A stretch of DNA of 64,000 bases from an uncultured Spartobacteria bacterium. GTDB lineage: Bacteria; Verrucomicrobiota; Verrucomicrobiia; Chthoniobacterales; Chthoniobacteraceae. The stretch covers positions 1 through 64,000 of the forward strand of contig CAIXGS010000028.1 of the NCBI GenBank assembly GCA_903919125.1, in the 5' to 3' direction. Below are positions 1 to 64,000 of the stretch, piece after piece. The number at the start of each line of letters is the position of its first letter. The first letter of the stretch is position 1. The notes under the pieces were generated by a model. The model was given only the letters and a program-made list of their open reading frames with translations. It did not search any database and was not told where the DNA came from. The position numbers were made by a program, and so were the translations under genes.

Positions 1-74
1 GAGCTGATGATGGAGGAGAGTTCGACTTGAAAGAAGTCGGGTTGGGCGGAGGAAGGCGTTGCTTTGGGCTTCAT
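1..74 (-). CDS. IS5-type transposase, N-terminal fragment (cut by window edge)
   Basis: Only the first 24 codons are inside the window; the gene runs off the left edge. From the ATG at 74-72 the reading includes AQPDFFQVELSSIIS. This resembles the N-terminal helix of IS5-family DDE transposases (pattern D-L/F-F-x-x-x-L-x-x-I-I, normally followed by HPLVKL). That family copies and reinserts its own element. The catalytic DDE residues would lie outside the window, so the call rests on this short motif and on the context: the neighbouring permease gene is cut exactly where this element would end. It could also be an unrelated short N-terminus. Confidence 0.45.
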   Translation of the reverse strand, partial: MKPKATPSSAQPDFFQVELSSIIS

Positions 75-160
75 CGATTTTGCCAGTTTTTTGAGGCTTT
101 CGCCCCAAATACAGAGCAAATACTATGCCAACTTAAAGCGACAAGTGTTTGTCCTGGAAA
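1..160 (-). mobile_element. Probable end of an IS5-like insertion sequence
   Basis: The transposase-like reading frame starts at 74, and recognisable TauE/SafE permease homology resumes only near 180. The stretch 75-160 would be the IS leader plus terminal inverted repeat. I cannot place the exact junction or a target duplication, because the other end of the element is outside the window. The boundary given is approximate. Confidence 0.35.
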
Positions 161-766
161 ATGTTAAGCTATTTTTCAGGATCGACTATTGTAGGCGACC
201 TTTGCGCGGTGCATTCCTTTCGTCAGCACACGCTTTGGCCACAAATCGCGCGGATGCTCCCGCCGACCCTTATTGGGATCGTCGCCGGATTTTTGCTGAT
301 GCGCTGTCTGCCCGACGCGAGTTTCCGACCGCTGCTGGGGTGGATGCTGATGAGCACCATTATTCTGCAAGGATTGCGCACTGCTTTCCCGGAATTTGGG
401 GGGCGTATTCCCAACTCCCTCGCGTTCGCCTGGGCGATGGGCATCTGGGCTGGTGTGAGCACGATGGTGGCCAACGCGGCGGGCCCGATCATGGCCATCT
501 ATTTTATCGCGCTGGCACTCCCGAAGGAAAACCTCATCGGCACCAGCGCGTGGCTCTTTCTGATTATTAACGTGTTCAAACTCCCCTTCTCCGCGGCCCT
601 CGGCCTGCTCCATGCGCCTTCGCTGCTTCTGGATCTTTCGCTCACGCCGTTGGTGCTAGTGGGAAACATCATGGGCAAAACGCTGGTGCGCCGGATTCCC
701 CAACGCGCGTTTGAAACTCTACTTCTACTCTCCGCGACAGCGGCAGCCCTAAAGCTGATTTTGTAA
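149..766 (+). pseudogene. TauE/SafE-family membrane permease, 5'-truncated
   Basis: The product resembles the TauE/SafE family of inner-membrane exporters for sulfite or organosulfonates. The visible 205 residues carry about five hydrophobic segments and the family's mid-protein element IVGDLCAV, followed by a basic stretch and LPPTLIGIVAGF. In full-length members this GDL element lies roughly 65-75 residues from the start, after two or three helices. Here it is only about 15 residues in, and an in-frame TAA at 134-136 closes the frame upstream. The frame could start at TTG 149 or ATG 161, but either start would lack the N-terminal half-repeat. The adjacent transposase-like sequence suggests insertional truncation. 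It is probably non-functional; a short functional form cannot be excluded. A weak hairpin at 770-787 lies between it and the convergent gene downstream. Confidence 0.6.
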
Positions 767-792
767 GAGGGCGCCACGGCTCGCGCCTTCAT

Positions 793-2094
793 TCAAAAAC
801 GATAGCAAATCAGCCGCGGCGAGGCACCGTCAGCGGAACGCTCATTCTGCATCACCAAAAACCGGCGTCCGGCCAAAACTGGAAGGCCCCACGTCTCCGG
901 CGCTTCGAACAACCTAGTGCGTTGCAACACTTCAAGCCCCTTGCCACCTGCTTTGAAGCGCACCAACTCTCCAAATTCCCCAAGCGCAACCACACCCGCT
1001 TCCCCAAGATCCAGCAGACTTCCGCGCCCGAAATTTCCGCCCAAATCGGACCGCCATTTTTCCTCGCCGCTCTCTGCCTCCAGACACACCAACTCCGCGA
1101 GCCTCGGACTCTGACCGTCGAAACCGAGAATCAGTCCGTCCTTAAACAGCGGCGTTCCAAAGTGCGAGCCGAGCTTCACCGTGCCCCAAACCTTCCGCAG
1201 CGAACCATCCGCCCCAATCTCGCTTAGGACACCCCCACTGCCATAAGCCTCGGTCGTGAATACGCGATTTACCCCGACCAAAACCGGAGACGCCGCATTC
1301 ACGGATTCCGCAATCCTCGCCCGGTGAGGCACTTCGCCAAGGACCTTTCCCGTCTCAGCATCCAAATACAACAAGCCGCCCGTCGCAGGACGGCTCTGAC
1401 CTCCCGCAAACACAAGGACGCCATCCCGTTGCGCGGACCCCACCCCGAACTTCGCGGGAATCGCCGACGCATACCCAGCGCCCCAAGCGTGCTTCGCCAC
1501 CCAAACCTCCGCCCCGTCTTTTGCAGAAAGCGCGACCACGCAACGCTCTTGAGAACCGCCAATGGGCACAATGACTTTCCCTCCCAGCACTAGCGGCGTG
1601 GAACCGTGCCCGAAAAAATTTGGCTCCATGGCGTAATCCTCACCGAGGTTTCGCATCCACAAAACCTTTCCCGAATTCAACTCCACGCAATGCAACACGC
1701 CGGTGATTCCAAAAGTCCAAACCTTGCCGTCCGCGACGACAGGACCCGTCCGCGGTGCGTCGCCAGAACCGTAGCGATCCCGATAGGAAACATCGTAACC
1801 CATGCGCCAGAGCACTTTCCCAGAGTCCAAACTGAGGCAGCTTAAAACTTCCTGCCCCGCCTCGCGATGAAAGAGCAACACCTTTCCGTCGACGACCGCA
1901 GGCGGCGCCCAGCCTTTTCCTTTGGGAAAATCCCACTCCCGCACCAGACCGGACTCGGGCCAAAAACCCTTGGCATCGGCGGGCGCCACGCGCGAATCGT
2001 TACCAGGCCCGAAGAGACGCGGCCAGTCGCCTGCCGAAACGGAACTCGAACCGCCGAGGCACAAGCCAACTACCATCCAGATGAAACGCCTCAT
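793..2094 (-). CDS. Secreted PQQ-like beta-propeller protein (operon gene 10)
   Basis: A 433-residue protein with an N-terminal signal peptide (about residues 1-21, cleavage near SVSAG) followed by DWPRLFGPG, the opening motif typical of quinoprotein-like propellers in Verrucomicrobiota and Planctomycetota. Propeller blades are marked by repeats such as LDSGKVLW, LNSGKVLW, LDAETGKVL and LEAESGEEKW, spaced about 40-50 residues apart. It lacks the vicinal cysteine pair and cytochrome domain of true PQQ alcohol dehydrogenases, so it is better read as a BamB/PQQ-like fold protein whose ligand or partner is unknown. It should act in the periplasm or at the cell surface. Its ATG overlaps the stop of the preceding gene by 4 nt (ATGA), so it is translationally coupled to the chorismate-lyase/halogenase-like fusion. 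It is the last gene of the operon. Confidence 0.85.
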   Translation of the reverse strand: MRRFIWMVVGLCLGGSSSVSAGDWPRLFGPGNDSRVAPADAKGFWPESGLVREWDFPKGKGWAPPAVVDGKVLLFHREAGQEVLSCLSLDSGKVLWRMGYDVSYRDRYGSGDAPRTGPVVADGKVWTFGITGVLHCVELNSGKVLWMRNLGEDYAMEPNFFGHGSTPLVLGGKVIVPIGGSQERCVVALSAKDGAEVWVAKHAWGAGYASAIPAKFGVGSAQRDGVLVFAGGQSRPATGGLLYLDAETGKVLGEVPHRARIAESVNAASPVLVGVNRVFTTEAYGSGGVLSEIGADGSLRKVWGTVKLGSHFGTPLFKDGLILGFDGQSPRLAELVCLEAESGEEKWRSDLGGNFGRGSLLDLGEAGVVALGEFGELVRFKAGGKGLEVLQRTRLFEAPETWGLPVLAGRRFLVMQNERSADGASPRLICYRF

Positions 2095-3923
2095 GCAGTG
2101 ACGAGGGACGCGGGCGCGCGACCATGTTTGAGAGGTTCAGGAAGCGACGCAAACTCGGCAACTCTGGCAAAAAGCTCTGAGTAATCCTTGCCGTCGACGT
2201 CACCAATAAGACAGTCCGTGAGCTTGCCTCTCATTTCCGGGTATTTGCGGAGCATGTCGGCGAAGCTGAAGTTTTCGTCGTAAAACGCGTACACGAGGTT
2301 ACGCATATTCTCGATAGATTCACACAGCCTCTCACCATATTCCTCGAAAAAAGAACCACTTACAATACCTTGAGAAAGCGCCGCATCCACCGCTTCCGCC
2401 GCCATCTCGCCACTCTTGAGGGCGAGGAAAACGCCGCTGGAAAATACCGGGTCAAGAAACGCAAACGCGTCACCGGCCAACAGCAGGCCATCCGAGGCAC
2501 ACGCACGGGAGCGATACGAATATTCTCCGGTCACCCAATACTCGCCAGTCTGTTCCGATGGAGCAAGGTACTCGCGAATCCACGCATTGTTTTCGACTTC
2601 ACGGCGCATAATCTCCGCCGGATCTTTCGAACCGGAAAACAAGTAGTCGCGCTCCGCAACAATCCCGACACTCACGATATTTCCGCGCAAAGGAATGTAC
2701 CAAAACCACCCGCGCTGAGGGACGTAGGCGACAGTGGTGTTTCCTTCGTCGATCCCTTCGTCCCTCTTGGCGTTCTTGTACAGAGTCCATACAGCAATTT
2801 TGTTGAGCTTCGGATCACGCACGCGCCAGCCTTCCTTCAAAGTCGCAACCTGTTCACGGCCTGAGCAATCTATGGTGATAGGAGCGAACGCCTCAAAAGA
2901 ATTTCCCTCAGCATCAACCGCCTGCACGCCCACCACAGTCCCCGCGTCATTCTTGAGCACGCGCTCCACACGGGTGCGTTCATGCACCTCGACGCCCGCC
3001 TTCTTTGCGTTCTCAAGGAGCATCAAATCAAAATCTGCGCGCTCGACCTGCCAGGTATTTGCTGCCGGGTGATCCAGATGTTGGAAGAAGTAAAAGGGCT
3101 GGGATTTCTTACCTTCGGGCGTCACAAACTGGACGCTATACTTCCGCGTAAACGCGATGCGCTCCATTTCCTCGAGCACCCCTAACTTCGAAAGCGTGAA
3201 CCAACAAAACGGCATCAGCGACTCACCCACGTGGTAGCGCGGAAACTTCTCCTTCTCCAAAAGTAGTACGCTGCGCCCCTTGGCGGAGAGCAACGCCGAA
3301 GCGGTCGCGCCCGCAGGCCCGCCACCGATTACAATCACATCATACTGAGTTTTGATCGGCACAGAATTCGCAGTTTTATTCATAGAATGTTTAACAGGAA
3401 GAACCTCTACAATTCGCGCAAGAACCTTTCCGCACTCTAGGCGCAGGATATTGCACCGCCCATACATCTCCAACTCGGTAGACACCCCGAGCAGTTGGGC
3501 CAGTTGCGTGTCATGCCGCACTGAAAAGTAAGCCTGCGGTTCGCTATGATACTTTAAGCCGCTCGCGTTCAAAAGCCCTCCCAACGGCACGCGCCCATCC
3601 AAAATTTGGCGCTGCAACGCCGGCTCAAAATGCTCCAAAAAAATCTCAATCGCACCATACTCCACCGACCCTGCATTCGCACTCCCGCGTAGCAGCACCT
3701 CGCGAAAATAAGCGCCTCCGTCGCGCTCCAATTTCAAAACCTCCAAATGAATTTCGCTTTGGTGAAACGCCTCAAGACGCGACGTCATGTCACCCTCGTG
3801 CACTAACAGAGTTCGGAAAGGCTCCGGCAACGCGGAAGTCGCGACGGGCTCGAAAGTGTCACGCCCCACCGCACGAAAGCGCCGCAGCGGAGACAGTAAT
3901 TCTTCAAACGATACGGTGCTCAT
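2091..3923 (-). CDS. Chorismate-lyase-like / flavin-dependent halogenase-like fusion protein
   Basis: A 610-residue two-domain protein. Residues about 30-178 resemble chorismate pyruvate-lyase (UbiC/DUF98): LLVHEGDMTSRLEAFH, FREVLLR (Arg74 matches the UbiC substrate arginine) and VPLGGLL. This domain should cleave chorismate to 4-hydroxybenzoate and pyruvate. Residues about 194-600 are an FAD oxidoreductase of the halogenase/geranylgeranyl-reductase superfamily: GGGPAG (200-205), FPRYHVGESLMP (227-238), GWFWYIP (405-411; the halogenase WxWxIP motif) and GDAFAFLDPVFSSGV. Lys261 lies where phenol halogenases carry their catalytic lysine. I chose ATG 3923 because it overlaps the previous stop by 4 nt; an upstream ATG at 4058 would add 45 unrelated residues. 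No stop separates the domains, though Met181 could be an internal start. The second UbiC arginine is not obvious. Hydroxylation instead of halogenation is possible. Confidence 0.75.
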   Translation of the reverse strand: MSTVSFEELLSPLRRFRAVGRDTFEPVATSALPEPFRTLLVHEGDMTSRLEAFHQSEIHLEVLKLERDGGAYFREVLLRGSANAGSVEYGAIEIFLEHFEPALQRQILDGRVPLGGLLNASGLKYHSEPQAYFSVRHDTQLAQLLGVSTELEMYGRCNILRLECGKVLARIVEVLPVKHSMNKTANSVPIKTQYDVIVIGGGPAGATASALLSAKGRSVLLLEKEKFPRYHVGESLMPFCWFTLSKLGVLEEMERIAFTRKYSVQFVTPEGKKSQPFYFFQHLDHPAANTWQVERADFDLMLLENAKKAGVEVHERTRVERVLKNDAGTVVGVQAVDAEGNSFEAFAPITIDCSGREQVATLKEGWRVRDPKLNKIAVWTLYKNAKRDEGIDEGNTTVAYVPQRGWFWYIPLRGNIVSVGIVAERDYLFSGSKDPAEIMRREVENNAWIREYLAPSEQTGEYWVTGEYSYRSRACASDGLLLAGDAFAFLDPVFSSGVFLALKSGEMAAEAVDAALSQGIVSGSFFEEYGERLCESIENMRNLVYAFYDENFSFADMLRKYPEMRGKLTDCLIGDVDGKDYSELFARVAEFASLPEPLKHGRAPASLVTA

Positions 3924-5266
3924 ACGTAACGAGAGTTCTGATGTTGTGGCAGAAAAAAGGCGTGCAGTAGAGAGTCGACTTTGAGGAGCGCCTCGCGGGT
4001 TAGCTCGAAGAAGGCCCCGTTCCACAAACCCAAACCTTGCGCAATTAAGTCGTTCCACTGCAGATTAAAGCGCACAATTATATCCTCGCTGAACTTCTGC
4101 TTAAAGTACTCCGCAGATACCCGACCGAGTTTCATTTGCAAAATCAACTCGCGGATCATTCGCTCCTCGGGCGTCGTTGCCATCGCACGCAACACCGGAA
4201 ATTCACCCCGCTCAGTGGTCTCAATGTACTGTTCAATCTCGGTGATATTTTGAAAGTGAACTCCTCCAAGATGAGAGAACGCTGAGACGCCCGCGCCTAT
4301 AAGATCAGCGCCCTTCCACAGAGAATCGCGATACACAAACTTCGTGCGCTCAGGATTGCGCACTGCGGTGTAACCACTCGTCACGGTGTAACCGGCTTTC
4401 TCCAACTCGGCGAAAGCGTAGCCCGTCCAAGCCCGCTTCGTGGCCCAATTCGCCACAGGAGCCACCAGCTTCCCCTCCGCTTTCATCTGTTTGAAAATGC
4501 CCGTGTTATACGGAACTTCCATCTGATAAATCGTTACGCAATCCGGCTCTAACTCAATAAGCTTACGCACGTTTTCACGCCAATTCTCTTCCGTCTCCTC
4601 CACCATCCCGGAGATTAAATCGATGTTGATCTGAGGAAATCCCGCAGCCCGAGCAGCCCCATAGGCCCGGTGAATCTCATCTGCCCGATGCGCTCTTCCG
4701 TTTATCTCTAAAATATGCGAATCGAAATTCTCCACGCCCAGACTTAATCGGGTCACTCCAAGCTCCCGAATCGCCTTCAACTTCCCTTCGTTCAAAGTTC
4801 CCGGTTCCGCTTCAAACGTCACTTCCTCCGCCTGCTCCCAAGGCAGGATTTCCTTCATGCGATCGCTCAGCGACTTAAGCTGCGCAACGCTCAGATAACT
4901 TGGCGTGCCCCCTCCAAAATAAACAAAACGAGGAAGACGCCCCGCCACAAAAGGAGTGGCCGCATAACGCTTCAGCTCCGCAATGCCCGCGTCTAAATAA
5001 CGCTGAATCTCGCTCGCATTCCGCTCCGTATAAACGCGGAAATAACAAAAATGACAGCGTTTACGACAAAATGGGATATGGAAATACACACCTAGCGGCG
5101 TGAGCGGTTCCGCGGGCTTCGAGAGCAATTCGCCCAAGTGACGCGCCGTTCCAGGATCCCAAAAATGAAACGGCGGATAGTTGGAGACAAAATAATTTCC
5201 CGCAGTGGTCTCGCCCGCTTCCGGAGTTTCGTTTGTGGTTGGTACTGTTGAAGTGGCAGAGGTCAT
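3920..5266 (-). CDS. HemN/HemW-like radical SAM protein
   Basis: A 448-residue radical S-adenosylmethionine enzyme. The [4Fe-4S] motif is HIPFCRKRCHFC (Cys67, Cys71, Cys74; CxxxCxxC), followed by the HemN-family elements VYFGGGTPSYL, VTFEAEPGTL, RLSLGVENFD and INIDLISGM. A C-terminal HemN-type domain (LRAMATTPEERMIRELILQMK) follows. Family members include coproporphyrinogen III dehydrogenase (HemN), the heme chaperone HemW, and class C radical SAM methyltransferases of natural-product pathways. The operon context, between a propeller gene and an aromatic-acid enzyme, fits a pathway-specific modification better than general heme synthesis, but this is inference. The start at 5266 lies 2 nt after the preceding gene's stop; the stop overlaps the next gene by 4 nt. 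The enzyme is cytoplasmic. Confidence 0.85.
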   Translation of the reverse strand: MTSATSTVPTTNETPEAGETTAGNYFVSNYPPFHFWDPGTARHLGELLSKPAEPLTPLGVYFHIPFCRKRCHFCYFRVYTERNASEIQRYLDAGIAELKRYAATPFVAGRLPRFVYFGGGTPSYLSVAQLKSLSDRMKEILPWEQAEEVTFEAEPGTLNEGKLKAIRELGVTRLSLGVENFDSHILEINGRAHRADEIHRAYGAARAAGFPQINIDLISGMVEETEENWRENVRKLIELEPDCVTIYQMEVPYNTGIFKQMKAEGKLVAPVANWATKRAWTGYAFAELEKAGYTVTSGYTAVRNPERTKFVYRDSLWKGADLIGAGVSAFSHLGGVHFQNITEIEQYIETTERGEFPVLRAMATTPEERMIRELILQMKLGRVSAEYFKQKFSEDIIVRFNLQWNDLIAQGLGLWNGAFFELTREALLKVDSLLHAFFLPQHQNSRYV

Positions 5267-5268
5267 GG

Positions 5269-6411
5269 CTATTTCTTTGGGACTTTAAGGCCGTGTACGG
5301 TTCCGTCTTCAGTGCCGATCACAATCCAACCGTCGGTGACCGCCGGCGATGCAGTTACAGGCGAGCCAAGGTCGTACGCCCAGCGCTCTTTCCCATCCGC
5401 GAGTGAGACGCCATACAAGCGGCCGTCAAAACTTCCCACCACAACGGTGTCCCCGCACACCACAGGCGAACCATCAACCTTTCCGCGCGTCGCAAATTCC
5501 CAGAGCTCCTTCCCAGAGTCACGCTCAATGCAATGCAGACGCTTATCGCCACCTCCAATGAGAACGCGATCCGCCACAACCGCTGCGCTCGAAAGATAAG
5601 GAAAGCTCCGACTGCGGAACGTCCACGAAACGGAAGCCTCCTTCGGATTCAACCCAAGCACGACGTTTCCGTAATTCCCAACGTAGGCCATTCCATCTGA
5701 TGCAACTGCAACAGAGGATGCAATATACGCGTCTGCATCAATGTGCCGCAACTGCTTACCTTCGGCCACCGATACGATTCGCAACTGAGAATCACAGCCT
5801 CCAAAAACGAGCTCTCCACCCGGCAATAGCGCAGGCGTTCCATTGATGTAATTATCAGTCGCAAAGGTCCACACCGCCTTACCGCTCGCAGCGTCTACGC
5901 AATGCAATTGAGAGTCGTAGCTCCCGATGAAAATCCAGTCACTCGCTCCATCCGGACTCTTTGCGGTGTTGGCTCCGCCAATAATTTTATCACCCGTCGC
6001 GTAAGTCCAAACCTTTGCGCCAGTCTCAAAATCGAGTGCGTAGAGGACGCCGTCACCCGCACCGATAATCACTCGTCCCCCGAGCACTAGAGGCGTGGCC
6101 TCAATTGGAGCGTCCGTTTTGAACGACCATATTTCGATGCCCTTTTCGAGACTGAGCGAGTGCAAAACTCCAGCATCATCACCAATAAAAAGTCTGCCCT
6201 TCACAATCGCCGCACCGCCCTTGATCGGCTTTCCCGTCGCAAAATTCCAAACCTCTTTGGGACACTCACCAGCCTCCATGGAAGAAACCCCGGCTAGCGT
6301 TGGACCGCCTCGGTGCATGAACCAATCCGCATGAACCGCAGGCGCGGCGGCGAACATTGAGGCACCAAGCAATCTGCAGAATAATGGATTTTTGAACCAA
6401 GAATTGCTCAT
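5269..6411 (-). CDS. Secreted PQQ-like beta-propeller protein (operon gene 7)
   Basis: A 380-residue protein with a signal peptide (residues 1 to about 28, ending AVHA), then DWFMHRGGPTLAGVS, a variant of the DWPxWRG opening. Propeller blades are regular and nearly all ligand-repeat: LEKGIEIWSF, FETGAKVWTY, AASGKAVWTF, RDSGKELWEF and LADGKERWAY, each about 40 residues apart, so most of the protein is one closed propeller of the BamB/PQQ type. No cytochrome or catalytic module is attached, so a scaffold or ligand-binding role outside the inner membrane is the conservative reading. Its start codon overlaps the stop of the iron alcohol dehydrogenase gene by 4 nt, and only 2 nt separate it from the radical SAM gene. 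A secreted protein is thus tightly embedded between cytoplasmic enzymes. Confidence 0.85.
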   Translation of the reverse strand: MSNSWFKNPLFCRLLGASMFAAAPAVHADWFMHRGGPTLAGVSSMEAGECPKEVWNFATGKPIKGGAAIVKGRLFIGDDAGVLHSLSLEKGIEIWSFKTDAPIEATPLVLGGRVIIGAGDGVLYALDFETGAKVWTYATGDKIIGGANTAKSPDGASDWIFIGSYDSQLHCVDAASGKAVWTFATDNYINGTPALLPGGELVFGGCDSQLRIVSVAEGKQLRHIDADAYIASSVAVASDGMAYVGNYGNVVLGLNPKEASVSWTFRSRSFPYLSSAAVVADRVLIGGGDKRLHCIERDSGKELWEFATRGKVDGSPVVCGDTVVVGSFDGRLYGVSLADGKERWAYDLGSPVTASPAVTDGWIVIGTEDGTVHGLKVPKK

Positions 6412-7544
6412 GCAAGAACCTCGTGGTAAAGCCCTTCAAAATCCAATACTGAGTATTCGACCGGATTAAAAGACGCGGTCCATTGCATCGCAGCCTCGGC
6501 CGCCATTTCCGGCAATGACCCCCGAGTCACCCCGAGCTGGGAGAGCGAAACTTGTAGACCAGCCAACGGCAGGAGCGCCGCAAAATGAGTCTGCAACTCC
6601 TCGACAGAGTTCAAACCAGCATGACGAGCCAGCGCCAAATACTCAGCCGCCGCTGTTGCATTCTGGAGGTTGCGACGGAGCACGCCCATCGCGAGCAGTC
6701 CCACCGCATGACCATGCGCAACTCCATATTTGGCAGTGAGAGGATTGGCCGCCGAATGCGTGCAACCCAGCATCGAATTCTCAATAGCCATCCCCGCGTA
6801 CGCAGCCCCAAGCTGCATCTGACCGCGCGCCTCCACATCTCCTGGAACGGACAGCACCCTCGGCAGCGCATGAATACACAAACGAAATGCCTCCCGTGAA
6901 AACAACTGGGAAAGTGCGCCCCGCTTTTTAGTCACCGCAGTTTCCAGCGCGTGGACAAGCGCGTCGATTCCGGTGCAGGCCGTCACTCTGGGCGGCTGGG
7001 ATAGCGTGAGCTCGGGATCCAACAGCGCGATTTTAGCAGCGGCTTTCGGATCGCCACACGCCATTTTCAAATGCGAAACCGGATCGCTGATGAGCGCAAA
7101 CGACTGACATTCGCTTCCAGTCCCTGCCGTCGTGGGAATAGCGATAAGAGGTAGCATAGGCAGCGAGGCCTTCCCTATTCCCTTATAATCAGCAATTTGC
7201 CCACCATTAGTGAGCACAAAATTCGCGCCCTTTGCCGTGTCCATTGCGCTGCCGCCACCGAGACCGACAAACAAATCAACGCCCTGCGCTCGAGCGACTG
7301 CCACACAACGCTCCACATCACGTGCGTCCGGATTTTCGCGCACACCGTCAAACATCGTTGCCTCCAGCCCCTCGGAACGCAACGCCTCGAGCGCGCGTTC
7401 AGCGTGACCGGCCGCTACTATTCCAACATCCGTGACCACAAGGACGCGAGTGCCTCCCAATTCGCGCGCCAGTTGCCCGACGCGCGAAAGCGCACCCGCA
7501 CCGAAGATAAGTCTCGTCCGCGGCTGGTAGTCAAACGGAAGCAT
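6408..7544 (-). CDS. Iron-containing alcohol dehydrogenase
   Basis: A 378-residue member of the group III (iron-dependent) alcohol dehydrogenases, which interconvert aldehydes and alcohols with NAD(P)H in the cytoplasm. The NAD-binding N-terminal domain has GGGSAMDTAKG (97-106) and TTAGTGSE (138-145). The C-terminal helical domain supplies the metal ligands Asp194 and His198 (in TGIDALVHALE), His263 and His277 (HGHAVGLL), all intact. The length is usual for the family. It sits 11 nt downstream of the aldehyde dehydrogenase/acyl reductase gene and overlaps the next propeller gene by 4 nt. In this operon the natural role would be reduction of the aldehyde made by its neighbours to an alcohol (inference); the reverse direction is chemically possible. 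Confidence 0.9.
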   Translation of the reverse strand: MLPFDYQPRTRLIFGAGALSRVGQLARELGGTRVLVVTDVGIVAAGHAERALEALRSEGLEATMFDGVRENPDARDVERCVAVARAQGVDLFVGLGGGSAMDTAKGANFVLTNGGQIADYKGIGKASLPMLPLIAIPTTAGTGSECQSFALISDPVSHLKMACGDPKAAAKIALLDPELTLSQPPRVTACTGIDALVHALETAVTKKRGALSQLFSREAFRLCIHALPRVLSVPGDVEARGQMQLGAAYAGMAIENSMLGCTHSAANPLTAKYGVAHGHAVGLLAMGVLRRNLQNATAAAEYLALARHAGLNSVEELQTHFAALLPLAGLQVSLSQLGVTRGSLPEMAAEAAMQWTASFNPVEYSVLDFEGLYHEVLA

Positions 7545-7555
7545 GGCAAAAGGCT

Positions 7556-9019
7556 TTAGGCGCGCTCGATCGAACGCCGCTTGTAGAGAAACTCAAACAT
7601 GTTCCCTTCATGCGGCTGATCCCATGAAATTTTCATCGTCGAGATCGGTCCCAAATTGAGACGTTCGATCAACGGCGAATCTAACAGCTGAGAAGTAAAC
7701 GCTTCGTCCTTCGTGATTGCCGTGACCACCAAAGACGCACCGATTTGTCCGAGCATCTCACTCTGCGCCACTTCCACAACGCTTGCATACGGGCAAAGAA
7801 ATTCTCGGTTTGCCAGCGGATGTGAAAACGAATCGCACCGCACAATTGTCGGGCGTAAAAACGTGCCACCTTCAAAAATGGCCTTCCGTTCCCCGTGACG
7901 GTATCGGGCCGTTACATCTTCAGCGCCATTGACTTTCAATCCGTCTTCGATCGCTGAGTCAATGTAGTCGGCCATCTTTGGATTCGCGAAGCCTGAAAGC
8001 TTTGCTCCCTCATCGTCAGAACGCAAGGGGGTCACCGGGCCGAGTTTTTGAGCCAGAGCCTCGGCTATTTCTTTCCCGTAACGAGGCACCACGACAGCCG
8101 AAGCGTTCACACAAGAGCGCCCGCCATTTTCCGCGATAGATGCGGCCATCAACTCGATATATTCCGGCCACTGCTCCACACAATCTTCGCCGAGCAGGAT
8201 CTTTGAAAAGCCCGGGCCGTGCACAGAAAACTTGGGGTTGTCCCGATATTGCGCGACCGTGTTGGCATCGCCAAAGATCAGAGCTCGTCCGCACAGACGC
8301 ATGACCTCACCGGCACCCTCATGATCCGTCGGATAAAAACCAAACGCTTCTGGCGGCGCCCCAGCAGCGATGAATGCCTGGATGAGACGGTACGGAGTCC
8401 ACGGCTCCTCGCGGCCCGGCTTGATCACCACAGGAGTCTTGAGCGCGATGGCTGGAAGCCAAAGCGAATTCACTGCGGGCGAATTGCTCGGCATGACCAA
8501 TCCAAGCGCCTGGGTAGTAGGATAATAACTCACTGCAGCTCCGCTCTGCTCACCGTAGCCCCGATCGATGACCTCCAGGGGAAGTCCACGGGTGAGCCCG
8601 TTCAGCACCGTTCCCACGTGGGTAAGCGCGTAGTGAATCTTCGCCATATTCCGGCGAACCATGACGTGCGGCAAACCGCTGGTCCCAGAGAGCGTACGCA
8701 CATATTCATCGGCCGATTGCGTATGACCGCGATCCCCGAGCGGCAAGGTGCCCTCCAAAAACAACTCCCCGGCCTTGGCGGAAATCTCAATCAACTCCGC
8801 TACAGTAAACTTGCGTAAAGCGGCGCGTCCTTCATCGATACGCTGGAGATCTTTTTTCAAAATCCCAGCATTCACCTGGCTCACCACAGCCACGACCTTG
8901 CCCGTGCTGTGATCGACAATCTCACTTTTCTCGAGACTGTCGTAGGGGCGTCCACGCCGAAGTGCTGGCAAGTGCGGCAGCGTGTCTAGTGATAGAGTTT
9001 CCATTGATAAAGTTTCCAT
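7556..9019 (-). CDS. Aldehyde dehydrogenase-superfamily (acyl/aryl) reductase, EhpG/LuxC-like
   Basis: A 487-residue ALDH-superfamily enzyme. Cofactor-binding and catalytic elements are visible: MPSNSPAVNSLWLPAIAL (176-193), VIKPGREEPW with Lys200, and ENGGRSCVNAS with the nucleophile Cys303. Together with the adenylating enzyme encoded just upstream it resembles the EhpF/EhpG pair of griseoluteic-acid (phenazine) biosynthesis and, more distantly, LuxE/LuxC. In such pairs an activated carboxylate is reduced by NAD(P)H to the aldehyde. The ATG at 9019 overlaps the upstream stop by one base (TAATG), which fixes the start and implies translational coupling; the longer open frame to 9448 is only shadow sequence of the upstream gene. 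The N-terminus has a small in-frame duplication (METLSMETLS). Oxidation of an aldehyde is the alternative role. Confidence 0.8.
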   Translation of the reverse strand: METLSMETLSLDTLPHLPALRRGRPYDSLEKSEIVDHSTGKVVAVVSQVNAGILKKDLQRIDEGRAALRKFTVAELIEISAKAGELFLEGTLPLGDRGHTQSADEYVRTLSGTSGLPHVMVRRNMAKIHYALTHVGTVLNGLTRGLPLEVIDRGYGEQSGAAVSYYPTTQALGLVMPSNSPAVNSLWLPAIALKTPVVIKPGREEPWTPYRLIQAFIAAGAPPEAFGFYPTDHEGAGEVMRLCGRALIFGDANTVAQYRDNPKFSVHGPGFSKILLGEDCVEQWPEYIELMAASIAENGGRSCVNASAVVVPRYGKEIAEALAQKLGPVTPLRSDDEGAKLSGFANPKMADYIDSAIEDGLKVNGAEDVTARYRHGERKAIFEGGTFLRPTIVRCDSFSHPLANREFLCPYASVVEVAQSEMLGQIGASLVVTAITKDEAFTSQLLDSPLIERLNLGPISTMKISWDQPHEGNMFEFLYKRRSIERA

Positions 9020-10089
9020 TAGTAGACTCCTTCCACGATCGTTTTCTGCATTGCGCCAAAAGGACGTACCTCCGCCACGCCGTCCCACGCGTACTGACCA
9101 CGCGGTCTGCGACGGATGGCTTCGTCGCGCTCCAGGAAGCGGGGCATGAAAAACTCGCGAGTCAAGGTGGTGAGTTCCACTCGTCCCCAGGCGTCGTAGT
9201 CCACGGTGGTTGCGGTGTTTTCTGGATCCACAACACGAAGAATTGCACGAGGTTGCGGAGCGTAATAGGTAATCGAGAACTGATCTGCGGGCGTCAACGG
9301 CACGGACGCAGCCAGCCCCATTAAGGTGTTTCCGTACGTCGGATAAAAGCCGATCCGATTCTCGAGAACCTCCTCCACGATGAACCGTGTGTACTGAGGC
9401 AACATCGTCGTACCGCCGCAGAAGACTCCGCGGATGCCGGCATCCCAAATGTTCACACGTTCAGCCAGGGCTTCGAGAAGCTTGGGCGTTGTGAACAAAC
9501 CGCTCACCTTGCGATGCTTTAAGATATTCGCAGCCTGATCCACGACATGCTCCATATAGGCCTTCGCCTGATCAAAATGTTTGTTAGTAATCAGACGCTT
9601 CACCCAGCGGGGATCGAGGTCGATAAAGTAGCAGGCGGAACCCCGCACGTTGGCGAGATGTTCGATAGCGAGACGCAACCGCCGGGGACCGGTGGGGCCC
9701 ATCATCAGCCAGTAATGGTTACGGGGGAAATGTTCGTCGCTGATTTTATCGCTGAACTCGCTGTAATCCACCTTGTAGTCGTCCCACCCGATGCGCTGCT
9801 TCGGCATTCCAGTGGTGCCGCCGGTCTCAAAAATATTAAAAGGACGTCCGGCAAATGCCTTGGGGACCCATACTTCAGGCTGCAGATCACGGAGCCATTC
9901 GTCTTCGAAATGAGGGAACTTCTGCAAATCCGCGACCGTCTTAATCTCTGTGCGAGGATCCCAGCCGGCTTTGGCAGCCCAGTTCAACCAAAATGGGGAA
10001 CCGGTTTCTGGGCTAAAATGCCAATTAACAATTTCTTGTAGGTGTGATTCAAGCGCGGCGTGTGCGGCTTCGGGAGTGGGAGCTGTCAT
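9019..10089 (-). CDS. EhpF/PaaK-like adenylate-forming enzyme
   Basis: A 356-residue atypical member of the ANL adenylating superfamily. The ATP-binding loop is FETGGTTGMPKQR (87-99), and FYPTYGNTLMG supplies the second conserved motif. A C-terminal region with VDYDAWGRVELTTL resembles the end of the large domain. The small C-terminal ANL domain, usually about 100 residues, seems to be absent, as in EhpF and LuxE-type proteins, which activate an aromatic or fatty acid as its adenylate and pass it to a partner reductase. Family knowledge gives the activation step; the substrate here is unknown, but a 4-hydroxybenzoate derivative is plausible because a chorismate-lyase-like domain is in the same operon. 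Its stop and the next start share one base. It is cytoplasmic. Confidence 0.8.
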   Translation of the reverse strand: MTAPTPEAAHAALESHLQEIVNWHFSPETGSPFWLNWAAKAGWDPRTEIKTVADLQKFPHFEDEWLRDLQPEVWVPKAFAGRPFNIFETGGTTGMPKQRIGWDDYKVDYSEFSDKISDEHFPRNHYWLMMGPTGPRRLRLAIEHLANVRGSACYFIDLDPRWVKRLITNKHFDQAKAYMEHVVDQAANILKHRKVSGLFTTPKLLEALAERVNIWDAGIRGVFCGGTTMLPQYTRFIVEEVLENRIGFYPTYGNTLMGLAASVPLTPADQFSITYYAPQPRAILRVVDPENTATTVDYDAWGRVELTTLTREFFMPRFLERDEAIRRRPRGQYAWDGVAEVRPFGAMQKTIVEGVY

Positions 10090-10139
10090 ATATAAGAGGG
10101 CGTGGTGGTGTGTGAAAATTCGGACGTTCTTAGTAGGGA

Positions 10140-11840
10140 TTAATGCACGCTGCGAGCGGGCTCTACGGCCTTTTCAGCTTTCGGTTCAGGCAACAAAAAG
10201 CTCAGCGCAAATCCGAGAGCGAAGACGGTCGTGCCCACTACACCCGCCGCAAAAGCCACCTTGTCGAAGGTCGATACTCCGGGCATGAGCGGTGCTAAAA
10301 TGTTCGTTGTTAAAAAAGCTGCCGAAGTCCCAATCATACGGCCTCCCACATTTGTGGCAAAGGAACCACCCGTGCCACGCAAGTGCACAGGAAAAACCTT
10401 GGGTAAAAACTCGCCGAAATACGAAAACTGCGCGACCACTAAAAGTCCGCAAACCGCTATGGCCCAGTTTAATCCAGCGCCACCAGTGTGATACAGTGAG
10501 AAATAAGTCAACGGAACTGCGAGCAATCCCGGGACGAGAAAAATTCTAAGCAACCGACGGCGCGTCACGGCGAGGAGCACCAGGATCGCGAGCAAAATCC
10601 GGCCGGTCAAACCACCTATCTCCTGCCAAAACTGAGCGGCATTTCCCCGCGCTTTGATCGCCTTGTCGGGCGTTTCTTGTTTTTCCCGATTGTCTCCGAG
10701 TTGTTTGAGCAGCTTTTCCCGCTCCACAAGGCTCTTTTTAGCATCAGGCACCGCGGCCGTAAGTTGATCCAACTCCTCGCCTAATGCCTTAAATTCGACA
10801 CCAAGTTCCGCCGCCCGTGCTTTGTCGTCAGCCTTGAGCGCCGCTCGGAACGCAATGCGATTCTTCGCCCGCTTCGCAGCCAATTCGCGCAGCCCTGGAA
10901 CGGCTCCGAAGGCCGCCTTTAGAGCGGGATCGAGTTCCAAAATCCCGACGTTAATCGTCCGCGCCTCGTCCTGCAGCGGCTTGAGGACCGCACGCTGCTC
11001 GGCGAGTTCCGGTACGCCCGGAATAATCCGCAGCGGCGTGAGTTGCAGCGCGCCAAAAGCGGCGGCGTAAGCGCACGCTGAGAGCGCCGCGGTCACCAAA
11101 GTCGTACGCCGCAGCTCTGGAGTAAACAGGCCGGCCAGACTTGGCCGGGCGAGGGAGCCGGAGGCACGGCGCTCCAACCAGACGCGGGACTCAGGAACAA
11201 ACGGAAGCAAAAGAGCGATGGGAAGCGCTGGGATAATGCCAGTCATCAGCGTGTAGCGCCACGCAGCGTGCGCATTGAAAACATCAGGGATTGGCAACTC
11301 TCTAAATTCATTGGAATGAATTACAATCCAACCATTTAACGCGGTCACCAAAATGCCTCCGAGCGAAGCGAAAGCCTGCGTAAATCCGAGCGCAAACTCG
11401 CGCTGCTTCCGATCTTCAAACAACTCCGCCAGCCAAGTAATGGCTGCGATAAACTCAATGCAGACGCCAACGAAGGTGAGGCTGCGGAAAAAAACGAAGC
11501 TCGCGAGAGTGGTGGAGAACGCTGCCGCAAACGGCGAAAAAGCGTAAAGAAAAATGCTGGCTGCCATGATGCGCTTCCGACCAAAACGATCAATCAGCCA
11601 ACCACCCATCAGCCCAAATGTGCCGCCGCACAGCGCAGATATCCACAGCATCCGTCCGGTCCAATCTGTCACCAAGGGATTGTTCGGCGGAAGGCCGAGC
11701 AATTCGGCAATGGCCGGAACGCCCACCAGCGGCGTCATCAGTAATTCGTAAGTGTCGAAAAGAAATCCGATGCTTGCAATGATCAGGACAAGGATTCGCG
11801 TCCGTGAATCAATCGAAGACGTACCGGAAGAAGTGCTCAT
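10140..11840 (-). CDS. MFS transporter with a large periplasmic insertion
   Basis: A 566-residue major facilitator. TM1 carries GFLFDTYELLMTPLV, recalling the GFLFDxYD signature of aromatic-acid and sugar porters, and the TM2-3 loop has the family motif LIDRFGRKR (83-90). After TM7 (about 248-268) comes a charged, helix-rich segment of about 135 residues (275-408), full of Ala, Glu, Lys and Arg, before TM8. By MFS topology this loop is periplasmic. Usual MFS length is 400-450, so the insertion explains the extra size. I chose ATG 11840 because the upstream extension to 11894 is arginine/proline-rich and not family-like. In the operon it is the only transporter, so export of the pathway product or uptake of a precursor is likely; direction cannot be read from sequence. 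Confidence 0.85.
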   Translation of the reverse strand: MSTSSGTSSIDSRTRILVLIIASIGFLFDTYELLMTPLVGVPAIAELLGLPPNNPLVTDWTGRMLWISALCGGTFGLMGGWLIDRFGRKRIMAASIFLYAFSPFAAAFSTTLASFVFFRSLTFVGVCIEFIAAITWLAELFEDRKQREFALGFTQAFASLGGILVTALNGWIVIHSNEFRELPIPDVFNAHAAWRYTLMTGIIPALPIALLLPFVPESRVWLERRASGSLARPSLAGLFTPELRRTTLVTAALSACAYAAAFGALQLTPLRIIPGVPELAEQRAVLKPLQDEARTINVGILELDPALKAAFGAVPGLRELAAKRAKNRIAFRAALKADDKARAAELGVEFKALGEELDQLTAAVPDAKKSLVEREKLLKQLGDNREKQETPDKAIKARGNAAQFWQEIGGLTGRILLAILVLLAVTRRRLLRIFLVPGLLAVPLTYFSLYHTGGAGLNWAIAVCGLLVVAQFSYFGEFLPKVFPVHLRGTGGSFATNVGGRMIGTSAAFLTTNILAPLMPGVSTFDKVAFAAGVVGTTVFALGFALSFLLPEPKAEKAVEPARSVH

Positions 11841-11926
11841 GGAGAGGAAAAGAGGGAAAAGAGAAGAAGGTAAACCAACACCACGCCGCCGCACTTCGTA
11901 GCACGGCGGCGGCGAGGTGAGATGAG

Positions 11927-13519
11927 TTACGGCTTGACGGCAGCCTCCACGGGCTTCGCTCCGTCACCCACTGCAAACAGATGAGTCTGAGACGTTAAGT
12001 ACATGATCCCATTTGCTACGATTGGGGTGGAGAGCACTGGCGCTCCCAAGTTGCACTCGCTCAGAATCTTCTTTTCCTTACTAGAAGCGAAGACCACGAG
12101 ATCCCCATCCTCATCACCGACGTAAACTTTACCATCGACCACCAAAGTGGAGCCCCACATGTGAGCCTGCATGTCGTGGACCCAGTGCAGTTTGCCTGTG
12201 TCTGCGTCGAGGCAGTGCACGAAGCCGGAGAAGTCGGCGATATAGAGCAGACCATTTTCGGGGTCGATTGATACCGTGGAGATGGAGCGTTTGATTCCCT
12301 TGTAATCCCAAATGAGTGCAGTGGAAGTCACATCGCCCTCCTTCGTCGGATCGATACAAAGCAAACGCCCAACACCCTCGCCGTGTTCAGGATCCTGACC
12401 AACGGCAACATAAACTCGGTCTTTGTAAAACACTGGCGTCGCATTGACTTCGCTAGGTCCTTCCGCCGCAGGGTACTTGATATTCTTGCCGTTCTTATCC
12501 TTCTTGTATTCGGGCGGAACGCAATCAAAAGACCAGATCGTCTTGAGTGTGTTGGTGTCGCCTTCTTTCACAGGCTTTGCGTCGAGAGCGTAAAGAACGC
12601 CGTCGCCACCGCCGAAAAAGACTTGGGTCTTGCCGTTCACTTTTCCAATGGAAGGTGAGGTCCACTGACCGTGTAGAATTCTGGGCCCAACGCCAGCATT
12701 GTCTTCTCCAATGAGTTCGCCGGTATTTTTATCGAGAGCGATGAACGAGGGCGATTGCGGCGAAGGAATGTTCACATGGGTCCAGTCCTGTCCATTGGAG
12801 GTACAGACAAAAACGGAGTCCCCTTCGATGATGACAGAACAGTTCGAAGCGTTATGCGGAAACACGCCTAACTCGTCCATCATGTCATACTTCCAAAGAA
12901 TATCAGCATCTGTGGGAAGCACCTCCACCTTAGGTTTACCCGGACCGGCCACGTACTGCCCCTCATCCATAAAGGGACCTTGATTGCCATTCGCCTGGCC
13001 ATGTAAATCAAGGCATAAAACCTCACACCGACTCGTCACGACGTACACGCGGTCGCCTTCAACGCAGGGAGAGGAAAGCAGGCCGAGATACTCCCAGTCG
13101 TTGACCTTGCCAGATGCGAGCTTCGGAACGGTCAACTGCCATAGCAATGCGCCATCGGACTCGCGCAACGCGTACAAAACCGACTTGTCATCCTTGAACC
13201 GCGGGTCACGCGGAGTCGCATTATTGGTTCCCACTAGCAACACGCCCCGCGAGACCACTGGGTTTCCGTACGACTGCGAGCCCAACTTCGCGATCCACTT
13301 GACGTTTTTAGTGGTCGCCAAGTCGATCTCCTCCGAGTTCGGCTTAAACTTTCCGGGTTGAATAGCGGATGGCAACCCTTTGGCTGGGGAAAACATATTA
13401 CGCCCCTGATCGTTGCCGCCCCAGCGTGGCCAATCTTCGGCTGTGGCGGTAAATGCGATGGCGGCAAAGCAGACAATCATGCCAGCAACGGGCATGGAGG
13501 AATGTTGGGAGGATTTCAT
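11927..13519 (-). CDS. Secreted PQQ-like beta-propeller protein (operon gene 2)
   Basis: A 530-residue protein with a signal peptide (hydrophobic stretch about residues 10-27, cleavage after ATA) and then EDWPRWGGNDQGRNM. Propeller repeats include LRESDGALLWQL, LDKNTGELIG and LDADTGKLHW, followed by VDGKVYVGDEDGDLVVF near the end. The length and opening resemble the planctomycete/verrucomicrobial outer-membrane-protein-assembly-like quinoproteins. No vicinal cysteines or heme motif are visible, so enzymatic use of PQQ is not supported. It is separated by 11 nt from the first operon gene and by about 86 nt from the MFS gene. Its paralogues in the operon (at 793, 5269 and 13531) differ in length and are not recent tandem copies. 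Confidence 0.85.
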   Translation of the reverse strand: MKSSQHSSMPVAGMIVCFAAIAFTATAEDWPRWGGNDQGRNMFSPAKGLPSAIQPGKFKPNSEEIDLATTKNVKWIAKLGSQSYGNPVVSRGVLLVGTNNATPRDPRFKDDKSVLYALRESDGALLWQLTVPKLASGKVNDWEYLGLLSSPCVEGDRVYVVTSRCEVLCLDLHGQANGNQGPFMDEGQYVAGPGKPKVEVLPTDADILWKYDMMDELGVFPHNASNCSVIIEGDSVFVCTSNGQDWTHVNIPSPQSPSFIALDKNTGELIGEDNAGVGPRILHGQWTSPSIGKVNGKTQVFFGGGDGVLYALDAKPVKEGDTNTLKTIWSFDCVPPEYKKDKNGKNIKYPAAEGPSEVNATPVFYKDRVYVAVGQDPEHGEGVGRLLCIDPTKEGDVTSTALIWDYKGIKRSISTVSIDPENGLLYIADFSGFVHCLDADTGKLHWVHDMQAHMWGSTLVVDGKVYVGDEDGDLVVFASSKEKKILSECNLGAPVLSTPIVANGIMYLTSQTHLFAVGDGAKPVEAAVKP

Positions 13520-13530
13520 GACAGTAAAAA

Positions 13531-15993
13531 TTAGCGGGTTGCAGTGTTATTCGGGACTACGGAGATATTGTCGATCCAGGCGCGTTGCTCTTGCGGAGTG
13601 AAGGAAAACAAGCCGGGCGCACCCTCGGTATGAGCGTGTTTATGAGCCACTTCGATGGTCCAAACGGCAGGCTCTTCCTCGCCTTTTTTCCAGGCTTTGG
13701 CTTTCACTGAACCGCTACCATCTGCCGCAACGTCGACTCGCGCTTTGAGGCGGTACCATTGATTAGGCACCCAGGCGAAGGGGACAGATTCACGGAAGCG
13801 TTCCTGATTGGAGCTGACTTCGAGCTGCTGGGAGTTTCCTTTTAGCACCACCAGATAGCGTTGGTTGATGAGGCCGATCTCACTCATTTTCCTTTTGTTC
13901 CCCTCAGTTAAGACATCCATTTCGAGGGTGTAATTTTTTGAGCCCGGGCGACCGATAAAGATTTGTCCGCGCTGAAATAGCTTGTTCTCAATGGTTTTGC
14001 AAAGAGCCTTCGTCCCTCCCTCGCCGGGTGCCTGACGCACTTCAAAACGAAACCGAGCAGCGTTCCACGCCAGAGGCGGATAGGCAAATGCGGTAGGCGG
14101 CTCGAAAGTGTTGGGCACAGCGGGCGCGGGCGGGGCATCTGTGCTGAGCGCAAGATCGAATGGTTCGAAGTCCACTTTCAAGGGCAAATCCGGCAGCACG
14201 CGTGCGCGCATGGTTCCTTTGATATCCCCATAAGTTGCCTGATATGCGCCCGCACTCGCCACTGGGGCGGGATCTGCGACGAGGCGACCAGTCGCATCAA
14301 ACCCGCCCTTCATCTGCGCTTTGACCAACGCGGTGGGCGGAATGTAACTCTCAAATGTGACCTTCGAGAGATCCACATTCTCAACCACCGTAAATCCCCT
14401 CGCATCCAGAGCGCGCACCCGAACAGACTTGGCTTCAGCTGGACTGAGAATTAATTCGCTTGGGATAATTTGCAAACGAGCGGCAGGGCCGGGCTCGATG
14501 GCTGGCCACTCATCGTTGGACTTTACCAGACTGGAACTTGGATTCAGGCCCTTTTTGCCGAAGCAATACAGTTTGCGGTCTGTCTGTACGTAAAGCTTAC
14601 CGTTGAATGCAATAGGAGATCCATAGCAACGCCCTTCCAGAATGGTCCGAGACAAAATTTGTACATCTGAGTCACCGGGCTTGAGGACAAAAAGTTCGCC
14701 ATTGCCTCCAGTATCGCCGCTGCCGCTCGCCGCCGCGGACGCAGTGGCATCCGCAATGTACATGGCGACGTACAGCTTGCCGTCCCCGTAAAGAGGGGAA
14801 CTCTGGCGTTGTTCGGCAGCGAGTTTCTTCTTCCAAATGATCTTCCCATCCTCTAGCTGAACTGCGGCAAGCTCCCCAGTTCCAGTGACTTCATACATGC
14901 GATCTCCAACCAGCACTGGCGAACTTGCGAGACTTCCCAAGGGATTACGCCATTGCTCCAACTCTTTGGGCTCGTAGACTTGCGGCTTGCCAAACTCAGG
15001 CGGTTTGCTGCCTTGAGGAAGCTTGAAAGAGGCGGTGCGCCCCACCTCGCTCGAATCTAAATTCTCCGATTCGTGCAAAACGATAAGGTTGTCTTTATAC
15101 CGCACAAGAGCCGCGTTGATTCCGCCCTTCGCACCGGCCTTAGCTGCTGGGAAACGAAACATGGGATCACCAGTGCGCGCGTTTATGCCGATGACCGTCG
15201 AGTCGCCTCCAGCTGAAATCAGGACGCGCTTTCCGTCCAACCAGGTTAACAAAGGTTGAGAGAACGTATTGTCCTGTGGACGCTCGCCGGGCGAACTGCT
15301 CCACACTAATTCTCCGGTGCGTTTATCGAAGGCGTAAAGCCGATCACCCGCTGCGCCGTTAGCACCCCAGTTTGAGGTAATTCCGCGAGTGATCACCAAC
15401 TCGTGATCGATCCTAGGAGAAGCCGTTCTGGAGTTCGGAAAGGTCAGACGCCCCAATTCCTCCATGAGCGAATGTTGCCAAAGCAACTGCCCATCCCGCG
15501 TGAAGCACGAAAAAAGCCCCTGAGTGCCCTGAACATACACATTACCGGTTTCTGCATCTACCGCAGGACTCGAAGTCGCATAGCGCAGATAAATAGTATC
15601 GCTCAGGAAGTCGTTAAAACGATGAACCCAGAGTTGCTTGCCAGTTTCAGCGTCGAGGCACGTTACCGCCTCCTGCAAGTCCGGTCCGTCGCCCTGATAG
15701 CCGTTGATGTAAAGACGGCCGTTCGCGATTACTGGGGCGCTCTGGCCAGGGAAGTCGACAGCCCACAAGGGCTTTTTAGCATCGACAACGGAAGGCAGTT
15801 GGGTCTCGGGAGAGACGCCGTTTTGAAACGGTCCGCGCCATTCCAACCAACCCTGTACGGGGGTAGCTTTAGTTTTGGAGGCGGGAGGATTATTAGGCTG
15901 ATCTGGGCTCGTTTTCTTCTCAGCGGCTAGTGTAGTGGAAGTGAGGAGCAGCCCGCAAAGGAGAGAAAAGGGAGGGAGAGAGAAAAGTTTCAT
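13531..15993 (-). CDS. Secreted PQQ-like propeller with C-terminal jelly-roll domain (operon gene 1)
   Basis: An 820-residue secreted protein and the probable first gene of the operon. A signal peptide (MKLFSLPPFSLLCGLLL, cleavage near LAAEK) is followed by a proline-rich linker and GWLEWRGPFQNGVSPET, the propeller opening. The propeller spans about residues 45-500 with repeats such as LDAETGKQLWVHRF, FDKRTGELVWSS and LEDGKIIWKKKL. Residues about 510-620 look like an Ig-like domain (IPSELILSPAEAKSVRVRA). The last 200 residues resemble a LamG/keto-glucoside-hydrolase-like jelly roll (YTLEMDVL, WYRLKARVDV, GLFSFTPQEQRAWIDNISV). I chose ATG 15993 because it directly precedes the signal peptide; the frame is open to 16041. 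Such domains often bind or process carbohydrate, but no catalytic residues can be assigned. Confidence 0.85.
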   Translation of the reverse strand: MKLFSLPPFSLLCGLLLTSTTLAAEKKTSPDQPNNPPASKTKATPVQGWLEWRGPFQNGVSPETQLPSVVDAKKPLWAVDFPGQSAPVIANGRLYINGYQGDGPDLQEAVTCLDAETGKQLWVHRFNDFLSDTIYLRYATSSPAVDAETGNVYVQGTQGLFSCFTRDGQLLWQHSLMEELGRLTFPNSRTASPRIDHELVITRGITSNWGANGAAGDRLYAFDKRTGELVWSSSPGERPQDNTFSQPLLTWLDGKRVLISAGGDSTVIGINARTGDPMFRFPAAKAGAKGGINAALVRYKDNLIVLHESENLDSSEVGRTASFKLPQGSKPPEFGKPQVYEPKELEQWRNPLGSLASSPVLVGDRMYEVTGTGELAAVQLEDGKIIWKKKLAAEQRQSSPLYGDGKLYVAMYIADATASAAASGSGDTGGNGELFVLKPGDSDVQILSRTILEGRCYGSPIAFNGKLYVQTDRKLYCFGKKGLNPSSSLVKSNDEWPAIEPGPAARLQIIPSELILSPAEAKSVRVRALDARGFTVVENVDLSKVTFESYIPPTALVKAQMKGGFDATGRLVADPAPVASAGAYQATYGDIKGTMRARVLPDLPLKVDFEPFDLALSTDAPPAPAVPNTFEPPTAFAYPPLAWNAARFRFEVRQAPGEGGTKALCKTIENKLFQRGQIFIGRPGSKNYTLEMDVLTEGNKRKMSEIGLINQRYLVVLKGNSQQLEVSSNQERFRESVPFAWVPNQWYRLKARVDVAADGSGSVKAKAWKKGEEEPAVWTIEVAHKHAHTEGAPGLFSFTPQEQRAWIDNISVVPNNTATR

Positions 15994-16027
15994 GGGGACG
16001 AGAGAAAGTGGCGGAGGGAGGGCGATA

Positions 16028-16045
16028 TAGTACGCATACATACTA
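16028..16045. promoter_or_regulatory. Imperfect palindrome upstream of the propeller/aryl operon
   Basis: TAGTACGCATACATACTA has matching outer arms (TAGTA/TACTA) and pairs at seven of nine symmetric positions. It lies about 35 nt upstream of the chosen start at 15993, in the 228-nt region shared with the divergent gene at 16222. That is a usual place for an operator, and a TACTAT element on the minus strand could serve as a -10 box. No second copy was found in the intergenic region, so this is only a candidate site. Confidence 0.3.
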
Positions 16046-16221
16046 ATCTACGAAAAGGCTTTTTCTTTGCCCCTCTCTTTCCCCACTTTTTTCCGCCCCC
16101 CAACCCATATGCAAAACATTCGTTTAGGGCATCCAGTCTGACACGCAACTTCGATCTTACAGACATGGCGCCTTACAATGCGTCACCAAACACTTCGTAA
16201 ACCTAGTACCTTCACACAGCG

Positions 16222-16971
16222 ATGCATCTCCAAAAATCAGAACCTAACTGTAAAAAATCAGCCACTGCCCCTGACGAAACCGTTCCCCGTTTAGCCTCTA
16301 TCAAGGAACTGATGCTTTTGGAGGAACGGCGCTTGGAGCTCGAAGCATCACTGGGCTCAATCCGTATACGCATCAACCACTTGCAGACAAACTTAGTGTC
16401 TTCGCTACTACTGCTTGGCATAGAAAGTCCCGCTCAAAATGGGCGTGTGCGTCTCAATGAGGCATCCCGTGCCAACGAGACATCAGCGACACGCATGGTA
16501 CGCGGGCAATTGCGGATGCAAATCATTTCAGCCCTCGAAGCTGTCGGGCCTCAGGGAATCAGCGTACCAGACTTAGCGAGATCATTGGGAATGAAGCCTG
16601 TGAATGTACACTCTTGGTTTCATTCAGCCCGCAAACGGATGCCAGAGATTAAGAAATCGGCACCTGGGCACTATTATCTAGACGGTATTCCCGCTTGCAT
16701 TCCCAACTCAACTCTAAGGCAGAGTCAGCGGATCGTGCGGCGGGGCGGACGTGCTCGGCGAGGGGAGACGACACGCAAGATCATGGAGGTGCTCAACGCA
16801 GAAGGGGGCAAGGCGCTGGCGGTGGCAGATATCGCAGCGCGCATCGGTATGCACTGCCGCAACGTCCATGTATGGCTATCGAGTACGGGAAAAAAGAACC
16901 CCCTGATTGTGCGTTCTGGCCGAGGGGTTTACCAGATGCTTCAAACTGCTCCTGAGGCAGTGGCGCAATAG
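16222..16971 (+). CDS. Tandem winged-helix-like DNA-binding protein, possible operon regulator
   Basis: A 249-residue, probably cytoplasmic protein. After a coiled-coil-like region (about residues 28-60, SIKELMLLEERRLELEASL) there are two related helix-turn-helix-like units. Unit 1 has IISALEAVGPQGISVPDLA then LGMKPVNVHSWF and GHYYLDG. Unit 2 has IMEVLNAEGGKALAVADIA then IGMHCRNVHVWL and GVYQML. Each starts with an RGxxxR element and ends with a beta-wing-like G-x-Y. The internal duplication is clear by eye, with about one third of positions identical. It is transcribed away from the propeller/aryl operon across a 228-nt shared upstream region, so control of that operon is a natural hypothesis. 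I do not recognise a named family. A nucleoid-associated or general regulator remains possible. Confidence 0.65.
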   Translation: MHLQKSEPNCKKSATAPDETVPRLASIKELMLLEERRLELEASLGSIRIRINHLQTNLVSSLLLLGIESPAQNGRVRLNEASRANETSATRMVRGQLRMQIISALEAVGPQGISVPDLARSLGMKPVNVHSWFHSARKRMPEIKKSAPGHYYLDGIPACIPNSTLRQSQRIVRRGGRARRGETTRKIMEVLNAEGGKALAVADIAARIGMHCRNVHVWLSSTGKKNPLIVRSGRGVYQMLQTAPEAVAQ

Positions 16972-17030
16972 TCCGCAGGGAAAGGCAATGTGTTTAAGCG
17001 TGCGGCGAGGCAGCGCCCCCCGCGCAGTCT

Positions 17031-17753
17031 TTACTGAATGCCCATGTGAACGGTTAAGCGCTGGTTATGCTCGAAAGTAGGATCCAAACCCTCTAAGGGT
17101 CGCGAGTCGGCGTAACCAGTAATACGAATCACTTGTTCCTTACGAAGATCAAGCGACAAGAGGCGGCGGCGGGCAGCTGCAGCGCGATCGGCGCTCAGCT
17201 CCCAAGGGGTGTAGTCTTGGGGAACAGGGGCACCGCGGCCAATTTTCGCGGTGTGTCCATCCAGCAACAGTCTCATGTCGTTCTTGACCGCGATTGTTGC
17301 GAGACTTTTGAGCACAAAATCGCCCCACTCCGTTAGTTCAGAGCTGTTGCTCTTGAAAAAGGGTTTCCTCACACGATCATACAACGACACCTTAATCGTG
17401 TCGTTGACCAATTTTACATCCGCTGGCTGATAAGCTTCCGATTCCTCAATCTTTAAAAGTTTAATGATCTCATCTGCGATGAACTGAAGATCCATTTTCT
17501 TTTTCTTGGCGGCGAGTTCTCCGTTCTTATCCAAGTTTTTCTCCCCGATCGTCTTCGCATCTCCTCCCTGGCCTCCCTGATCTGGGGGCGGCGGCGGGGC
17601 GTCGCTCACTTCATCTTCATAAACAATTTTATTGTCATTGGGCTCAGGCGCAATGATCCAGAGCACAATGAAAAGCGCCATCATCGCAGTCACAAAGTCT
17701 GCATACGCGACTTTCCAGGCACCTCCGTGATGTTCGTCTTTTTTCTTAGCCAT
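17031..17753 (-). CDS. motB: MotB-like stator protein, second copy
   Basis: A 240-residue flagellar stator subunit. The N-terminus up to residue 33 is the same as in the other MotB at 18183 and carries the transmembrane segment with the proton-binding aspartate (YADFVTAMMALFIVLWI, Asp19). A Pro/Gly/Lys-rich linker follows, then an OmpA-like peptidoglycan-binding region: LLLDGHTAK, WELSADRAAAARRRLL and ITGYADSRPLEG. The final motif reads HNQRLTVHM rather than the usual NRRVEI. It is the last gene of the mot/fliA group and is separated from the first motB by a small cysteine-bearing gene. Only one motA is present in the window, so the two MotB proteins may form alternative stators with it (inference). 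Confidence 0.9.
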   Translation of the reverse strand: MAKKKDEHHGGAWKVAYADFVTAMMALFIVLWIIAPEPNDNKIVYEDEVSDAPPPPPDQGGQGGDAKTIGEKNLDKNGELAAKKKKMDLQFIADEIIKLLKIEESEAYQPADVKLVNDTIKVSLYDRVRKPFFKSNSSELTEWGDFVLKSLATIAVKNDMRLLLDGHTAKIGRGAPVPQDYTPWELSADRAAAARRRLLSLDLRKEQVIRITGYADSRPLEGLDPTFEHNQRLTVHMGIQ

Positions 17754-17834
17754 AATATCCCGTAATATGCTGTAAAGCAGCTTGATGACGAAGGAAGCCC
17801 ATGCGGCTCGCCGTGACCAAACTCAAAGTGAAGT

Positions 17835-18179
17835 TTAGTAAGAGCACTCCAGCTCAATGGTGCGGCAACAAGAGCAAGTCACAATCACCTTTTCGATACG
17901 ACCCTCATGCGTAATGACCTCCACGGTGGGCTCTGGGGTCAAGGTATCCTTACCTTCTTTAGAACGCGTCGCGCGCAGCTGCATCTGGGAAGGGTCCACG
18001 ACACTGCCCGCCTCAAGCAAAGCAGACTTTAAAGACTGAAAGCCCCCACTGCGAGGGAGGCCCGCCATGAAATGTTCGCCCCCAGCGGGCTCACCAAAAG
18101 CAAGGCCATCCATTGCGACTCCAGAGTCATAAGGATTAGCGGCTCCGATTTTCGGACGATTCGCGAGATAGCTGTCCAT
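17835..18179 (-). CDS. Small cysteine-containing protein between two motB genes
   Basis: A 114-residue protein that I do not recognise. It has no signal peptide or membrane segment. The N-terminal half is glycine-rich (GLAFGEPAGGEHFMAGLPRS). The C-terminal part is likely beta-structured and ends in VTCSCCRTIELECSY, with a CxCC motif and a fourth cysteine, which could bind a metal or form disulfides. It starts 3 nt after the first motB stop (18183) and lies 81 nt before the second motB, so it is co-transcribed with stator genes. A link to motility is inferred from position only. Confidence 0.6.
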   Translation of the reverse strand: MDSYLANRPKIGAANPYDSGVAMDGLAFGEPAGGEHFMAGLPRSGGFQSLKSALLEAGSVVDPSQMQLRATRSKEGKDTLTPEPTVEVITHEGRIEKVIVTCSCCRTIELECSY

Positions 18180-18182
18180 AGA

Positions 18183-18893
18183 TTACTTTTTAGGATTAAT
18201 GCTGAGGGTGAACAACATGCGGTCATTCTCTTCGGACTCTGGCTCCGTATCCTCAAGAGGCTTGCTGTCCCCGAATCCTGTGACTCGGAAAATTAACTTA
18301 GGGGAACAAGCGTAGTTAATGAGGGCGCGTCTGCAGGAAGTGGCGCGATCGATACTCAATTCCCACAAGCCGTAGTTTTTTCTAATAGGCTCTTCAGACT
18401 TAGCCACATAACCGTCAATAAATACGTTCAGCTTATTCTTCTCGATGATCCACGAAAGACTTTCCATCACAAACTCGCCCCACTTCGTCAGCTTGGAAGT
18501 ACGCGTCTCGAAGAAAGGCTTTTTAGGATTGTCAAAAAGCATGATCTTCAGGCCGTCTGAGGTAATTTGGACCTCCATGAGGCTATCATCAGGCTCGTCC
18601 TTGTTGATCATCTTCTGGACTTCCTCACTGATTTGCTCGATTTTTTTCTCGATCTCCTCCTGAGTCATCTTGGGATCTTCTTCGTCCAATATCTTCTGTG
18701 CCTGTTCGGCGACAGTTGAGCCGCCCCAAAAGCCTGCAAAAGGATCTTTGAACGTAAACTGGATAGCAGCAGCAAGTTTTGGCTTTTCCTTACAAATCCA
18801 AAGCACGATGAACAGCGCCATCATGGCGGTGACGAAGTCAGCGTACGCGACTTTCCAAGCACCTCCGTGATGTTCGTCTTTCTTCTTAGCCAT
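18183..18893 (-). CDS. motB: MotB-like stator protein, first copy
   Basis: A 236-residue stator subunit following motA by 54 nt. The N-terminal segment with YADFVTAMMALFIVLW holds the conserved channel aspartate. The linker (about residues 40-85) is acidic and differs from the second copy. The C-terminal OmpA-like region is divergent: FIDGYVAK replaces the usual EGHTD element, WELSIDRATSCRRALINY keeps the LSxxRA element, and NDRMLFTLS replaces NRRVEI. Peptidoglycan anchoring may therefore differ from standard MotB. It works in the inner membrane with MotA and FliG. Confidence 0.9.
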   Translation of the reverse strand: MAKKKDEHHGGAWKVAYADFVTAMMALFIVLWICKEKPKLAAAIQFTFKDPFAGFWGGSTVAEQAQKILDEEDPKMTQEEIEKKIEQISEEVQKMINKDEPDDSLMEVQITSDGLKIMLFDNPKKPFFETRTSKLTKWGEFVMESLSWIIEKNKLNVFIDGYVAKSEEPIRKNYGLWELSIDRATSCRRALINYACSPKLIFRVTGFGDSKPLEDTEPESEENDRMLFTLSINPKK

Positions 18894-18947
18894 GAATCAG
18901 GTTTGGGTTCGATCCCACGCGGACCGATGAAACAATGAGAAGCCGTA

Positions 18948-19805
18948 TTACTTTCCAGCGCCCTTGAGAATTTCTTCGAGTTGTTCAGCAGAAGGAACCA
19001 AATGGTGATCCAAGCAACGACGAGCGACTTCCACGGCCATCACAGGGTTGAGACCCTGTGCGAAGCCGCACAACCCCTTCATAACAGCAATGAAGTACTG
19101 GGACTCTAAATTGTTGTTGGCCTTCACTTTGGCGGCCGTGGGATTCACGAAACCATACGCGCCCAACACCCCGAGCAGCGTTCCGGTGAGAGCTGCTGCA
19201 ACGCTCTTACCGACCATGGCTGCGCCGGAGTCCACGATGGCCATGGTGTGAATGATCCCGAGCACCGCGGCGATAATCCCCAGACCGGGGAGGGAGTCAC
19301 CCACCAACTGGAGCAAATGAATAGACTCAGAAAGTTCATGATCATTTGAATCCACAGTGACTTGCATGAGCCCTTCCAACTGATCGGGTTTAATACGACC
19401 ATCGATGAGGGGTTTTAAACCATTGCACAAGAACTCTAACCGGTTATGGTTCCCCGTGAGGGTCATGTACTTAGAGAAGATAGCGCTCTTTTTCGGATCC
19501 AACACATGATCTTCCAACGCGATGAGACCGTTACGACGAGCCGTGTTAAAGATTTCGTACAAAAGCTTTAGCAACTCCTCAGTGTCTTTTTTGGAAACAT
19601 AGCCGCCTTTGAGCACGCTCATCACGGAGCCGATGAGCCCCTTAATGCCTGCTGGAGAGGATGCAATGACCATCATCCCTAAGGTAAGACCGCCCAAGGA
19701 AACGAATTCTGAAGGCACCAACAAGGAGCCAGGATGCCCGCCGGCCATCATAAATCCGATGAGCCCTCCCGCGATTACAATAATGTATCCAATGATTAAG
19801 AGCAT
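18948..19805 (-). CDS. motA: Flagellar motor stator protein MotA
   Basis: A 285-residue inner-membrane protein that with MotB forms the ion channel driving flagellar rotation. Two N-terminal helices (MLLIIGYIIVIAGGLIGFMM and LGGLTLGMMVIAS) are followed by a long cytoplasmic domain (about 60-165) that would contact FliG. Two C-terminal helices carry the typical LPGLGIIAAVLGIIHTM and GKSVAAALTGTLLGVLGAYG. The length is normal. Its first 10 nt overlap the end of fliA, indicating one transcript fliA-motA-motB-orf-motB. Confidence 0.95.
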   Translation of the reverse strand: MLLIIGYIIVIAGGLIGFMMAGGHPGSLLVPSEFVSLGGLTLGMMVIASSPAGIKGLIGSVMSVLKGGYVSKKDTEELLKLLYEIFNTARRNGLIALEDHVLDPKKSAIFSKYMTLTGNHNRLEFLCNGLKPLIDGRIKPDQLEGLMQVTVDSNDHELSESIHLLQLVGDSLPGLGIIAAVLGIIHTMAIVDSGAAMVGKSVAAALTGTLLGVLGAYGFVNPTAAKVKANNNLESQYFIAVMKGLCGFAQGLNPVMAVEVARRCLDHHLVPSAEQLEEILKGAGK

Positions 19806-20584
19806 AAATTTGGTTTGTTAATTCTGTTAAGAAAGCCGCGCAAGCTAAGAACAGCCTGTGTGTGAATCTGCGAAATCCGGCCTTCAGTCAATCGAAACAC
19901 AGCGGCAATCTCAGATAATCGCATGTTTTCAAAATAATACATCGCCAAAACCTTTCTAGTAAGGTCAGGCATCTTCTGCATCTGAGCAGTCACTAGCTTG
20001 ATCATTTCGCGCCGCTCTAGGATCTGAAGGGCATCCTCTTGAGTGTCGTCTTGAATACGCTCATGCAGACGGGCGTCCGAAGGTTCATCGCCAAAAGTCT
20101 CATCATCCAAGGGAACGAAACTGACTGGCCGGATCTCGTCCAACAAGTTCCAATAAGCCTCAAGAGAAATCTTAAGTTCTTCAGCGACTTCGGTCTCCAA
20201 ACAAGGCCGCCCCAGCTTCTGCTCCAAAACTTCGACTGCTTCGCGAAGCTTCTTCGCCTTTTCCCGAACGCTGCGAGGCGTCCAATCCATTTTGCGTAAC
20301 TCGTCGCGGACGGCCCCGCGCACATGAAGCGAAGCAAATCCGGCGAAAGATGTCCCCTGAGAGGGATCAAACTTACGTACCGCAGCCATCAAGCCAATGA
20401 TGCCGACGTTATACAAATCTTCCAAGTCCAGAGATGGGGGCAAAAAAATCCGCATCCTATCCACCACTGTCTTCACCAGATCAAGATTCGCTTCCAAGAG
20501 TTGAGCACGATCCTCGTCTGTCTGATAAGTCTTCACCAAAACAGTTGGTGAGACGATAGCTGGATCAGGCGTCTGCATGGACAT
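19796..20584 (-). CDS. fliA: Flagellar sigma factor FliA (sigma-28)
   Basis: A 262-residue sigma-70-family factor of the FliA/WhiG type, without region 1.1. Region 2 shows LDLEDLYNVGIIGLMAAVRKFD and SFAGFASLHVRGAVRDELR; region 3 starts at PRSVREKAKKL; region 4 has YYFENMRLSEIAAVFRLTEGRISQIH. It directs RNA polymerase to late flagellar promoters. Two sequences in this window fit its family consensus (upstream of 48787 and 46026). It lies 28 nt downstream of a small membrane-protein gene and overlaps motA. Confidence 0.93.
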   Translation of the reverse strand: MSMQTPDPAIVSPTVLVKTYQTDEDRAQLLEANLDLVKTVVDRMRIFLPPSLDLEDLYNVGIIGLMAAVRKFDPSQGTSFAGFASLHVRGAVRDELRKMDWTPRSVREKAKKLREAVEVLEQKLGRPCLETEVAEELKISLEAYWNLLDEIRPVSFVPLDDETFGDEPSDARLHERIQDDTQEDALQILERREMIKLVTAQMQKMPDLTRKVLAMYYFENMRLSEIAAVFRLTEGRISQIHTQAVLSLRGFLNRINKPNLCS

Positions 20585-20611
20585 AAAACTAAGGCAACGC
20601 TAAGAACGCTG

Positions 20612-20863
20612 TCAGACTTTACGGCGGGAGCCTTCCAACTCCTCATCACTCTGGTCTCCACGGGTAGAGCGCGCTCGATCGGCTATACATCCCTTAAGAC
20701 CAGCGATATAAGCGGCGTGGAGCATCCTGAAAAGCAAGCCTCCCACCAGACAGCCAATCGAGGCGTCGCGTAAGGCAACAGCAGGTCTGTTTCCTGCGGA
20801 ATAACTCGCAAATAAAACGACTGCAAAACCAACAAATCCCCCCATTAGAAGAAAGTACTTCAT
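20612..20863 (-). CDS. Small membrane protein in the flhF-flhG position
   Basis: An 83-residue protein with two hydrophobic segments: residues 1-23 (FLLMGGFVGFAVVLFASYSAG) and about 36-55 (IGCLVGGLLFRMLHAAYI). A charged C-terminal tail follows. No family recognised. Its ATG overlaps the flhF stop by 4 nt, so it is coupled to flhF, and it precedes fliA. In many flagellated bacteria this place is taken by the MinD-like gene flhG (fleN), which is not seen here. A role in flagellar placement is only suggested by position. Confidence 0.65.
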   Translation of the reverse strand: MKYFLLMGGFVGFAVVLFASYSAGNRPAVALRDASIGCLVGGLLFRMLHAAYIAGLKGCIADRARSTRGDQSDEELEGSRRKV

Positions 20864-21954
20864 GCGCTTGCAGCTTGGTTAGCAGATTCCAAACCAACTC
20901 CGGAAAAGGTTCGAGAAAGTACGGCTTCAAAAACATTTTCTTCGCAATCTCCGGCAATGTTTTGGCCCGTACTTAAGAACATTGGAGTCAGGCCCGAACG
21001 CAGCAGAAAGTCCCACATTTTTCCCCAATGCTGAAGTTCGTCCAAATGAGTGAAGACAACATGAGTGCACTCCAAACGCGCACCCACCTCAAAGCAACGT
21101 CTTATGAGCGAAGGATCATATGCCGCGTTAATCACAATGGCGCGGGCGGTAGTGAACAAGGGAGTGAGGGCGGAGCGGATCTCCACCAGCTCGTCCTCGG
21201 CCCAAAGGCCGAAGCCCGGCAAATCGATGTACAAAGTGCGTCCGTGCCCTGGGGTGGGAGCCTCCACTGCAGCACGTATGTAGGTGGCGCCCAAGGCTTC
21301 GCAAAAAACCGACAAGGCGTCGCCGGGGTTCGCTCGATCGAGGTCCAGTTTCAAGGCGGCGGGTTTTTGGCCGCGCATAAAGACGTCCATCGCCAATCGC
21401 TTGCAAAGCGCGGTCGTCTTCCCAGAGCCCGCTGGGCCCACAAAAGCGACGCGATCGCCGAGGGGGCGACGGGGGATGGTGCGAAACTCCGCCCTCAGGA
21501 AGCCGCCGACTTCTGGCAGGGAGCGAGCGAAGGGCATTCCTTCTATGGTGCTCCAAGCTGGATACATCTGGAGCCTGGAAAGCACTTGTTTAGATATCCC
21601 GCCGGCTTCAAGCAAACGGCACAGACGACTGCTGGAGCTGTAGGATGATTCAGAGACCCCGTGATCGAGCGACTGGGCAGCCTGCCGAGGCATTTCCGTA
21701 ACAATCGTACGAGCCTGAGGCACGGAGTCGTGCTGTGGAGAGACAGGCCCGTTTCCATGTGCGGGCACCGGCGCCGGAGCTTCCCCGACTGCCGCAATTA
21801 CCTCCAATTTAGGAGACTGCAAAAACCGAGCCAAGCCCTTCCCCTCGACTTGGCGCACAGAGACCACTCGGGCACGAGAGCCGAAGCGCTGGCGCAGCAC
21901 GCTGACGGCCTCTTCAGCAGAGCCGACCACGAATCGGTAACGTTGTTCAGACAT
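20860..21954 (-). CDS. flhF: FlhF-type GTPase
   Basis: A 364-residue SRP-type GTPase that in other bacteria sets flagellar position and number. The N-terminal B domain (RYRFVVGSAEEAVSVLRQRFG, ARVVSVRQV) is typical. A variable linker follows, then the NG domain. The P-loop is GPAGSGKT (173-180) and LKLDLDRANPGD matches the G2 region. The G3 element reads IDLPGFGL rather than the usual DTAG, and the G4 element reads THLDE rather than TKLDE, so nucleotide handling may be altered. It lies upstream of the small membrane protein, fliA and mot genes; a 264-nt gap separates it from flhA. No flhG follows. Confidence 0.88.
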   Translation of the reverse strand: MSEQRYRFVVGSAEEAVSVLRQRFGSRARVVSVRQVEGKGLARFLQSPKLEVIAAVGEAPAPVPAHGNGPVSPQHDSVPQARTIVTEMPRQAAQSLDHGVSESSYSSSSRLCRLLEAGGISKQVLSRLQMYPAWSTIEGMPFARSLPEVGGFLRAEFRTIPRRPLGDRVAFVGPAGSGKTTALCKRLAMDVFMRGQKPAALKLDLDRANPGDALSVFCEALGATYIRAAVEAPTPGHGRTLYIDLPGFGLWAEDELVEIRSALTPLFTTARAIVINAAYDPSLIRRCFEVGARLECTHVVFTHLDELQHWGKMWDFLLRSGLTPMFLSTGQNIAGDCEENVFEAVLSRTFSGVGLESANQAASA

Positions 21955-22218
21955 AATTTACAAGCGAGTAGCTAAAAGTTTCGCAAAAAATGCGGTTTTA
22001 AGAATTGAACTTAATTTCTCTATTTTACAAGTGCGGGCTCCTTAAGTTTTGTGAAAATCAGCATTCAAAATCTACTGATCCAGCAGCACCAGACTCTATT
22101 TTTACAATCAGAGAGGGATTTAATGTTCTAAAAATTCGTTCGGAAACGATCTTCGAAAGTCCCCTGAAACTACCGCTCCATCCATCACTCCAAGTATCAG
22201 ACAGCACTTAGGCAACTG

Positions 22219-24381
22219 TTAAGCAGCAGCGGCCATGGCGGAAGGCGGCATGAGAATACCGACATTCTGAATCTCAGTTTGCGAAGGCAATTCCTGGTAT
22301 GAAAGCACCACCAACTTTGACAGGGACGGCTCAAAGAATCTCCGGAAGGCCAATCTCAACTCCGAGGTCGTAATCAGCACAGGGTTGAGCCCCTTTTCCG
22401 CCAACTCTGTCATCCTTCTGGAGAGCTCATGGAGAAGGTGTTGCGCCATCTGCGGATCGATCACCAAACCGACATCAAATTGGGTACGATGAACCTTGGT
22501 CGTCAACATTTGCTCCAATCGGGGCTCAATGGTGATCGCCTTCAAAATACCAGGCTCCGACTCGTACTCTGCGACAAAATAGGTGCCGAGTTTGCGCCTG
22601 ACGTGTTCGGAAAGTTCGTCTGGGTTTTTGGTCACGGCAGCCACGTCGCCCAAATTTTCCATGATGGAAGGGAGGTTCCGGATCGAAACGCCTTCGCGCA
22701 ACAGGTTTTGCAACACACGCTGGACTACACCCACCCCTAGCGGCTCGGGCACGACATCGCTCACCAATACCGGCTGGGTTTCCTTCAAAGAGTCTAGCAA
22801 GGTCTGCACGTCCTGGCGGCCAAGGATCAGATACGAGTGACGCTTCATCGTCTCGGACAAATGCGTGATGAGCACGGAACTAGGATCCACCACGGTGAAG
22901 CCGTGGATTTCTGCGGTGCGCCGTTCGTCGTCGTCCACCCAAGTCGCTTTGATCCCGAAGACGGGCTCCACGGTCGGCACGCCGCGCAGTGCCACGGTAC
23001 TGTTGGAAACATTCATCGCCAACCAGTGCTTGAGTAGGACTTTGCCACGGGAAATCTCGCGACCGCGCAAGAGGAAGCGGTACTCGGAATTCTCGAGATC
23101 CAAACTGTCGCGGATCGCAATCGGAGGAATGACGATGCCCATGTCCCGGGCGAAGTTGCGGCGCACGCCGGTCACGCGATCGAGCAAATCGCCGCCGGTC
23201 TTTTTGTCGGCGAGCCCCACCAAACCGAGGCCGAGTTCGATACAAAGGACATCGACCTCCATGAGCTTGCGGAATTCGTCGGAGATCGGGCGCGGCTTGG
23301 AGTCTCCGCTTGCCCCGCTGCCAGTCGCGGCGGTCGGCGCGCCCTGGGTGAGCATTTTGCCCGTGCTTGCCACTGCCTCGAGGGATGCCCTCTCGGTTTC
23401 CTCCATCTCAGCCTTCTTTAACCTCCAAGCCAGAATCCCCAGAGTCACCCCAAGAGTGAGGAAAGGCATCACCGGCATGCCAGGCACAATCGCGAAAATG
23501 GTCATCATCCCAGCGGCGATCCCCATTGCGCGCGGGTAGAAGGTCAACTGTTTGGAGAGATAGCTGCCCAAATCGGAGTCTTCGGAGGCGCGCGTGACTA
23601 AAATACCTGCGGCCAAGGAGACAATGAGCGCTGGGACTTGAGCGACCAAACCATCCCCGATGGACAACAGCGTGTACTGCTTTAGGGCGTCTGCGACGGG
23701 CATCCCCTTCTGGACTACGCCAATCACGATGCCCCCGATGATGTTGATTAAAGTAATGAGAATCCCCGCGATGGCATCGCCTCGCACGAACTTGCTGGCC
23801 CCGTCCATGGCGCCGTAGAAATCGGCTTCCTTCTGGATTTTAGCGCGGCGACGAGTCGCAACGCCTTCTTCGATGATCCCGGCATTGAGCTCAGCATCAA
23901 TCGCCATCTGTTTGCCTGGCATGGCGTCCAAAGTAAACCGCGCGGCAACTTCCGCGATACGCCCAGCGCCTTTAGTGATGACCATAAAGTTGATCACCAC
24001 CAAGATCAGAAACACAACGGCACCAACGACATAGTTACCGCGCACCACAAAGTCTCCGAACGCCTGAATGATAGCCCCCGCATGACCGTCCACCAAGATA
24101 AGCCGAGTGGAGGCCACGTTAAGGGCCAGTCGGTACAAGGTCACGGAAAGCAGCAAAGTCGGGAATCCCGAGAAGTCCTCCGGTTCCTTCACGTAGACGA
24201 TAATCAGCAAGATCAGTAGGGAGATGGCAATGCTGGTCGCCAAAAGGAGATCCAGCAACATCGGCCCGACGGGCACAACCAACAGGACCACCGTCCCAAA
24301 AAGGGCCGCTACGAAGGCAATGTCCCCTTTCTTCAGACTGGCAAACAGTCCTGAAGGTGATGGAAAGGCGAATTCGTTCAT
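22219..24381 (-). CDS. flhA: Flagellar export apparatus protein FlhA
   Basis: A 720-residue export-gate protein. The N-terminal half has about eight membrane helices (VALFGTVVLLVVPVGPMLLD, ISLLILLIIVYVKEPEDFS). The conserved FHIPEP-family cytoplasmic loop follows (GRIAEVAARFTLDAMPGKQM, RRAKIQKEADFYGAMDGASK). The C-terminal half is the soluble domain that binds substrates and chaperones (from about residue 370). The length is normal for FlhA. It is the last gene of the run that includes fliO-P-Q-R-flhB and lies 34 nt after flhB. The 264 nt that follow hold no gene I can support. Confidence 0.95.
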   Translation of the reverse strand: MNEFAFPSPSGLFASLKKGDIAFVAALFGTVVLLVVPVGPMLLDLLLATSIAISLLILLIIVYVKEPEDFSGFPTLLLSVTLYRLALNVASTRLILVDGHAGAIIQAFGDFVVRGNYVVGAVVFLILVVINFMVITKGAGRIAEVAARFTLDAMPGKQMAIDAELNAGIIEEGVATRRRAKIQKEADFYGAMDGASKFVRGDAIAGILITLINIIGGIVIGVVQKGMPVADALKQYTLLSIGDGLVAQVPALIVSLAAGILVTRASEDSDLGSYLSKQLTFYPRAMGIAAGMMTIFAIVPGMPVMPFLTLGVTLGILAWRLKKAEMEETERASLEAVASTGKMLTQGAPTAATGSGASGDSKPRPISDEFRKLMEVDVLCIELGLGLVGLADKKTGGDLLDRVTGVRRNFARDMGIVIPPIAIRDSLDLENSEYRFLLRGREISRGKVLLKHWLAMNVSNSTVALRGVPTVEPVFGIKATWVDDDERRTAEIHGFTVVDPSSVLITHLSETMKRHSYLILGRQDVQTLLDSLKETQPVLVSDVVPEPLGVGVVQRVLQNLLREGVSIRNLPSIMENLGDVAAVTKNPDELSEHVRRKLGTYFVAEYESEPGILKAITIEPRLEQMLTTKVHRTQFDVGLVIDPQMAQHLLHELSRRMTELAEKGLNPVLITTSELRLAFRRFFEPSLSKLVVLSYQELPSQTEIQNVGILMPPSAMAAAA

Positions 24382-24415
24382 AAAGTAGCCCTATACAGAT
24401 AAGCAAACCGCGTGC

Positions 24416-25507
24416 TCAAGACTGGTCTCTCTTGCGTTGAAGATCGTGAAAATAATCGCGATGCGTTCTATATACAAATGCAAGTATTTCAGCTACAGCA
24501 CGATACAAGTTTACAGGTATAATATTTCCTACCTTACCAAACTTATACAACATTCGCGCTACGGGCGGATTTTCCACCATGGGGACGCCGTGTTCCAAAG
24601 CAACGGCCTTTAGACGCCGGGCAAAAGCCTGCTCACCCTTGGCGATAACGGTGGGCGCAGACTCCTTATTTTTGTCGTAACGCAACGCAACGGCGAAATG
24701 AACTGGGTTGGTAATGACGACGTCCGCCGTCTGGACTGCGGCGAGCATTTGGCGCTGTAGAAGGCGGCGGGCCATGGCGCGCAAGGCGTTCTTGATCTTC
24801 GGATCGCCTTCGGACTGCTTCATTTCGTCCCGGACCTCCTGTTTGGTCATCATCAACGACTTTTTGATCCGGAAATACTGATAGGTGTAATTAGCGGCGG
24901 CGATCATTCCAAGGGCGAGGATGCATCTCCAAAGCAAGACAGTCGCCGAATCGGTGATAAAAGCGCCCAAGCGTTCGATAGGCACCGGGGTATAGAAAAT
25001 GGGGTCGCTCATCACCTTGGCGAGACCAGCCCAAATCACCCAACCCACTGCGAGCAAACGCGCGGTTTCCATGATGACCCGCGCGACGCCTTGCATGGAA
25101 AAGAGTCGCTGCAAACCGGCGACAGGATCTAGGCGGTCAAATTTAATATCTAACACTTTGGGTGTGAGGATAAAACGGGTTTGCGCGCCACCCATCAATA
25201 CGGCGGCGATGAAGCACACAATCGCCGTGGGCAATAGCAGTGAAAGAAGTGTCTTCAGCGCATCTGGCCCCCATATTCCAGCGGCCTCTGGGCGGATTTC
25301 AGACATTCCGAGGTGGGAAAAAATTCCCACAGCAAGCGACGCCACGTGTTCCGCAATCCCCTGCCCCATCACGGAGATACCCCAAAGCACTGCAGCGAGC
25401 AGGGCGACGACCTGAAGATCCGGCGCACGGGCGAACTGCCCCTCGGCCTGAGCCTCGGAGAGCCGCTTTTCCGTCGGTTCCTCTGTTTTATTTTGTTCGT
25501 CAGCCAT
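24416..25507 (-). CDS. flhB: Flagellar export apparatus protein FlhB, with NPVH cleavage site
   Basis: A 363-residue inner-membrane protein that switches the export apparatus from hook to filament substrates. The opening KTEEPTEKRLSEAQAEGQ is standard, four membrane segments follow, and DEMKQSEGDPKIK precedes the cytoplasmic domain. The autocleavage site reads N267-P268-V269-H270, whereas almost all family members have NPTH. The scissile Asn-Pro is kept, but threonine is replaced by valine. Cleavage chemistry centres on the Asn, so processing may still occur. It sits between fliR and flhA. Confidence 0.95.
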   Translation of the reverse strand: MADEQNKTEEPTEKRLSEAQAEGQFARAPDLQVVALLAAVLWGISVMGQGIAEHVASLAVGIFSHLGMSEIRPEAAGIWGPDALKTLLSLLLPTAIVCFIAAVLMGGAQTRFILTPKVLDIKFDRLDPVAGLQRLFSMQGVARVIMETARLLAVGWVIWAGLAKVMSDPIFYTPVPIERLGAFITDSATVLLWRCILALGMIAAANYTYQYFRIKKSLMMTKQEVRDEMKQSEGDPKIKNALRAMARRLLQRQMLAAVQTADVVITNPVHFAVALRYDKNKESAPTVIAKGEQAFARRLKAVALEHGVPMVENPPVARMLYKFGKVGNIIPVNLYRAVAEILAFVYRTHRDYFHDLQRKRDQS

Positions 25508-25552
25508 GCCTGAGCCAGTAGTGGAAAATGATCAGTTGAGATGCTTTGCGGA

Positions 25553-26314
25553 TCAGGGAATCAGTTGGAGCATGAGCTCAGAAGACTTGTTGAGAGTCTG
25601 CAGAATCAGTTGTGCGGAAAGCGTGAGCGTGAGCCCCAGCAAAGTCAGACCCACCAAAATTCGAACAGCAAAGCTTTCACCGAACACGTTTAAGGACGGC
25701 GCCGCCTTTCCCAGGATCGAAAACGTCAGTGAAATAATAAAGTTCACCGCCACTAGGGGAGCGGCCATTTGGAGTCCAAGTAGGAAAATTTTGCCTGTTG
25801 AATGCACCAGCAAAGTTCCCGCGCCGTCATTCCCGCGAAACAGTCCGATCGGGGCGATGTCGTAACTTCTCAAAAAAGCGGCGAGAACGGCTTGATGGGC
25901 GCCGGAGACAAGGAAGAGCATGGAGCCAAATGCCATTAACAGCTGACCAACAGAACTTTCAGAGGTGTCGCTCATGGGGTCGATCTGTTGACCCATGGTA
26001 AAACCTAACTCCCCAGAAATGATATGGCTGGCGATTTCAACGGAGTGCAGCACCAAGCGCGTGGCCCAACCCATCATCAACCCAATGATGCTTTCCACCA
26101 AAAGGGCGACGACTAAATCCCCCAACGTCTTGGGCAGGGCGTAGGTTCCGGTGCGCATTAAAGCGACTACCAGCGCCAAAAAGAACGTAATCATCAACCG
26201 CACGACAACCGGGACCGCTTTTGAAGAAAAAACCGGTGCTATCAACAATACCCCAGAAGCTCGGATTGCCGACAGAAACCAAAGTAGCATGAAGTCTCCG
26301 CTAAAGAATGGCAT
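25553..26314 (-). CDS. fliR: Flagellar export apparatus protein FliR
   Basis: A 253-residue polytopic inner-membrane protein of the export gate. The start region has FLSAIRASGVLLIAPVFSSK, similar to the family's R-x-x-x-x-x-x-P-x-F motif. Several hydrophobic helices follow (MITFFLALVVALM, LVVALLVESIIGLMMGWA), and GELGFTMGQQIDPM marks the conserved middle. The length is usual. It follows fliQ by 86 nt and precedes flhB by 45 nt. Confidence 0.93.
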   Translation of the reverse strand: MPFFSGDFMLLWFLSAIRASGVLLIAPVFSSKAVPVVVRLMITFFLALVVALMRTGTYALPKTLGDLVVALLVESIIGLMMGWATRLVLHSVEIASHIISGELGFTMGQQIDPMSDTSESSVGQLLMAFGSMLFLVSGAHQAVLAAFLRSYDIAPIGLFRGNDGAGTLLVHSTGKIFLLGLQMAAPLVAVNFIISLTFSILGKAAPSLNVFGESFAVRILVGLTLLGLTLTLSAQLILQTLNKSSELMLQLIP

Positions 26315-26400
26315 GAGAATTTCTGGCTTGGCTAATAATCAGACAGTATCGCACAGAATCAGACAGCGTCCGTGAAAATAAAGAGCTCCTGCGCGACACT

Positions 26401-26670
26401 TTAACGCGCGGCTTCGGGTAGGCGATTCAGGAAAGTGATCGTAAAGTTCATCAACGTCTTCAAAATCCAAGGCCCCGCCACAACCATTGTGATCCCAAGA
26501 GCAGTGACCTTCGGAATGAACGATAAAGACGCCTCCTGAATGCTGGTCACCGCCTGCAACAAGCTAACGACCAATCCCACGGAAACGGCCACCAAAAGAA
26601 TCGGGGCAGCCACCGTGAGGGCGACGGTCACCAGATCTCGTAAAATATCAACGGACTGTTCAATAGTCAT
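26401..26670 (-). CDS. fliQ: Flagellar export apparatus protein FliQ
   Basis: An 89-residue protein with two transmembrane helices (LVTVALTVAAPILLVAVSVG and VTALGITMVVAGPWILKTL). Between them is the family signature SLLQAVTSIQEASLSFIPK. It joins FliP and FliR in the core export pore. Size and position (between fliP and fliR) are standard. Confidence 0.93.
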   Translation of the reverse strand: MTIEQSVDILRDLVTVALTVAAPILLVAVSVGLVVSLLQAVTSIQEASLSFIPKVTALGITMVVAGPWILKTLMNFTITFLNRLPEAAR

Positions 26671-26712
26671 GCGGCAATACGGCGATAGGGTGAAGTCGAC
26701 TGACGAGACTGA

Positions 26713-27576
26713 CTAGGAAACAAAACTTTGCACAAGGGAACGCACGATGAGATGCCACCCGTCCACCAGCACGAAAAGCAGCAACTTGAAGGGCAGGGAA
26801 ATCATCATGGGCGGCATCATCATCATGCCCATAGACATCAGCGTGGCAGAAACCAAAAAGTCGATAACAAGGAAGGGAACATACAAAAGAAACCCCATTT
26901 GGAAAGCGGTTCTTAACTCGCTTAAAATAAACGCGGGAACCACCACGGTGATGGGCAAATCTTCGGTCTTCGTCGCTCCTTGGCCAGAGAGACCGAGGAA
27001 AAAGTCAACTTCCGCGGGGCGCGACTGACGGAGCATGAACGCCTTCATGGGAACAGAAGCTTTTTCCGCAAACTGAGCGGTATTGATTTGCTTGTTCATA
27101 TAAGGCTGAAGCGCCTCCTCGTTAACCCGCTTTGCAGTGGGCATCATGATGAACATCGAGAGAAACAGGGACATGCCAACCAGAATTTGGTTGGAAGGCG
27201 CTCCCTGCAAACCGATGGCGCCTCGGATAAACCCCAGCACAATGACGATGCGGGTGAAGCTCGTCATGAGCAAGAGGAAAGAAGGCGCCAGCGTGATAAG
27301 CGTCATCAACACGACGACCTGGATTGCCGTGGCGACGTTGGCGGGGTCGTCTCCACCGCCTCCCAGCGACAGGGTCAGAGAGGTGGGCGCGGCACCGGAC
27401 GCTGGAGCTTGAGCATAGACGGAACCGCCCAACCCGCACAAAAGAAAGGCGAGCAGCAAGCCTAGGCCTAGGCACTTGCAGAATATATGTGAAGGATTAC
27501 CGCGGGACGGAAGCACGGGCTTCACTGCCCCTACGGAGCAATTGTTTCCTCTTATTTCAATGGCGGTCTGGGTCAT
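26713..27576 (-). CDS. fliP: Flagellar export apparatus protein FliP
   Basis: A 287-residue protein with a long N-terminal leader ending in a signal-like stretch (LGLLLAFLLCGLGGSVYA), as is common in FliP. The family core follows: LLMTSFTRIVIVLGFIRGAI, APSNQILVGMSLFLSMFIMM, FILSELRTAFQMGFLLYVPF and MGMMMMPPMMISLPFKLLLF. It forms the export pore with FliQ and FliR. It starts 9 nt after the fliO stop. The true start may be a few codons inside the annotated frame. Confidence 0.94.
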   Translation of the reverse strand: MTQTAIEIRGNNCSVGAVKPVLPSRGNPSHIFCKCLGLGLLLAFLLCGLGGSVYAQAPASGAAPTSLTLSLGGGGDDPANVATAIQVVVLMTLITLAPSFLLLMTSFTRIVIVLGFIRGAIGLQGAPSNQILVGMSLFLSMFIMMPTAKRVNEEALQPYMNKQINTAQFAEKASVPMKAFMLRQSRPAEVDFFLGLSGQGATKTEDLPITVVVPAFILSELRTAFQMGFLLYVPFLVIDFLVSATLMSMGMMMMPPMMISLPFKLLLFVLVDGWHLIVRSLVQSFVS

Positions 27577-27585
27577 TTTACTCCC

Positions 27586-28146
27586 TCAGGAAATGGGTGT
27601 TTCGGGCTTATCCCCGATATTGGGCTGGAGCAATTCTTGAAAGCTTCCGGCCGGCGGTGCTGGGTCTGAATCTAAGCCGCTCAAATAGTCGATACGCCCT
27701 GGACAAACGCCCAGAAGAAAGCGACGTCCTTCGTATTCAGCAACCAAGAGATACTGCCTGTTGCCCACGGACTTGGTTTCCTCGATGTGCAATTTACGCT
27801 GGCCCTTGGAACCGGCGGCGAAGACCATGGGAAGACTTCCGCGAAAGAGAAGCGCCAAGCCAGCAGCAAGAAGCACCAAAATCGTGACCACGTAACCAAC
27901 CATTGAAATGCTGTTGGAGGGCGTCAAAGCGACGCCTGCACCCAGAGAGCCCGCCTGGGCGGACCCCGCCGTCACTGCGCCAAATACGCGGTCCGCGCTG
28001 TTGTCGACGCTTTGGGCTATTCCACAAAACTGGAACGCACCCAACAGCCCCACCTGCAACAGCAGCGTTAAGCCAGCGGTCCAGCAGCTCTGGGAGAGCA
28101 CTCCAAACCGTGTGGCGCCGGCCATAAGACAAAAACGAGCTGGCAA
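27586..28146 (-). CDS. fliO: FliO-like flagellar export protein
   Basis: A 186-residue protein with an N-terminal hydrophobic stretch (TLLLQVGLLGAFQFCG) and a second membrane helix (MVGYVVTILVLLAAGLALLF, about residues 82-101). A small cytoplasmic domain follows with KLHIEETKSVGNRQYLLVAEYEGRR split by the family's Leu/Val pattern, and LLGVCPGRIDYL. FliO helps FliP assemble. It lies directly between fliN and fliP. The N-terminal part before the first helix is poorly conserved, so the start is uncertain. Confidence 0.85.
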   Translation of the reverse strand: MPARFCLMAGATRFGVLSQSCWTAGLTLLLQVGLLGAFQFCGIAQSVDNSADRVFGAVTAGSAQAGSLGAGVALTPSNSISMVGYVVTILVLLAAGLALLFRGSLPMVFAAGSKGQRKLHIEETKSVGNRQYLLVAEYEGRRFLLGVCPGRIDYLSGLDSDPAPPAGSFQELLQPNIGDKPETPIS

Positions 28147-28190
28147 ACGGCTTACCCAAGAAGGGCGAGGAGCCGCGCTGCCGCCATTCG

Positions 28191-28451
28191 TTAGGCTGGC
28201 CCGCCAACCATGGTGGTCACCTTGATGGCGAATTTTTCTTCCACGACGACCACTTCGCCTAAAGCGATCAGTTTATCGTTAATATATAGTCCCACTGGAT
28301 CATCCGCCCGTTGCCCAAGCTGCACAACGGTGCCAGACTGTAATTCGAGCACGTCACGCATCGCCATTTGACAAGAGCCAAGCCGAACGGAGAGTTGCAC
28401 CTTCACATCCAAGACGGTGCTTAATCGAGAGTCATCGAGCGTGTTTACCAT
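28191..28451 (-). CDS. fliN: Flagellar motor switch protein FliN
   Basis: An 86-residue short FliN made of little more than the SpoA domain: LDVKVQLSVRLGSCQMAMRD, LELQSGTVVQLGQ, DPVGLYINDKLIALGEVVVV and KFAIKVTTMV. It forms the lower C-ring and binds FliH and CheY-P in other species. It starts 16 nt after the fliM stop. Confidence 0.94.
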   Translation of the reverse strand: MVNTLDDSRLSTVLDVKVQLSVRLGSCQMAMRDVLELQSGTVVQLGQRADDPVGLYINDKLIALGEVVVVEEKFAIKVTTMVGGPA

Positions 28452-28467
28452 AACCTGTTCCTTTACC

Positions 28468-29451
28468 TTATTCCTTTACGATTCGTTCGTTTAAATGCAC
28501 AGCGAGAAAGCCCTCTTCCACGCCTATAGTGCCGTAAAATTCTTCTGTCTGAGAGATGATTACTTTCGTCTGATCAATTAACTCCTGCGGGAGATGGATC
28601 AAGTCACCCGGAGCGATAGCGGCGGCCTCTTGCAGCGTGATTGTGCGTACATCCCACCCCGCCATAATCGGAACCTCGATCGCGGCGTAAGGCGAACGCC
28701 AGTGCATGGGCTTCTGCTTTACCTCGGGCGCAGCTTTAGCAGCGGGCCCAGTCTCACTAGTCAACCCATCAAGCATGCTGAAGGGCACCCCAATTTGGAA
28801 AACTTCTTCGGATTCGCCCACAATGATCTGACACTTAAAAACAAAACAAGGCGTATCATCGCCGGCAATCTGCAAAAATCTGCAGCCCGTCTCATGCCCG
28901 ACAATACGCGGCTTGCAGGACGTTTCAAACAACTTGCTCCACTCCCGTAAGATCATTAAGACCACGTCATCCAACAGCGCGATCTCAATCTCAGTCGGGT
29001 TACGATCCACGTCCTTTGCATTGCCAGTTCCCCCCAAAAGACGGTTCGCAATCGAGATACTTGTTGAAGGACGTAGATCTAAAACGCCCGCTCCATCGAG
29101 GCCTTCAAACTGGAAGACCGTCAAATGGGTGGGTTGCACAACGCCTTCACAAAACGTTTTGAAGGGAATGCTTGAACACCGCACCGACTTTTTTGCACAG
29201 GTAACGTCCATGCGCAAAAAGGTTGCCAAGCGAGCCGACAAATCAGCCGCGAACTTTTGGTGCTGAATTGAGAACTGCGTCGTATCCTTCTGAGAGAGGA
29301 GACCCGGTTGACGAAAATTGTACGACGTAACCGTCGACGAATCCAACTCACGCAAGTGGCCTTCCGAAGAATAAACGGAAATGAAACTCAACCCGGCGGG
29401 GGCCGGTACGGCGAGATCTTCTACTTGTGGTTCTTCCTCTGTCTCACTCAT
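28468..29451 (-). CDS. fliM: Flagellar motor switch protein FliM
   Basis: A 327-residue C-ring protein. An acidic N-terminal tail (MSETEEEPQVEDL) is followed by the FliM middle domain: TSYNFRQPGLLSQKDTTQFS, FAADLSARLATFL, FEGLDGAGVLDLRPS and IANRLLGG. A C-terminal SpoA-like domain contains WDVRTITLQEAAAIAPGDLI. Switch function is expected. The first residues do not show a clear LSQxEIDALL-type CheY-binding motif, so the CheY contact may differ. Its start overlaps the fliL stop by 4 nt. Confidence 0.93.
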   Translation of the reverse strand: MSETEEEPQVEDLAVPAPAGLSFISVYSSEGHLRELDSSTVTSYNFRQPGLLSQKDTTQFSIQHQKFAADLSARLATFLRMDVTCAKKSVRCSSIPFKTFCEGVVQPTHLTVFQFEGLDGAGVLDLRPSTSISIANRLLGGTGNAKDVDRNPTEIEIALLDDVVLMILREWSKLFETSCKPRIVGHETGCRFLQIAGDDTPCFVFKCQIIVGESEEVFQIGVPFSMLDGLTSETGPAAKAAPEVKQKPMHWRSPYAAIEVPIMAGWDVRTITLQEAAAIAPGDLIHLPQELIDQTKVIISQTEEFYGTIGVEEGFLAVHLNERIVKE

Positions 29452-30203
29452 TGAATCAGCAATTCCGTAAGAAATATTTGCTTAACTGTGTTGGAGTTCA
29501 GCGCCCTGTTGAAGTTTGCCGCGATCTCGCTGCAAAGCACGGTCTTGGCGTTGAGCGCCTCCATGTCTGCCAGCGAACGAGCACGCAGCACTGTGATGAC
29601 TGTATCGCGCAACTTAGACTTATTTTCGTCAACGATCTGGCGAATCTCAGCGTCATCGCTGACCACAGAAAAAGTGCACTTCACGTACTTGGTACCCAGC
29701 GAGCCCGTGAGACTGGAAACCACGGTGGGAAAATCAATTTCCCAACCTGATTTGGTCTTCTTTGCCGCATTCTTGTCCGGCTTTTCAGCGGCACCATTAT
29801 CTGCGTGACCGCCGCCTTCTTTCTTCTCAGCTGGCTTGCCATGCCCGTCGTCTTTTTTCTCCGCTGGCTTCCCGTGACCGTCGTCTTTCTTGTCGGCTGG
29901 TTTTGCGCCGTGGCCATCGTCCTTCTTGTCAGCCGGCTTGCCGTGGCCGTCATCCTTGGCAGCCTCAGCCGGAGCTCCCTCAGCGCCTTCACCTTCACCT
30001 GACTTCAACGCCTCAAACTTTGCAGCAATGTCAGAGCGTATGCCCGGCACGATAGCAAACTTCACCATCGCGAAAGAGACCAAAGGCATGGTCACCACCA
30101 CGATGATCAGCGGCAGCATCGAGGCCTTCGCGGGTTTCGCAGGGGCAGCACCAGGTTGGCCGGGTTGCTGTTCTAGCGATGGATCAATTGCTTCGTCAGC
30201 CAT
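29448..30203 (-). CDS. fliL: FliL-like basal body protein with His/Asp/Lys-rich linker repeats
   Basis: A 251-residue single-pass membrane protein. The helix MLPLIIVVVTMPLVSFAMVKF lies near residues 29-49, and the C-terminal FliL domain (VSSLTGSLGTKYVKCTFSV, ILRARSLADMEAL-like) is periplasmic. FliL supports stator function. Between them, about residues 80-140, are four tandem units of the type KPADKKDDGHG or KPAEKKDDGHG, rich in Lys, Asp and His, ending in EGGGHAD. Typical FliL proteins are 150-180 residues; the linker explains the extra length. It overlaps fliM by 4 nt and follows flgE by about 105 nt. Confidence 0.9.
   Translation of the reverse strand: MADEAIDPSLEQQPGQPGAAPAKPAKASMLPLIIVVVTMPLVSFAMVKFAIVPGIRSDIAAKFEALKSGEGEGAEGAPAEAAKDDGHGKPADKKDDGHGAKPADKKDDGHGKPAEKKDDGHGKPAEKKEGGGHADNGAAEKPDKNAAKKTKSGWEIDFPTVVSSLTGSLGTKYVKCTFSVVSDDAEIRQIVDENKSKLRDTVITVLRARSLADMEALNAKTVLCSEIAANFNRALNSNTVKQIFLTELLIQ
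29812..29960. repeat. In-frame tandem repeats coding the FliL linker
   Basis: Four degenerate units of about 33 nt on the minus strand encode K-P-A-D/E-K-K-D-D-G-H-G. Units differ at synonymous positions (GAC/GAT, AAG/AAA), so the protein pattern is better kept than the DNA. Unit length is a multiple of three, so copy changes would not shift the frame. Confidence 0.75.
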
Positions 30204-30307
30204 ATATAGTTTCTTTGGAGGGAGAGGCGGGTGGTAAGGAATTAAGTGTCACGCCGCAGGATCATTTTATAAGCTAACCTGCGGCGCGGAACCAACTAGA
30301 AACTAAC

Positions 30308-32503
30308 TTAGCGCTTCAGATTGACCGTTTCTTCAAGCATCGAGTCCGTGGTCGTGACGACGCGTGAAGCAGCTTGGAAGGCACGCTGCGTAGTGATCAT
30401 CGACGCAAATTCCTGCCCCAGATCGACATTGGAAAGCTCAAGCGCACCGCCATTGATCGCGCCCAAACCGCCAATAGCAGGCTTGAGATGATCAATGTTG
30501 GAGTCCACGAACGCTCCGTTGTAAGGCCCAGCGGTGTCGATGCCAGAAAAGAGGTTATCCCCTTCACGAGTCAACGCGCCTGGATCCTTGAAGGTCTGGA
30601 GCAATACGGAGCCGCAGTTGAAGGTCTGTCCATTGGATAGGACCACGTTGATGTCCCCGCCGGAGCCGACGTTAAAGGTACGGATACGAGGTGCGGAAGC
30701 CTGCGCCGAAGCCAAAGGAATGCCAGTCAACGCGACGCCATTGGTGCCGTAGAACACGTAATCCGGAGGATTGATCCCCGTGGCATCGTAGCTGAAGTTA
30801 ACGCGCAAATCACCCACCTTGTTGGCGGTCTTGTAGTTGTTACCCAAGCTGAAAACTACAGGATCGTAGCTGTCTACCGTGGGGCGCTTGCTGAGGCTCA
30901 CCGTCTGGTCTCCGAATCCGGTGCGCACCGCGCCGTACGAAATGGCAGAGGGATAAACCGCAGTACCATAACTCAGGGTTAGGCCAGTTGTGAGGGAACC
31001 TGTGTACAGGCTGCTCAGTGTGATTCCAGTTGTTGAGTCGATACTCTGAATGGTTGTACCCACAGGGATACCATCTCCAGCCACCGCATCTCCGACCGAC
31101 AAATTCGCCACATCCGTTGCTGACAGAACTATAGACGTAGTCTCTGCTGATGCGTTTATAGTTATCGCTCCACTCGCAGCCGAGAGCTCCACCGGAGCTG
31201 CGGCAAACAACGAAATCGGAGTGGTTCCGTCTACATTGAGATTGGTCGAGTCAATGTATCCCACGTAGGCGGTCCCGATGCCTTCCGCAGAAATTTTCAT
31301 TCCCACTTGGATGTTCGTAGCGTCGGGAAGGTTTAGAATGTTCTTAGTTGGATCCAGCGTCTTCCCACCTGCAGCGACTAGTGAACCCGCTCCACCCAAA
31401 GCGCTGGTGAGTGCGTTGGAGATTGTAAAAGACACCCCGTCGGCAGCAACACTGGTAACAGTCGTGCTGGAGGGGATACCATTCCCAGACGCAAGGATCA
31501 TTCCGGGAACGAGACCTTCCGTGCTGGTAACGGTCAGCGTTGTCGCCGCCAAAGCTCCAGACGCGTTTAGCAAAGTAAGCGAACTCGGAGACGCCGGAAT
31601 CAACTTCTTATAATTGCCGGTAGTCGTCTGAATCGTTGTCCCTGCACTGATCCCGGGCCCGTTAATCGACATACCTATAAAAGCGTCAGGACGATCGTAA
31701 TTCGCTGGGAAAGTGAGAGTCAAATTTCCAGAGTCGACGGTCTTTTTGCTGAGAGTGATCGTAATCCCCGTGCTTGCGGATGTTTGAGTGCACACATTAC
31801 TCAAAGTAATGGTAGGAGTCGCGCTCGAGATCGTATCTATTTTGGTAATGGTTGTCCCAGCGGGGATGCCATAGCCAGTGATGGGCATACCCACCTGTAA
31901 TTCAGCTGCATCCTTCGAGGTTGGGACGTTGATCGTGTAGCTCCCCAACGTCGTCGTGGCGGTCTTAGTGAACTGCTGCAAACCCGGAGGAATGGTGACA
32001 GAGGCATTGTCCTGGGGGCCCATAACATTGTAGCCCCCTGTGGTGGTATCGTAAATCACCTTCGTGCTCGCGCCGATTGCGCCCTGCACGTAGTAACCCT
32101 GCTGGGTCACGAGATACCCGTCTGCGTCCACACGAAAGTTACCAGCACGGGTCACGAAGTACTGACCCGTCTGAGGGTTGCGCACGCGGAAGAAGCCGTT
32201 TCCAGCGATACCCATATCACTGTTGGTGCTGGTGGTCTGGATGGTTCCTTGGGAGAAAACCGCTGCGATGGACTCCACCTGAACGCCGCCACCCACTTGG
32301 GTTGGGGGAATCTTGACTGCAGTGGCGTTTTGGTTCGGAACCATCGGACGCAACAAGTTTGAGAAAGTGTCAGCGTACTGAGCTTGGGCAGTTTTGAAAC
32401 CGACCGTGTTAACGTTCGCGATGTTATTGGAGACCACTTGGATCCCTTCAGCGTAAGACTTAAGGGCGCTGACCCCGACATTTAGAGTAGATACGAGAGA
32501 CAT
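30308..32503 (-). CDS. flgE: Flagellar hook protein FlgE with large variable domain
   Basis: A 731-residue hook subunit. The N-terminal rod/hook signature (LNVGVSALKSYAEGIQVVSN, IANVNTVGFK) and the C-terminal helix (LSNVDLGQEFASMITTQRAF, VVTTTDSMLEETVNLKR) are conserved. The middle part, about residues 180-520, is a long Thr/Ser/Gly-rich insertion containing about five variants of a GxGI-x-x-GT-x-I-x-x-I module (VGMPITGYGIPAGTTITKID, VGDAVAGDGIPVGTTIQSID). Typical FlgE is 400-450 residues. A related module occurs once in FliD in this locus. It is exported by the flagellar apparatus to form the surface-exposed hook. Confidence 0.93.
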   Translation of the reverse strand: MSLVSTLNVGVSALKSYAEGIQVVSNNIANVNTVGFKTAQAQYADTFSNLLRPMVPNQNATAVKIPPTQVGGGVQVESIAAVFSQGTIQTTSTNSDMGIAGNGFFRVRNPQTGQYFVTRAGNFRVDADGYLVTQQGYYVQGAIGASTKVIYDTTTGGYNVMGPQDNASVTIPPGLQQFTKTATTTLGSYTINVPTSKDAAELQVGMPITGYGIPAGTTITKIDTISSATPTITLSNVCTQTSASTGITITLSKKTVDSGNLTLTFPANYDRPDAFIGMSINGPGISAGTTIQTTTGNYKKLIPASPSSLTLLNASGALAATTLTVTSTEGLVPGMILASGNGIPSSTTVTSVAADGVSFTISNALTSALGGAGSLVAAGGKTLDPTKNILNLPDATNIQVGMKISAEGIGTAYVGYIDSTNLNVDGTTPISLFAAAPVELSAASGAITINASAETTSIVLSATDVANLSVGDAVAGDGIPVGTTIQSIDSTTGITLSSLYTGSLTTGLTLSYGTAVYPSAISYGAVRTGFGDQTVSLSKRPTVDSYDPVVFSLGNNYKTANKVGDLRVNFSYDATGINPPDYVFYGTNGVALTGIPLASAQASAPRIRTFNVGSGGDINVVLSNGQTFNCGSVLLQTFKDPGALTREGDNLFSGIDTAGPYNGAFVDSNIDHLKPAIGGLGAINGGALELSNVDLGQEFASMITTQRAFQAASRVVTTTDSMLEETVNLKR

Positions 32504-32542
32504 AAGATTAGAAGTAAGTTAAGGAGAGGTTGGGGTTGGGAT

Positions 32543-32998
32543 TTAGTTAGTGGTGCCAGTGGTCTGTTCGACCTGAGTAATGTTGTTCGCGGTGTAATCT
32601 TTTCCGTTCACAGTGACCGAAGTCACACCGCTGGCGAGCTTCACTCCGCTGACGATGCCCGTGACGCCAGCGCCGCCGTCGTTGATGGTGACGAACTTTC
32701 CGAGGTAGGATTGCGCGGAAGAGAAGCCGAGGCTTTGAGAAAGATTAGTGACCGTGGTGTTCAACTCCTTGGTTTGTTCCAAGGCAGAGAACTGAGCCAT
32801 CTGCCCCATGAATTCCGCGTCAGACATCGGCTTCATGGGATCCTGATTTTGAAGCTGAACGGTCAAGAGCTTCAAAAAGTCATCCTGACTCAAAGAACTC
32901 TTATTCTTCTTGATGGTAATACCCTCAAGCGCCTTCTGAACGACTGGGTCCAGCGCAGTTGTATTCGTGCTTCCTGTGACGGATGATGTGGTACTCAT
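32543..32998 (-). CDS. flgD: Hook-capping scaffold protein FlgD
   Basis: A 151-residue hook assembly protein. The conserved N-terminal region is clear: SSLSQDDFLKLLTVQLQNQD, PMSDAEFMGQMAQFSALEQT. A short C-terminal part (TSVTVNGKDYTANNITQVEQ) follows. Other FlgD proteins often carry a larger C-terminal FnIII/Tudor-like domain, reduced here. It lies between fliK and flgE and is needed for hook polymerisation. Confidence 0.93.
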   Translation of the reverse strand: MSTTSSVTGSTNTTALDPVVQKALEGITIKKNKSSLSQDDFLKLLTVQLQNQDPMKPMSDAEFMGQMAQFSALEQTKELNTTVTNLSQSLGFSSAQSYLGKFVTINDGGAGVTGIVSGVKLASGVTSVTVNGKDYTANNITQVEQTTGTTN

Positions 32999-33047
32999 GA
33001 TGTTAGATGGAAACTGGGAGAACTAGACTTGGACGAACTTCGCAAAC

Positions 33048-35279
33048 TTAAGCGTAAAGGGACTCCACTGAGGGTTGCGAGGGAGCAGCGGAATCAGAGG
33101 CTGGAAAACCTTTGGTGGCTTCGGAGGAGGCGGGGGCGCGGAAATCGCGACTCAAGGAAGCCGAGGCGGCGTTGTTCTCCATCTGCTGCCGACGATCGCC
33201 GCCACTCGTGCCATTTTCTGAAAAGTTGCCTGTTCCAAAGTTAGAGCTCCCTTCAAAGGAAGCATTTACTACTTTGAGATCGGCAGATTCCTTCGTCACA
33301 AAGCCATTCCATTGGGCCTCGATAGACTTTAAGAGCGTCTGGGATTCCGAACGGAAAGATGCCTGCAAACCAACGGAACTCATTCGCAGCTCGACCCCTA
33401 GGGAGGAGCCATCCTCAAGACGAACCTCCACAGAAAGATGGTTTGGATTCTCAGAACGAGCGCGCTGCACTGCATCCTGAACAGTCCTCCATACTTCACC
33501 GGCCTTCACCTGAACAGGAGGGAGAACCGTGGGCTTGGATTTCACTTCAGGAGTATGGAGATGGACGGGCGCCGAAATCAGCGTGTCCGATGAGGAAAAA
33601 TCCACCGCGCGGGAAGACGTGTCCTCTGAAGAAACAAGGGCCGTTTCGACAGTCGACTGCTCCTGAATTGATGTGTTTTCCTTTGCCACAGCCCTTCCAT
33701 TAGCACCTAGCGTGCCATGTTTGGTTTCTGGGGCTGGGACGGCGCTTTCTGGCGCAGAATCTGAGGTCGGAGCGGCCTGCTTCGGCTGAGCCTGTGTTTG
33801 CTGGGTGTTTGACTGGCCTTGGAAATTGCTTTGGCCGCCATTTGACGCTTGTTCGCCAATAGGTTGGGGCTGAACAGGCGCTGCGGGCAAAACTTCAGAT
33901 TGGCTGGTGCCAAATGCCGTGTCAGTGCTTACCACAACTTCCGACTTGGATGAATCTGCCTTGGGGGCGTTCCGCGCAACTTCTTGAGCTGCAGCGAAAA
34001 ATTCGCCCACGGCGTTTGTTACCGGCTGGGCTGCCTGAGAAACCACAGCGGCCTGGAGCTGTGAATTGGGTAATGCAGCTGTTGCGGCAGTGACGGCTGT
34101 TAAATTAGAATTTGGAGAAATCTGCACTGAGGCGAGTGGCACGGAAACCCTCGGCAACTCCTTCACCACGGGCACCACCAGACGTGCTAACGATGCGATG
34201 CTAGCATCAAGCGGCGCACCAATTTGCACAGGAGCAGCAAGCGCACCTTGGGCGGCTAACACAGACGACTGAGCTTCGGTCTCTTGGGAAGCCGTGCCGT
34301 TGAGCGCCTGCAAGGCCGTCCAGTTTTGCTCAGCTGAGAACTGGGCGCGTGACTGCTTCGCCACGGCATCCAAGAGCAATGGGGAGATTTGGATTGTCAC
34401 GCTTCCTTGATCCGCAGACGGAAGGAACTGTGGGAGCAGAGCGGCTGCAGATGAGTCGTTCGCGGGTTGGTTAGCAGGCTGGTTGGCGAACTGAAAAGAC
34501 GTCTGAGCGGTGGCTGATTGAACAGGAGCGTCTGCCTGCGGTCCGGCAGGTTGGCCAACTGCGGCGGACTGGATATTTTTGCCGAGTGTAGCGTTTGAGT
34601 TGCCGGACGTTAAAGAAGCAATCCCAGAGGCGCGAAACTTATCTTGGAACGCAAGCAAGGCCGCGTCGGTTATCGGCGAGGTGGATGAGGCTGAGGTCGT
34701 TAGCGCGGATGACGACGGCGCTAGAGCGGATGGCAAGGAACCGAGCAAATCGGAAGTAGCCGAGACGAGAGCGACAACGGGAGCCGCATTGGTTGATTGA
34801 GTCGCTTGAGCCCCCTGGGAAAGCGCAGCGATTGCAGCGGCAGCAGCAGCCTCAAGCGCAAGTTCGGTGGGATCCTGAAGGCGGGGATCAGAAGGAAGCT
34901 GGTCGGCGTGCAGGGAGTCCTTGAGGGACGCATCTTTCTGAGACGCGCTGTCCTGCGCTTTTTGCGAGGCACTCAAAGCATTGCCCTGCGCAGCGGATTG
35001 GGAGCTCGCGTCATTCTGCACGGATTGCGCCGCTTGAGCGGCACGGTCAGCGCGGTCGGAAGCAGTCACCCTAGAGGATTGCGAATCCTTGCGGGCGATC
35101 GAGTTTGCTTTCGTCGCCGGATCTACTTGCCCAACGCCAAGAAGTTTACTGAAGCCGCTTGGATCGTTCTGATCGAGTCCAGTGACATTATTAGTGACGC
35201 TGCGATCAGCCTTCTCCGCCTTAGGAGTTTGGAAGAAGCTCGCTACGAAATTGGCCTGCTCTGGATTAGAAACTTTCAT
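33048..35279 (-). CDS. fliK: Flagellar hook-length control protein FliK
   Basis: A 743-residue protein of low complexity (Ala, Gln, Ser, Pro) through most of its length. The C-terminal FliK domain spans about residues 600-690 (SENPNHLSVEVRLEDGSSLG, VGLQASFRSESQTLL). FliK acts as a secreted ruler and triggers the FlhB switch; longer proteins usually go with longer hooks. Typical FliK is 400-500 residues. It overlaps the motE-like gene by 4 nt and precedes flgD. Sequence similarity is confined to the C-terminal domain, but order and composition agree. Confidence 0.85.
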   Translation of the reverse strand: MKVSNPEQANFVASFFQTPKAEKADRSVTNNVTGLDQNDPSGFSKLLGVGQVDPATKANSIARKDSQSSRVTASDRADRAAQAAQSVQNDASSQSAAQGNALSASQKAQDSASQKDASLKDSLHADQLPSDPRLQDPTELALEAAAAAAIAALSQGAQATQSTNAAPVVALVSATSDLLGSLPSALAPSSSALTTSASSTSPITDAALLAFQDKFRASGIASLTSGNSNATLGKNIQSAAVGQPAGPQADAPVQSATAQTSFQFANQPANQPANDSSAAALLPQFLPSADQGSVTIQISPLLLDAVAKQSRAQFSAEQNWTALQALNGTASQETEAQSSVLAAQGALAAPVQIGAPLDASIASLARLVVPVVKELPRVSVPLASVQISPNSNLTAVTAATAALPNSQLQAAVVSQAAQPVTNAVGEFFAAAQEVARNAPKADSSKSEVVVSTDTAFGTSQSEVLPAAPVQPQPIGEQASNGGQSNFQGQSNTQQTQAQPKQAAPTSDSAPESAVPAPETKHGTLGANGRAVAKENTSIQEQSTVETALVSSEDTSSRAVDFSSSDTLISAPVHLHTPEVKSKPTVLPPVQVKAGEVWRTVQDAVQRARSENPNHLSVEVRLEDGSSLGVELRMSSVGLQASFRSESQTLLKSIEAQWNGFVTKESADLKVVNASFEGSSNFGTGNFSENGTSGGDRRQQMENNAASASLSRDFRAPASSEATKGFPASDSAAPSQPSVESLYA

Positions 35280-35983
35280 TGTGCGACCTCTTTTTTAATT
35301 GCCCTCATCAAGCGCAGTTTGTCTGAAATACGAGCGGCGCGCTTGGACGGCGGTTCGTCGTTAGACTTGTCGGGCATTTGACCCATGGCTCCCAAGATGA
35401 GCGCCACACGCTCCGGTTTCATTTGAGAAAGGATTTTCACCACGGTATTTTCGTCTAACTCGCGGAGAATGGGCACCGCATTAGCTGGCGGCATGATAGT
35501 ATAGGTCGACACCAACTTTTTAAGATTGTCTTTTTCGTTGTCAGAAATCTCAACGATTCGAGCCTCCAAATCTTGGCGCAACTTCGTCACCTCAGCTTTG
35601 ACTCGCTCGACTTCCTGTCTTTCAGCCGTGACTTGAGAGGACAGCGCGGCCAGATCCTTTTGCTCTTCCAAAATGTTTTGGCGCTCGCTTTTAAGCTCGG
35701 TAATGAGCTCATCTACTGCCGCGGTTTTAAAGTTCCAAACACTCGCACGCTTTGCATTTGCGTACGCGTTAGTCATGTTTTTATAAGCCTCATCAGCGTC
35801 AGCATCCGCTTTTTCCTGACGTTCCTTTTCTTCCTTCGCTGCAACTTCAGCGGCGCTGGGTTGCTTTTCCGGAAGACGGATAGTCGACTTGAGCTTAGCG
35901 ACTTCCATGTTTAAGAAAACAAAGGAGCACGCCGCGTTTACAACGAAGGCAAGGACAGCTAAAAACCAAGGGGCAGCCAGCAT
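35276..35983 (-). CDS. MotE/MgtE-N-like coiled-coil protein
   Basis: A 235-residue protein with one N-terminal membrane helix (PWFLAVLAFVVNAACSFVFL), a long charged coiled coil (about residues 40-155) and a C-terminal helical domain resembling the MgtE N-domain/FliG-like fold (VPILRELDENTVVKILSQMK, ERVALILGAM). This arrangement is typical of MotE-type proteins encoded between fliJ and fliK, which in other bacteria help FliG or stators. It starts 3 nt from the fliJ stop and overlaps fliK by 4 nt. Confidence 0.8.
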   Translation of the reverse strand: MLAAPWFLAVLAFVVNAACSFVFLNMEVAKLKSTIRLPEKQPSAAEVAAKEEKERQEKADADADEAYKNMTNAYANAKRASVWNFKTAAVDELITELKSERQNILEEQKDLAALSSQVTAERQEVERVKAEVTKLRQDLEARIVEISDNEKDNLKKLVSTYTIMPPANAVPILRELDENTVVKILSQMKPERVALILGAMGQMPDKSNDEPPSKRAARISDKLRLMRAIKKEVAQ

Positions 35984-35985
35984 AA

Positions 35986-36534
35986 TTAAAAGGTAAATTC
36001 AGTTTCCCAAGGCATTCCGGCTCTCCCAGAAACCCTATTTCTAATAGCCATCTCTTCTACAGATTCTTCAGCGTCGCGCAAACTGGCCCCACTACGAACC
36101 GCGACCCAACGGGTGGAGATTAAGTCATCCACTGCTTTTTCTTCCTGTCGCATGACTTCAAAATTGTGATGCTCTTTATGTCGGCTTTTCAACTTATCGA
36201 GCATCTGAGTCTTTTGCCGAGCCTCCATCCAAACATTGAAGCGAACTTTCTGTAGTTGATCCGCGCGCACGAGTCGCTGGGTTAAAGTGTCACAAAAAGA
36301 ACGCTGCTGTCTGATGGCTTGCAGATAAATCAACTGATCATCCTTGCTGGAGGTTCCTTGACGTTTCGTGGCGAGCGTGTCCTGTAAAATCTCCAAATCA
36401 CCGAGGCCAGCCTCTAAAGAGAGAAATGTACGGTTATAGAACGCTACCGCCTCTGCATAAGAGTCTTTCGCCACGTCTTCCTCACGGGAACGCAGATTCA
36501 AGACAGTCTCTAAACTAAACTTGAAGGCTTTCAT
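35986..36534 (-). CDS. fliJ: Flagellar export chaperone/stalk protein FliJ
   Basis: A 182-residue coiled-coil protein beginning MKAFKFSLETVLNLRSREED, the FliJ family opening (KFRFxLExVLxxR). The rest is long helices with a heptad pattern. FliJ links the FliI ATPase ring to FlhA. I chose ATG 36534 over the upstream ATG at 36549 because the family signature starts there. It follows fliI by about 33 nt. Confidence 0.85.
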   Translation of the reverse strand: MKAFKFSLETVLNLRSREEDVAKDSYAEAVAFYNRTFLSLEAGLGDLEILQDTLATKRQGTSSKDDQLIYLQAIRQQRSFCDTLTQRLVRADQLQKVRFNVWMEARQKTQMLDKLKSRHKEHHNFEVMRQEEKAVDDLISTRWVAVRSGASLRDAEESVEEMAIRNRVSGRAGMPWETEFTF

Positions 36535-36567
36535 CTCTCTACAGATCAAACAAAAAATTGAATAGGC

Positions 36568-37884
36568 TTAAACGAGGCCAGAGACTTTCTGCCAAGCTTC
36601 CTCACGGGTGGTTTTGGTCCCCATAGGTTGCCGGAGAAACTCCATCATTGGTTCATAGCGCTCAATGGCATGATCCACCTTGGGATTCGATCCGCGAGCA
36701 TAGGCACCAATGGTGATTAAGTCTTCGTTTCTACGATATACAGCCAGCAAGTCTCGGGCCCGCGCCGCGAGAAGATATTCAGATTCTGAACAAAGATCAC
36801 GATTCAACCGGCTAATGCTCTCCAAAACGTCGATCGCTGGGAAATGATTCGCTGTAGCCAACTGTCGCGTCAGCACGATATGCCCGTCCAAAATCCCTCG
36901 CGCCGCATCAGCGATGGGCTCGTTCATGTCATCACCCTCGACCAAAACAGTGTAGAACGCGGTAATCGCCCCCACTTCACCGGAGCCGGTGCGCTCCATA
37001 AGCCTCGGTAACATCGCAAACACCGAGGGCGTGTAACCCCGGCTGCTGGGCGGCTCCCCGATGGCCAAGCCAACCTCCCGCTGCGCCATCGCAAAACGGG
37101 TTACCGAATCCATCATGAAAAGCACCTGCTTGCCCTGATCCCGAAAATGTTCCGCAATCGCGGTAGCCGTAAAGGCTGCACGAAGACGCACAAGAGCCGG
37201 CTGGTCTGATGTGGAAACAATTACCACGGACCGCTTTAATCCTTCCTCACCCAAATCTTTCTCCAAAAATTCGCGCACCTCTCTGCCGCGTTCACCCACC
37301 AGTGCAATCACGTTCACGTCACTTTGCGCACCGCGTGCCATCATCCCGATGAGCGTCGATTTGCCGACGCCGCTGCCGGAAAAAATGCCCATGCGCTGCC
37401 CACGGCCCACTGGGGTAAAAACGTCCAACGCTTTGACTCCCGTGGAAAAGGGCTCCATAATACGTTGCCGCAAAAGAGGATGGGGCGGAGTGGCTCGCAG
37501 CGGAACCGTGGGCATCGCGGGAAGCGGACCTTTACCGTCTATCGGTCGCGCGAGCCCGTCAAGGACACGACCGCGCAGTGACGGCCCCACTGGCACGCCA
37601 GTGGCGTAGGTCGTCGCCATGACTTCCGAACCGACCCGAATCCTATCCATCTCTCCTAATGGCATTAACAAAAGCCTGTGTCCACGGAAACCCACCACCT
37701 CAGCAAACATCGGCTCTTCACCGACTTCCGAGGCGACCTGGCAAACTTCACCTAGAGAAAGGTTAGGCCCATCGGATTCCAGCACCAAACCGGTCACTTG
37801 TACCACGTGCCCGATGCGTTGCGCCAAGCGTCCAGAACGCAAACGCTCCGACAACCGATCCCCTGCCCAAAGTTCGCCGTTCAT
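36568..37884 (-). CDS. fliI: Flagellum-specific ATPase FliI
   Basis: A 438-residue F1-like ATPase that energises flagellar protein export. Walker A is GSGVGKST (170-177). Walker B lies in QVLFMMDSVTRFAMAQREV, and the family motif EPPSSRGYTPSVFAMLPRL is intact. The N-terminal beta domain and C-terminal helical domain are present. It starts 7 nt after the fliH stop. Confidence 0.96.
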   Translation of the reverse strand: MNGELWAGDRLSERLRSGRLAQRIGHVVQVTGLVLESDGPNLSLGEVCQVASEVGEEPMFAEVVGFRGHRLLLMPLGEMDRIRVGSEVMATTYATGVPVGPSLRGRVLDGLARPIDGKGPLPAMPTVPLRATPPHPLLRQRIMEPFSTGVKALDVFTPVGRGQRMGIFSGSGVGKSTLIGMMARGAQSDVNVIALVGERGREVREFLEKDLGEEGLKRSVVIVSTSDQPALVRLRAAFTATAIAEHFRDQGKQVLFMMDSVTRFAMAQREVGLAIGEPPSSRGYTPSVFAMLPRLMERTGSGEVGAITAFYTVLVEGDDMNEPIADAARGILDGHIVLTRQLATANHFPAIDVLESISRLNRDLCSESEYLLAARARDLLAVYRRNEDLITIGAYARGSNPKVDHAIERYEPMMEFLRQPMGTKTTREEAWQKVSGLV

Positions 37885-37891
37885 AGGACTC

Positions 37892-38476
37892 CTAGCTCAG
37901 CAGTCCCTCGACGGACTTGAGTTTCGAGGACATCCGTCCGTCCATCACTCCGAAACGCGTTTTGACTAAACAATCTCCCGGCTTCAATTCGTCATTTTCA
38001 ACTAGGCGCAGATTCTGAAATTTATGACGCAACTCCTTGTCAAACCCGTCCACCTTAGCCAGATCAGAGGGAGAAAACTGGACCTCCACGGTATCCGCAC
38101 CAGGCGCGACGTCCGCGAGTAAATCATTGGCGACACTGCGCACAAAAGCGGCGTCTATGGGGAGTGCTCCCACCACGCGGGCCGTGGCTTCCGCGATTAA
38201 GCGGGGCAAAAGGACGCGCATCTGAGAAAGCGATTCGTCGTGACGATCCAGCAACCGTGAAAAAGCGCCCTCAGTCGCGGTTTTGACATCCGCTTGAGCT
38301 TCAAGAAGTTTTGGCTCTAAAACTCGGCGAACATCTTCCCCACCGCGTTTGAAAGCTTCATGCACTGCCTCGTCAAACTGCTCCTCAGTATAGGTCACGA
38401 CCGGGCGCTGTCCGACCAAGTGAATGGAGCGGGGCACCTCGGAAAAGGCCAACGTAGAACGCGCAGAAGGAACCAT
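37892..38476 (-). CDS. fliH: Flagellar assembly protein FliH
   Basis: A 194-residue regulator of FliI. The middle is a long helix (EAFKRGGEDVRRVLEPKLLE), and the C-terminal E-subunit-like domain contains VRSVANDLLADVAPG and KLNLRLVEND-type elements ending in GDCLVKTRFGVMDGRMSSK. Gene order between fliG and fliI supports the call. Four bases separate it from the fliG stop. Confidence 0.85.
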   Translation of the reverse strand: MVPSARSTLAFSEVPRSIHLVGQRPVVTYTEEQFDEAVHEAFKRGGEDVRRVLEPKLLEAQADVKTATEGAFSRLLDRHDESLSQMRVLLPRLIAEATARVVGALPIDAAFVRSVANDLLADVAPGADTVEVQFSPSDLAKVDGFDKELRHKFQNLRLVENDELKPGDCLVKTRFGVMDGRMSSKLKSVEGLLS

Positions 38477-38479
38477 TTG

Positions 38480-39475
38480 CTAGTCCGAAAGATCGAGTGA
38501 CACGGTGCCTTCCTCGTCCAACTTGCGAGCGACCGCGATGACAAGGTCCTGAGCCTTCTCCACATCTTTGGCGCGCATATTGGGAAGCACCTCTACTTCT
38601 TCCTTCACCCCCGCAGCCTGACGTTTGGACATAATTGCGTAAAACGCGTTGGCCGTCTCGGCCGAAGAGCCCTTGAGGGCCTTGGCCAAATCGGCGATGT
38701 CCACCTCCTTGAGGATCTTGCGGAGATCGTCGGGGTTGAGCCGAACCAAATCCACGAAGCCGAACACCTTCTTGCGGATGGCGTTGCCCAAATCTGCGTT
38801 GCGGGCGTCCAAGGCTGTGAGCAAGGTTTTCCGGGTCTCCTTGTCCATCGTGTTGAGGATCTCGGCTGCAACGTCGATCCCGCCCGCTTTTTGAAGTCCC
38901 TGCTGGGCGCGGCGATCGAAGTGCTTCTGCAAATTCGAGGACACCTTCTTAACCCAATCCCGAGAAGTCGGCTCCATAGTTCCGAGACGCTCGATGACTT
39001 CTTCTCTTTGCTCGGGAGTCAGCAACGCAACGACTTGTGAGGCCTTCTTCGATTCCATGAAGGAAAGAATGAATGCGATCGTCTGCATCTGCTCAGCGCG
39101 CAATAAGTTAAAGATCTGACGTCCGTCCATTTCCGACATCCCGTCGTCAAGATCCTTGGGTGAAATCGGAGCGACACGGCTCATGACTTTCACTGCTTGA
39201 AAGTCTCCCTTGGCGAGCTCCAGAGAATGTTGCGCCATCGAGGCACCGCCCAATGCAGCTTGAATCCCCTCAAAGACTACTGACGAAAACTCGTCGAGGA
39301 TAGCATCGCGCATGCTTGGATCCACGTACGGAATCGAAACCATTTCCCGCGCAACAGCCTCCAATTGAGCACCACTAAAGTTGCGCAACAGTTCGCCTGC
39401 CGATTCTGGTCCAAGAAGGATCAGAAAGGCAGCAAGCTTTTGCGTCCGATTAAGATTGGAATAGGATGCAGTCAT
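38480..39475 (-). CDS. fliG: Flagellar motor switch protein FliG
   Basis: A 331-residue C-ring protein binding FliF, FliM and MotA. The N-terminal domain has LNRTQKLAAFLILLGPESAG, the middle carries EEVIERLGTMEPTSRDWVKK, and the C-terminal motor domain includes VFGFVDLVRLNPDDLRKIL and the helix with the charged torque residues (DLAKALKGSSAETANAFYAI). Length is standard. It lies between fliF and fliH. Confidence 0.95.
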   Translation of the reverse strand: MTASYSNLNRTQKLAAFLILLGPESAGELLRNFSGAQLEAVAREMVSIPYVDPSMRDAILDEFSSVVFEGIQAALGGASMAQHSLELAKGDFQAVKVMSRVAPISPKDLDDGMSEMDGRQIFNLLRAEQMQTIAFILSFMESKKASQVVALLTPEQREEVIERLGTMEPTSRDWVKKVSSNLQKHFDRRAQQGLQKAGGIDVAAEILNTMDKETRKTLLTALDARNADLGNAIRKKVFGFVDLVRLNPDDLRKILKEVDIADLAKALKGSSAETANAFYAIMSKRQAAGVKEEVEVLPNMRAKDVEKAQDLVIAVARKLDEEGTVSLDLSD

Positions 39476-39539
39476 TGGGACCGGAAAACTTAAGATGAGA
39501 TAAACTCGGTGAGCTCGGAAAGATGTTCAGCAAGGAACG

Positions 39540-41126
39540 CTAGCTATTCTCCACGGACTTGTCCGCAGACATCCAATTTTGAAGAGCTGCCCCAATATTG
39601 TCCGGCTTGCGGCGAATCATGTCATTGATCAGTTCAACCGTGACAGGTTGCGTGAAGCCTGGGGAAGATGTTTTTCCGTTGGTCAAAGAGCTTTGGGCTT
39701 CGGTATCCACCTGAGAGGAGAGCATTTCCATCGGAATTTCATCCGGCTTGGTCTTGCCGAGCATCCGCACGAAAGCCACGAAGAGTATCACCGCCACCAA
39801 CACCGCGCCTGCGTCCCGCAGCAAATCTGAATTCTGTGACACGGAGTCCATCCAACTGGAGTTGTCGGGAGCCGCGTAGAAAACCTTATCGGCAACCTCT
39901 ATGGAAACCAACTCCTTCAGCAATGCTGGGGTTGCCTTGATTCCCAAGGCGTTCGCCACAACAGGGAGGAGCATTGCTTTACGGGCGTCAACTAAAGTTT
40001 GCTTTTTAGCAGGATCCTTCGCTGCGATAATGTCCGCCGTGGGTGCGACCATGACTGTCGCAGAAAGACGGGAGACACTGCCTGGAGCCTTCACGGAGTT
40101 CGTCACGACCTTGTTGATTTCGAAGTTAGTGCTCTTGTTCTTCTTGGTCATCTCGGTGTTCTCGCCCGACTTGTTCCCCCCAGCTTCGGCATTGATGTTT
40201 GCCGTGGTGCCGACCGGTTGAGCGGAGGGCTCCGTCTTGTTTGTGACACTCGAGTCGTCTTGAGTTGTCTCAGTGCGAACGACTTGACCTTCTGGATCGA
40301 ACTTCTCCGTATTCGTGGAAATAGCCTCGGATTCGAGCTCCGCAGACACACGGACTACTGCCTGATTCGGCCCCAACACTCGCGAGAGCATACTTTCCAC
40401 TTTGTTAGCAAAATAATCTTCCACGCTCCGCCGCAAGCGCATCTGGGCGGTGGCCGGCCCCATGAGGGGGTCGTCCTTGAGGCCTTCGGTTAGGTTCTGT
40501 CCGCGATTATCAACCACCGTAACATCTTCGGGTTTTAGGCCTTCCACGGAATTCGCTACGAGGAAGCGGACGGAATTTACCTGCTCCACGTTGAGCGAAC
40601 CTTCAATCATGACAGATGCCGTGGGCTTGGTGCGCACATCGGTAAAAAGCAATTTGTTATCTGGCATGACCACCATGACGCGGGCGGAGCGAACGCCCTG
40701 CAATTGTCCGATGGTACGACTGAGTTCACCCTGCACCGCACGAGTGTAATTTGTGCGCTGGATGAAATCTGAGACCCCAAAATTGCCACGATCGAAGATC
40801 TCGAAGCCAACCCCTTCTCCAGAAGGAATACCCTTCGTTGCCAAGGCCATGCGCGCCTTGTAAACCTGATCGGAAGAGACGTAAATGGCGGTCCCATTCG
40901 CGCCCATTTCGCTCTTGATGCCAAGTTCCTGAATGGAGGCCATGACGGAGGAAACGTCCTTTGGACTCAGCCTGCCGTACAGCAGTTGCATTTGGGGACG
41001 CTGCGACCAAGCCACGAGGGCAACCATTCCGGCGATCACCGAGAACGCGGTCACGGCCAGCGTCACTCGCTGATTGATCCCGAGTTGGGACCAAAGTTGT
41101 CTGATTTGTTGAAAGAGCGAATTCAT
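39540..41126 (-). CDS. fliF: Flagellar MS-ring protein FliF
   Basis: A 528-residue inner-membrane ring protein. The N-terminal helix (RVTLAVTAFSVIAGMVALVA) is followed by the YscJ/FliF ring-building region (LYGRLSPKDVSSVMASIQEL, GIPSGEGVGFEIFDRGNFG, RTIGQLQGVRSARVMVVMPD). A C-terminal helix (AGAVLVAVILFVAFVRML) and a short tail bind FliG. I chose ATG 41126; the frame extends to 41147 with seven extra residues. It follows fliE. Confidence 0.95.
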   Translation of the reverse strand: MNSLFQQIRQLWSQLGINQRVTLAVTAFSVIAGMVALVAWSQRPQMQLLYGRLSPKDVSSVMASIQELGIKSEMGANGTAIYVSSDQVYKARMALATKGIPSGEGVGFEIFDRGNFGVSDFIQRTNYTRAVQGELSRTIGQLQGVRSARVMVVMPDNKLLFTDVRTKPTASVMIEGSLNVEQVNSVRFLVANSVEGLKPEDVTVVDNRGQNLTEGLKDDPLMGPATAQMRLRRSVEDYFANKVESMLSRVLGPNQAVVRVSAELESEAISTNTEKFDPEGQVVRTETTQDDSSVTNKTEPSAQPVGTTANINAEAGGNKSGENTEMTKKNKSTNFEINKVVTNSVKAPGSVSRLSATVMVAPTADIIAAKDPAKKQTLVDARKAMLLPVVANALGIKATPALLKELVSIEVADKVFYAAPDNSSWMDSVSQNSDLLRDAGAVLVAVILFVAFVRMLGKTKPDEIPMEMLSSQVDTEAQSSLTNGKTSSPGFTQPVTVELINDMIRRKPDNIGAALQNWMSADKSVENS

Positions 41127-41153
41127 TAGTGAAGGGCTGGGGCGCAAACTTTA

Positions 41154-41534
41154 TCAGACCTGCATGCGCATGATTTCCTGATAAGATTCCACCAATTTGT
41201 TACGAACTTCCACCATCAGAGAGAAGGCGATACCAGCCTCTGAGGAAGCGATCGTCGCCTGATGCAGATTATTTGTTTCGCCTGTAAGGACTTTAGCCTT
41301 CTCCACCTCAGCGGAGCGCAGCTTGCCTTCGACCTCTGTGACGGCCTTGTTTAAGAAGTTGGAGAATTCCGCACGCATTGCCGCGCCGGGCCCCATGCCC
41401 ATGGTTGCACCAGTCATTCCGGGCATTCCAACACCCGCTGTAGCACCCGGAGAGAGCGCACCTGCCATTTCTTGAAGTTTTTCCAGTGGATTCATTTCAA
41501 CAGATCCAACCGAAGGGAGTGGTCCAATTCGCAT
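41154..41534 (-). CDS. fliE: Flagellar hook-basal body protein FliE
   Basis: A 126-residue export and rod adaptor protein joining the MS-ring to the rod. The conserved C-terminal part reads FSNFLNKAVTEVEGKLRSAE, then NNLHQATIASSEAGIAFSL and VRNKLVESYQEIMRMQV. The N-terminus is less conserved; ATG 41534 gives MRIGPLPSVG, and ATG 41495 (MNPLEKLQEM) is an alternative start. It follows flgC by 17 nt. Confidence 0.93.
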   Translation of the reverse strand: MRIGPLPSVGSVEMNPLEKLQEMAGALSPGATAGVGMPGMTGATMGMGPGAAMRAEFSNFLNKAVTEVEGKLRSAEVEKAKVLTGETNNLHQATIASSEAGIAFSLMVEVRNKLVESYQEIMRMQV

Positions 41535-41551
41535 ACGTCAGTGATCCTAAT

Positions 41552-41959
41552 TTACTTGCCGATGGACAGAGCCTTGGTGGCGAGAGACCGGGAATTACGC
41601 GCCACGGAAAGATTCGCCTCATACGCACGGGAAGCACTCATGAGATCAACCATTTCAGTCGCGATTTGAACGTTGGGAAGCTTGAGCATACCCTGCGCAT
41701 CCGCATGCGGATGGCCGGGATTATAAACCTCTTCGCCTGGGGTCGGATCTTTCTTCATCCCAGCGACACGGACGCCTTTTTCAGCGTTGTTCACACCGCC
41801 GAGCACCGTTTCAAAGGATAAAGTACGCCGTTGGTAAGGGTTACCATCGGTGTCCTTGGTGGTGTAAGCGTTCGCAATATTCTGCGCAACGATGTCCAAA
41901 CGCATTTGCTCTGCGGTCAAAGCGGAGGATGTGGCGTGGATTCCAGTGACAAAGTTCAT
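41552..41959 (-). CDS. flgC: Flagellar basal-body rod protein FlgC
   Basis: A 135-residue proximal rod protein. The N-terminal signature SSALTAEQMRLDIVAQNIAN and the C-terminal EMVDLMSASRAYEANLSVA are both intact. Length is normal. It follows flgB with an 87-nt gap and precedes fliE. Confidence 0.95.
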   Translation of the reverse strand: MNFVTGIHATSSALTAEQMRLDIVAQNIANAYTTKDTDGNPYQRRTLSFETVLGGVNNAEKGVRVAGMKKDPTPGEEVYNPGHPHADAQGMLKLPNVQIATEMVDLMSASRAYEANLSVARNSRSLATKALSIGK

Positions 41960-42046
41960 GGGATAATTTCGCTGAAAAGTTAATTAAGAGGGACGAGTGA
42001 GTGACAATAGGTGAAGAGACGTCTGAGTCAAAAGACCAATGTCAAA

Positions 42047-42424
42047 CTAGTTGATTCTTCCGCTAATGGCCATTTTCATCATCCGCATCGGACCACTCAC
42101 AAACTCGGTGAGGGCTTCGTACTCCGCCCCATTTTGGTTCATTGCCAACAATTCGTCCTGAAGCACAACGTTGTTCCCATCTTTGCGTTGGGATGGAGAC
42201 TTAATATCTTTAACCACCTCAGGCATCGCCACGGAGGTTGGTTTACCTGCTCTCATCGCCTCGGCAAACACCTTGGTAAAATCTTTGTTGATCTCCAACC
42301 GCTTGAATCCAGGAGTATCGATGTTCCCGAGATTAGAGGCAAAGATTTCCTGCCGACGCACCGCGACGTCCAAAAGCATCTTAGAGCCTTCATAGACAGG
42401 GCTGGAGAGAATTTTCTCGATCAT
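42047..42424 (-). CDS. flgB: Flagellar basal-body rod protein FlgB
   Basis: A 125-residue proximal rod subunit. The conserved RRQEIFASNLGNIDTPGFKR element lies at about 28-47, and the C-terminal helix ends VSGPMRMMKMAISGRIN. Length is normal. It is the first structural gene of the flgBC-fliEFGHIJ run and lies 104 nt after an unknown gene. Confidence 0.93.
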   Translation of the reverse strand: MIEKILSSPVYEGSKMLLDVAVRRQEIFASNLGNIDTPGFKRLEINKDFTKVFAEAMRAGKPTSVAMPEVVKDIKSPSQRKDGNNVVLQDELLAMNQNGAEYEALTEFVSGPMRMMKMAISGRIN

Positions 42425-42528
42425 CTTATCAACTTATTAAGCATTGCTTGTGCCATTACCGAACGAAAACCAGACGAAGTGGGAGCGCCCGAAAACATCA
42501 GACAACGTTTGAATGAAGTCCATGCGTC

Positions 42529-42984
42529 TTAACGCAGGGCGCTGCCTAAAGAAAGACGAACTACAGATTGCGGATCAGTCGCAGCCACCTGAGAAGACGG
42601 CGTACTAGCCAGTACCGAAGAGGCGTAAACCTGTTGAGCGAGCGCGCGATTTTCAGGCAAAAGCTGCACCGCCACAGCGCCCGCGCTGGTTTGGAGATGC
42701 ACCGTCCCGTCGGCTTTCACGTCCACCGCCGTCACGGATCCTGCGGGCTGGGCGCTGATCGCCGATTCCACTTCGGGAGAGTGCAGCAAGCGATGCGTCA
42801 AGGCAGCTGCCTGCTGTTCGGCGGGAGAGAGAATCGCTCGGTTTCCAGCTGCGCGATCTAAAGTTTTCTGAAAAGAGTTACCCTCGACGTGCGAGTTGCC
42901 AGAACCGGTGGAGGAAGAACCTGAAAACCGATGCACCAGAACGTCTGTAAGGGAGGCTGCGCCAGCGGCGATGAGCGGGATCAT
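42529..42984 (-). CDS. Unknown protein encoded before flgB
   Basis: A 151-residue protein of no recognised family. The N-terminus (MIPLIAAGAASLTDVLVHRF) is mildly hydrophobic. Residues about 35-75 are Ser/Gly/Gln-rich with FQKTLDRAAGNRAILSPAEQ, and the C-terminal half has short beta-like segments (VTAVDVKADGTVHLQTSAGA). It lies in the flagellar operon between the REC/HD-GYP-like gene (66 nt away) and flgB (104 nt). The Ser/Thr/Gln-rich, cysteine-free composition resembles exported flagellar proteins, but that is weak evidence. Confidence 0.55.
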   Translation of the reverse strand: MIPLIAAGAASLTDVLVHRFSGSSSTGSGNSHVEGNSFQKTLDRAAGNRAILSPAEQQAAALTHRLLHSPEVESAISAQPAGSVTAVDVKADGTVHLQTSAGAVAVQLLPENRALAQQVYASSVLASTPSSQVAATDPQSVVRLSLGSALR

Positions 42985-43050
42985 ACCTCACTGAAAGCAG
43001 GGCTCGTGCCAGAAGGTCAACAGAAGCGTCCGAGCGCCGTTTCATTACGC

Positions 43051-44319
43051 CTAGCGATAAATGAGCAACCGCTCGGTGACCAAAGACAGCATGCTGTGAT
43101 TCTGTAGTTTGAGGACGGCGATCTCCGTGAGAACCTGTCCCTCCGGCACCAAGAGCAGGCCTGAGGGCGTCACGATGCCTCTGGCCAGCTCCATTCCACT
43201 TTTGAGCTCAGCCATCATAACCTCTTTTACGTTTCGAGGCAAATCAGAGAGTCGCGCCGTGCGAAAGAAGAGACGGACCGCTTCCGGATCAAACGCACTG
43301 CCCGATTCCGCCCTGAGGACTTCGCAAGCCTGAGCCTTTGGAAGGCCCGATTGTACGAAGGCCACCGCTACCGCTAGGCAACGCGCCGTCCATGGGATGT
43401 TTTCCCCAGCGTGCCCATCAGGGTAGCCTGTACCGTCAAAGCGTTCATGGTGGGCACGAATGGTCGCGCCGACTGCCTGAAGTTGGTCGACGAACGCGGC
43501 GAGGGTCTGGCCGATAATGGGATGATGCCGCAGCAGGGCGTGCTCTTCCGGTGAGCAATTCTCTGGTTGCGTGAAAAGTTTGTGCAAAAGAGCCCGGTCG
43601 AGAGCCACCAAACCGATGTCGTAAATCCAAGCGCTGGTCATGAGCACATGGCGCTCAGCGTCTGTAAAGTATTCTGTGGCAGCCATTCCCCTGCAAATTT
43701 CCACCACAGCTTGAGCCTGTTTTCCCAGCAAAGGATAAAATGTGCTGATGAGCCGGAAACATAAGCCAAGAGAATGCTCAAAGTTCTGGCGCAGAGCATC
43801 ATGAGCGCGCGCGAGATGCTCCTTTTGCTCGGTGAGGGAGCGCAGATTCTCATTCAGTTGGGCGTTAGTGCCTTCCAACCGACTGTTTAACGCCTGCGTG
43901 TCTGTGTGCAAACGCCGGTTCTCGGCTAACAACTGATTTCGCTGCACCGCATTACGGACGGTAGCAACGACTTCCTCCCTCTTCCAAGGCTTGGCGATGA
44001 AGCGGTAAATTTCGCCGCTGTTGATGGCACTGATGAGTGTATCCACTACGAGCATCCCAGTGATGAGCAGTCGCGAACAGTCAGGTTGTGCGTCCCGAAC
44101 TTTTTCCAGAAGCTGCAACCCGCTAATGTCCGGCATATTTTGGTCAGATATCACTGCGGCGAACCGGTGGGTCTGAAGTTTGAGCAAGGCTTCCTGCGGA
44201 TTGGTACAGCAGATTACAGAATAGGCGTCACTGGCCAATGTTTCAGATAGCGCGGCGAGAACATCGGCGTCGTCATCAACAATCAGAATGGTCGGCAACA
44301 TTGGGGATGGGGTGCTCAT
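43051..44319 (-). CDS. Response regulator with degenerate HD-GYP domain
   Basis: A 422-residue cytoplasmic signalling protein. Residues about 10-125 are a complete receiver domain: ILIVDDDADVL, SDQNMPDISGLQ with the phospho-acceptor Asp, LLITG and FIAKPW. A coiled coil (about 140-185) follows, then an HD-GYP-like domain. HHERFDGTGYPDG keeps the GYP motif, but the normal LHDIGK element reads IYDIGLV, and the aspartate of the usual AxxDxxDAL element is replaced (VAVAFVQS). Two metal ligands of the phosphodiesterase centre therefore seem lost, so cyclic-di-GMP hydrolysis is doubtful while a receptor or interaction role is possible. It lies upstream of flgB in the same direction. Confidence 0.85.
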   Translation of the reverse strand: MSTPSPMLPTILIVDDDADVLAALSETLASDAYSVICCTNPQEALLKLQTHRFAAVISDQNMPDISGLQLLEKVRDAQPDCSRLLITGMLVVDTLISAINSGEIYRFIAKPWKREEVVATVRNAVQRNQLLAENRRLHTDTQALNSRLEGTNAQLNENLRSLTEQKEHLARAHDALRQNFEHSLGLCFRLISTFYPLLGKQAQAVVEICRGMAATEYFTDAERHVLMTSAWIYDIGLVALDRALLHKLFTQPENCSPEEHALLRHHPIIGQTLAAFVDQLQAVGATIRAHHERFDGTGYPDGHAGENIPWTARCLAVAVAFVQSGLPKAQACEVLRAESGSAFDPEAVRLFFRTARLSDLPRNVKEVMMAELKSGMELARGIVTPSGLLLVPEGQVLTEIAVLKLQNHSMLSLVTERLLIYR

Positions 44320-44637
44320 AAAACTGGAGGAGAGTATGTTAAGGGAGACTTCATCTGTAACAGAAGGGCCGCTTCGTCACCGGCAAGATGGGGTATGCTT
44401 AGATACGACGCCGAACTAAACATAACCTCACTTGTATTCGCTCAAACAAACTCTGACACGGTAACAAATCTTAAATCGTAGCAAGCCCATAGCAGTAGTG
44501 GACGCTTTTGAATTATTTGTCAGCTTGCCCACTCTTGACCCCAGCTACACTCCACTTAAACTTTGAGAAGGCGCTGTCCGTTCAAACAGAAGCTTCAAGC
44601 GGACATCCCTGAGGCCAATGAGAGTGCGAGGCGGCAC
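44320..44637. other. Intergenic region between flgN-like and response-regulator genes
   Basis: This 318-nt stretch holds no open frame I can support. Near the flgN-like end there is a partial inverted repeat with TGTCCG/CGGACA arms (about 44570-44610), without a T-run. The region should contain the promoter of the response-regulator gene at 44319 and so of the flgBC-fliE run, but I cannot point to a convincing -35/-10 pair. Confidence 0.4.
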
Positions 44638-45030
44638 TTAACCCAACGCCTGGAACTCCGAGCTATTCGGTTCTCCAGCATACGCATCCCTGAAAGATCG
44701 TAGATTTTGTGCCTCCGCCGCCAATCCTTTCAATTCTTCTCCCAATGCCGCCACCGCTAATTGAGCATCCCGGAGATTAGCCTGCTCCAGATGCTCTAAC
44801 GCCTCCAGACGTTTGCGTAGTTCAGGAAGTGACCGATTGAGGCCTAGGCGTTCACCCAAAACGTGCATACGAGCAAACTCAGCGCGCTTGGAAAGGTGCA
44901 GCCTTTCAAGCACAAGATAGTTTTTTTCCTCCAGCGCCGAACGTTCCAACTGAGTGATACGCTCTACCCCTGTCAGTAAAGCCCAAAAGAGAGGGACGCC
45001 TGTTTGCCTTGGTCTCTTGGGAGTAGCCAC
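44638..45030 (-). CDS. FlgN/FliT-like flagellar chaperone
   Basis: A 130-residue, all-helical charged protein with no signal peptide. Long amphipathic helices (FWALLTGVERITQLERSALE, KRLEALEHLEQANLRDAQLA) match the size and composition of FlgN or FliT, which hold hook-filament junction or cap proteins before export. It lies 53 nt after fliS. Sequence alone does not distinguish FlgN from FliT. Confidence 0.6.
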   Translation of the reverse strand: MATPKRPRQTGVPLFWALLTGVERITQLERSALEEKNYLVLERLHLSKRAEFARMHVLGERLGLNRSLPELRKRLEALEHLEQANLRDAQLAVAALGEELKGLAAEAQNLRSFRDAYAGEPNSSEFQALG

Positions 45031-45083
45031 AAAAATGCAAGCACGAGGAAAGGTGCCGTTTTAACTACTAACGCCTCGTCGGT

Positions 45084-45503
45084 TTAATGTGCTTGAGCGG
45101 CGGCGATTTGAGGATCAGAGCGAAGCATTTCCGCCCAAGCATCACGCAGGTCCGTCAACATCGTTACGATTGCAGGAAGGGAATCCTGCTCTTTTTTAAC
45201 GTTGGCATCGAAGATCCGGTCCAGCATGAATCCGTAAATGGCGTACATACGCTCACCGAATTCAGTTTCGACCTCCAGATCCAAGGCCTGCTGAAGTTCG
45301 CGAATAATAAGGTGTGCCCGCATGAGACCATTATGAATTTCTTCATTCCTCCGCGCCAAAACCTCCAGCGTAAACCCATGCTCTGCCTTGTGAAGCGCTT
45401 GCAAGGCACCATCAAACAGCATTAACACCAACATCCCAGGACTCGCCGTACTGACGGATGCCTGCTTGTATAATTGGGCGAAATTGGACTCTTGCATTGC
45501 CAT
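45084..45503 (-). CDS. fliS: Flagellin export chaperone FliS
   Basis: A 139-residue four-helix protein. The family motif around SPGMLVLMLFDGALQALHKA is clear, followed by ARRNEEIHNGLMRAHLIIRE and a YGFMLDRIFDANVKK helix. FliS binds flagellin in the cytoplasm and keeps it unfolded for export. No flagellin gene is in the window. It lies just downstream of a strong terminator-like hairpin. Confidence 0.93.
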   Translation of the reverse strand: MAMQESNFAQLYKQASVSTASPGMLVLMLFDGALQALHKAEHGFTLEVLARRNEEIHNGLMRAHLIIRELQQALDLEVETEFGERMYAIYGFMLDRIFDANVKKEQDSLPAIVTMLTDLRDAWAEMLRSDPQIAAAQAH

Positions 45504-45526
45504 TAAGGAAACAATCTAAAGGAAAG

Positions 45527-45563
45527 AAAAACGTAGTTACCCGATAAAGGATAACTACGTTTA
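45527..45563 (-). terminator. Rho-independent terminator upstream of fliS
   Basis: On the minus strand the arms AACGTAGTTA and TAACTACGTT form a perfect 10-bp stem around a 12-nt loop, followed by TTTTTCTTT. It lies between the possible flgM (46026-45736) and fliS (45503) and would end the fliD-lipoprotein-flgM transcript. Confidence 0.7.
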
Positions 45564-45735
45564 AAATCAACTCAAATTGGGATTCAAATAAAGATTACTT
45601 ATGGTAATCGAATGATTTCCCCAAGAAACACTTTTTCTCCACTTTCGAGACAAAAAGGCAATGATTTAAAAACCACTGCCTCCACACCGACACTTGGAAA
45701 CTTCCCAAAGGAACTTGAGAAAGAACCTGAGGAAC

Positions 45736-46026
45736 CTAAATCCCTACGATGTGTGATGCAACTGCCTCAAGAACTGTGTCTGTAGGATAGCCCTTTGTAG
45801 AGGCTAATTCACTCCCCCGAGAAACAGCTTCCACCCGGATATAATCGTCAGCACGCATGGACCGCGTGAGGCGTGACATCACGCCCGGAGGGGAAAAAAG
45901 ATTTTGATCTTCGTCGGAACGCACCTTTCTTGCCTGAACCGAAGGGCGTGGTGAGTGGTTTTGCTGAACTTGGGCCGCTGGAGCAGGCAGACCAACGGCG
46001 ACGGGACGTACTGATTGAATGCTCAT
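45736..46026 (-). CDS. Small protein, possible FlgM-type anti-sigma factor
   Basis: A 96-residue protein with an unstructured Pro/Gln-rich N-terminal half and a short helical C-terminal part (RADDYIRVEAVSRGSELAST, then YPTDTVLEAVASHIVGI). FlgM proteins share this layout: a disordered N-terminus, then a segment with an R-x-x-x-(I/V)-x-x-(I/V) helix, a G-x-Y turn and a final helix. The match is loose, so the call is tentative. Support comes from position near late flagellar genes and from a sequence fitting the sigma-28 consensus immediately upstream. Sigma-28 control is common for flgM. Confidence 0.4.
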   Translation of the reverse strand: MSIQSVRPVAVGLPAPAAQVQQNHSPRPSVQARKVRSDEDQNLFSPPGVMSRLTRSMRADDYIRVEAVSRGSELASTKGYPTDTVLEAVASHIVGI

Positions 46027-46033
46027 AGGACTT

Positions 46034-46060
46034 AAATCGGAAGAAAAAATTGTTTCTTTA
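46034..46060 (-). promoter_or_regulatory. Sigma-28-like promoter before the possible flgM
   Basis: The minus strand reads TAAA, 15 nt, TCCGATTT, close to the FliA consensus TAAA-N15-GCCGATAA. The -10 element ends only about 7 nt before the ATG at 46026, so a transcript would be almost leaderless. That is a weak point of this assignment. Confidence 0.4.
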
Positions 46061-46079
46061 GTAAATTCTAACCAATCCC

Positions 46080-46730
46080 CTACCTTTTAAGACTCGCGTA
46101 GTTCGTATACGCCGCAAACTGTACAAATTGCCGGGGGCTCAAGAGGACAGTACCGCCATCTCCCTCAATAGGGAAGTTGTCGCGACACAGTGTTTTCTGA
46201 TACCGCCGCGCAGCCGCAGCCACATCACCATTACCAGAATCTACTACGACGTCGCTCGCCCAGTGGATTCTCCCAGTTTCGATGTCGACCAGCTTGGAGC
46301 GCACTCCGATGGAGACCGGACGATAAGGAGAATAATGCGTTAAATCAGTGAGCATCACCCCCTCGACACCGTACTGATCCCTAAGCTTACGGAACAAATC
46401 CCCCGGAATGCGCTCCACAGAGGCCACCTCCCGTACATTAATCAAAGCTTCCATTTCCGGACGAGAGATGGGGACCACTTCAAACAGGGATTTTTTTGCA
46501 AGTTCAGCGGTAAGTGCCGAATCCACGTCCTTGAGGACTTCTCCGGGAAGGCGTGCATGATAAATCGGAAGCATCGCCACTCGACGCATCACCCGGCCGG
46601 GTTCCGTTGGTAAAAACCAGTTTTGCGGCGCATCTGGGCGCGGCTTAACGGCTGAGGCGTGTTTGGATTGGCAAGCAGAAAGCGCCAAACAAGCCAGCGA
46701 AAGGATGGAAAATAATCTCAAGTGCTTCAT
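46080..46730 (-). CDS. Lipoprotein, FlgO/CsgG-like
   Basis: A 216-residue lipoprotein. The signal peptide ends in the lipobox LSAC (Cys20). The body shows RRVAMLPIYHARLPGEVLKD, LTAELAKKSLFEVVPISRPE and VEGVMLTDLTHYSPYRPV, a pattern of alternating beta strands and helices shared by CsgG/TolB-N/FlgO-like outer-membrane lipoproteins. In Vibrio, FlgO belongs to the outer part of the basal body; a similar role is plausible because the gene overlaps fliD by 4 nt. I cannot separate these families by eye. Confidence 0.6.
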   Translation of the reverse strand: MKHLRLFSILSLACLALSACQSKHASAVKPRPDAPQNWFLPTEPGRVMRRVAMLPIYHARLPGEVLKDVDSALTAELAKKSLFEVVPISRPEMEALINVREVASVERIPGDLFRKLRDQYGVEGVMLTDLTHYSPYRPVSIGVRSKLVDIETGRIHWASDVVVDSGNGDVAAAARRYQKTLCRDNFPIEGDGGTVLLSPRQFVQFAAYTNYASLKR

Positions 46731-48787
46731 TTCAAGGCCGAAGTAATTTGGGAAGACATATTCTGATAGTTAGACTGCGCCTTCTCCATCGCAATGAAGC
46801 TTTGTGTCAAAGAAGCCTTCTTCTGTGCTAAGGAGCGAGTCATCGAGTCGATCTGGGTCTGCAAGCGCTTCGTCTGGCTCGTGAGCGACGAGGTCGCACT
46901 GGCAACCAAACCGCTAGTCCCTGTGAGGGAGGCCATCAGGTTGGTGATGCGCGTCGCAATCCCCTGATAGTTAGAAGGCGGTGTGTAATAAAGCGTGCCA
47001 CCGCTACTGATCGTGTGTGTGGACGACAGGGTGACGGTGTTAGCGCCTGTATCAATTGCCGTAATGTAAGTTCCTGAGGCAATCCCGCTGCCGGTAACAC
47101 CCTGCCCCACCGTCAGGCCGCTCACCGAAGACAATGAAACAGCATAAGAGCCCGAGGACGTTCCACTTTGGGCCGCAAGCGCAATACCCCCGCTACCGGA
47201 GTTCAGCGCGGCATCGACACTGCTGGGCGAAGTTGAGAGCAGGTAATTAAGCTTGGCAGAATTCGTGATCGAGAGCACGCCATTAGAGTCAAACCCCAAC
47301 CCGATTTTGGCAGCGGTGTCGTACGTGCTACTGAGAGTGGAATAATTACTAGACCCACCGGCAGAGGGATCCTGAACCTGCGTATAAATTCTCGAGCGAA
47401 TGGTGGAGAGCAGGTTGTTGATATCAGACCGATTCGAAAGAACGCTGCGGCTCACTTTGCCATCCGAGCCCACCGTGATTTTGGTGGAATCATCGAGCAT
47501 CTTCTTCAAATTGTTGTAAGCGGAAACAAAAGTATCGACCTTCGATTTGTAATCAGAAGCGCTCCCAGCAACCGTGACATAATAATTGCCGGTGGTCGCT
47601 ACCGTCAGCTTCGTGGTACCAAGACCGTATTTCGAAAAATCCACGGTACTAGAATCGCTAGTGCCGTTGATGACGTTCCCCGCTGGATCCGTAATCGCGT
47701 AAGTCGTTCCAGCGCCGCGCGTAAAAGTCGACGAATCAAACCCAAGCGCAGTCGACAGCCCAGAGCTACCGACGCTAACCGAGATACCGCTGCCACCCAC
47801 TGTATTACTGGTCAAGCGCAACTTGCCACTGGAAGCATCTAAGGAAGCAGTCACCCCAGTAGAGGAGTACGAGTTAATGGCACTCACCACCGAAGCCAGC
47901 GTGTCCGTGCTGGAAAAGGTCCCAACCGAGACGCCATTAATCGTCAAACTCGACGACGTGAAAGGAGACGTAGCGCTATAACTCGAAAGACTGCTCAGAG
48001 CCACACGAGCAACCGCCGTGACGGGAATGGACTGAACCGTGGAGACGTAATTGCCGGATTCTGTCGACGACGAAAACCCTACTGCGCTCAATATATTGCT
48101 CGTATCACCCGACGAACCGATGCCGTACGAGCCCAAGTTCGCGGCCGTACCGTCCCCAGCACTCAAGGTGAGAGCGCCAGTAGTGCTGTCGATGGACGCC
48201 GTAAAATTAGAGAGAGTGTTGGCGGAACTCGTTCCAGCGGTTGTGGTACTGGCGTACAGTGTGGACGCCGAATAGCTGTTTGCAGCACTCAGTCCAAAAA
48301 TGGTGGAAATTGGCTGAGTCAGATCCGCACTTTGAATCGTGTACTGTGTGCCGTTAATCGTGAAAGTGCCAGCACTCACCCCATAGTCGCTCAAAGTCAA
48401 AGCGGCAGCGGCAGATTGACTCGGGTAAAGACTGGTTCCGACGCGGGTCGAGCTCGTACCCATTTTGGAGACCGCCACTTTGAACTGACCAATGGTGGCA
48501 CCACTTGCGGTGGTGACTGAAGCTCCGCTTGCATCCGTAACCGTGTCAGCAGAAGACACTTTTGCACTCCTCGGAAACCCGGAGATGCCTGTGGAAAGCG
48601 CTGAGGCTGCAGTTTTGAACGCGGTGAGGTTGGTTTTAAGCGTGTCGAAGGCAGACTGCGTCTGGGCAGCCGCGGCTTGCTGCTTCTTCAGGTTGTCCTG
48701 AGGAACCTGTTCAATGGCCATGAGCTGGTCGACCGTCGTCTTCCAGTCCATTCCTGACGCTAATCCCGAGAGTGAAATGCCTGCCAT
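46727..48787 (-). CDS. fliD: Filament cap protein FliD
   Basis: A 686-residue cap protein. The N-terminal signature SLSGLASGMDWKTTVDQLMA and the C-terminal coiled helices (TKRLQTQIDSMTRSLAQKKA, LTQSFIAMEKAQSNYQNMSS) are typical. FliD_N and FliD_C regions flank a Ser/Thr-rich middle with very few charged residues. A GSGIASGTYITAIDTGANTV segment near residue 590 resembles modules in the FlgE variable domain. It helps flagellin polymerise at the filament tip. It starts an operon with the lipoprotein and the possible flgM. Confidence 0.93.
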   Translation of the reverse strand: MAGISLSGLASGMDWKTTVDQLMAIEQVPQDNLKKQQAAAAQTQSAFDTLKTNLTAFKTAASALSTGISGFPRSAKVSSADTVTDASGASVTTASGATIGQFKVAVSKMGTSSTRVGTSLYPSQSAAAALTLSDYGVSAGTFTINGTQYTIQSADLTQPISTIFGLSAANSYSASTLYASTTTAGTSSANTLSNFTASIDSTTGALTLSAGDGTAANLGSYGIGSSGDTSNILSAVGFSSSTESGNYVSTVQSIPVTAVARVALSSLSSYSATSPFTSSSLTINGVSVGTFSSTDTLASVVSAINSYSSTGVTASLDASSGKLRLTSNTVGGSGISVSVGSSGLSTALGFDSSTFTRGAGTTYAITDPAGNVINGTSDSSTVDFSKYGLGTTKLTVATTGNYYVTVAGSASDYKSKVDTFVSAYNNLKKMLDDSTKITVGSDGKVSRSVLSNRSDINNLLSTIRSRIYTQVQDPSAGGSSNYSTLSSTYDTAAKIGLGFDSNGVLSITNSAKLNYLLSTSPSSVDAALNSGSGGIALAAQSGTSSGSYAVSLSSVSGLTVGQGVTGSGIASGTYITAIDTGANTVTLSSTHTISSGGTLYYTPPSNYQGIATRITNLMASLTGTSGLVASATSSLTSQTKRLQTQIDSMTRSLAQKKASLTQSFIAMEKAQSNYQNMSSQITSALK

Positions 48788-48831
48788 AAGATAAATTCGA
48801 GGGGTTTTTTTCTAAAATAGCAAGAACCGTA

Positions 48832-48858
48832 CCTTCGGCAGGGAAGACGCACAATTCA
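48832..48858 (-). promoter_or_regulatory. Sigma-28-like promoter of fliD
   Basis: The minus strand reads TGAA, 15 nt, GCCGAAGG, matching the FliA consensus TAAA-N15-GCCGATAA at three of four -35 positions and the GCCGA core of the -10. It lies about 45 nt upstream of the fliD ATG, a sensible distance, and fliD is a late gene in many species. Confidence 0.5.
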
Positions 48859-48914
48859 CGGAATTTCCTTTGAAATAAAATGAACCCCTCCAGATATAGC
48901 GCGCCGAGTTCAGC

Positions 48915-49637
48915 TCAATTCGTCAATTCCAGGAGCCGTTGCTTTAACAATTCCGCCGGCCACTGACCAGGCACTTGGGGCCGATCCAAATATCCGTAGT
49001 TTAATACCGAGCCGCAACGCCCCAAAAGCAGCCGCGAAATTTGTCCGTACGCCCCCATGCCCATAACAGAGAGTCCGCCAGCAGACTGACGTTCCCCCCA
49101 ATTTAAAAAACTCAGCAGCCGTTCCAGCTCCAACGGCGTGCGCACTGTCGCCGCTACTTTTACCACCGATGGCAAAACAGAACGCGCCAGAGCCACTCGC
49201 TCACGAAGCCTCAGCATGGACGGCGTGCCCTTAAAATGATGATCCGAAACCACCAACCGAACCCCCAAGTTCCTAGCTTCGGCAATTTCTGCCCGCAACC
49301 CGCCAAGCGAACGCACCTCAAAATCGGCCCATTGAACGAAGGGCAAAAATTGCCCAAACAAGGCCTTCCGACGACTTAACGTTAGGGCCGAGGCTCCGCC
49401 TTCCATCGGATGCCGAACCGTTAAAAGCAACGGGGCGTTTAGTTTCGGCACGGCAACGGCAAGGGATTGCAACAGTTTAGGCGTCGAGGCGAAGGCGTCC
49501 ACTCGCAGTTCCAGAAGGTCCACCGCGCCTGATTTCAAACGCAAAGCACACGCGAGAGCGCCCGGGGAATGAATAGTACCCACCACCAAAGGAGGCGAAG
49601 GACGGGGGCGTGAGGCGATCGTATCAGCGGCGTGCAC
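48915..49637 (-). CDS. aroD: Type I 3-dehydroquinate dehydratase
   Basis: A 240-residue enzyme of the shikimate pathway that dehydrates 3-dehydroquinate to 3-dehydroshikimate. The class I signature residues can be seen: ELRVDAF near the start, LVVSDHHF with the general-base His, VVKVAATVRT with the Schiff-base Lys, and SVLNYGYLDRPQVPGQWP near the end. The first 15 residues are not conserved, so the start is approximate. It lies alone between fliD and a secreted-protein gene. It feeds chorismate, the predicted precursor of the operon at 793-15993, but also all aromatic metabolism. Confidence 0.9.
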   Translation of the reverse strand: MHAADTIASRPRPSPPLVVGTIHSPGALACALRLKSGAVDLLELRVDAFASTPKLLQSLAVAVPKLNAPLLLTVRHPMEGGASALTLSRRKALFGQFLPFVQWADFEVRSLGGLRAEIAEARNLGVRLVVSDHHFKGTPSMLRLRERVALARSVLPSVVKVAATVRTPLELERLLSFLNWGERQSAGGLSVMGMGAYGQISRLLLGRCGSVLNYGYLDRPQVPGQWPAELLKQRLLELTN

Positions 49638-49715
49638 TTCGTTACGTTAGTGGCAGGTCCTTTGCCGCTTCAACCTGAAATCAGCGCAGGAAATCACCTC
49701 TGGAAGTGTAAACAA

Positions 49716-49747
49716 AAAGGGGGCGGATGACAGATCCGCCCCCCTTT
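49716..49747 (-). terminator. Rho-independent terminator of the PA14 protein gene
   Basis: A 12-13 bp GC-rich stem (AAAGGGGGCGGAT / ATCCGCCCCCCTTT with one bulged base) and a 5-nt loop are followed on the minus strand by TTTTTG. It lies 49 nt after the stop at 49796. Confidence 0.85.
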
Positions 49748-49795
49748 GAAATGTAACTAACGCTTTTCAACAGCGATTAAACGCTACTCAACCCG

Positions 49796-52700
49796 TTACG
49801 GAGTTTGCAGTTGTTCCACTGCAATCACCTGCTTGGTTTGACCCGGCGGCGTCCACAGCAAGCGCGCCGAGGAACTTCCGGTGTTTTCATAGTACTCCAA
49901 ACGCAAATCGAGGGTGATGCCCGCCCCCAACTGCATTGACACAGAGTCCTCAGCCAGCGCGTGGTCCGTCCAGTTGTTCACCATCAACTGCCCGTTCACA
50001 TACAACCGGACGCCGTCGTCTGATTGCACAAAGAACGTGTGGAGCCCAGCAACCGTCGTCTTCAAACGTCCCGTCCAACGCGCGGAGAACTTATCGGCCC
50101 CCAACGTTGGATCGGGACTTCCAAGACCCCAGTTGAAGTCGACTCCGGCATCTACGCGTGTGAGCTTGGGCAAGGTCAACGTAGAAGTCGCGAAGTACTC
50201 GCCCGTCAAGCCTTTGCTCACCAGCGGAGTCAACTCGAAGTCCCCAAGGGCAACCGTGCCCTGTGCATTGCCCGACGCACCGCCAAGAAACGCTCCGGCT
50301 GAAACAAGCTGCGAAAGCCCGCTCAGCTGAACGTTTCCGACGTTTGTGTAGGTCAAGTCATCGGGCGAAACGGCCAGCGCAATACGATCGCCCCGACGTT
50401 CAACCAATAACCAAGCATTTGGCGGCACCAACACGCCGCTAGCGACTTTACTGCTGACAGCCCCTCCCGGCATGGTCCGACTCCAAACGGACAACGAACC
50501 GTTGGCTGCCAACTGCACGGCAGCGAACCGATCCGTCGCTCCGATGCCCTCGCGCAACATCAACGCAGTAGCGGGAGTCCCGACGCTCAGGGAACGAATC
50601 TTCACTGCCATCTGGAAGTCGCCCGAGTGCATTTGGTTGAAGAATCCACCCTGCTCCACCGAGCCAGCCACCAATCCGGTTCCCAGCGTGACACATTGCC
50701 GACTTCCGTCCGCCAACAAGGAAGTGACGGGTTGCCCCACCGCTCCCAAAGGTGTCGCCGTAACCGACGGCCGCAGCGCCGACGCTGGAACCGCCTGCTT
50801 CACCAGCGAGGGCCCGGACCACAGCAACTTGCACGTCGCCAGACCAGTGCTCTCGAAATATTCCAGCTTAAGGTCCACCGGCACTCCGGCCTTTAGCGTG
50901 ATCGTCCCAGAATTTTCCGTGATACCGTGTGGTGTCCAGTTATCAATGAGCAACTGCCCGCCCAACCACAGCCGGACGCCATCGTCGGATTGCGTGTAGA
51001 ACGTGTAAACTCCCGAACTCGGAGCGGTCACTTGCCCGGTCCAACGCGCGGAGAAGCCTTCTGCAAGCAACGCGGGATGCGGCGAGTTGTTCACCCAGTC
51101 GAAGTTCACCATGCCATCGAGTCGGGCAACCGTGGGCAGCGTGAGATTGTTGGAGTTGAAGTACACCCCCAACAAGCCGTTCTGCGCCACAGGCTCCAGC
51201 GTCACGGGCCTGCTCAACGACCAACTGTCAACTACCGCACGAGCCAGCACATCCACCGCTCCGCTGCTGGCCAATACGCCGACCTGCAATGACGCCGACA
51301 AACCCGGCACCGTGTAAGACGCCACCGGCCTGTATGATGCGCCGTCGCTGGAGACGGATACGCGCACCACGTCTCCGGTTCGTTCCAACTGCAACCAAGC
51401 GTTTGGCAACGGCGCAATGGCATCCGCCCCCGCCGGGCTTGTTTCCGAGGAAACGCCCCCAGTCGTGAGCCGAGTCTCCATCACCACCTGCGCCGCTGGA
51501 GTAATCTCCGCAGCCACGGTCCGAGCCCCTGCCAGCACGCCCTCGCGCAACATCAGCCCAGCACGCGCCGCTGCCGGACCGCTCACGCTGCGCACTCGCA
51601 ACGCAATACGGAAGTCACCCGAAACGGTCTGCGCTTCTACACGCAACGCATCCGAAGTGCCGCCGACCCCAACGCCGCCGCCGTTCAATTCCCAACTTCC
51701 GTCCGCTAGAATACGCGAGGAACCGGGCGCAGTGCCGATTTGCAAAGCGGTCAGCCCGCCAGAGACGAGGTTCGTCGCCTTGGCCGTGCTGTTGACACTC
51801 ACAGAGACGTTTGCCGTCGCTGTCGCCAGTCCGTCGCTCACCGTGTACGTGAAACGGTCAACCCCATAATACCCCGCGTTCGGCTGATAAAGCACCCCGC
51901 CGGCAGCGATCGTGGCAACACCGCCACTCGGAACTGCCACCTCATTGACCCGCAACGAATTGGGTCCAGCGTCTGGATCACTGTCGTTGGCAAGAACAGG
52001 GACACTCACCGCGGTGGACTCATTCGTCACCGCAGAGTCGTCCACAGCAATAGGCGGTTTGTTCACATTGAAAGGCGCCGTACTCAGCGCGGTCGCGGGC
52101 ACAATCTCCTTCACCTGACTCGGACTGGACCAGCGCAACTGCGCCACAGCACCCCCAGAGTTTTCATAGTACTCCATTTTTATATCGGCTGGCTGACCTG
52201 CCACCAGCTTGATACTGCCGGCGACCTCTGCAGGCGCATGGTCCGTCCAGTTGTCCACCAGCAACACGCCATTCACCCACAACCGCACGCCGTCATCGCT
52301 AGTCGGAGCGAACGTGTAGTTTTCGCTAAACCGCGGAGTCACCGTGCCTGTCCAGCGCGTGGAGAATCCGTCCACCGGCACCACCGTGGCGGGAGAACCA
52401 GTTTGCCAGTCGAAGTTGACCGTCGAATCCAGGCGAGTGAGCACCGGCACCGTGAGGTCCGGTTTCCCGAAGTAGTCTCCCCTTAATCCAGCCAACCGGT
52501 TGGGATCAGGAGCCGCCACGGTCACAGCGACGGACGCAGTGGAAGTGAGATTCCCATCTGTGATCGTGTAAGAGAACGCGTCGGATCCGGCGAAACCGGC
52601 GACGGGAGTGTAGAGAACGGTGCTTCCCGAAATGGTCGCGGCACCATGCGCGGGCGTCGTCACCGAGGCAATGCTCAGCGGCGAAGGGCCGGCGTCCGGA

Positions 52701-55030
52701 TCGCTGTCGTTGGCGAGCACGCTGATAGGCGTGGCCATACCGGACGGCGTCCAGGCGGTGTCGTTGACCGCGACGGGCGGCTTGTTGGCTAGTGGCGTGA
52801 CTGGCGTGACTGAAACTCCTGAATTGTAGATCTCTATCTCACGGAGATTGATTTGATGGACACCCCCCTGAGCGCCCGCGTCTTTTAGGTCTTTATTGGA
52901 TGCGCCACCCCAAGTGACGTCATTGACCAAAAGACGGATTTTGCCCGTGATCACCGACGGAAAGCTGTGCGTAAAAACGCAGCGTTCGCTGTAGAAACTG
53001 TCCACAGTGGTCCAGTTGGTCTTAGTATAATTGCGGAAGGTGTTTACCGGCTCCTTCACCTTATCCACGGTAACCCACTGCCCATTCTGATCTACTTGCA
53101 ATTCGTAATCCAAAATCGAGCCATCCCACTGCCAAGGGATACCTGAATAAACGACCACGCGGTCGATGGATGTCGCTGCGGGCAGCCGGACTTCAAACCA
53201 CGCTGGGAACGTCGCATTGTTGCTCTCCCAGAGACGGTCTGTGTTGGACTGACTCCAATACCAAGACTCCAATTTTCCGTTAATGACCTTAGACGGAGGA
53301 TTGCTAACCCCTGCGTCGATGGGATGCACGCTGGATCCAGAGGCCGCAGCGGTGGCCCCGGTTTGCAGAGCCAAATTCGTTCCCCAATTCTGCGGCGTAA
53401 CACTTAGCGTACCCGTATATTCGACATAAGTAGGCAGTTCGCTCACAGGCACAGTCACCTTCCCGTTCACCACAGGGAGCGTGCTCTCGACCCCAAAGGG
53501 CGAAACCACCTTCACCGAGGTCGCGCTGCTTAAGTTCAGCTCCAGCTTCGCCTGCGTATCCCCCGAAGTCATCAGTGCGGCCACCTGCTTGCTCGGCCCA
53601 GTGAACAAACTACCGATGAACAGCTTGTTCCTCGGATTCCCAAAGTCCAACGCAGCGCTAAACCGCGTCCCAAACAACTCCTCCGACCACACACGGAGCA
53701 ACGGACCCACCGCGTTCAACGAGCCGTCCTCATTTTGGACCCAACGCGGCTCATCCCAGAACCCGCCGCTACGGTCGTACCAATAATGGTTGTGCTCCTT
53801 AGGAATTCCGTACTGCTCAAACACCATCATCTCCAACATGGTCCAGCGGCCTTGCAAACGCGGCTGATACGCACCGTACACCGGCCCCATAAACCCCTGC
53901 TCGGTCTGCCACTTCTCAATGCCGCTCAAATTGTATGTCTTGAGCCAGCTCATCACCTGGTCCATCGCCATACGCGTCAAATTCAAGTCGCCGTTGACGC
54001 AGTTGTAAGCGTGAAACGAAAACACGTCGATGTACTTGCCCCCGCCCGCGCGAAAGAACTCGTCATTCCATCCCGCCATGGGCGGCCCTACAGACACCGC
54101 GCCTGGCCCAAGCACTTTCAATGTCGGATCCACGCTCTTCACCGTCTGATAAAACGGCGCCAACTCGTTGTTCACAAACGCAGTCGCACTCATTGCAAAG
54201 TTCGGCTCGTTGCGCGCCTCCCAATACCGAACGCTCGTCTTGAAGTGATCCACAATTTTGCGCACCCCAACCAAATCGCCCGTTCCGTTGGGAAATACGA
54301 TCAACAGGTCCCGTTTGCGATACGAGTCAAACGGTGTGTAATACTGTTGATCCAACGCGATTTCCTTGTCCAGGCGCGCGATTTCAACATCTGGCGAACT
54401 GGCATTGTTAACGAAATGCCGCTGCGGTCCGTAGGCGAATACACCGCGAGTCACGGCGTCCATCAGGCCATCTCCTCCGTAAGTGCCAGGCGCAGGCATT
54501 TTAGGGAAATTAGAATCATCGCGGATAATGCAGAACATGCTGCTACCCACTGATGTGCCAAACGGCAGCCCTTGGTCATTCCCAAAGAAGTTCAGCTTGT
54601 ACCAGCCAGGCTGCCGGACGGCGGGGGCAATCGTAGTCCCAGTGACGGCCCCTTGATCCACCAAATTACCATAGTAATCCCTTATCTCATAACGGGATGC
54701 TCCGGCGCCGCTTAAACTGAACGAAATCGCATCACCTTTGTAAAAGACATGCCCTCGGCGGTTAGATTGGACGTTAATCGCAATCGGTGGCGGCGTCGAT
54801 TGCCACGCGGCTTCGGCCGGACAATAAGGCGCTAGGAGCGCGGCGGCCATCGGCAACCAAATTGGAAAGCGGCGTCGATTGCCGTTTTCCGAACCTCGAG
54901 CCGGAGCAGACAAACCATTTCCATCACGTTGCGCTTGAGTGGCTTTTAGATATTGCTGCGTTTGTCGGGATTGACGAGTAGAGCGAGATGAGTGGGATGA
55001 GTGGGATGAGTGGGTATTTCGAGATTTCAT
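49796..55030 (-). CDS. Large secreted PA14/discoidin/glycoside-hydrolase-like protein
   Basis: A 1,744-residue protein. A Ser/His/Arg/Gln-rich N-terminal tail (about 55 residues) precedes a hydrophobic segment (FPIWLPMAAALLAPYC), so it is exported. Residues about 85-500 look like a clan-A glycoside hydrolase (GH39/GH5-like): VRYWEARNEPNFA could hold the acid/base Glu and IEKWQTEQGFMG the nucleophile Glu. A discoidin-like domain (about 520-690) follows, then two Big_9/cadherin-like VLANDSDPDAGP domains, three PA14 domains (each with TSDDGVRLW or QSDDGVRL and VDNWTDH-type motifs), and two DUF1349/LamG-like domains. Such proteins bind and cut polysaccharide. I chose ATG 55030; the frame extends to 55075. 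Confidence 0.8.
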   Translation of the reverse strand: MKSRNTHSSHSSHSSRSTRQSRQTQQYLKATQAQRDGNGLSAPARGSENGNRRRFPIWLPMAAALLAPYCPAEAAWQSTPPPIAINVQSNRRGHVFYKGDAISFSLSGAGASRYEIRDYYGNLVDQGAVTGTTIAPAVRQPGWYKLNFFGNDQGLPFGTSVGSSMFCIIRDDSNFPKMPAPGTYGGDGLMDAVTRGVFAYGPQRHFVNNASSPDVEIARLDKEIALDQQYYTPFDSYRKRDLLIVFPNGTGDLVGVRKIVDHFKTSVRYWEARNEPNFAMSATAFVNNELAPFYQTVKSVDPTLKVLGPGAVSVGPPMAGWNDEFFRAGGGKYIDVFSFHAYNCVNGDLNLTRMAMDQVMSWLKTYNLSGIEKWQTEQGFMGPVYGAYQPRLQGRWTMLEMMVFEQYGIPKEHNHYWYDRSGGFWDEPRWVQNEDGSLNAVGPLLRVWSEELFGTRFSAALDFGNPRNKLFIGSLFTGPSKQVAALMTSGDTQAKLELNLSSATSVKVVSPFGVESTLPVVNGKVTVPVSELPTYVEYTGTLSVTPQNWGTNLALQTGATAAASGSSVHPIDAGVSNPPSKVINGKLESWYWSQSNTDRLWESNNATFPAWFEVRLPAATSIDRVVVYSGIPWQWDGSILDYELQVDQNGQWVTVDKVKEPVNTFRNYTKTNWTTVDSFYSERCVFTHSFPSVITGKIRLLVNDVTWGGASNKDLKDAGAQGGVHQINLREIEIYNSGVSVTPVTPLANKPPVAVNDTAWTPSGMATPISVLANDSDPDAGPSPLSIASVTTPAHGAATISGSTVLYTPVAGFAGSDAFSYTITDGNLTSTASVAVTVAAPDPNRLAGLRGDYFGKPDLTVPVLTRLDSTVNFDWQTGSPATVVPVDGFSTRWTGTVTPRFSENYTFAPTSDDGVRLWVNGVLLVDNWTDHAPAEVAGSIKLVAGQPADIKMEYYENSGGAVAQLRWSSPSQVKEIVPATALSTAPFNVNKPPIAVDDSAVTNESTAVSVPVLANDSDPDAGPNSLRVNEVAVPSGGVATIAAGGVLYQPNAGYYGVDRFTYTVSDGLATATANVSVSVNSTAKATNLVSGGLTALQIGTAPGSSRILADGSWELNGGGVGVGGTSDALRVEAQTVSGDFRIALRVRSVSGPAAARAGLMLREGVLAGARTVAAEITPAAQVVMETRLTTGGVSSETSPAGADAIAPLPNAWLQLERTGDVVRVSVSSDGASYRPVASYTVPGLSASLQVGVLASSGAVDVLARAVVDSWSLSRPVTLEPVAQNGLLGVYFNSNNLTLPTVARLDGMVNFDWVNNSPHPALLAEGFSARWTGQVTAPSSGVYTFYTQSDDGVRLWLGGQLLIDNWTPHGITENSGTITLKAGVPVDLKLEYFESTGLATCKLLWSGPSLVKQAVPASALRPSVTATPLGAVGQPVTSLLADGSRQCVTLGTGLVAGSVEQGGFFNQMHSGDFQMAVKIRSLSVGTPATALMLREGIGATDRFAAVQLAANGSLSVWSRTMPGGAVSSKVASGVLVPPNAWLLVERRGDRIALAVSPDDLTYTNVGNVQLSGLSQLVSAGAFLGGASGNAQGTVALGDFELTPLVSKGLTGEYFATSTLTLPKLTRVDAGVDFNWGLGSPDPTLGADKFSARWTGRLKTTVAGLHTFFVQSDDGVRLYVNGQLMVNNWTDHALAEDSVSMQLGAGITLDLRLEYYENTGSSSARLLWTPPGQTKQVIAVEQLQTP
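54987..55013. repeat. Three perfect 9-bp repeats encoding His-Ser-Ser
   Basis: GATGAGTGG occurs three times in tandem on the plus strand and encodes HSS-HSS-HSS in the N-terminal tail of the PA14 protein. Each unit is three codons, so slippage would change length and not frame. Confidence 0.9.
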
Positions 55031-55180
55031 GCGGGTGGATTGACCCACGAAGAGCTCGCGGGGTTCTCCCTGCACCAGACTCGGATTTTATGTCCCGTCA
55101 AATTTTACAACGAAAGATACTCCACACGAGCAACTTAAAATCATCTCACACCTCTCCAAAAGCTTTCTCCCAGCGAAAAA

Positions 55181-55765
55181 TTAGACCTTGGGCAACGTCA
55201 CCCTCTGCCGCTGGTTCTGATACTTGCCCTGCCGTGTCCGATACGATGTCCCACAGGGTTGACCCTGGAAAAACAGCATCTGTACCACCCCTTCGTCCGC
55301 GTAAATCCGACAGTCCGCAGCGCTGGAATTCGAAAACTCCAAAGTAAGGTGCCCTTTCCAACCCGCCTCCGCTGGGGTCACATTGGCAATAATTCCGCAG
55401 CGTGCATACGTGCTTTTACCTACGCAAATGGCCGTTACATCTCCGGGCAAATGCAGCTGTTCCACCGCCACTCCGAGCCCGTAACTGCGCGCTGGCAAAA
55501 TGAAATAAGCGCCTGAGGCATCCCGATGCAAAGTAGTGGACTCCAGATTTTTAGGATTGAACGCTTTGGGATCCACGACCGTGCCGGGCAAATGGCGGAA
55601 AATCAGGAATTCCCGCGCGGAAAGTCGCAAATCATAGCCATAACTTGATGGACCGTAGGAAAGTACAGGCAACCCGTCTTCGAGTTCGCGAACGAGTGCC
55701 TGCTCAAAAGGGGATATCATCCCTTTCTGAGAAAAGGCGCGGATTTGATGGTCGTTAAGAATCAC
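55181..55765 (-). CDS. dcd: dCTP deaminase
   Basis: A 194-residue enzyme that converts dCTP to dUTP for dTTP synthesis, or directly to dUMP in bifunctional forms. Family elements: [10 protein letters not shown] at the start, [33 protein letters not shown] and [19 protein letters not shown] with the catalytic Glu. I chose GTG 55765 because the family N-terminus begins at that valine; the frame is open to 55891 but those 42 residues are Arg/Gly/Trp-rich and would overlap the divergent acs frame. Confidence 0.9.
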
Positions 55766-55934
55766 AGTTCTTCCAGTTAATCCGAACTCGAGTCCCAAAG
55801 GCAAATGGAACCACCAAAGCACCCCTCTCCGAGCGCCCACGCCTCCCTTTCCCCATATTCTCCTGCAAGTGCGCTTGCCCTTCGCTGCCACAACCAGTTT
55901 CCTTGTGCCTTACCTCACCTTTTTACCCCCACTC

Positions 55935-57887
55935 ATGAGCTCCAAAAACATCGAGTCGCACCTCGTCGAAAAACGCGTCTTTAAACCTTCCCGGGATTTC
56001 TCCAAAAAAGCCCGTATCGGGAGCATGGCCGAGTACCAAAAGCTATGGGAAGAATCCATCGCCAAACCCGACAAATTCTGGGCTAGAGAGGCCTCCGAAT
56101 TACTCTGGCAACAAAAGTGGTCCAAGGTTCTCGAATGGAAAGAGCCGTTCGCCAAGTGGTTTGTTGGCGGCCATTTAAATGTTTCAGAAAACTGCCTCGA
56201 CCGCCATCTTGGCACCCCGCGCCAAAACAAAGCCGCCATTCTGTGGGAAGGCGAACCCGGCGAAAAACGCACCCTCACCTACCAGCAATTGCACCGCGAA
56301 GTCTGCCGCTTCGCCAACGTCCTCAAGGCGCACAAAGTCAAAAAAGGCGAGCGCGTCATTATCTACATGCCCATGGTCCCAGAAGCGGCCATCGCCATGC
56401 TGGCCTGCGCTCGCATCGGTGCCACTCATTCCGTGGTTTTCGGCGGCTTCAGCGCCGAGGCCATTCGCGACCGCATCTCGGATTCCCAAGCCGTCCTAGT
56501 CATCACCTGTGACGGTGGCTACCGTCGCGGCAGCGTCGTCCCCTTGAAAAAGAACGTCGATGACGCGCTCAAGGGTGACGCCCAGACCGTCCGCGGTGTC
56601 ATCGCCTTCAAGCGCACAGGCCAGGAAACCCACATGGAGCAGGGTCGCGACACTTGGTGGCACGACGAAATGGCCAAGGTGGACGCCAACTGCCCAGCCA
56701 TTCCCTTGGATAGCGAACACCCGCTTTTCGTGCTCTACACCTCCGGTTCCACAGGAAAGCCCAAGGGCATTCTGCATACCACAGGTGGCTATTTGGTAGG
56801 GGCTTACATGACTACCAAGTACGTTTTCGACCTGCGCGATGAAGACGTCTACTGGTGCACCGCCGACATCGGTTGGGTCACAGGCCACAGCTACATCGTC
56901 TACGGCCCGCTCGCCAATGGCGCCACCATCCTCATGTATGAGGGCGCTCCCAACTGGCCCGAAAACGATCGCTTCTGGAAAATCATCGAAGATTACCGCG
57001 TCACCATCTTCTACACCGCTCCCACCGCCATCCGCGCGTTCATTCGCTGGGGCGATCAGTGGGTCAAAAAACACGATCTGAGCAGCTTGCGCCTGCTAGG
57101 CTCCGTCGGCGAACCCATTAACCCAGAAGCGTGGATGTGGTACCACAACGTCATTGGTGGCGGCCGGTGTCCGATTGTCGATACTTGGTGGCAGACCGAA
57201 ACTGGGGCCATCATGATCACCTCCTTGCCAGGAGCGGTTCCGACCAAACCCGGCTCTGCTGCGTTGCCTTTCTTCGGAGTCGACGCCGTTGTGGTCGATG
57301 ATAACGGCGACGAGGTCGGCCCAAATGTGGGCGGTAAACTCGTCATCCGTAAACCGTGGCCTTCCATGCTACGTACTATCCACGGTGATAAACCCCGTTA
57401 CAAGAAGACTTACTGGGCCGAAGTCAAGGGCGCCTACTTCGCCGGCGATGGCGCTCGCCGAGACAAGGACGGTTATTTCTGGATCGTCGGACGCATCGAT
57501 GACGTCCTCAATGTGGCCGGTCACCGCATCGGCACTAGCGAAGTGGAAAGTGCATTAGTCTCCCACGCCGTCGTCGCAGAAGCCGCCGTCGTCGGCAGAC
57601 CTGACGATCTCAAAGGACAAGCCGTTGTCTGTTTTGTCACATTAAAGCAGGACGTCACTGCCACCGAACAGTTGCGCGAAGACTTGAAAAAACACGTCCG
57701 GCACGTGATCGGCCCCGTCGCCACGCCCGACGAAATCCGTTTTGCCGACGCCCTGCCCAAAACACGTTCGGGAAAAATAATGCGGCGTCTTCTAAAGCAA
57801 GTAGCAGCAGGCGTGACCGTTACAGGTGACACATCCTCGCTCGAGGATCTCTCCATCCTCGCCAAGCTCGCGGCTAAGGAAGACTAA
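55935..57887 (+). CDS. acs: Acetyl-CoA synthetase
   Basis: A 650-residue AMP-forming enzyme making acetyl-CoA from acetate. The ATP-binding motif [14 protein letters not shown] is near residue 270, [12 protein letters not shown] is the A5-like motif, and [20 protein letters not shown] and [10 protein letters not shown] (with the regulatory and catalytic Lys) complete the C-terminal domain. The start at 55935 fits the family length; the frame begins at 55869 with 22 extra residues. A terminator-like hairpin follows near 57945. It is divergent from dcd with 169 nt between starts. Confidence 0.95.
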
Positions 57888-57944
57888 CCGGCGCACACGG
57901 AGAAAGCACCCCGTACGGCAAACACTCCATTTTAACCCAAACAG

Positions 57945-57993
57945 CGCAAAGAGCGCGGAAATCAGGAATTTCTGCGTTCTCTTAGCGTTTTTT
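57945..57993 (+). terminator. Terminator-like hairpin after acs
   Basis: The arms CGCAAAGAGCGCGGAAAT and ATTTCTGCGTTCTCTTAGCG are near-complementary (two short indels) around a 5-nt loop and are followed by TTTTTT. It lies about 60 nt after the acs stop. The wording of the arms also recalls widespread intergenic palindromes in related genomes. Confidence 0.6.
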
Positions 57994-58212
57994 GTGATTC
58001 GGCTGAGAGCGGAATTGCCGAATTCAGAGCTAAATAATGGGACAGATGGCGATCCGGCGCGACCGTCGGGAAAGCGCCATCGATTTTCTTAGTTTTTTGG
58101 CACAAAAACTGAACGTTTCACAATTTCCTGAGTCCTAACTAATAAGAGGTTGTGCTTCCTTGCCCTCGGTTTCGCCGTGGCATTGCGGATGACCGCGCAG
58201 CGTTTGCAGAGA

Positions 58213-58253
58213 ACTGCACGGCCACTGTAGGTCACTGTAGGACACTGCACGGC
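58213..58253. repeat. 10-bp tandem repeat, about four units
   Basis: Units read ACTGCACGGC, CACTGTAGGT, CACTGTAGGA and CACTGCACGG. The two central units differ in one base, and the outer units share CTGCACGG. Confidence 0.7.
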
Positions 58254-58779
58254 GGTGCCGCCTCCAGATGGCTTTGCTTCTACCAGATCCACTTGGTCTA
58301 CGGCATCCACCCTCTGGCTTTCGTGTTCTCTTTGTAATCAGGAAATAATCAGTATGTTATTGCGCGTGTTTTAGTTGACCTAATTAAGCCTGCCAAAACA
58401 GTCGGTTTAATTAGTTCAATTAGTTCAGCAATCCGAATCGCGGTGGCCATGGTTCGGCTGTGGTTGCCGCAGTAACCAAGATGTTTTGATGGGCGCAGCC
58501 TTGGTGGCTTTCGTGACCTTACCCAGCGAGGACGCGACGTCCCTCGATCGCTTCCCCAACCACGGAGCCTGCGCTGTGGTGACCGCTCCTTAGGGCTCCC
58601 CCACCCAAAGCTTCTGCTTCAGTCCATGCTTCAATGCCCGCTTCAATGTAACTCCCAGCGGCGGAAAGTTGAAGTCGCCCTCTTTCGCTTCCTACACCCT
58701 TTTGTTCCCGCAGAACGTTGGCACTTCTCCGCTCCCAGCTCAGCTTTCCTAGCTCTAGAAACACCTCTCCCTCAACATT

Positions 58780-59709
58780 ATGAAACCTTTTAAAAATATT
58801 AGCGGCGAGGAACCCGAATCAGGCCTCCGCGTCTACCTTCGTGAAATTGGCCGCGTCGCCCTGCTCACCCCTAAACAGGAAATCGAACTCGCCGCACGAA
58901 TTCAACTGGGTGACAGGGAGGCGCGCGCACTGATGATCAACGCCAACTTGCGTCTGGTGGTTAAAATCGCCCACGATTACAGCAACTTCGGCCTCCCAAT
59001 GCCGGATCTCATCTCCGAAGGTAATATTGGGTTAATCAAAGCTGTAGAACGATTCGATCCGGCAAAAGGCGGGAAGTTGAGCACCTACGCCGCATGGTGG
59101 ATTAAGCAGAGCATCAAACGCGCCCTGGCCAACCAAAGTAAAACCATCCGACTACCCGTCCACCTTGTGGATAAAATTGCTAAAATCCGCCGTCTTTCGC
59201 AAGGGATGAGCGAGGAACTGGGACGTGAGCCCACCGACGAAGAGTTAGCAGAGGAGGTGGGCATTTCAGCCCCAAAACTCGCCCAATTGCGGATCATTTC
59301 CCTACGCCCAGCCTCTCTCGATGCCCCCGTGAGCGACGAGGACGGTAAAGAATTAGGGGAAACCGTAGGGGACTTGGAGGCTCCCAACCCTTTGGAGCAA
59401 CTTCAGGATAGCAACCTGCTAGACGAACTCGGAGAGGTACTTGAAGAACTGGACGCCAGAGAGCGCAAAATTATCAGTTCTCGATTTGGCCTCGGAGGCG
59501 ATCCCCCAAAAACCCTAGAGGAAGTAGGCAAGCGCTTCGGCGTGACCAGGGAGCGCATCCGCCAGCTTCAAAACGGGGCTCTGGCGAAATTAAAGCGTGC
59601 CCTTGCTCGCCGAGATCGGCCCATTGAAGCGTTGCTGCCCGGTGACATCGGGGTGCTGCTCGCTTCCCGCAGAAAAGAGGATGCACACTCCTCTCGCCCA
59701 ATTGGCTAG
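58780..59709 (+). CDS. Sigma-70 family factor, RpoD/RpoS-type
   Basis: A 309-residue sigma factor lacking region 1.1. Region 1.2 shows SGLRVYLREIGRVALLTPKQ. Region 2 includes ANLRLVVKIAHDYSNFGLPM, DLISEGNIGLIKAVERFDP and STYAAWWIKQSIKRAL. Region 3 begins RLPVHLVDKIAKI. Region 4 has RKIISSRFGLGG and GVTRERIRQLQNGALAKLKR. It binds core RNA polymerase and recognises -10/-35 promoters. Its size and missing region 1.1 fit an alternative or RpoS-like group 2 factor, but the PVC housekeeping factor can look similar, so I leave the symbol blank. Confidence 0.9.
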   Translation: MKPFKNISGEEPESGLRVYLREIGRVALLTPKQEIELAARIQLGDREARALMINANLRLVVKIAHDYSNFGLPMPDLISEGNIGLIKAVERFDPAKGGKLSTYAAWWIKQSIKRALANQSKTIRLPVHLVDKIAKIRRLSQGMSEELGREPTDEELAEEVGISAPKLAQLRIISLRPASLDAPVSDEDGKELGETVGDLEAPNPLEQLQDSNLLDELGEVLEELDARERKIISSRFGLGGDPPKTLEEVGKRFGVTRERIRQLQNGALAKLKRALARRDRPIEALLPGDIGVLLASRRKEDAHSSRPIG

Positions 59710-60366
59710 GCACGGGCTTGCCGGGCAAAAATAAGTGAGATAAGTGAGTTGCCTTGGATTGAGATGCCCAAATTTTCCGAAAGGCGACCGCGAAGAGGGA
59801 TACCTCGGTTCGAACTTGGAATTTGGGCGCCAAGACGCAGCACCTAGCGGAGCACTAGCAGGCAGTGTGTCTAATTTGTTGGTTCTGGCGACGCCGTGTT
59901 CAACGATGGCAATTGATGTTTTACCGATTAATTGCTTCGGCGAGTCACCAAAAGTCGTCGTGAGGATGCTTATCAGGCCGAAGGTTGAGGAGCGCAGCGA
60001 CGACACCACTGGTTTGTCCGGCCGAGCCGGCTCGGATCCCAGAGGGATGCTAGCGGCGGGGCTTTAAGGGCAAAACAAGCCATCGTTTGTGGAAAATACG
60101 GCGTGCGTCACTGGAAAATCTCAATGCCCAGCAGCATGGGAGGGCTGGCATCCCTCCGGGATGCGTGGTGTTTTTTGTATCGTATCCGGTGGTGTCGCTT
60201 CGCTCAACCACCGGCAAATGGCCTCGATGCCTCCGGCATCGGAACCTTCATTCGTAGCCTCACTGCCCACTAATGTTTAGTACATTTGTGTCTGAATTAT
60301 CCCAAAATATGTCCGCATACTTGCGAGGTGAAGCGGGTTGTACTTTATAAATCCCACCAGCACCCC
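59710..60366. other. 657-nt intergenic region with degenerate REP-like hairpins
   Basis: I find no supported gene. A minus-strand frame at 59590-60009 (LRSSTFGLISILTTTFGDSP) looks like a translated repeat and not a conserved protein. Hairpin elements at 60149-60240 and a partial inverted copy near 59985-60050 dominate the region. The promoter of the downstream gene at 60367 should lie in the last 100 nt. Confidence 0.5.
60149..60240. repeat. Cluster of three hairpins, REP-like element
   Basis: CATCCCTCCGGGATG (60149-60163), CCGGTGGT...ACCACCGG (60186-60214, 13-nt loop containing GTCGCTTCGCTC) and GATGCCTCCGGCATC (60226-60240) are short perfect palindromic stems with TCC or longer loops. A degenerate copy of the middle unit, in opposite orientation (AGCGCAGCGACGACACCACT), lies near 59991-60010. 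This looks like a repeated extragenic palindrome family; only a genome-wide search can confirm it. Confidence 0.6.
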
Positions 60367-63300
60367 ATGCGCACGTCCCAACTATTCCGTCGTATCTTTG
60401 CCTCGCTTATCCCCTCGCTTATCCTTCTGGTCGCGCTCTCTTACCAAAGCCCTGCGCTTGAACCCGGACCGCTCCTTTCCCCTAAAGAGGCCGTCTCTAA
60501 AATGACGTTTCCAGATGGATTTTCCGTGGATCTTCTCGCCTCGGAACCAGAACTGGTACAGCCGATTGCCTTTTGTTGGGACGAAAAGGGACGCCTCTGG
60601 GTGGTGGAAGGCAACACCTACCCTGAGCGCGCTGGCGCCCCGCCCATCCCGCGCCCCGACACCGACCCGCATCTCGACGTCCTCACCGTCGAGGAGAACG
60701 CTAGCCTGTTTGGCGGTTCGGACCGAATCCTCATTTTTTCCGATGAAGACGGAGATGGGGTGTATGAGACGCGGAAGGTCTTTTTAGAAAATCTCAATCT
60801 GGTTTCCGGAATTGAGGTGGGCTTCGGCGGGGTTTACATCGGCGCTGCCCCTTATCTCCTCCATGTGCCCCTTGATGCCTCCGGCGACAAACCTGCAGGG
60901 CCACCGCGTGTGCTTGCCGATGGGTTTGGTTGGCAGGACACACACGAAACTTTGAACTCTTTCCTCTGGGGTCCTGACGGCTGGCTGTATGGCTGCCATG
61001 GCGTCTTCACCCAGTCGAAAGTACGCGTTTGTACCGGGCCAGCCGGCGCGCGCCCCACTTTCCCGATGAACTGCGCCTACTGGCGCTGGCATCCCGTGCG
61101 CCAAGAGTTTGAGCTCTTCGCTCAGGGCACCTCCAATCCGTGGGGGTTGGATTATAACGCCAAGGGCCAGTTTTTTTCGGAGGCATGCGTGATCCCTCAC
61201 TTTTGGCACGTGATTCCGGGAGCGTATTACTTACGTCAGTCCAATCCGCTCGGCCATTTTAACCCTTATGTTTACAAGAACATCGAAACGATCGCGGATC
61301 ACTCCCACTTTTCCGGAGGCAAGCCTTCATACGGCCAGCAAGCCAATCGCGGGAGTTCCGATGATTTTGGGGGAGGCCACGCCCATTGCGGGCTTTGCAT
61401 CTACGATGGTCTGAATTTCCCTGCGCAGTATCGGGGCCAGCCGCTACTGGGTAACATCCACGGCAAACGCATCAATCAGGAGCAGCTCATCCCTGAGGGC
61501 TCCGGTTACAAGGCTTCGCACGCGCCAGATTTTTTACAGTCCAACGACTTCAATTTCACTGCCGTCACCCTCAAACAGGCGCCGGATGGATCCGTCGTGT
61601 TCAGCGATTGGTATGACAAACAAAAGTGCCATAACAGATCGCCTCAAATTTGGGATCGCTCCAATGGGCGCCTCTATCGAGTCAAATACGCCAAGACTTG
61701 GACGCCGTGGAAGCCGACGCTCGGCATGTGGGAACCGGCTTCTACCCTCGAATTGCAGCTTCAGGAGAATAGCTGGTTGAGCCGGATGGCCCGCCGCAAA
61801 GTGGAGGAGGTTGCAATGCGGGCTCCCGTCGGGGCTGATCTCATCCGCAGGGCTCGGGAATTGATAACGAGCTCGCAGAGCCCCGAGGCTCGCTTGAGAC
61901 TCATGTGGTGGTTGAACGCGACGCGGGATGCCGGAAATCTCAACGTCTGGAAAGAGAAGTTGCGCGATTCAGACGACAACGTTCGCCAGTGGGGGATTCG
62001 GCTCATTGTACAGCAGGGACCGGTTGAGGAGGGCCTTGTGCGGGAGTTCGAGCGGATGGCAAAGGACGACGCTTCCCCGGTAGTGCGGCTTGCCTTAGCT
62101 AGCGCTCTCCAGAGCTTGCCGACTTCCGCTCGTTGGGGGTTGGCTGCGGAACTTCTTCGACATGCCGAGGACAGCCAAGACCATAATCTGCCTCAGATGC
62201 TTTGGTACGGGGTCGAGGCGGCGGTGCCCGAAAATCCTGAAAAGGCGATGCAGCTCGCGAAGTCTTCACTGCTTGAATTGCCCGCATCATTGATTGCGCG
62301 ACGGACAGCGGAAATGCGCTCCGATCTTGGCAACGCCTTACTTTTGGGCGCCATTACGCAGGCCAAATCCGCACCAGAAGCTGCCCGTTTTATCACGCCC
62401 TTGGCTGAGGCCTTGCAGGGCAGGTTCGACTTGGCAGCTCCCAAAGAATGGAAAGCGGCATACGAACGTCTGGGCGCTCTGGCTGAGTCTTTGAAGGACG
62501 CAAGTCTCCAACAAGGGTTGCTGGACGCTCGGACCTCCGTGGGAGTCGCCTTCAACGATGCCAAGGCCTGGCAAGAATTGCGGGTTCTGGCGAAAGACGC
62601 GCCAGCCAGTTTGGAGAGGCGTCAAAAGGCTTTGCAAACCCTTGCCGCGGGGCGCGACCCCGAACTCCCAACGCTCCTGCTCCAACTGCTCGCCGATGCA
62701 CCCCTGCGCTTGGACGCACTCAAAGCAGCCGCGAGCCTCAGCCTAAACAATGGCTCCGGAGTCAAATCGCTCCCTCCTCTCTTCGCAGCCATGCTGGAAA
62801 TGTATCCCACCCTAAACGCGAAGGAAAAATCGGCCGCGTTGCAATCCTTCTCAGGCCGCGTCGAAACGGCGCACCTCCTCATGGACGCGGTGGAGGCGAA
62901 GCGAGTTCCTTACAACGACCTGTCCATGTTTGTGGCGAGACAAATTGCAGGGCTAAAAGATGACGCGCTCGCCAAGCAGGTCGACAAACTCTGGGGCAAA
63001 GTGGATGCAACCACAACAGGCGCGAAGGCGGAAGCGGTAGCCAAAGAGCACGCGCGCCTAAAAGCGATTCTGACCGATGGCTATCTCAAAACGGCAGACC
63101 TCCAAAAAGGGCGCGTCCTTTTCCAGAATATCTGCGGGCAATGCCATCAACTATTTGGTGAAGGCGCCAAGATTGGACCGGATCTGACCGGTTCCAACCG
63201 GGCCAACGTGGATTACATTCTCGAGAATGTCATCAACCCGAGCGCAATCATTGGAAAGGACTACGAGCTCCATATTTTCACCCTTAAAGATGGCCGCGTG

Positions 63301-64000
63301 ATCAGTGGAATGGTGCGCGCCGAGGATGATCAGTTAATCACCGTGCAGTCTCCCAGCGGAGAGGAGCAGGTGCGAAAGGCAGAGATTCGCTCGGAGGATA
63401 AACCCGGTATCTCCATGATGCCCGAGGGAATTTTTGGAGCCCTATCAAAGGAACAGATGCGTGATCTCGTTGGATATCTGGCCGTTCCCCAGCAGATTTC
63501 CCTCTCAGGCGCAGGCCAAAAAGCTGCCGCATATCGAGTAGAAGGCGCATTGGAGGCGGAGTCTTTCAAGATCCTCGATGCTCCCGGACTCGCCACAGTG
63601 CAAGCAATGGGAGGTTTCCGGGACGGGGTTTTTTCGGGCGATTCCCAAATTTTCTGGAGAAAAGCCAAGACGGGAGACGTGCTCAAACTTGAGGTCCCAG
63701 TAAAGGCTACCGGAAAATTCCGTGTCCGCGCCGTGTTTTGTCGCGCTCCGGATTACGGCATCATCCGGGTGAGATTTGCGGGGCGGGATATGGATCAGGG
63801 GACGATTGATCTGTTTGGCTCGAAGGTGACCAATACGGAAGCCTTACCTTTGGGCGTTGTTGAATTCCCAAATTCGGGAACTGCGGTATTGGAGCTTGAA
63901 TTAACAGGCAAGAATCCTGCGGCCTCTGACAACAAGATCGGTCTCGATTACCTGCTTTTGGAACCTTTGGATCTCAAGGCCTCCCCTGTTGTACCCACCG
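60367..64000 (+). CDS. PVC-type propeller/HEAT/cytochrome c protein, cut by window end
   Basis: At least 1,211 residues; no stop before the window ends. A signal peptide (LIPSLILLVALSYQSPALEPG) is followed by FPDGFSVDLLASEPELVQPI and WDEKGRLWVVEGNTYPE, the opening of the membrane-bound dehydrogenase-like propeller common in Planctomycetota and Verrucomicrobiota (about 45-470). A HEAT-like helical region (about 490-880) follows, then a cytochrome c domain with CGQCH (923-927) and a likely distal Met in SMMPEG. The end (about 1040-1210) is a beta-sandwich, carbohydrate-binding-like domain. It is periplasmic or surface-located; sugar or alcohol oxidation is often assumed for this family, but the substrate is unknown. 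Confidence 0.85.
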   Translation, partial: MRTSQLFRRIFASLIPSLILLVALSYQSPALEPGPLLSPKEAVSKMTFPDGFSVDLLASEPELVQPIAFCWDEKGRLWVVEGNTYPERAGAPPIPRPDTDPHLDVLTVEENASLFGGSDRILIFSDEDGDGVYETRKVFLENLNLVSGIEVGFGGVYIGAAPYLLHVPLDASGDKPAGPPRVLADGFGWQDTHETLNSFLWGPDGWLYGCHGVFTQSKVRVCTGPAGARPTFPMNCAYWRWHPVRQEFELFAQGTSNPWGLDYNAKGQFFSEACVIPHFWHVIPGAYYLRQSNPLGHFNPYVYKNIETIADHSHFSGGKPSYGQQANRGSSDDFGGGHAHCGLCIYDGLNFPAQYRGQPLLGNIHGKRINQEQLIPEGSGYKASHAPDFLQSNDFNFTAVTLKQAPDGSVVFSDWYDKQKCHNRSPQIWDRSNGRLYRVKYAKTWTPWKPTLGMWEPASTLELQLQENSWLSRMARRKVEEVAMRAPVGADLIRRARELITSSQSPEARLRLMWWLNATRDAGNLNVWKEKLRDSDDNVRQWGIRLIVQQGPVEEGLVREFERMAKDDASPVVRLALASALQSLPTSARWGLAAELLRHAEDSQDHNLPQMLWYGVEAAVPENPEKAMQLAKSSLLELPASLIARRTAEMRSDLGNALLLGAITQAKSAPEAARFITPLAEALQGRFDLAAPKEWKAAYERLGALAESLKDASLQQGLLDARTSVGVAFNDAKAWQELRVLAKDAPASLERRQKALQTLAAGRDPELPTLLLQLLADAPLRLDALKAAASLSLNNGSGVKSLPPLFAAMLEMYPTLNAKEKSAALQSFSGRVETAHLLMDAVEAKRVPYNDLSMFVARQIAGLKDDALAKQVDKLWGKVDATTTGAKAEAVAKEHARLKAILTDGYLKTADLQKGRVLFQNICGQCHQLFGEGAKIGPDLTGSNRANVDYILENVINPSAIIGKDYELHIFTLKDGRVISGMVRAEDDQLITVQSPSGEEQVRKAEIRSEDKPGISMMPEGIFGALSKEQMRDLVGYLAVPQQISLSGAGQKAAAYRVEGALEAESFKILDAPGLATVQAMGGFRDGVFSGDSQIFWRKAKTGDVLKLEVPVKATGKFRVRAVFCRAPDYGIIRVRFAGRDMDQGTIDLFGSKVTNTEALPLGVVEFPNSGTAVLELELTGKNPAASDNKIGLDYLLLEPLDLKASPVVPT

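Follow-up and report, generated by a model that had tools for sequence, protein, structure and literature searches.

A putative EhpF/EhpG-type arylcarboxylate reductase and three co-inherited partner genes in Verrucomicrobiota

Results

The window, by which we mean the whole 64,000-nucleotide stretch analysed from contig CAIXGS010000028.1 of an uncultured Spartobacteria bacterium (assembly GCA_903919125.1), carries an operon-like run of genes on the minus strand, between positions 16041 and 793. The run opens with the gene for pq836 (13531..16041; PQQ_2, 8.9e-26), a secreted propeller with a C-terminal extension. It is followed by the secreted eight-bladed propeller pq530 (11927..13519; PQQ_2, 5e-20) and by an MFS transporter of the aromatic-acid:H+ symport type (10140..11894; MFS_1, 6e-19; TIGR00895, 4.3e-22, under its cut-off). 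Next come an EhpF-type adenylating protein of 356 amino acids with a short ANL architecture (9019..10089) and an EhpG-type protein of 487 amino acids, a putative acyl-AMP reductase of the ALDH fold (7556..9019; Pfam Aldedh, 8e-14). The sequence-only reading had named an iron alcohol dehydrogenase as the next gene, and a protein of 378 amino acids of this kind is indeed encoded there (Pfam Fe-ADH, 2.1e-50; best NCBIfam model ErcA, 2.4e-84, under its cut-off), but at 6408..7544, outside the stated interval from 7556 to 10089. The remainder of the operon encodes the secreted BamB/PQQ-like beta-propeller pq380 (5269..6411; PQQ_2, 4.7e-43; signal-like N terminus by visual inspection), a HemN-like radical SAM protein (rSAM; 3920..5266), a fusion protein of 610 amino acids (2091..3923) and the secreted propeller pq433 (793..2094; PQQ_2, 2.1e-21). 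The fusion joins an N-terminal domain with a predicted chorismate-lyase/DUF98 fold (clN; 3390..3923) to a C-terminal flavin-dependent halogenase-like domain (2091..3389; Trp_halogenase, 1.6e-31); in some relatives the two are separate genes or lie on separate contigs. The genes are tightly packed: the stop of the EhpF gene and the ATG of the EhpG gene overlap as TAATG, the rSAM stop is overlapped by the clN ATG, pq433 overlaps the stop of the fusion gene, and several junctions are ATGA overlaps. The mechanically called reading frame of the ALDH-like protein begins further upstream, with TTG at 9448; its 487 residues are counted from the ATG. Upstream of the operon, between 17031 and 30203, lie flagellar or motility-type genes, named by eye (MotB-like, flagellar export-like and a sigma factor).

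A search of PDB sequences with the 356-residue protein (E up to 0.1) returned EhpF (3hgu/3l2k) as the sole match, covering residues 15-356 with an E-value of 2.3e-44. The match runs to the C-terminal end of 3hgu and the protein ends in EGVY, which bears out the earlier description of a short adenylating enzyme lacking the C-terminal ANL domain. In the alignment, the P-loop ETGGTTGMPK, the ERD motif and the terminal EGVY are common to the EhpF-type proteins of Streptomyces, Burkholderia, Pantoea, E. coli and a haloarchaeon. The phylogenetic comparison with PaaK that had been proposed was carried out on 36 of the 119 collected rows; one PaaK-like row, L199, which has stops, was left out. The 30 EhpF-type rows split from the six PaaK-type rows with support of 100/100, and the 21 Verrucomicrobiota rows form a clade of their own, also at 100/100. 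Kinship with PaaK is not supported, given this split and the lack of any PaaK structure among the PDB matches. Similarity to generic profiles is weak for both proteins of the pair, to AMP-binding for the EhpF-type protein and to generic aldehyde dehydrogenases for the EhpG-type protein. At the level of sequence, the kinship of the 356-residue protein with EhpF is clear.

The EhpG-type protein aligns with EhpG of Pantoea over 413 positions at 27% identity (E 3e-34). With EhpF as the only match of its partner among PDB sequences, this upholds the proposal of an EhpF/EhpG-like pair. The TAATG coupling to an ALDH-family enzyme with Cys303 was likewise confirmed: the junction was read in the window, and Cys303 aligns with the catalytic cysteines of E. 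coli FeaB and AldA. The glutamate of the ELGG motif is the general base in hydrolytic ALDHs. In the alignment, this glutamate of FeaB and AldA is replaced by histidine in the window protein, and the same column holds non-acidic residues in the other EhpG-type rows and in the LuxC rows. This replacement suggests that the EhpG-type protein is better suited to reductive acyl transfer than to aldehyde oxidation. A tree of 22 of the 55 collected rows places the LuxC rows on a separate branch (100/100), and a LuxC profile searched against the protein's own genome at E 0.001 found no match; LuxC kinship is thus not supported. The phylogenetic check of the ALDH protein thus set LuxC apart, but grouping with EhpG was not settled by the tree, where the basal fork separating EhpG-type proteins from oxidising ALDHs is not resolved. 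Kinship with EhpG is instead supported by the alignment, which covers most of the protein, the shared loss of the glutamate and the co-occurrence with EhpF, and we accordingly speak of an EhpG-type protein.

The AlphaFold2 model of clN (pLDDT 90.9) has as its best PDB fold the DUF98 protein 2nwi (Z 18.2, rmsd 1.6 over 142 residues). Among enzymes the best match is E. coli chorismate lyase 1g81 (Z 12.2, rmsd 3.0 over 140), in line with a chorismate lyase fold. This score falls within the range of non-enzymatic UTRA-type regulator domains sharing the fold (Z 11 to 13.8), some of which equal or exceed it. A profile search of PDB sequences with clN found 2nwi only (E 0.006), the search against Pfam, run up to residue 167, returned no family at E up to 10, and profile comparison with E. 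coli UbiC is weak (probability 5%). A glutamate near the C terminus of clN aligns with that of 2nwi and lies one position off that of UbiC in the pairwise alignment. The DUF98 proteins include Rv2949c. Formation of p-hydroxybenzoic acid by Rv2949c is reported in PMC7205293.

For the flavoprotein, the best PDB match is the halogenase 3e1t (7.8e-62). All 22 aligned rows share with 3e1t the WxWxIP sequence and a lysine, which together we take to be a halogenase-type motif. The flavoprotein may equally well halogenate or hydroxylate its substrate. The rSAM protein (Pfam Radical_SAM, 1.4e-20; CxxxCxxC at residue 67) matches HemN (1olt, 6.7e-37) and the methyltransferase NocN (2.1e-27) in the PDB, which makes ring methylation one option. 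Among the curated NCBIfam models, every cut-off was missed by this protein.

The five genes for EhpF, EhpG, clN, rSAM and the flavoprotein are inherited together, often on different contigs. EhpF was found at E 0.001 in 14 of 288 Verrucomicrobiota genomes, strongly in 12 of them (E 1.7e-154 or better) and weakly in two, at 31% identity. The 12 strong carriers are also exactly the genomes that hold EhpG, rSAM and a close type of the flavoprotein (at least 48% identity). Other flavoproteins reach at most 37% identity, with a gap in E-value from 2.2e-118 to 5.5e-65. clN occurs in the same 12 genomes and marginally in one more (G177, E 1.6e-4), which has none of the other genes. The carriers belong to six families, at least two of which (f8 and f10) also hold listed genomes devoid of the set; the count of 12 is uncorrected for kinship, and shared ancestry means that the independent events are fewer. 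Among 57 relatives, EhpF was detected in 27 genomes, EhpG in 28 and clN in 28, with 27 common to all three. The singletons are G301, with EhpG and neither EhpF nor clN, and G320, with clN alone; both assemblies are incomplete.

Physical linkage is looser than co-occurrence. Judged from the coordinates listed, EhpF is linked to EhpG in eight of the 12 genomes, and the five genes are spread over three contigs in G190 and four in G199. No more than about 110 bases separate the rSAM and clN genes in 11 of the 12 genomes; in G277 the distance is 2.9 kb. The clN gene of G223 is interrupted by two in-frame stops, whereas its four partner genes match free of stops, which argues against an absolute need for clN. 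At this locus (L041) the interrupted clN gene is flanked by those for rSAM and the flavoprotein. A recurrent neighbour of the rSAM, clN and flavoprotein genes, at L261, L263, L264, L271, L273, L041 and L042, is by its sequence a group 4-type glycosyltransferase.

EhpF-related stretches are widespread in Verrucomicrobiota: at least 570 were recognised among the 591 stretches examined in the genome collection. Neighbourhoods were counted at 103 distinct Verrucomicrobiota EhpF loci out of 125, the window included, after setting aside seven plasmid reference loci, the weak EhpF-like loci L045 and L046 (29% identity) and loci with duplicate EhpF. EhpG lies directly downstream of EhpF at 29 of the 96 loci with enough downstream sequence, and anywhere in the locus at 43 of 103. 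The adjacency described for the window, read there as TAATG, is therefore real but not universal, though the genes co-occur in the searched genomes. The pair is conserved across Verrucomicrobiota and so is not a chance occurrence. In the cultivable Verrucomicrobium sp. BvORR106 (L097), EhpF and EhpG occur together with the alcohol dehydrogenase. The EhpF-like protein encoded at L045 and L046 is distant, at about 30% identity; the two loci have a shared set of neighbours and belong to genomes that contain none of the other four genes.

The gene most often found near EhpF across the phylum is pq530: at 64 of the 81 loci with enough flanking sequence it lies upstream within 3 kb and in the same orientation. 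Its AlphaFold2 model is eight-bladed and BamB-like (Z about 32), and quinoprotein dehydrogenases rank lower among the Foldseek matches. All four propellers of the operon fall under the cut-offs of the NCBIfam models for PQQ-dependent dehydrogenases. PqqC, an enzyme of PQQ biosynthesis, was detected in none of the 19 genomes searched, though no control gave a match in this search either. The possibility that PQQ-dependent dehydrogenases serve as redox partners gains no support from these comparisons. At 12 loci the MFS transporter is replaced by a sodium:solute-symporter-like protein (cluster c11), and at 40 loci, duplicates included, a MarR-like gene is divergent; both names come from reading the sequence, not from profiles. 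The plasmid relatives in Streptomyces, Burkholderia, Pantoea and E. coli adjoin chorismate-using or shikimate-pathway genes. On a Halalkalicoccus jeotgali plasmid (L077:5956-8572), the EhpF/EhpG-type pair adjoins a sodium:solute symporter, and no chorismate gene is shown nearby.

Discussion

We propose that the two proteins form an arylcarboxylate reductase within a chorismate-derived pathway, and put the probability of this reading at roughly 70%. Starting from gene structure, homology, the predicted fold of clN, catalytic motifs, operon linkage and co-inheritance, which the analysis shows, we infer all of the reactions together with substrate, product and propeller function. In the proposed scheme, clN would convert chorismate to a hydroxybenzoate and pyruvate. 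The flavoprotein may halogenate or hydroxylate the hydroxybenzoate, and the HemN-like rSAM protein may modify it further, with no order implied between these two steps. EhpF would adenylate the aromatic acid with ATP to give an acyl-AMP. EhpG would then take the acyl group from the acyl-AMP onto Cys303 and, using NAD(P)H, reduce it to the aldehyde, which the iron-containing dehydrogenase would probably turn into a benzyl alcohol. The MFS protein may carry the product or a precursor across the membrane.

The sequence-only reading of an acid-reducing pair with a possible origin of the acid in chorismate is supported overall, with the reactions, their direction and the alcohol dehydrogenase step kept as conditional here as in the scheme above. 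The chorismate origin is supported indirectly, by a DUF98/UbiC-fold domain that is present in the operon and in all 12 genomes with the pair, interrupted in one. Points against the proposed reading are the lack of a Pfam match for clN, the fold scores of UTRA-type domains, the stops in G223, the singletons G301 and G320, the marginal clN match of G177, the haloarchaeal pair beside a symporter and the base of the EhpG tree. Import-type transporters and the MarR-like neighbour would also fit the uptake of an acid from outside.

Such uptake leads to a different account, in which an environmental aromatic acid is imported and reduced to the aldehyde and alcohol, for detoxification or redox use, while clN, the flavoprotein and rSAM serve some other linked purpose. 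In favour of it, the EhpF-adjacent transporter is similar to symporters of aromatic acids, or a sodium:solute-symporter-like protein stands in its place, the divergent MarR-like gene recurs in the 40 loci counted with duplicates, the haloarchaeal pair adjoins a symporter, and clN is interrupted in G223. We nevertheless regard this account as improbable because in 12 of 12 sampled genomes the pair occurs with clN, rSAM and the close type of flavoprotein, even where the genes are unlinked. Catabolism by a CoA ligase and aldehyde oxidation would suit the weak profile similarities to AMP-binding and generic aldehyde dehydrogenases. It seems very improbable to us, given the separation of EhpF-type proteins from PaaK at full support, PDB matches free of PaaK structures, and a pair in which both the C-terminal ANL domain and the ALDH glutamate are missing.

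An ordinary pathway for a halogenated phenolic antibiotic, similar to a phenazine cluster and of no wider role, would involve the same chemistry as our preferred reading and differ in the purpose of the product. The occurrence of the same enzyme pair in phenazine-type clusters and the halogenase-like motifs of the flavoprotein make this possible, if on balance unlikely: the genes are often distributed over several contigs and still inherited together, unlike those of a transferable cluster, and the flavoprotein could hydroxylate instead.

Returning to the reductase within a chorismate-derived pathway, the dispersal of a gene set that is nonetheless co-inherited suggests a metabolite used by the cell itself. 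We offer tentatively, and as a doubtful extension, that the five genes make an undescribed aromatic molecule with a cellular rather than an antibiotic role in Verrucomicrobiota, for example one that serves the secreted propellers beside EhpF as cofactor or redox partner. The product might be an rSAM-modified, halogenated or hydroxylated hydroxybenzaldehyde or benzyl alcohol made from chorismate. Were the cell to use the metabolite, this could account for some of the numerous secreted quinoprotein-like propellers in Verrucomicrobiota. The pair itself is of an already known kind; no description of the five-gene set was found in the literature searched for chorismate lyase, halogenases and biosynthetic gene clusters in Verrucomicrobiota and for arylcarboxylate reductases. 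By adding three enzymes to the pair, the set lays out a route from chorismate that can be tested. Arylcarboxylate reductases made of two proteins have been described in a few antibiotic pathways, and candidates of this type are here widespread in Verrucomicrobiota.

Several known systems can be compared with the locus. LuxC is the ALDH-fold protein for acyl reduction in the LuxC/LuxE fatty acid reductase. The EhpG-type protein resembles it in lacking the ALDH glutamate and differs in falling outside the fully supported LuxC branch and in coming from a genome with no match to the LuxC profile. clN appears similar to UbiC and DUF98 proteins in its predicted fold (Z 12.2 and 18.2, respectively) and in the glutamate that aligns with 2nwi. 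Unlike them, it is fused to a flavoprotein and has no Pfam match, and its glutamate is one position away from that of UbiC. In grixazone biosynthesis of Streptomyces, the two-protein carboxylic acid reductase GriC/GriD is reported to turn an acid of the hydroxybenzoate type into the aldehyde (PMC10179220). The likeness considered here is one of described function. The acid of the grixazone pathway is 3-amino-4-hydroxybenzoate, which does not come from chorismate lyase. The closest counterpart is EhpF/EhpG of the Pantoea phenazine system (3hgu, 3l2k). The window operon differs from it in having no phenazine core genes, and the Verrucomicrobiota in their distinct EhpF clade (100/100) and often unlinked genes. 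Features common to both systems are an alignment that spans most or all of each protein, a short ANL protein with EGVY at its end, coupled genes and a conserved cysteine.
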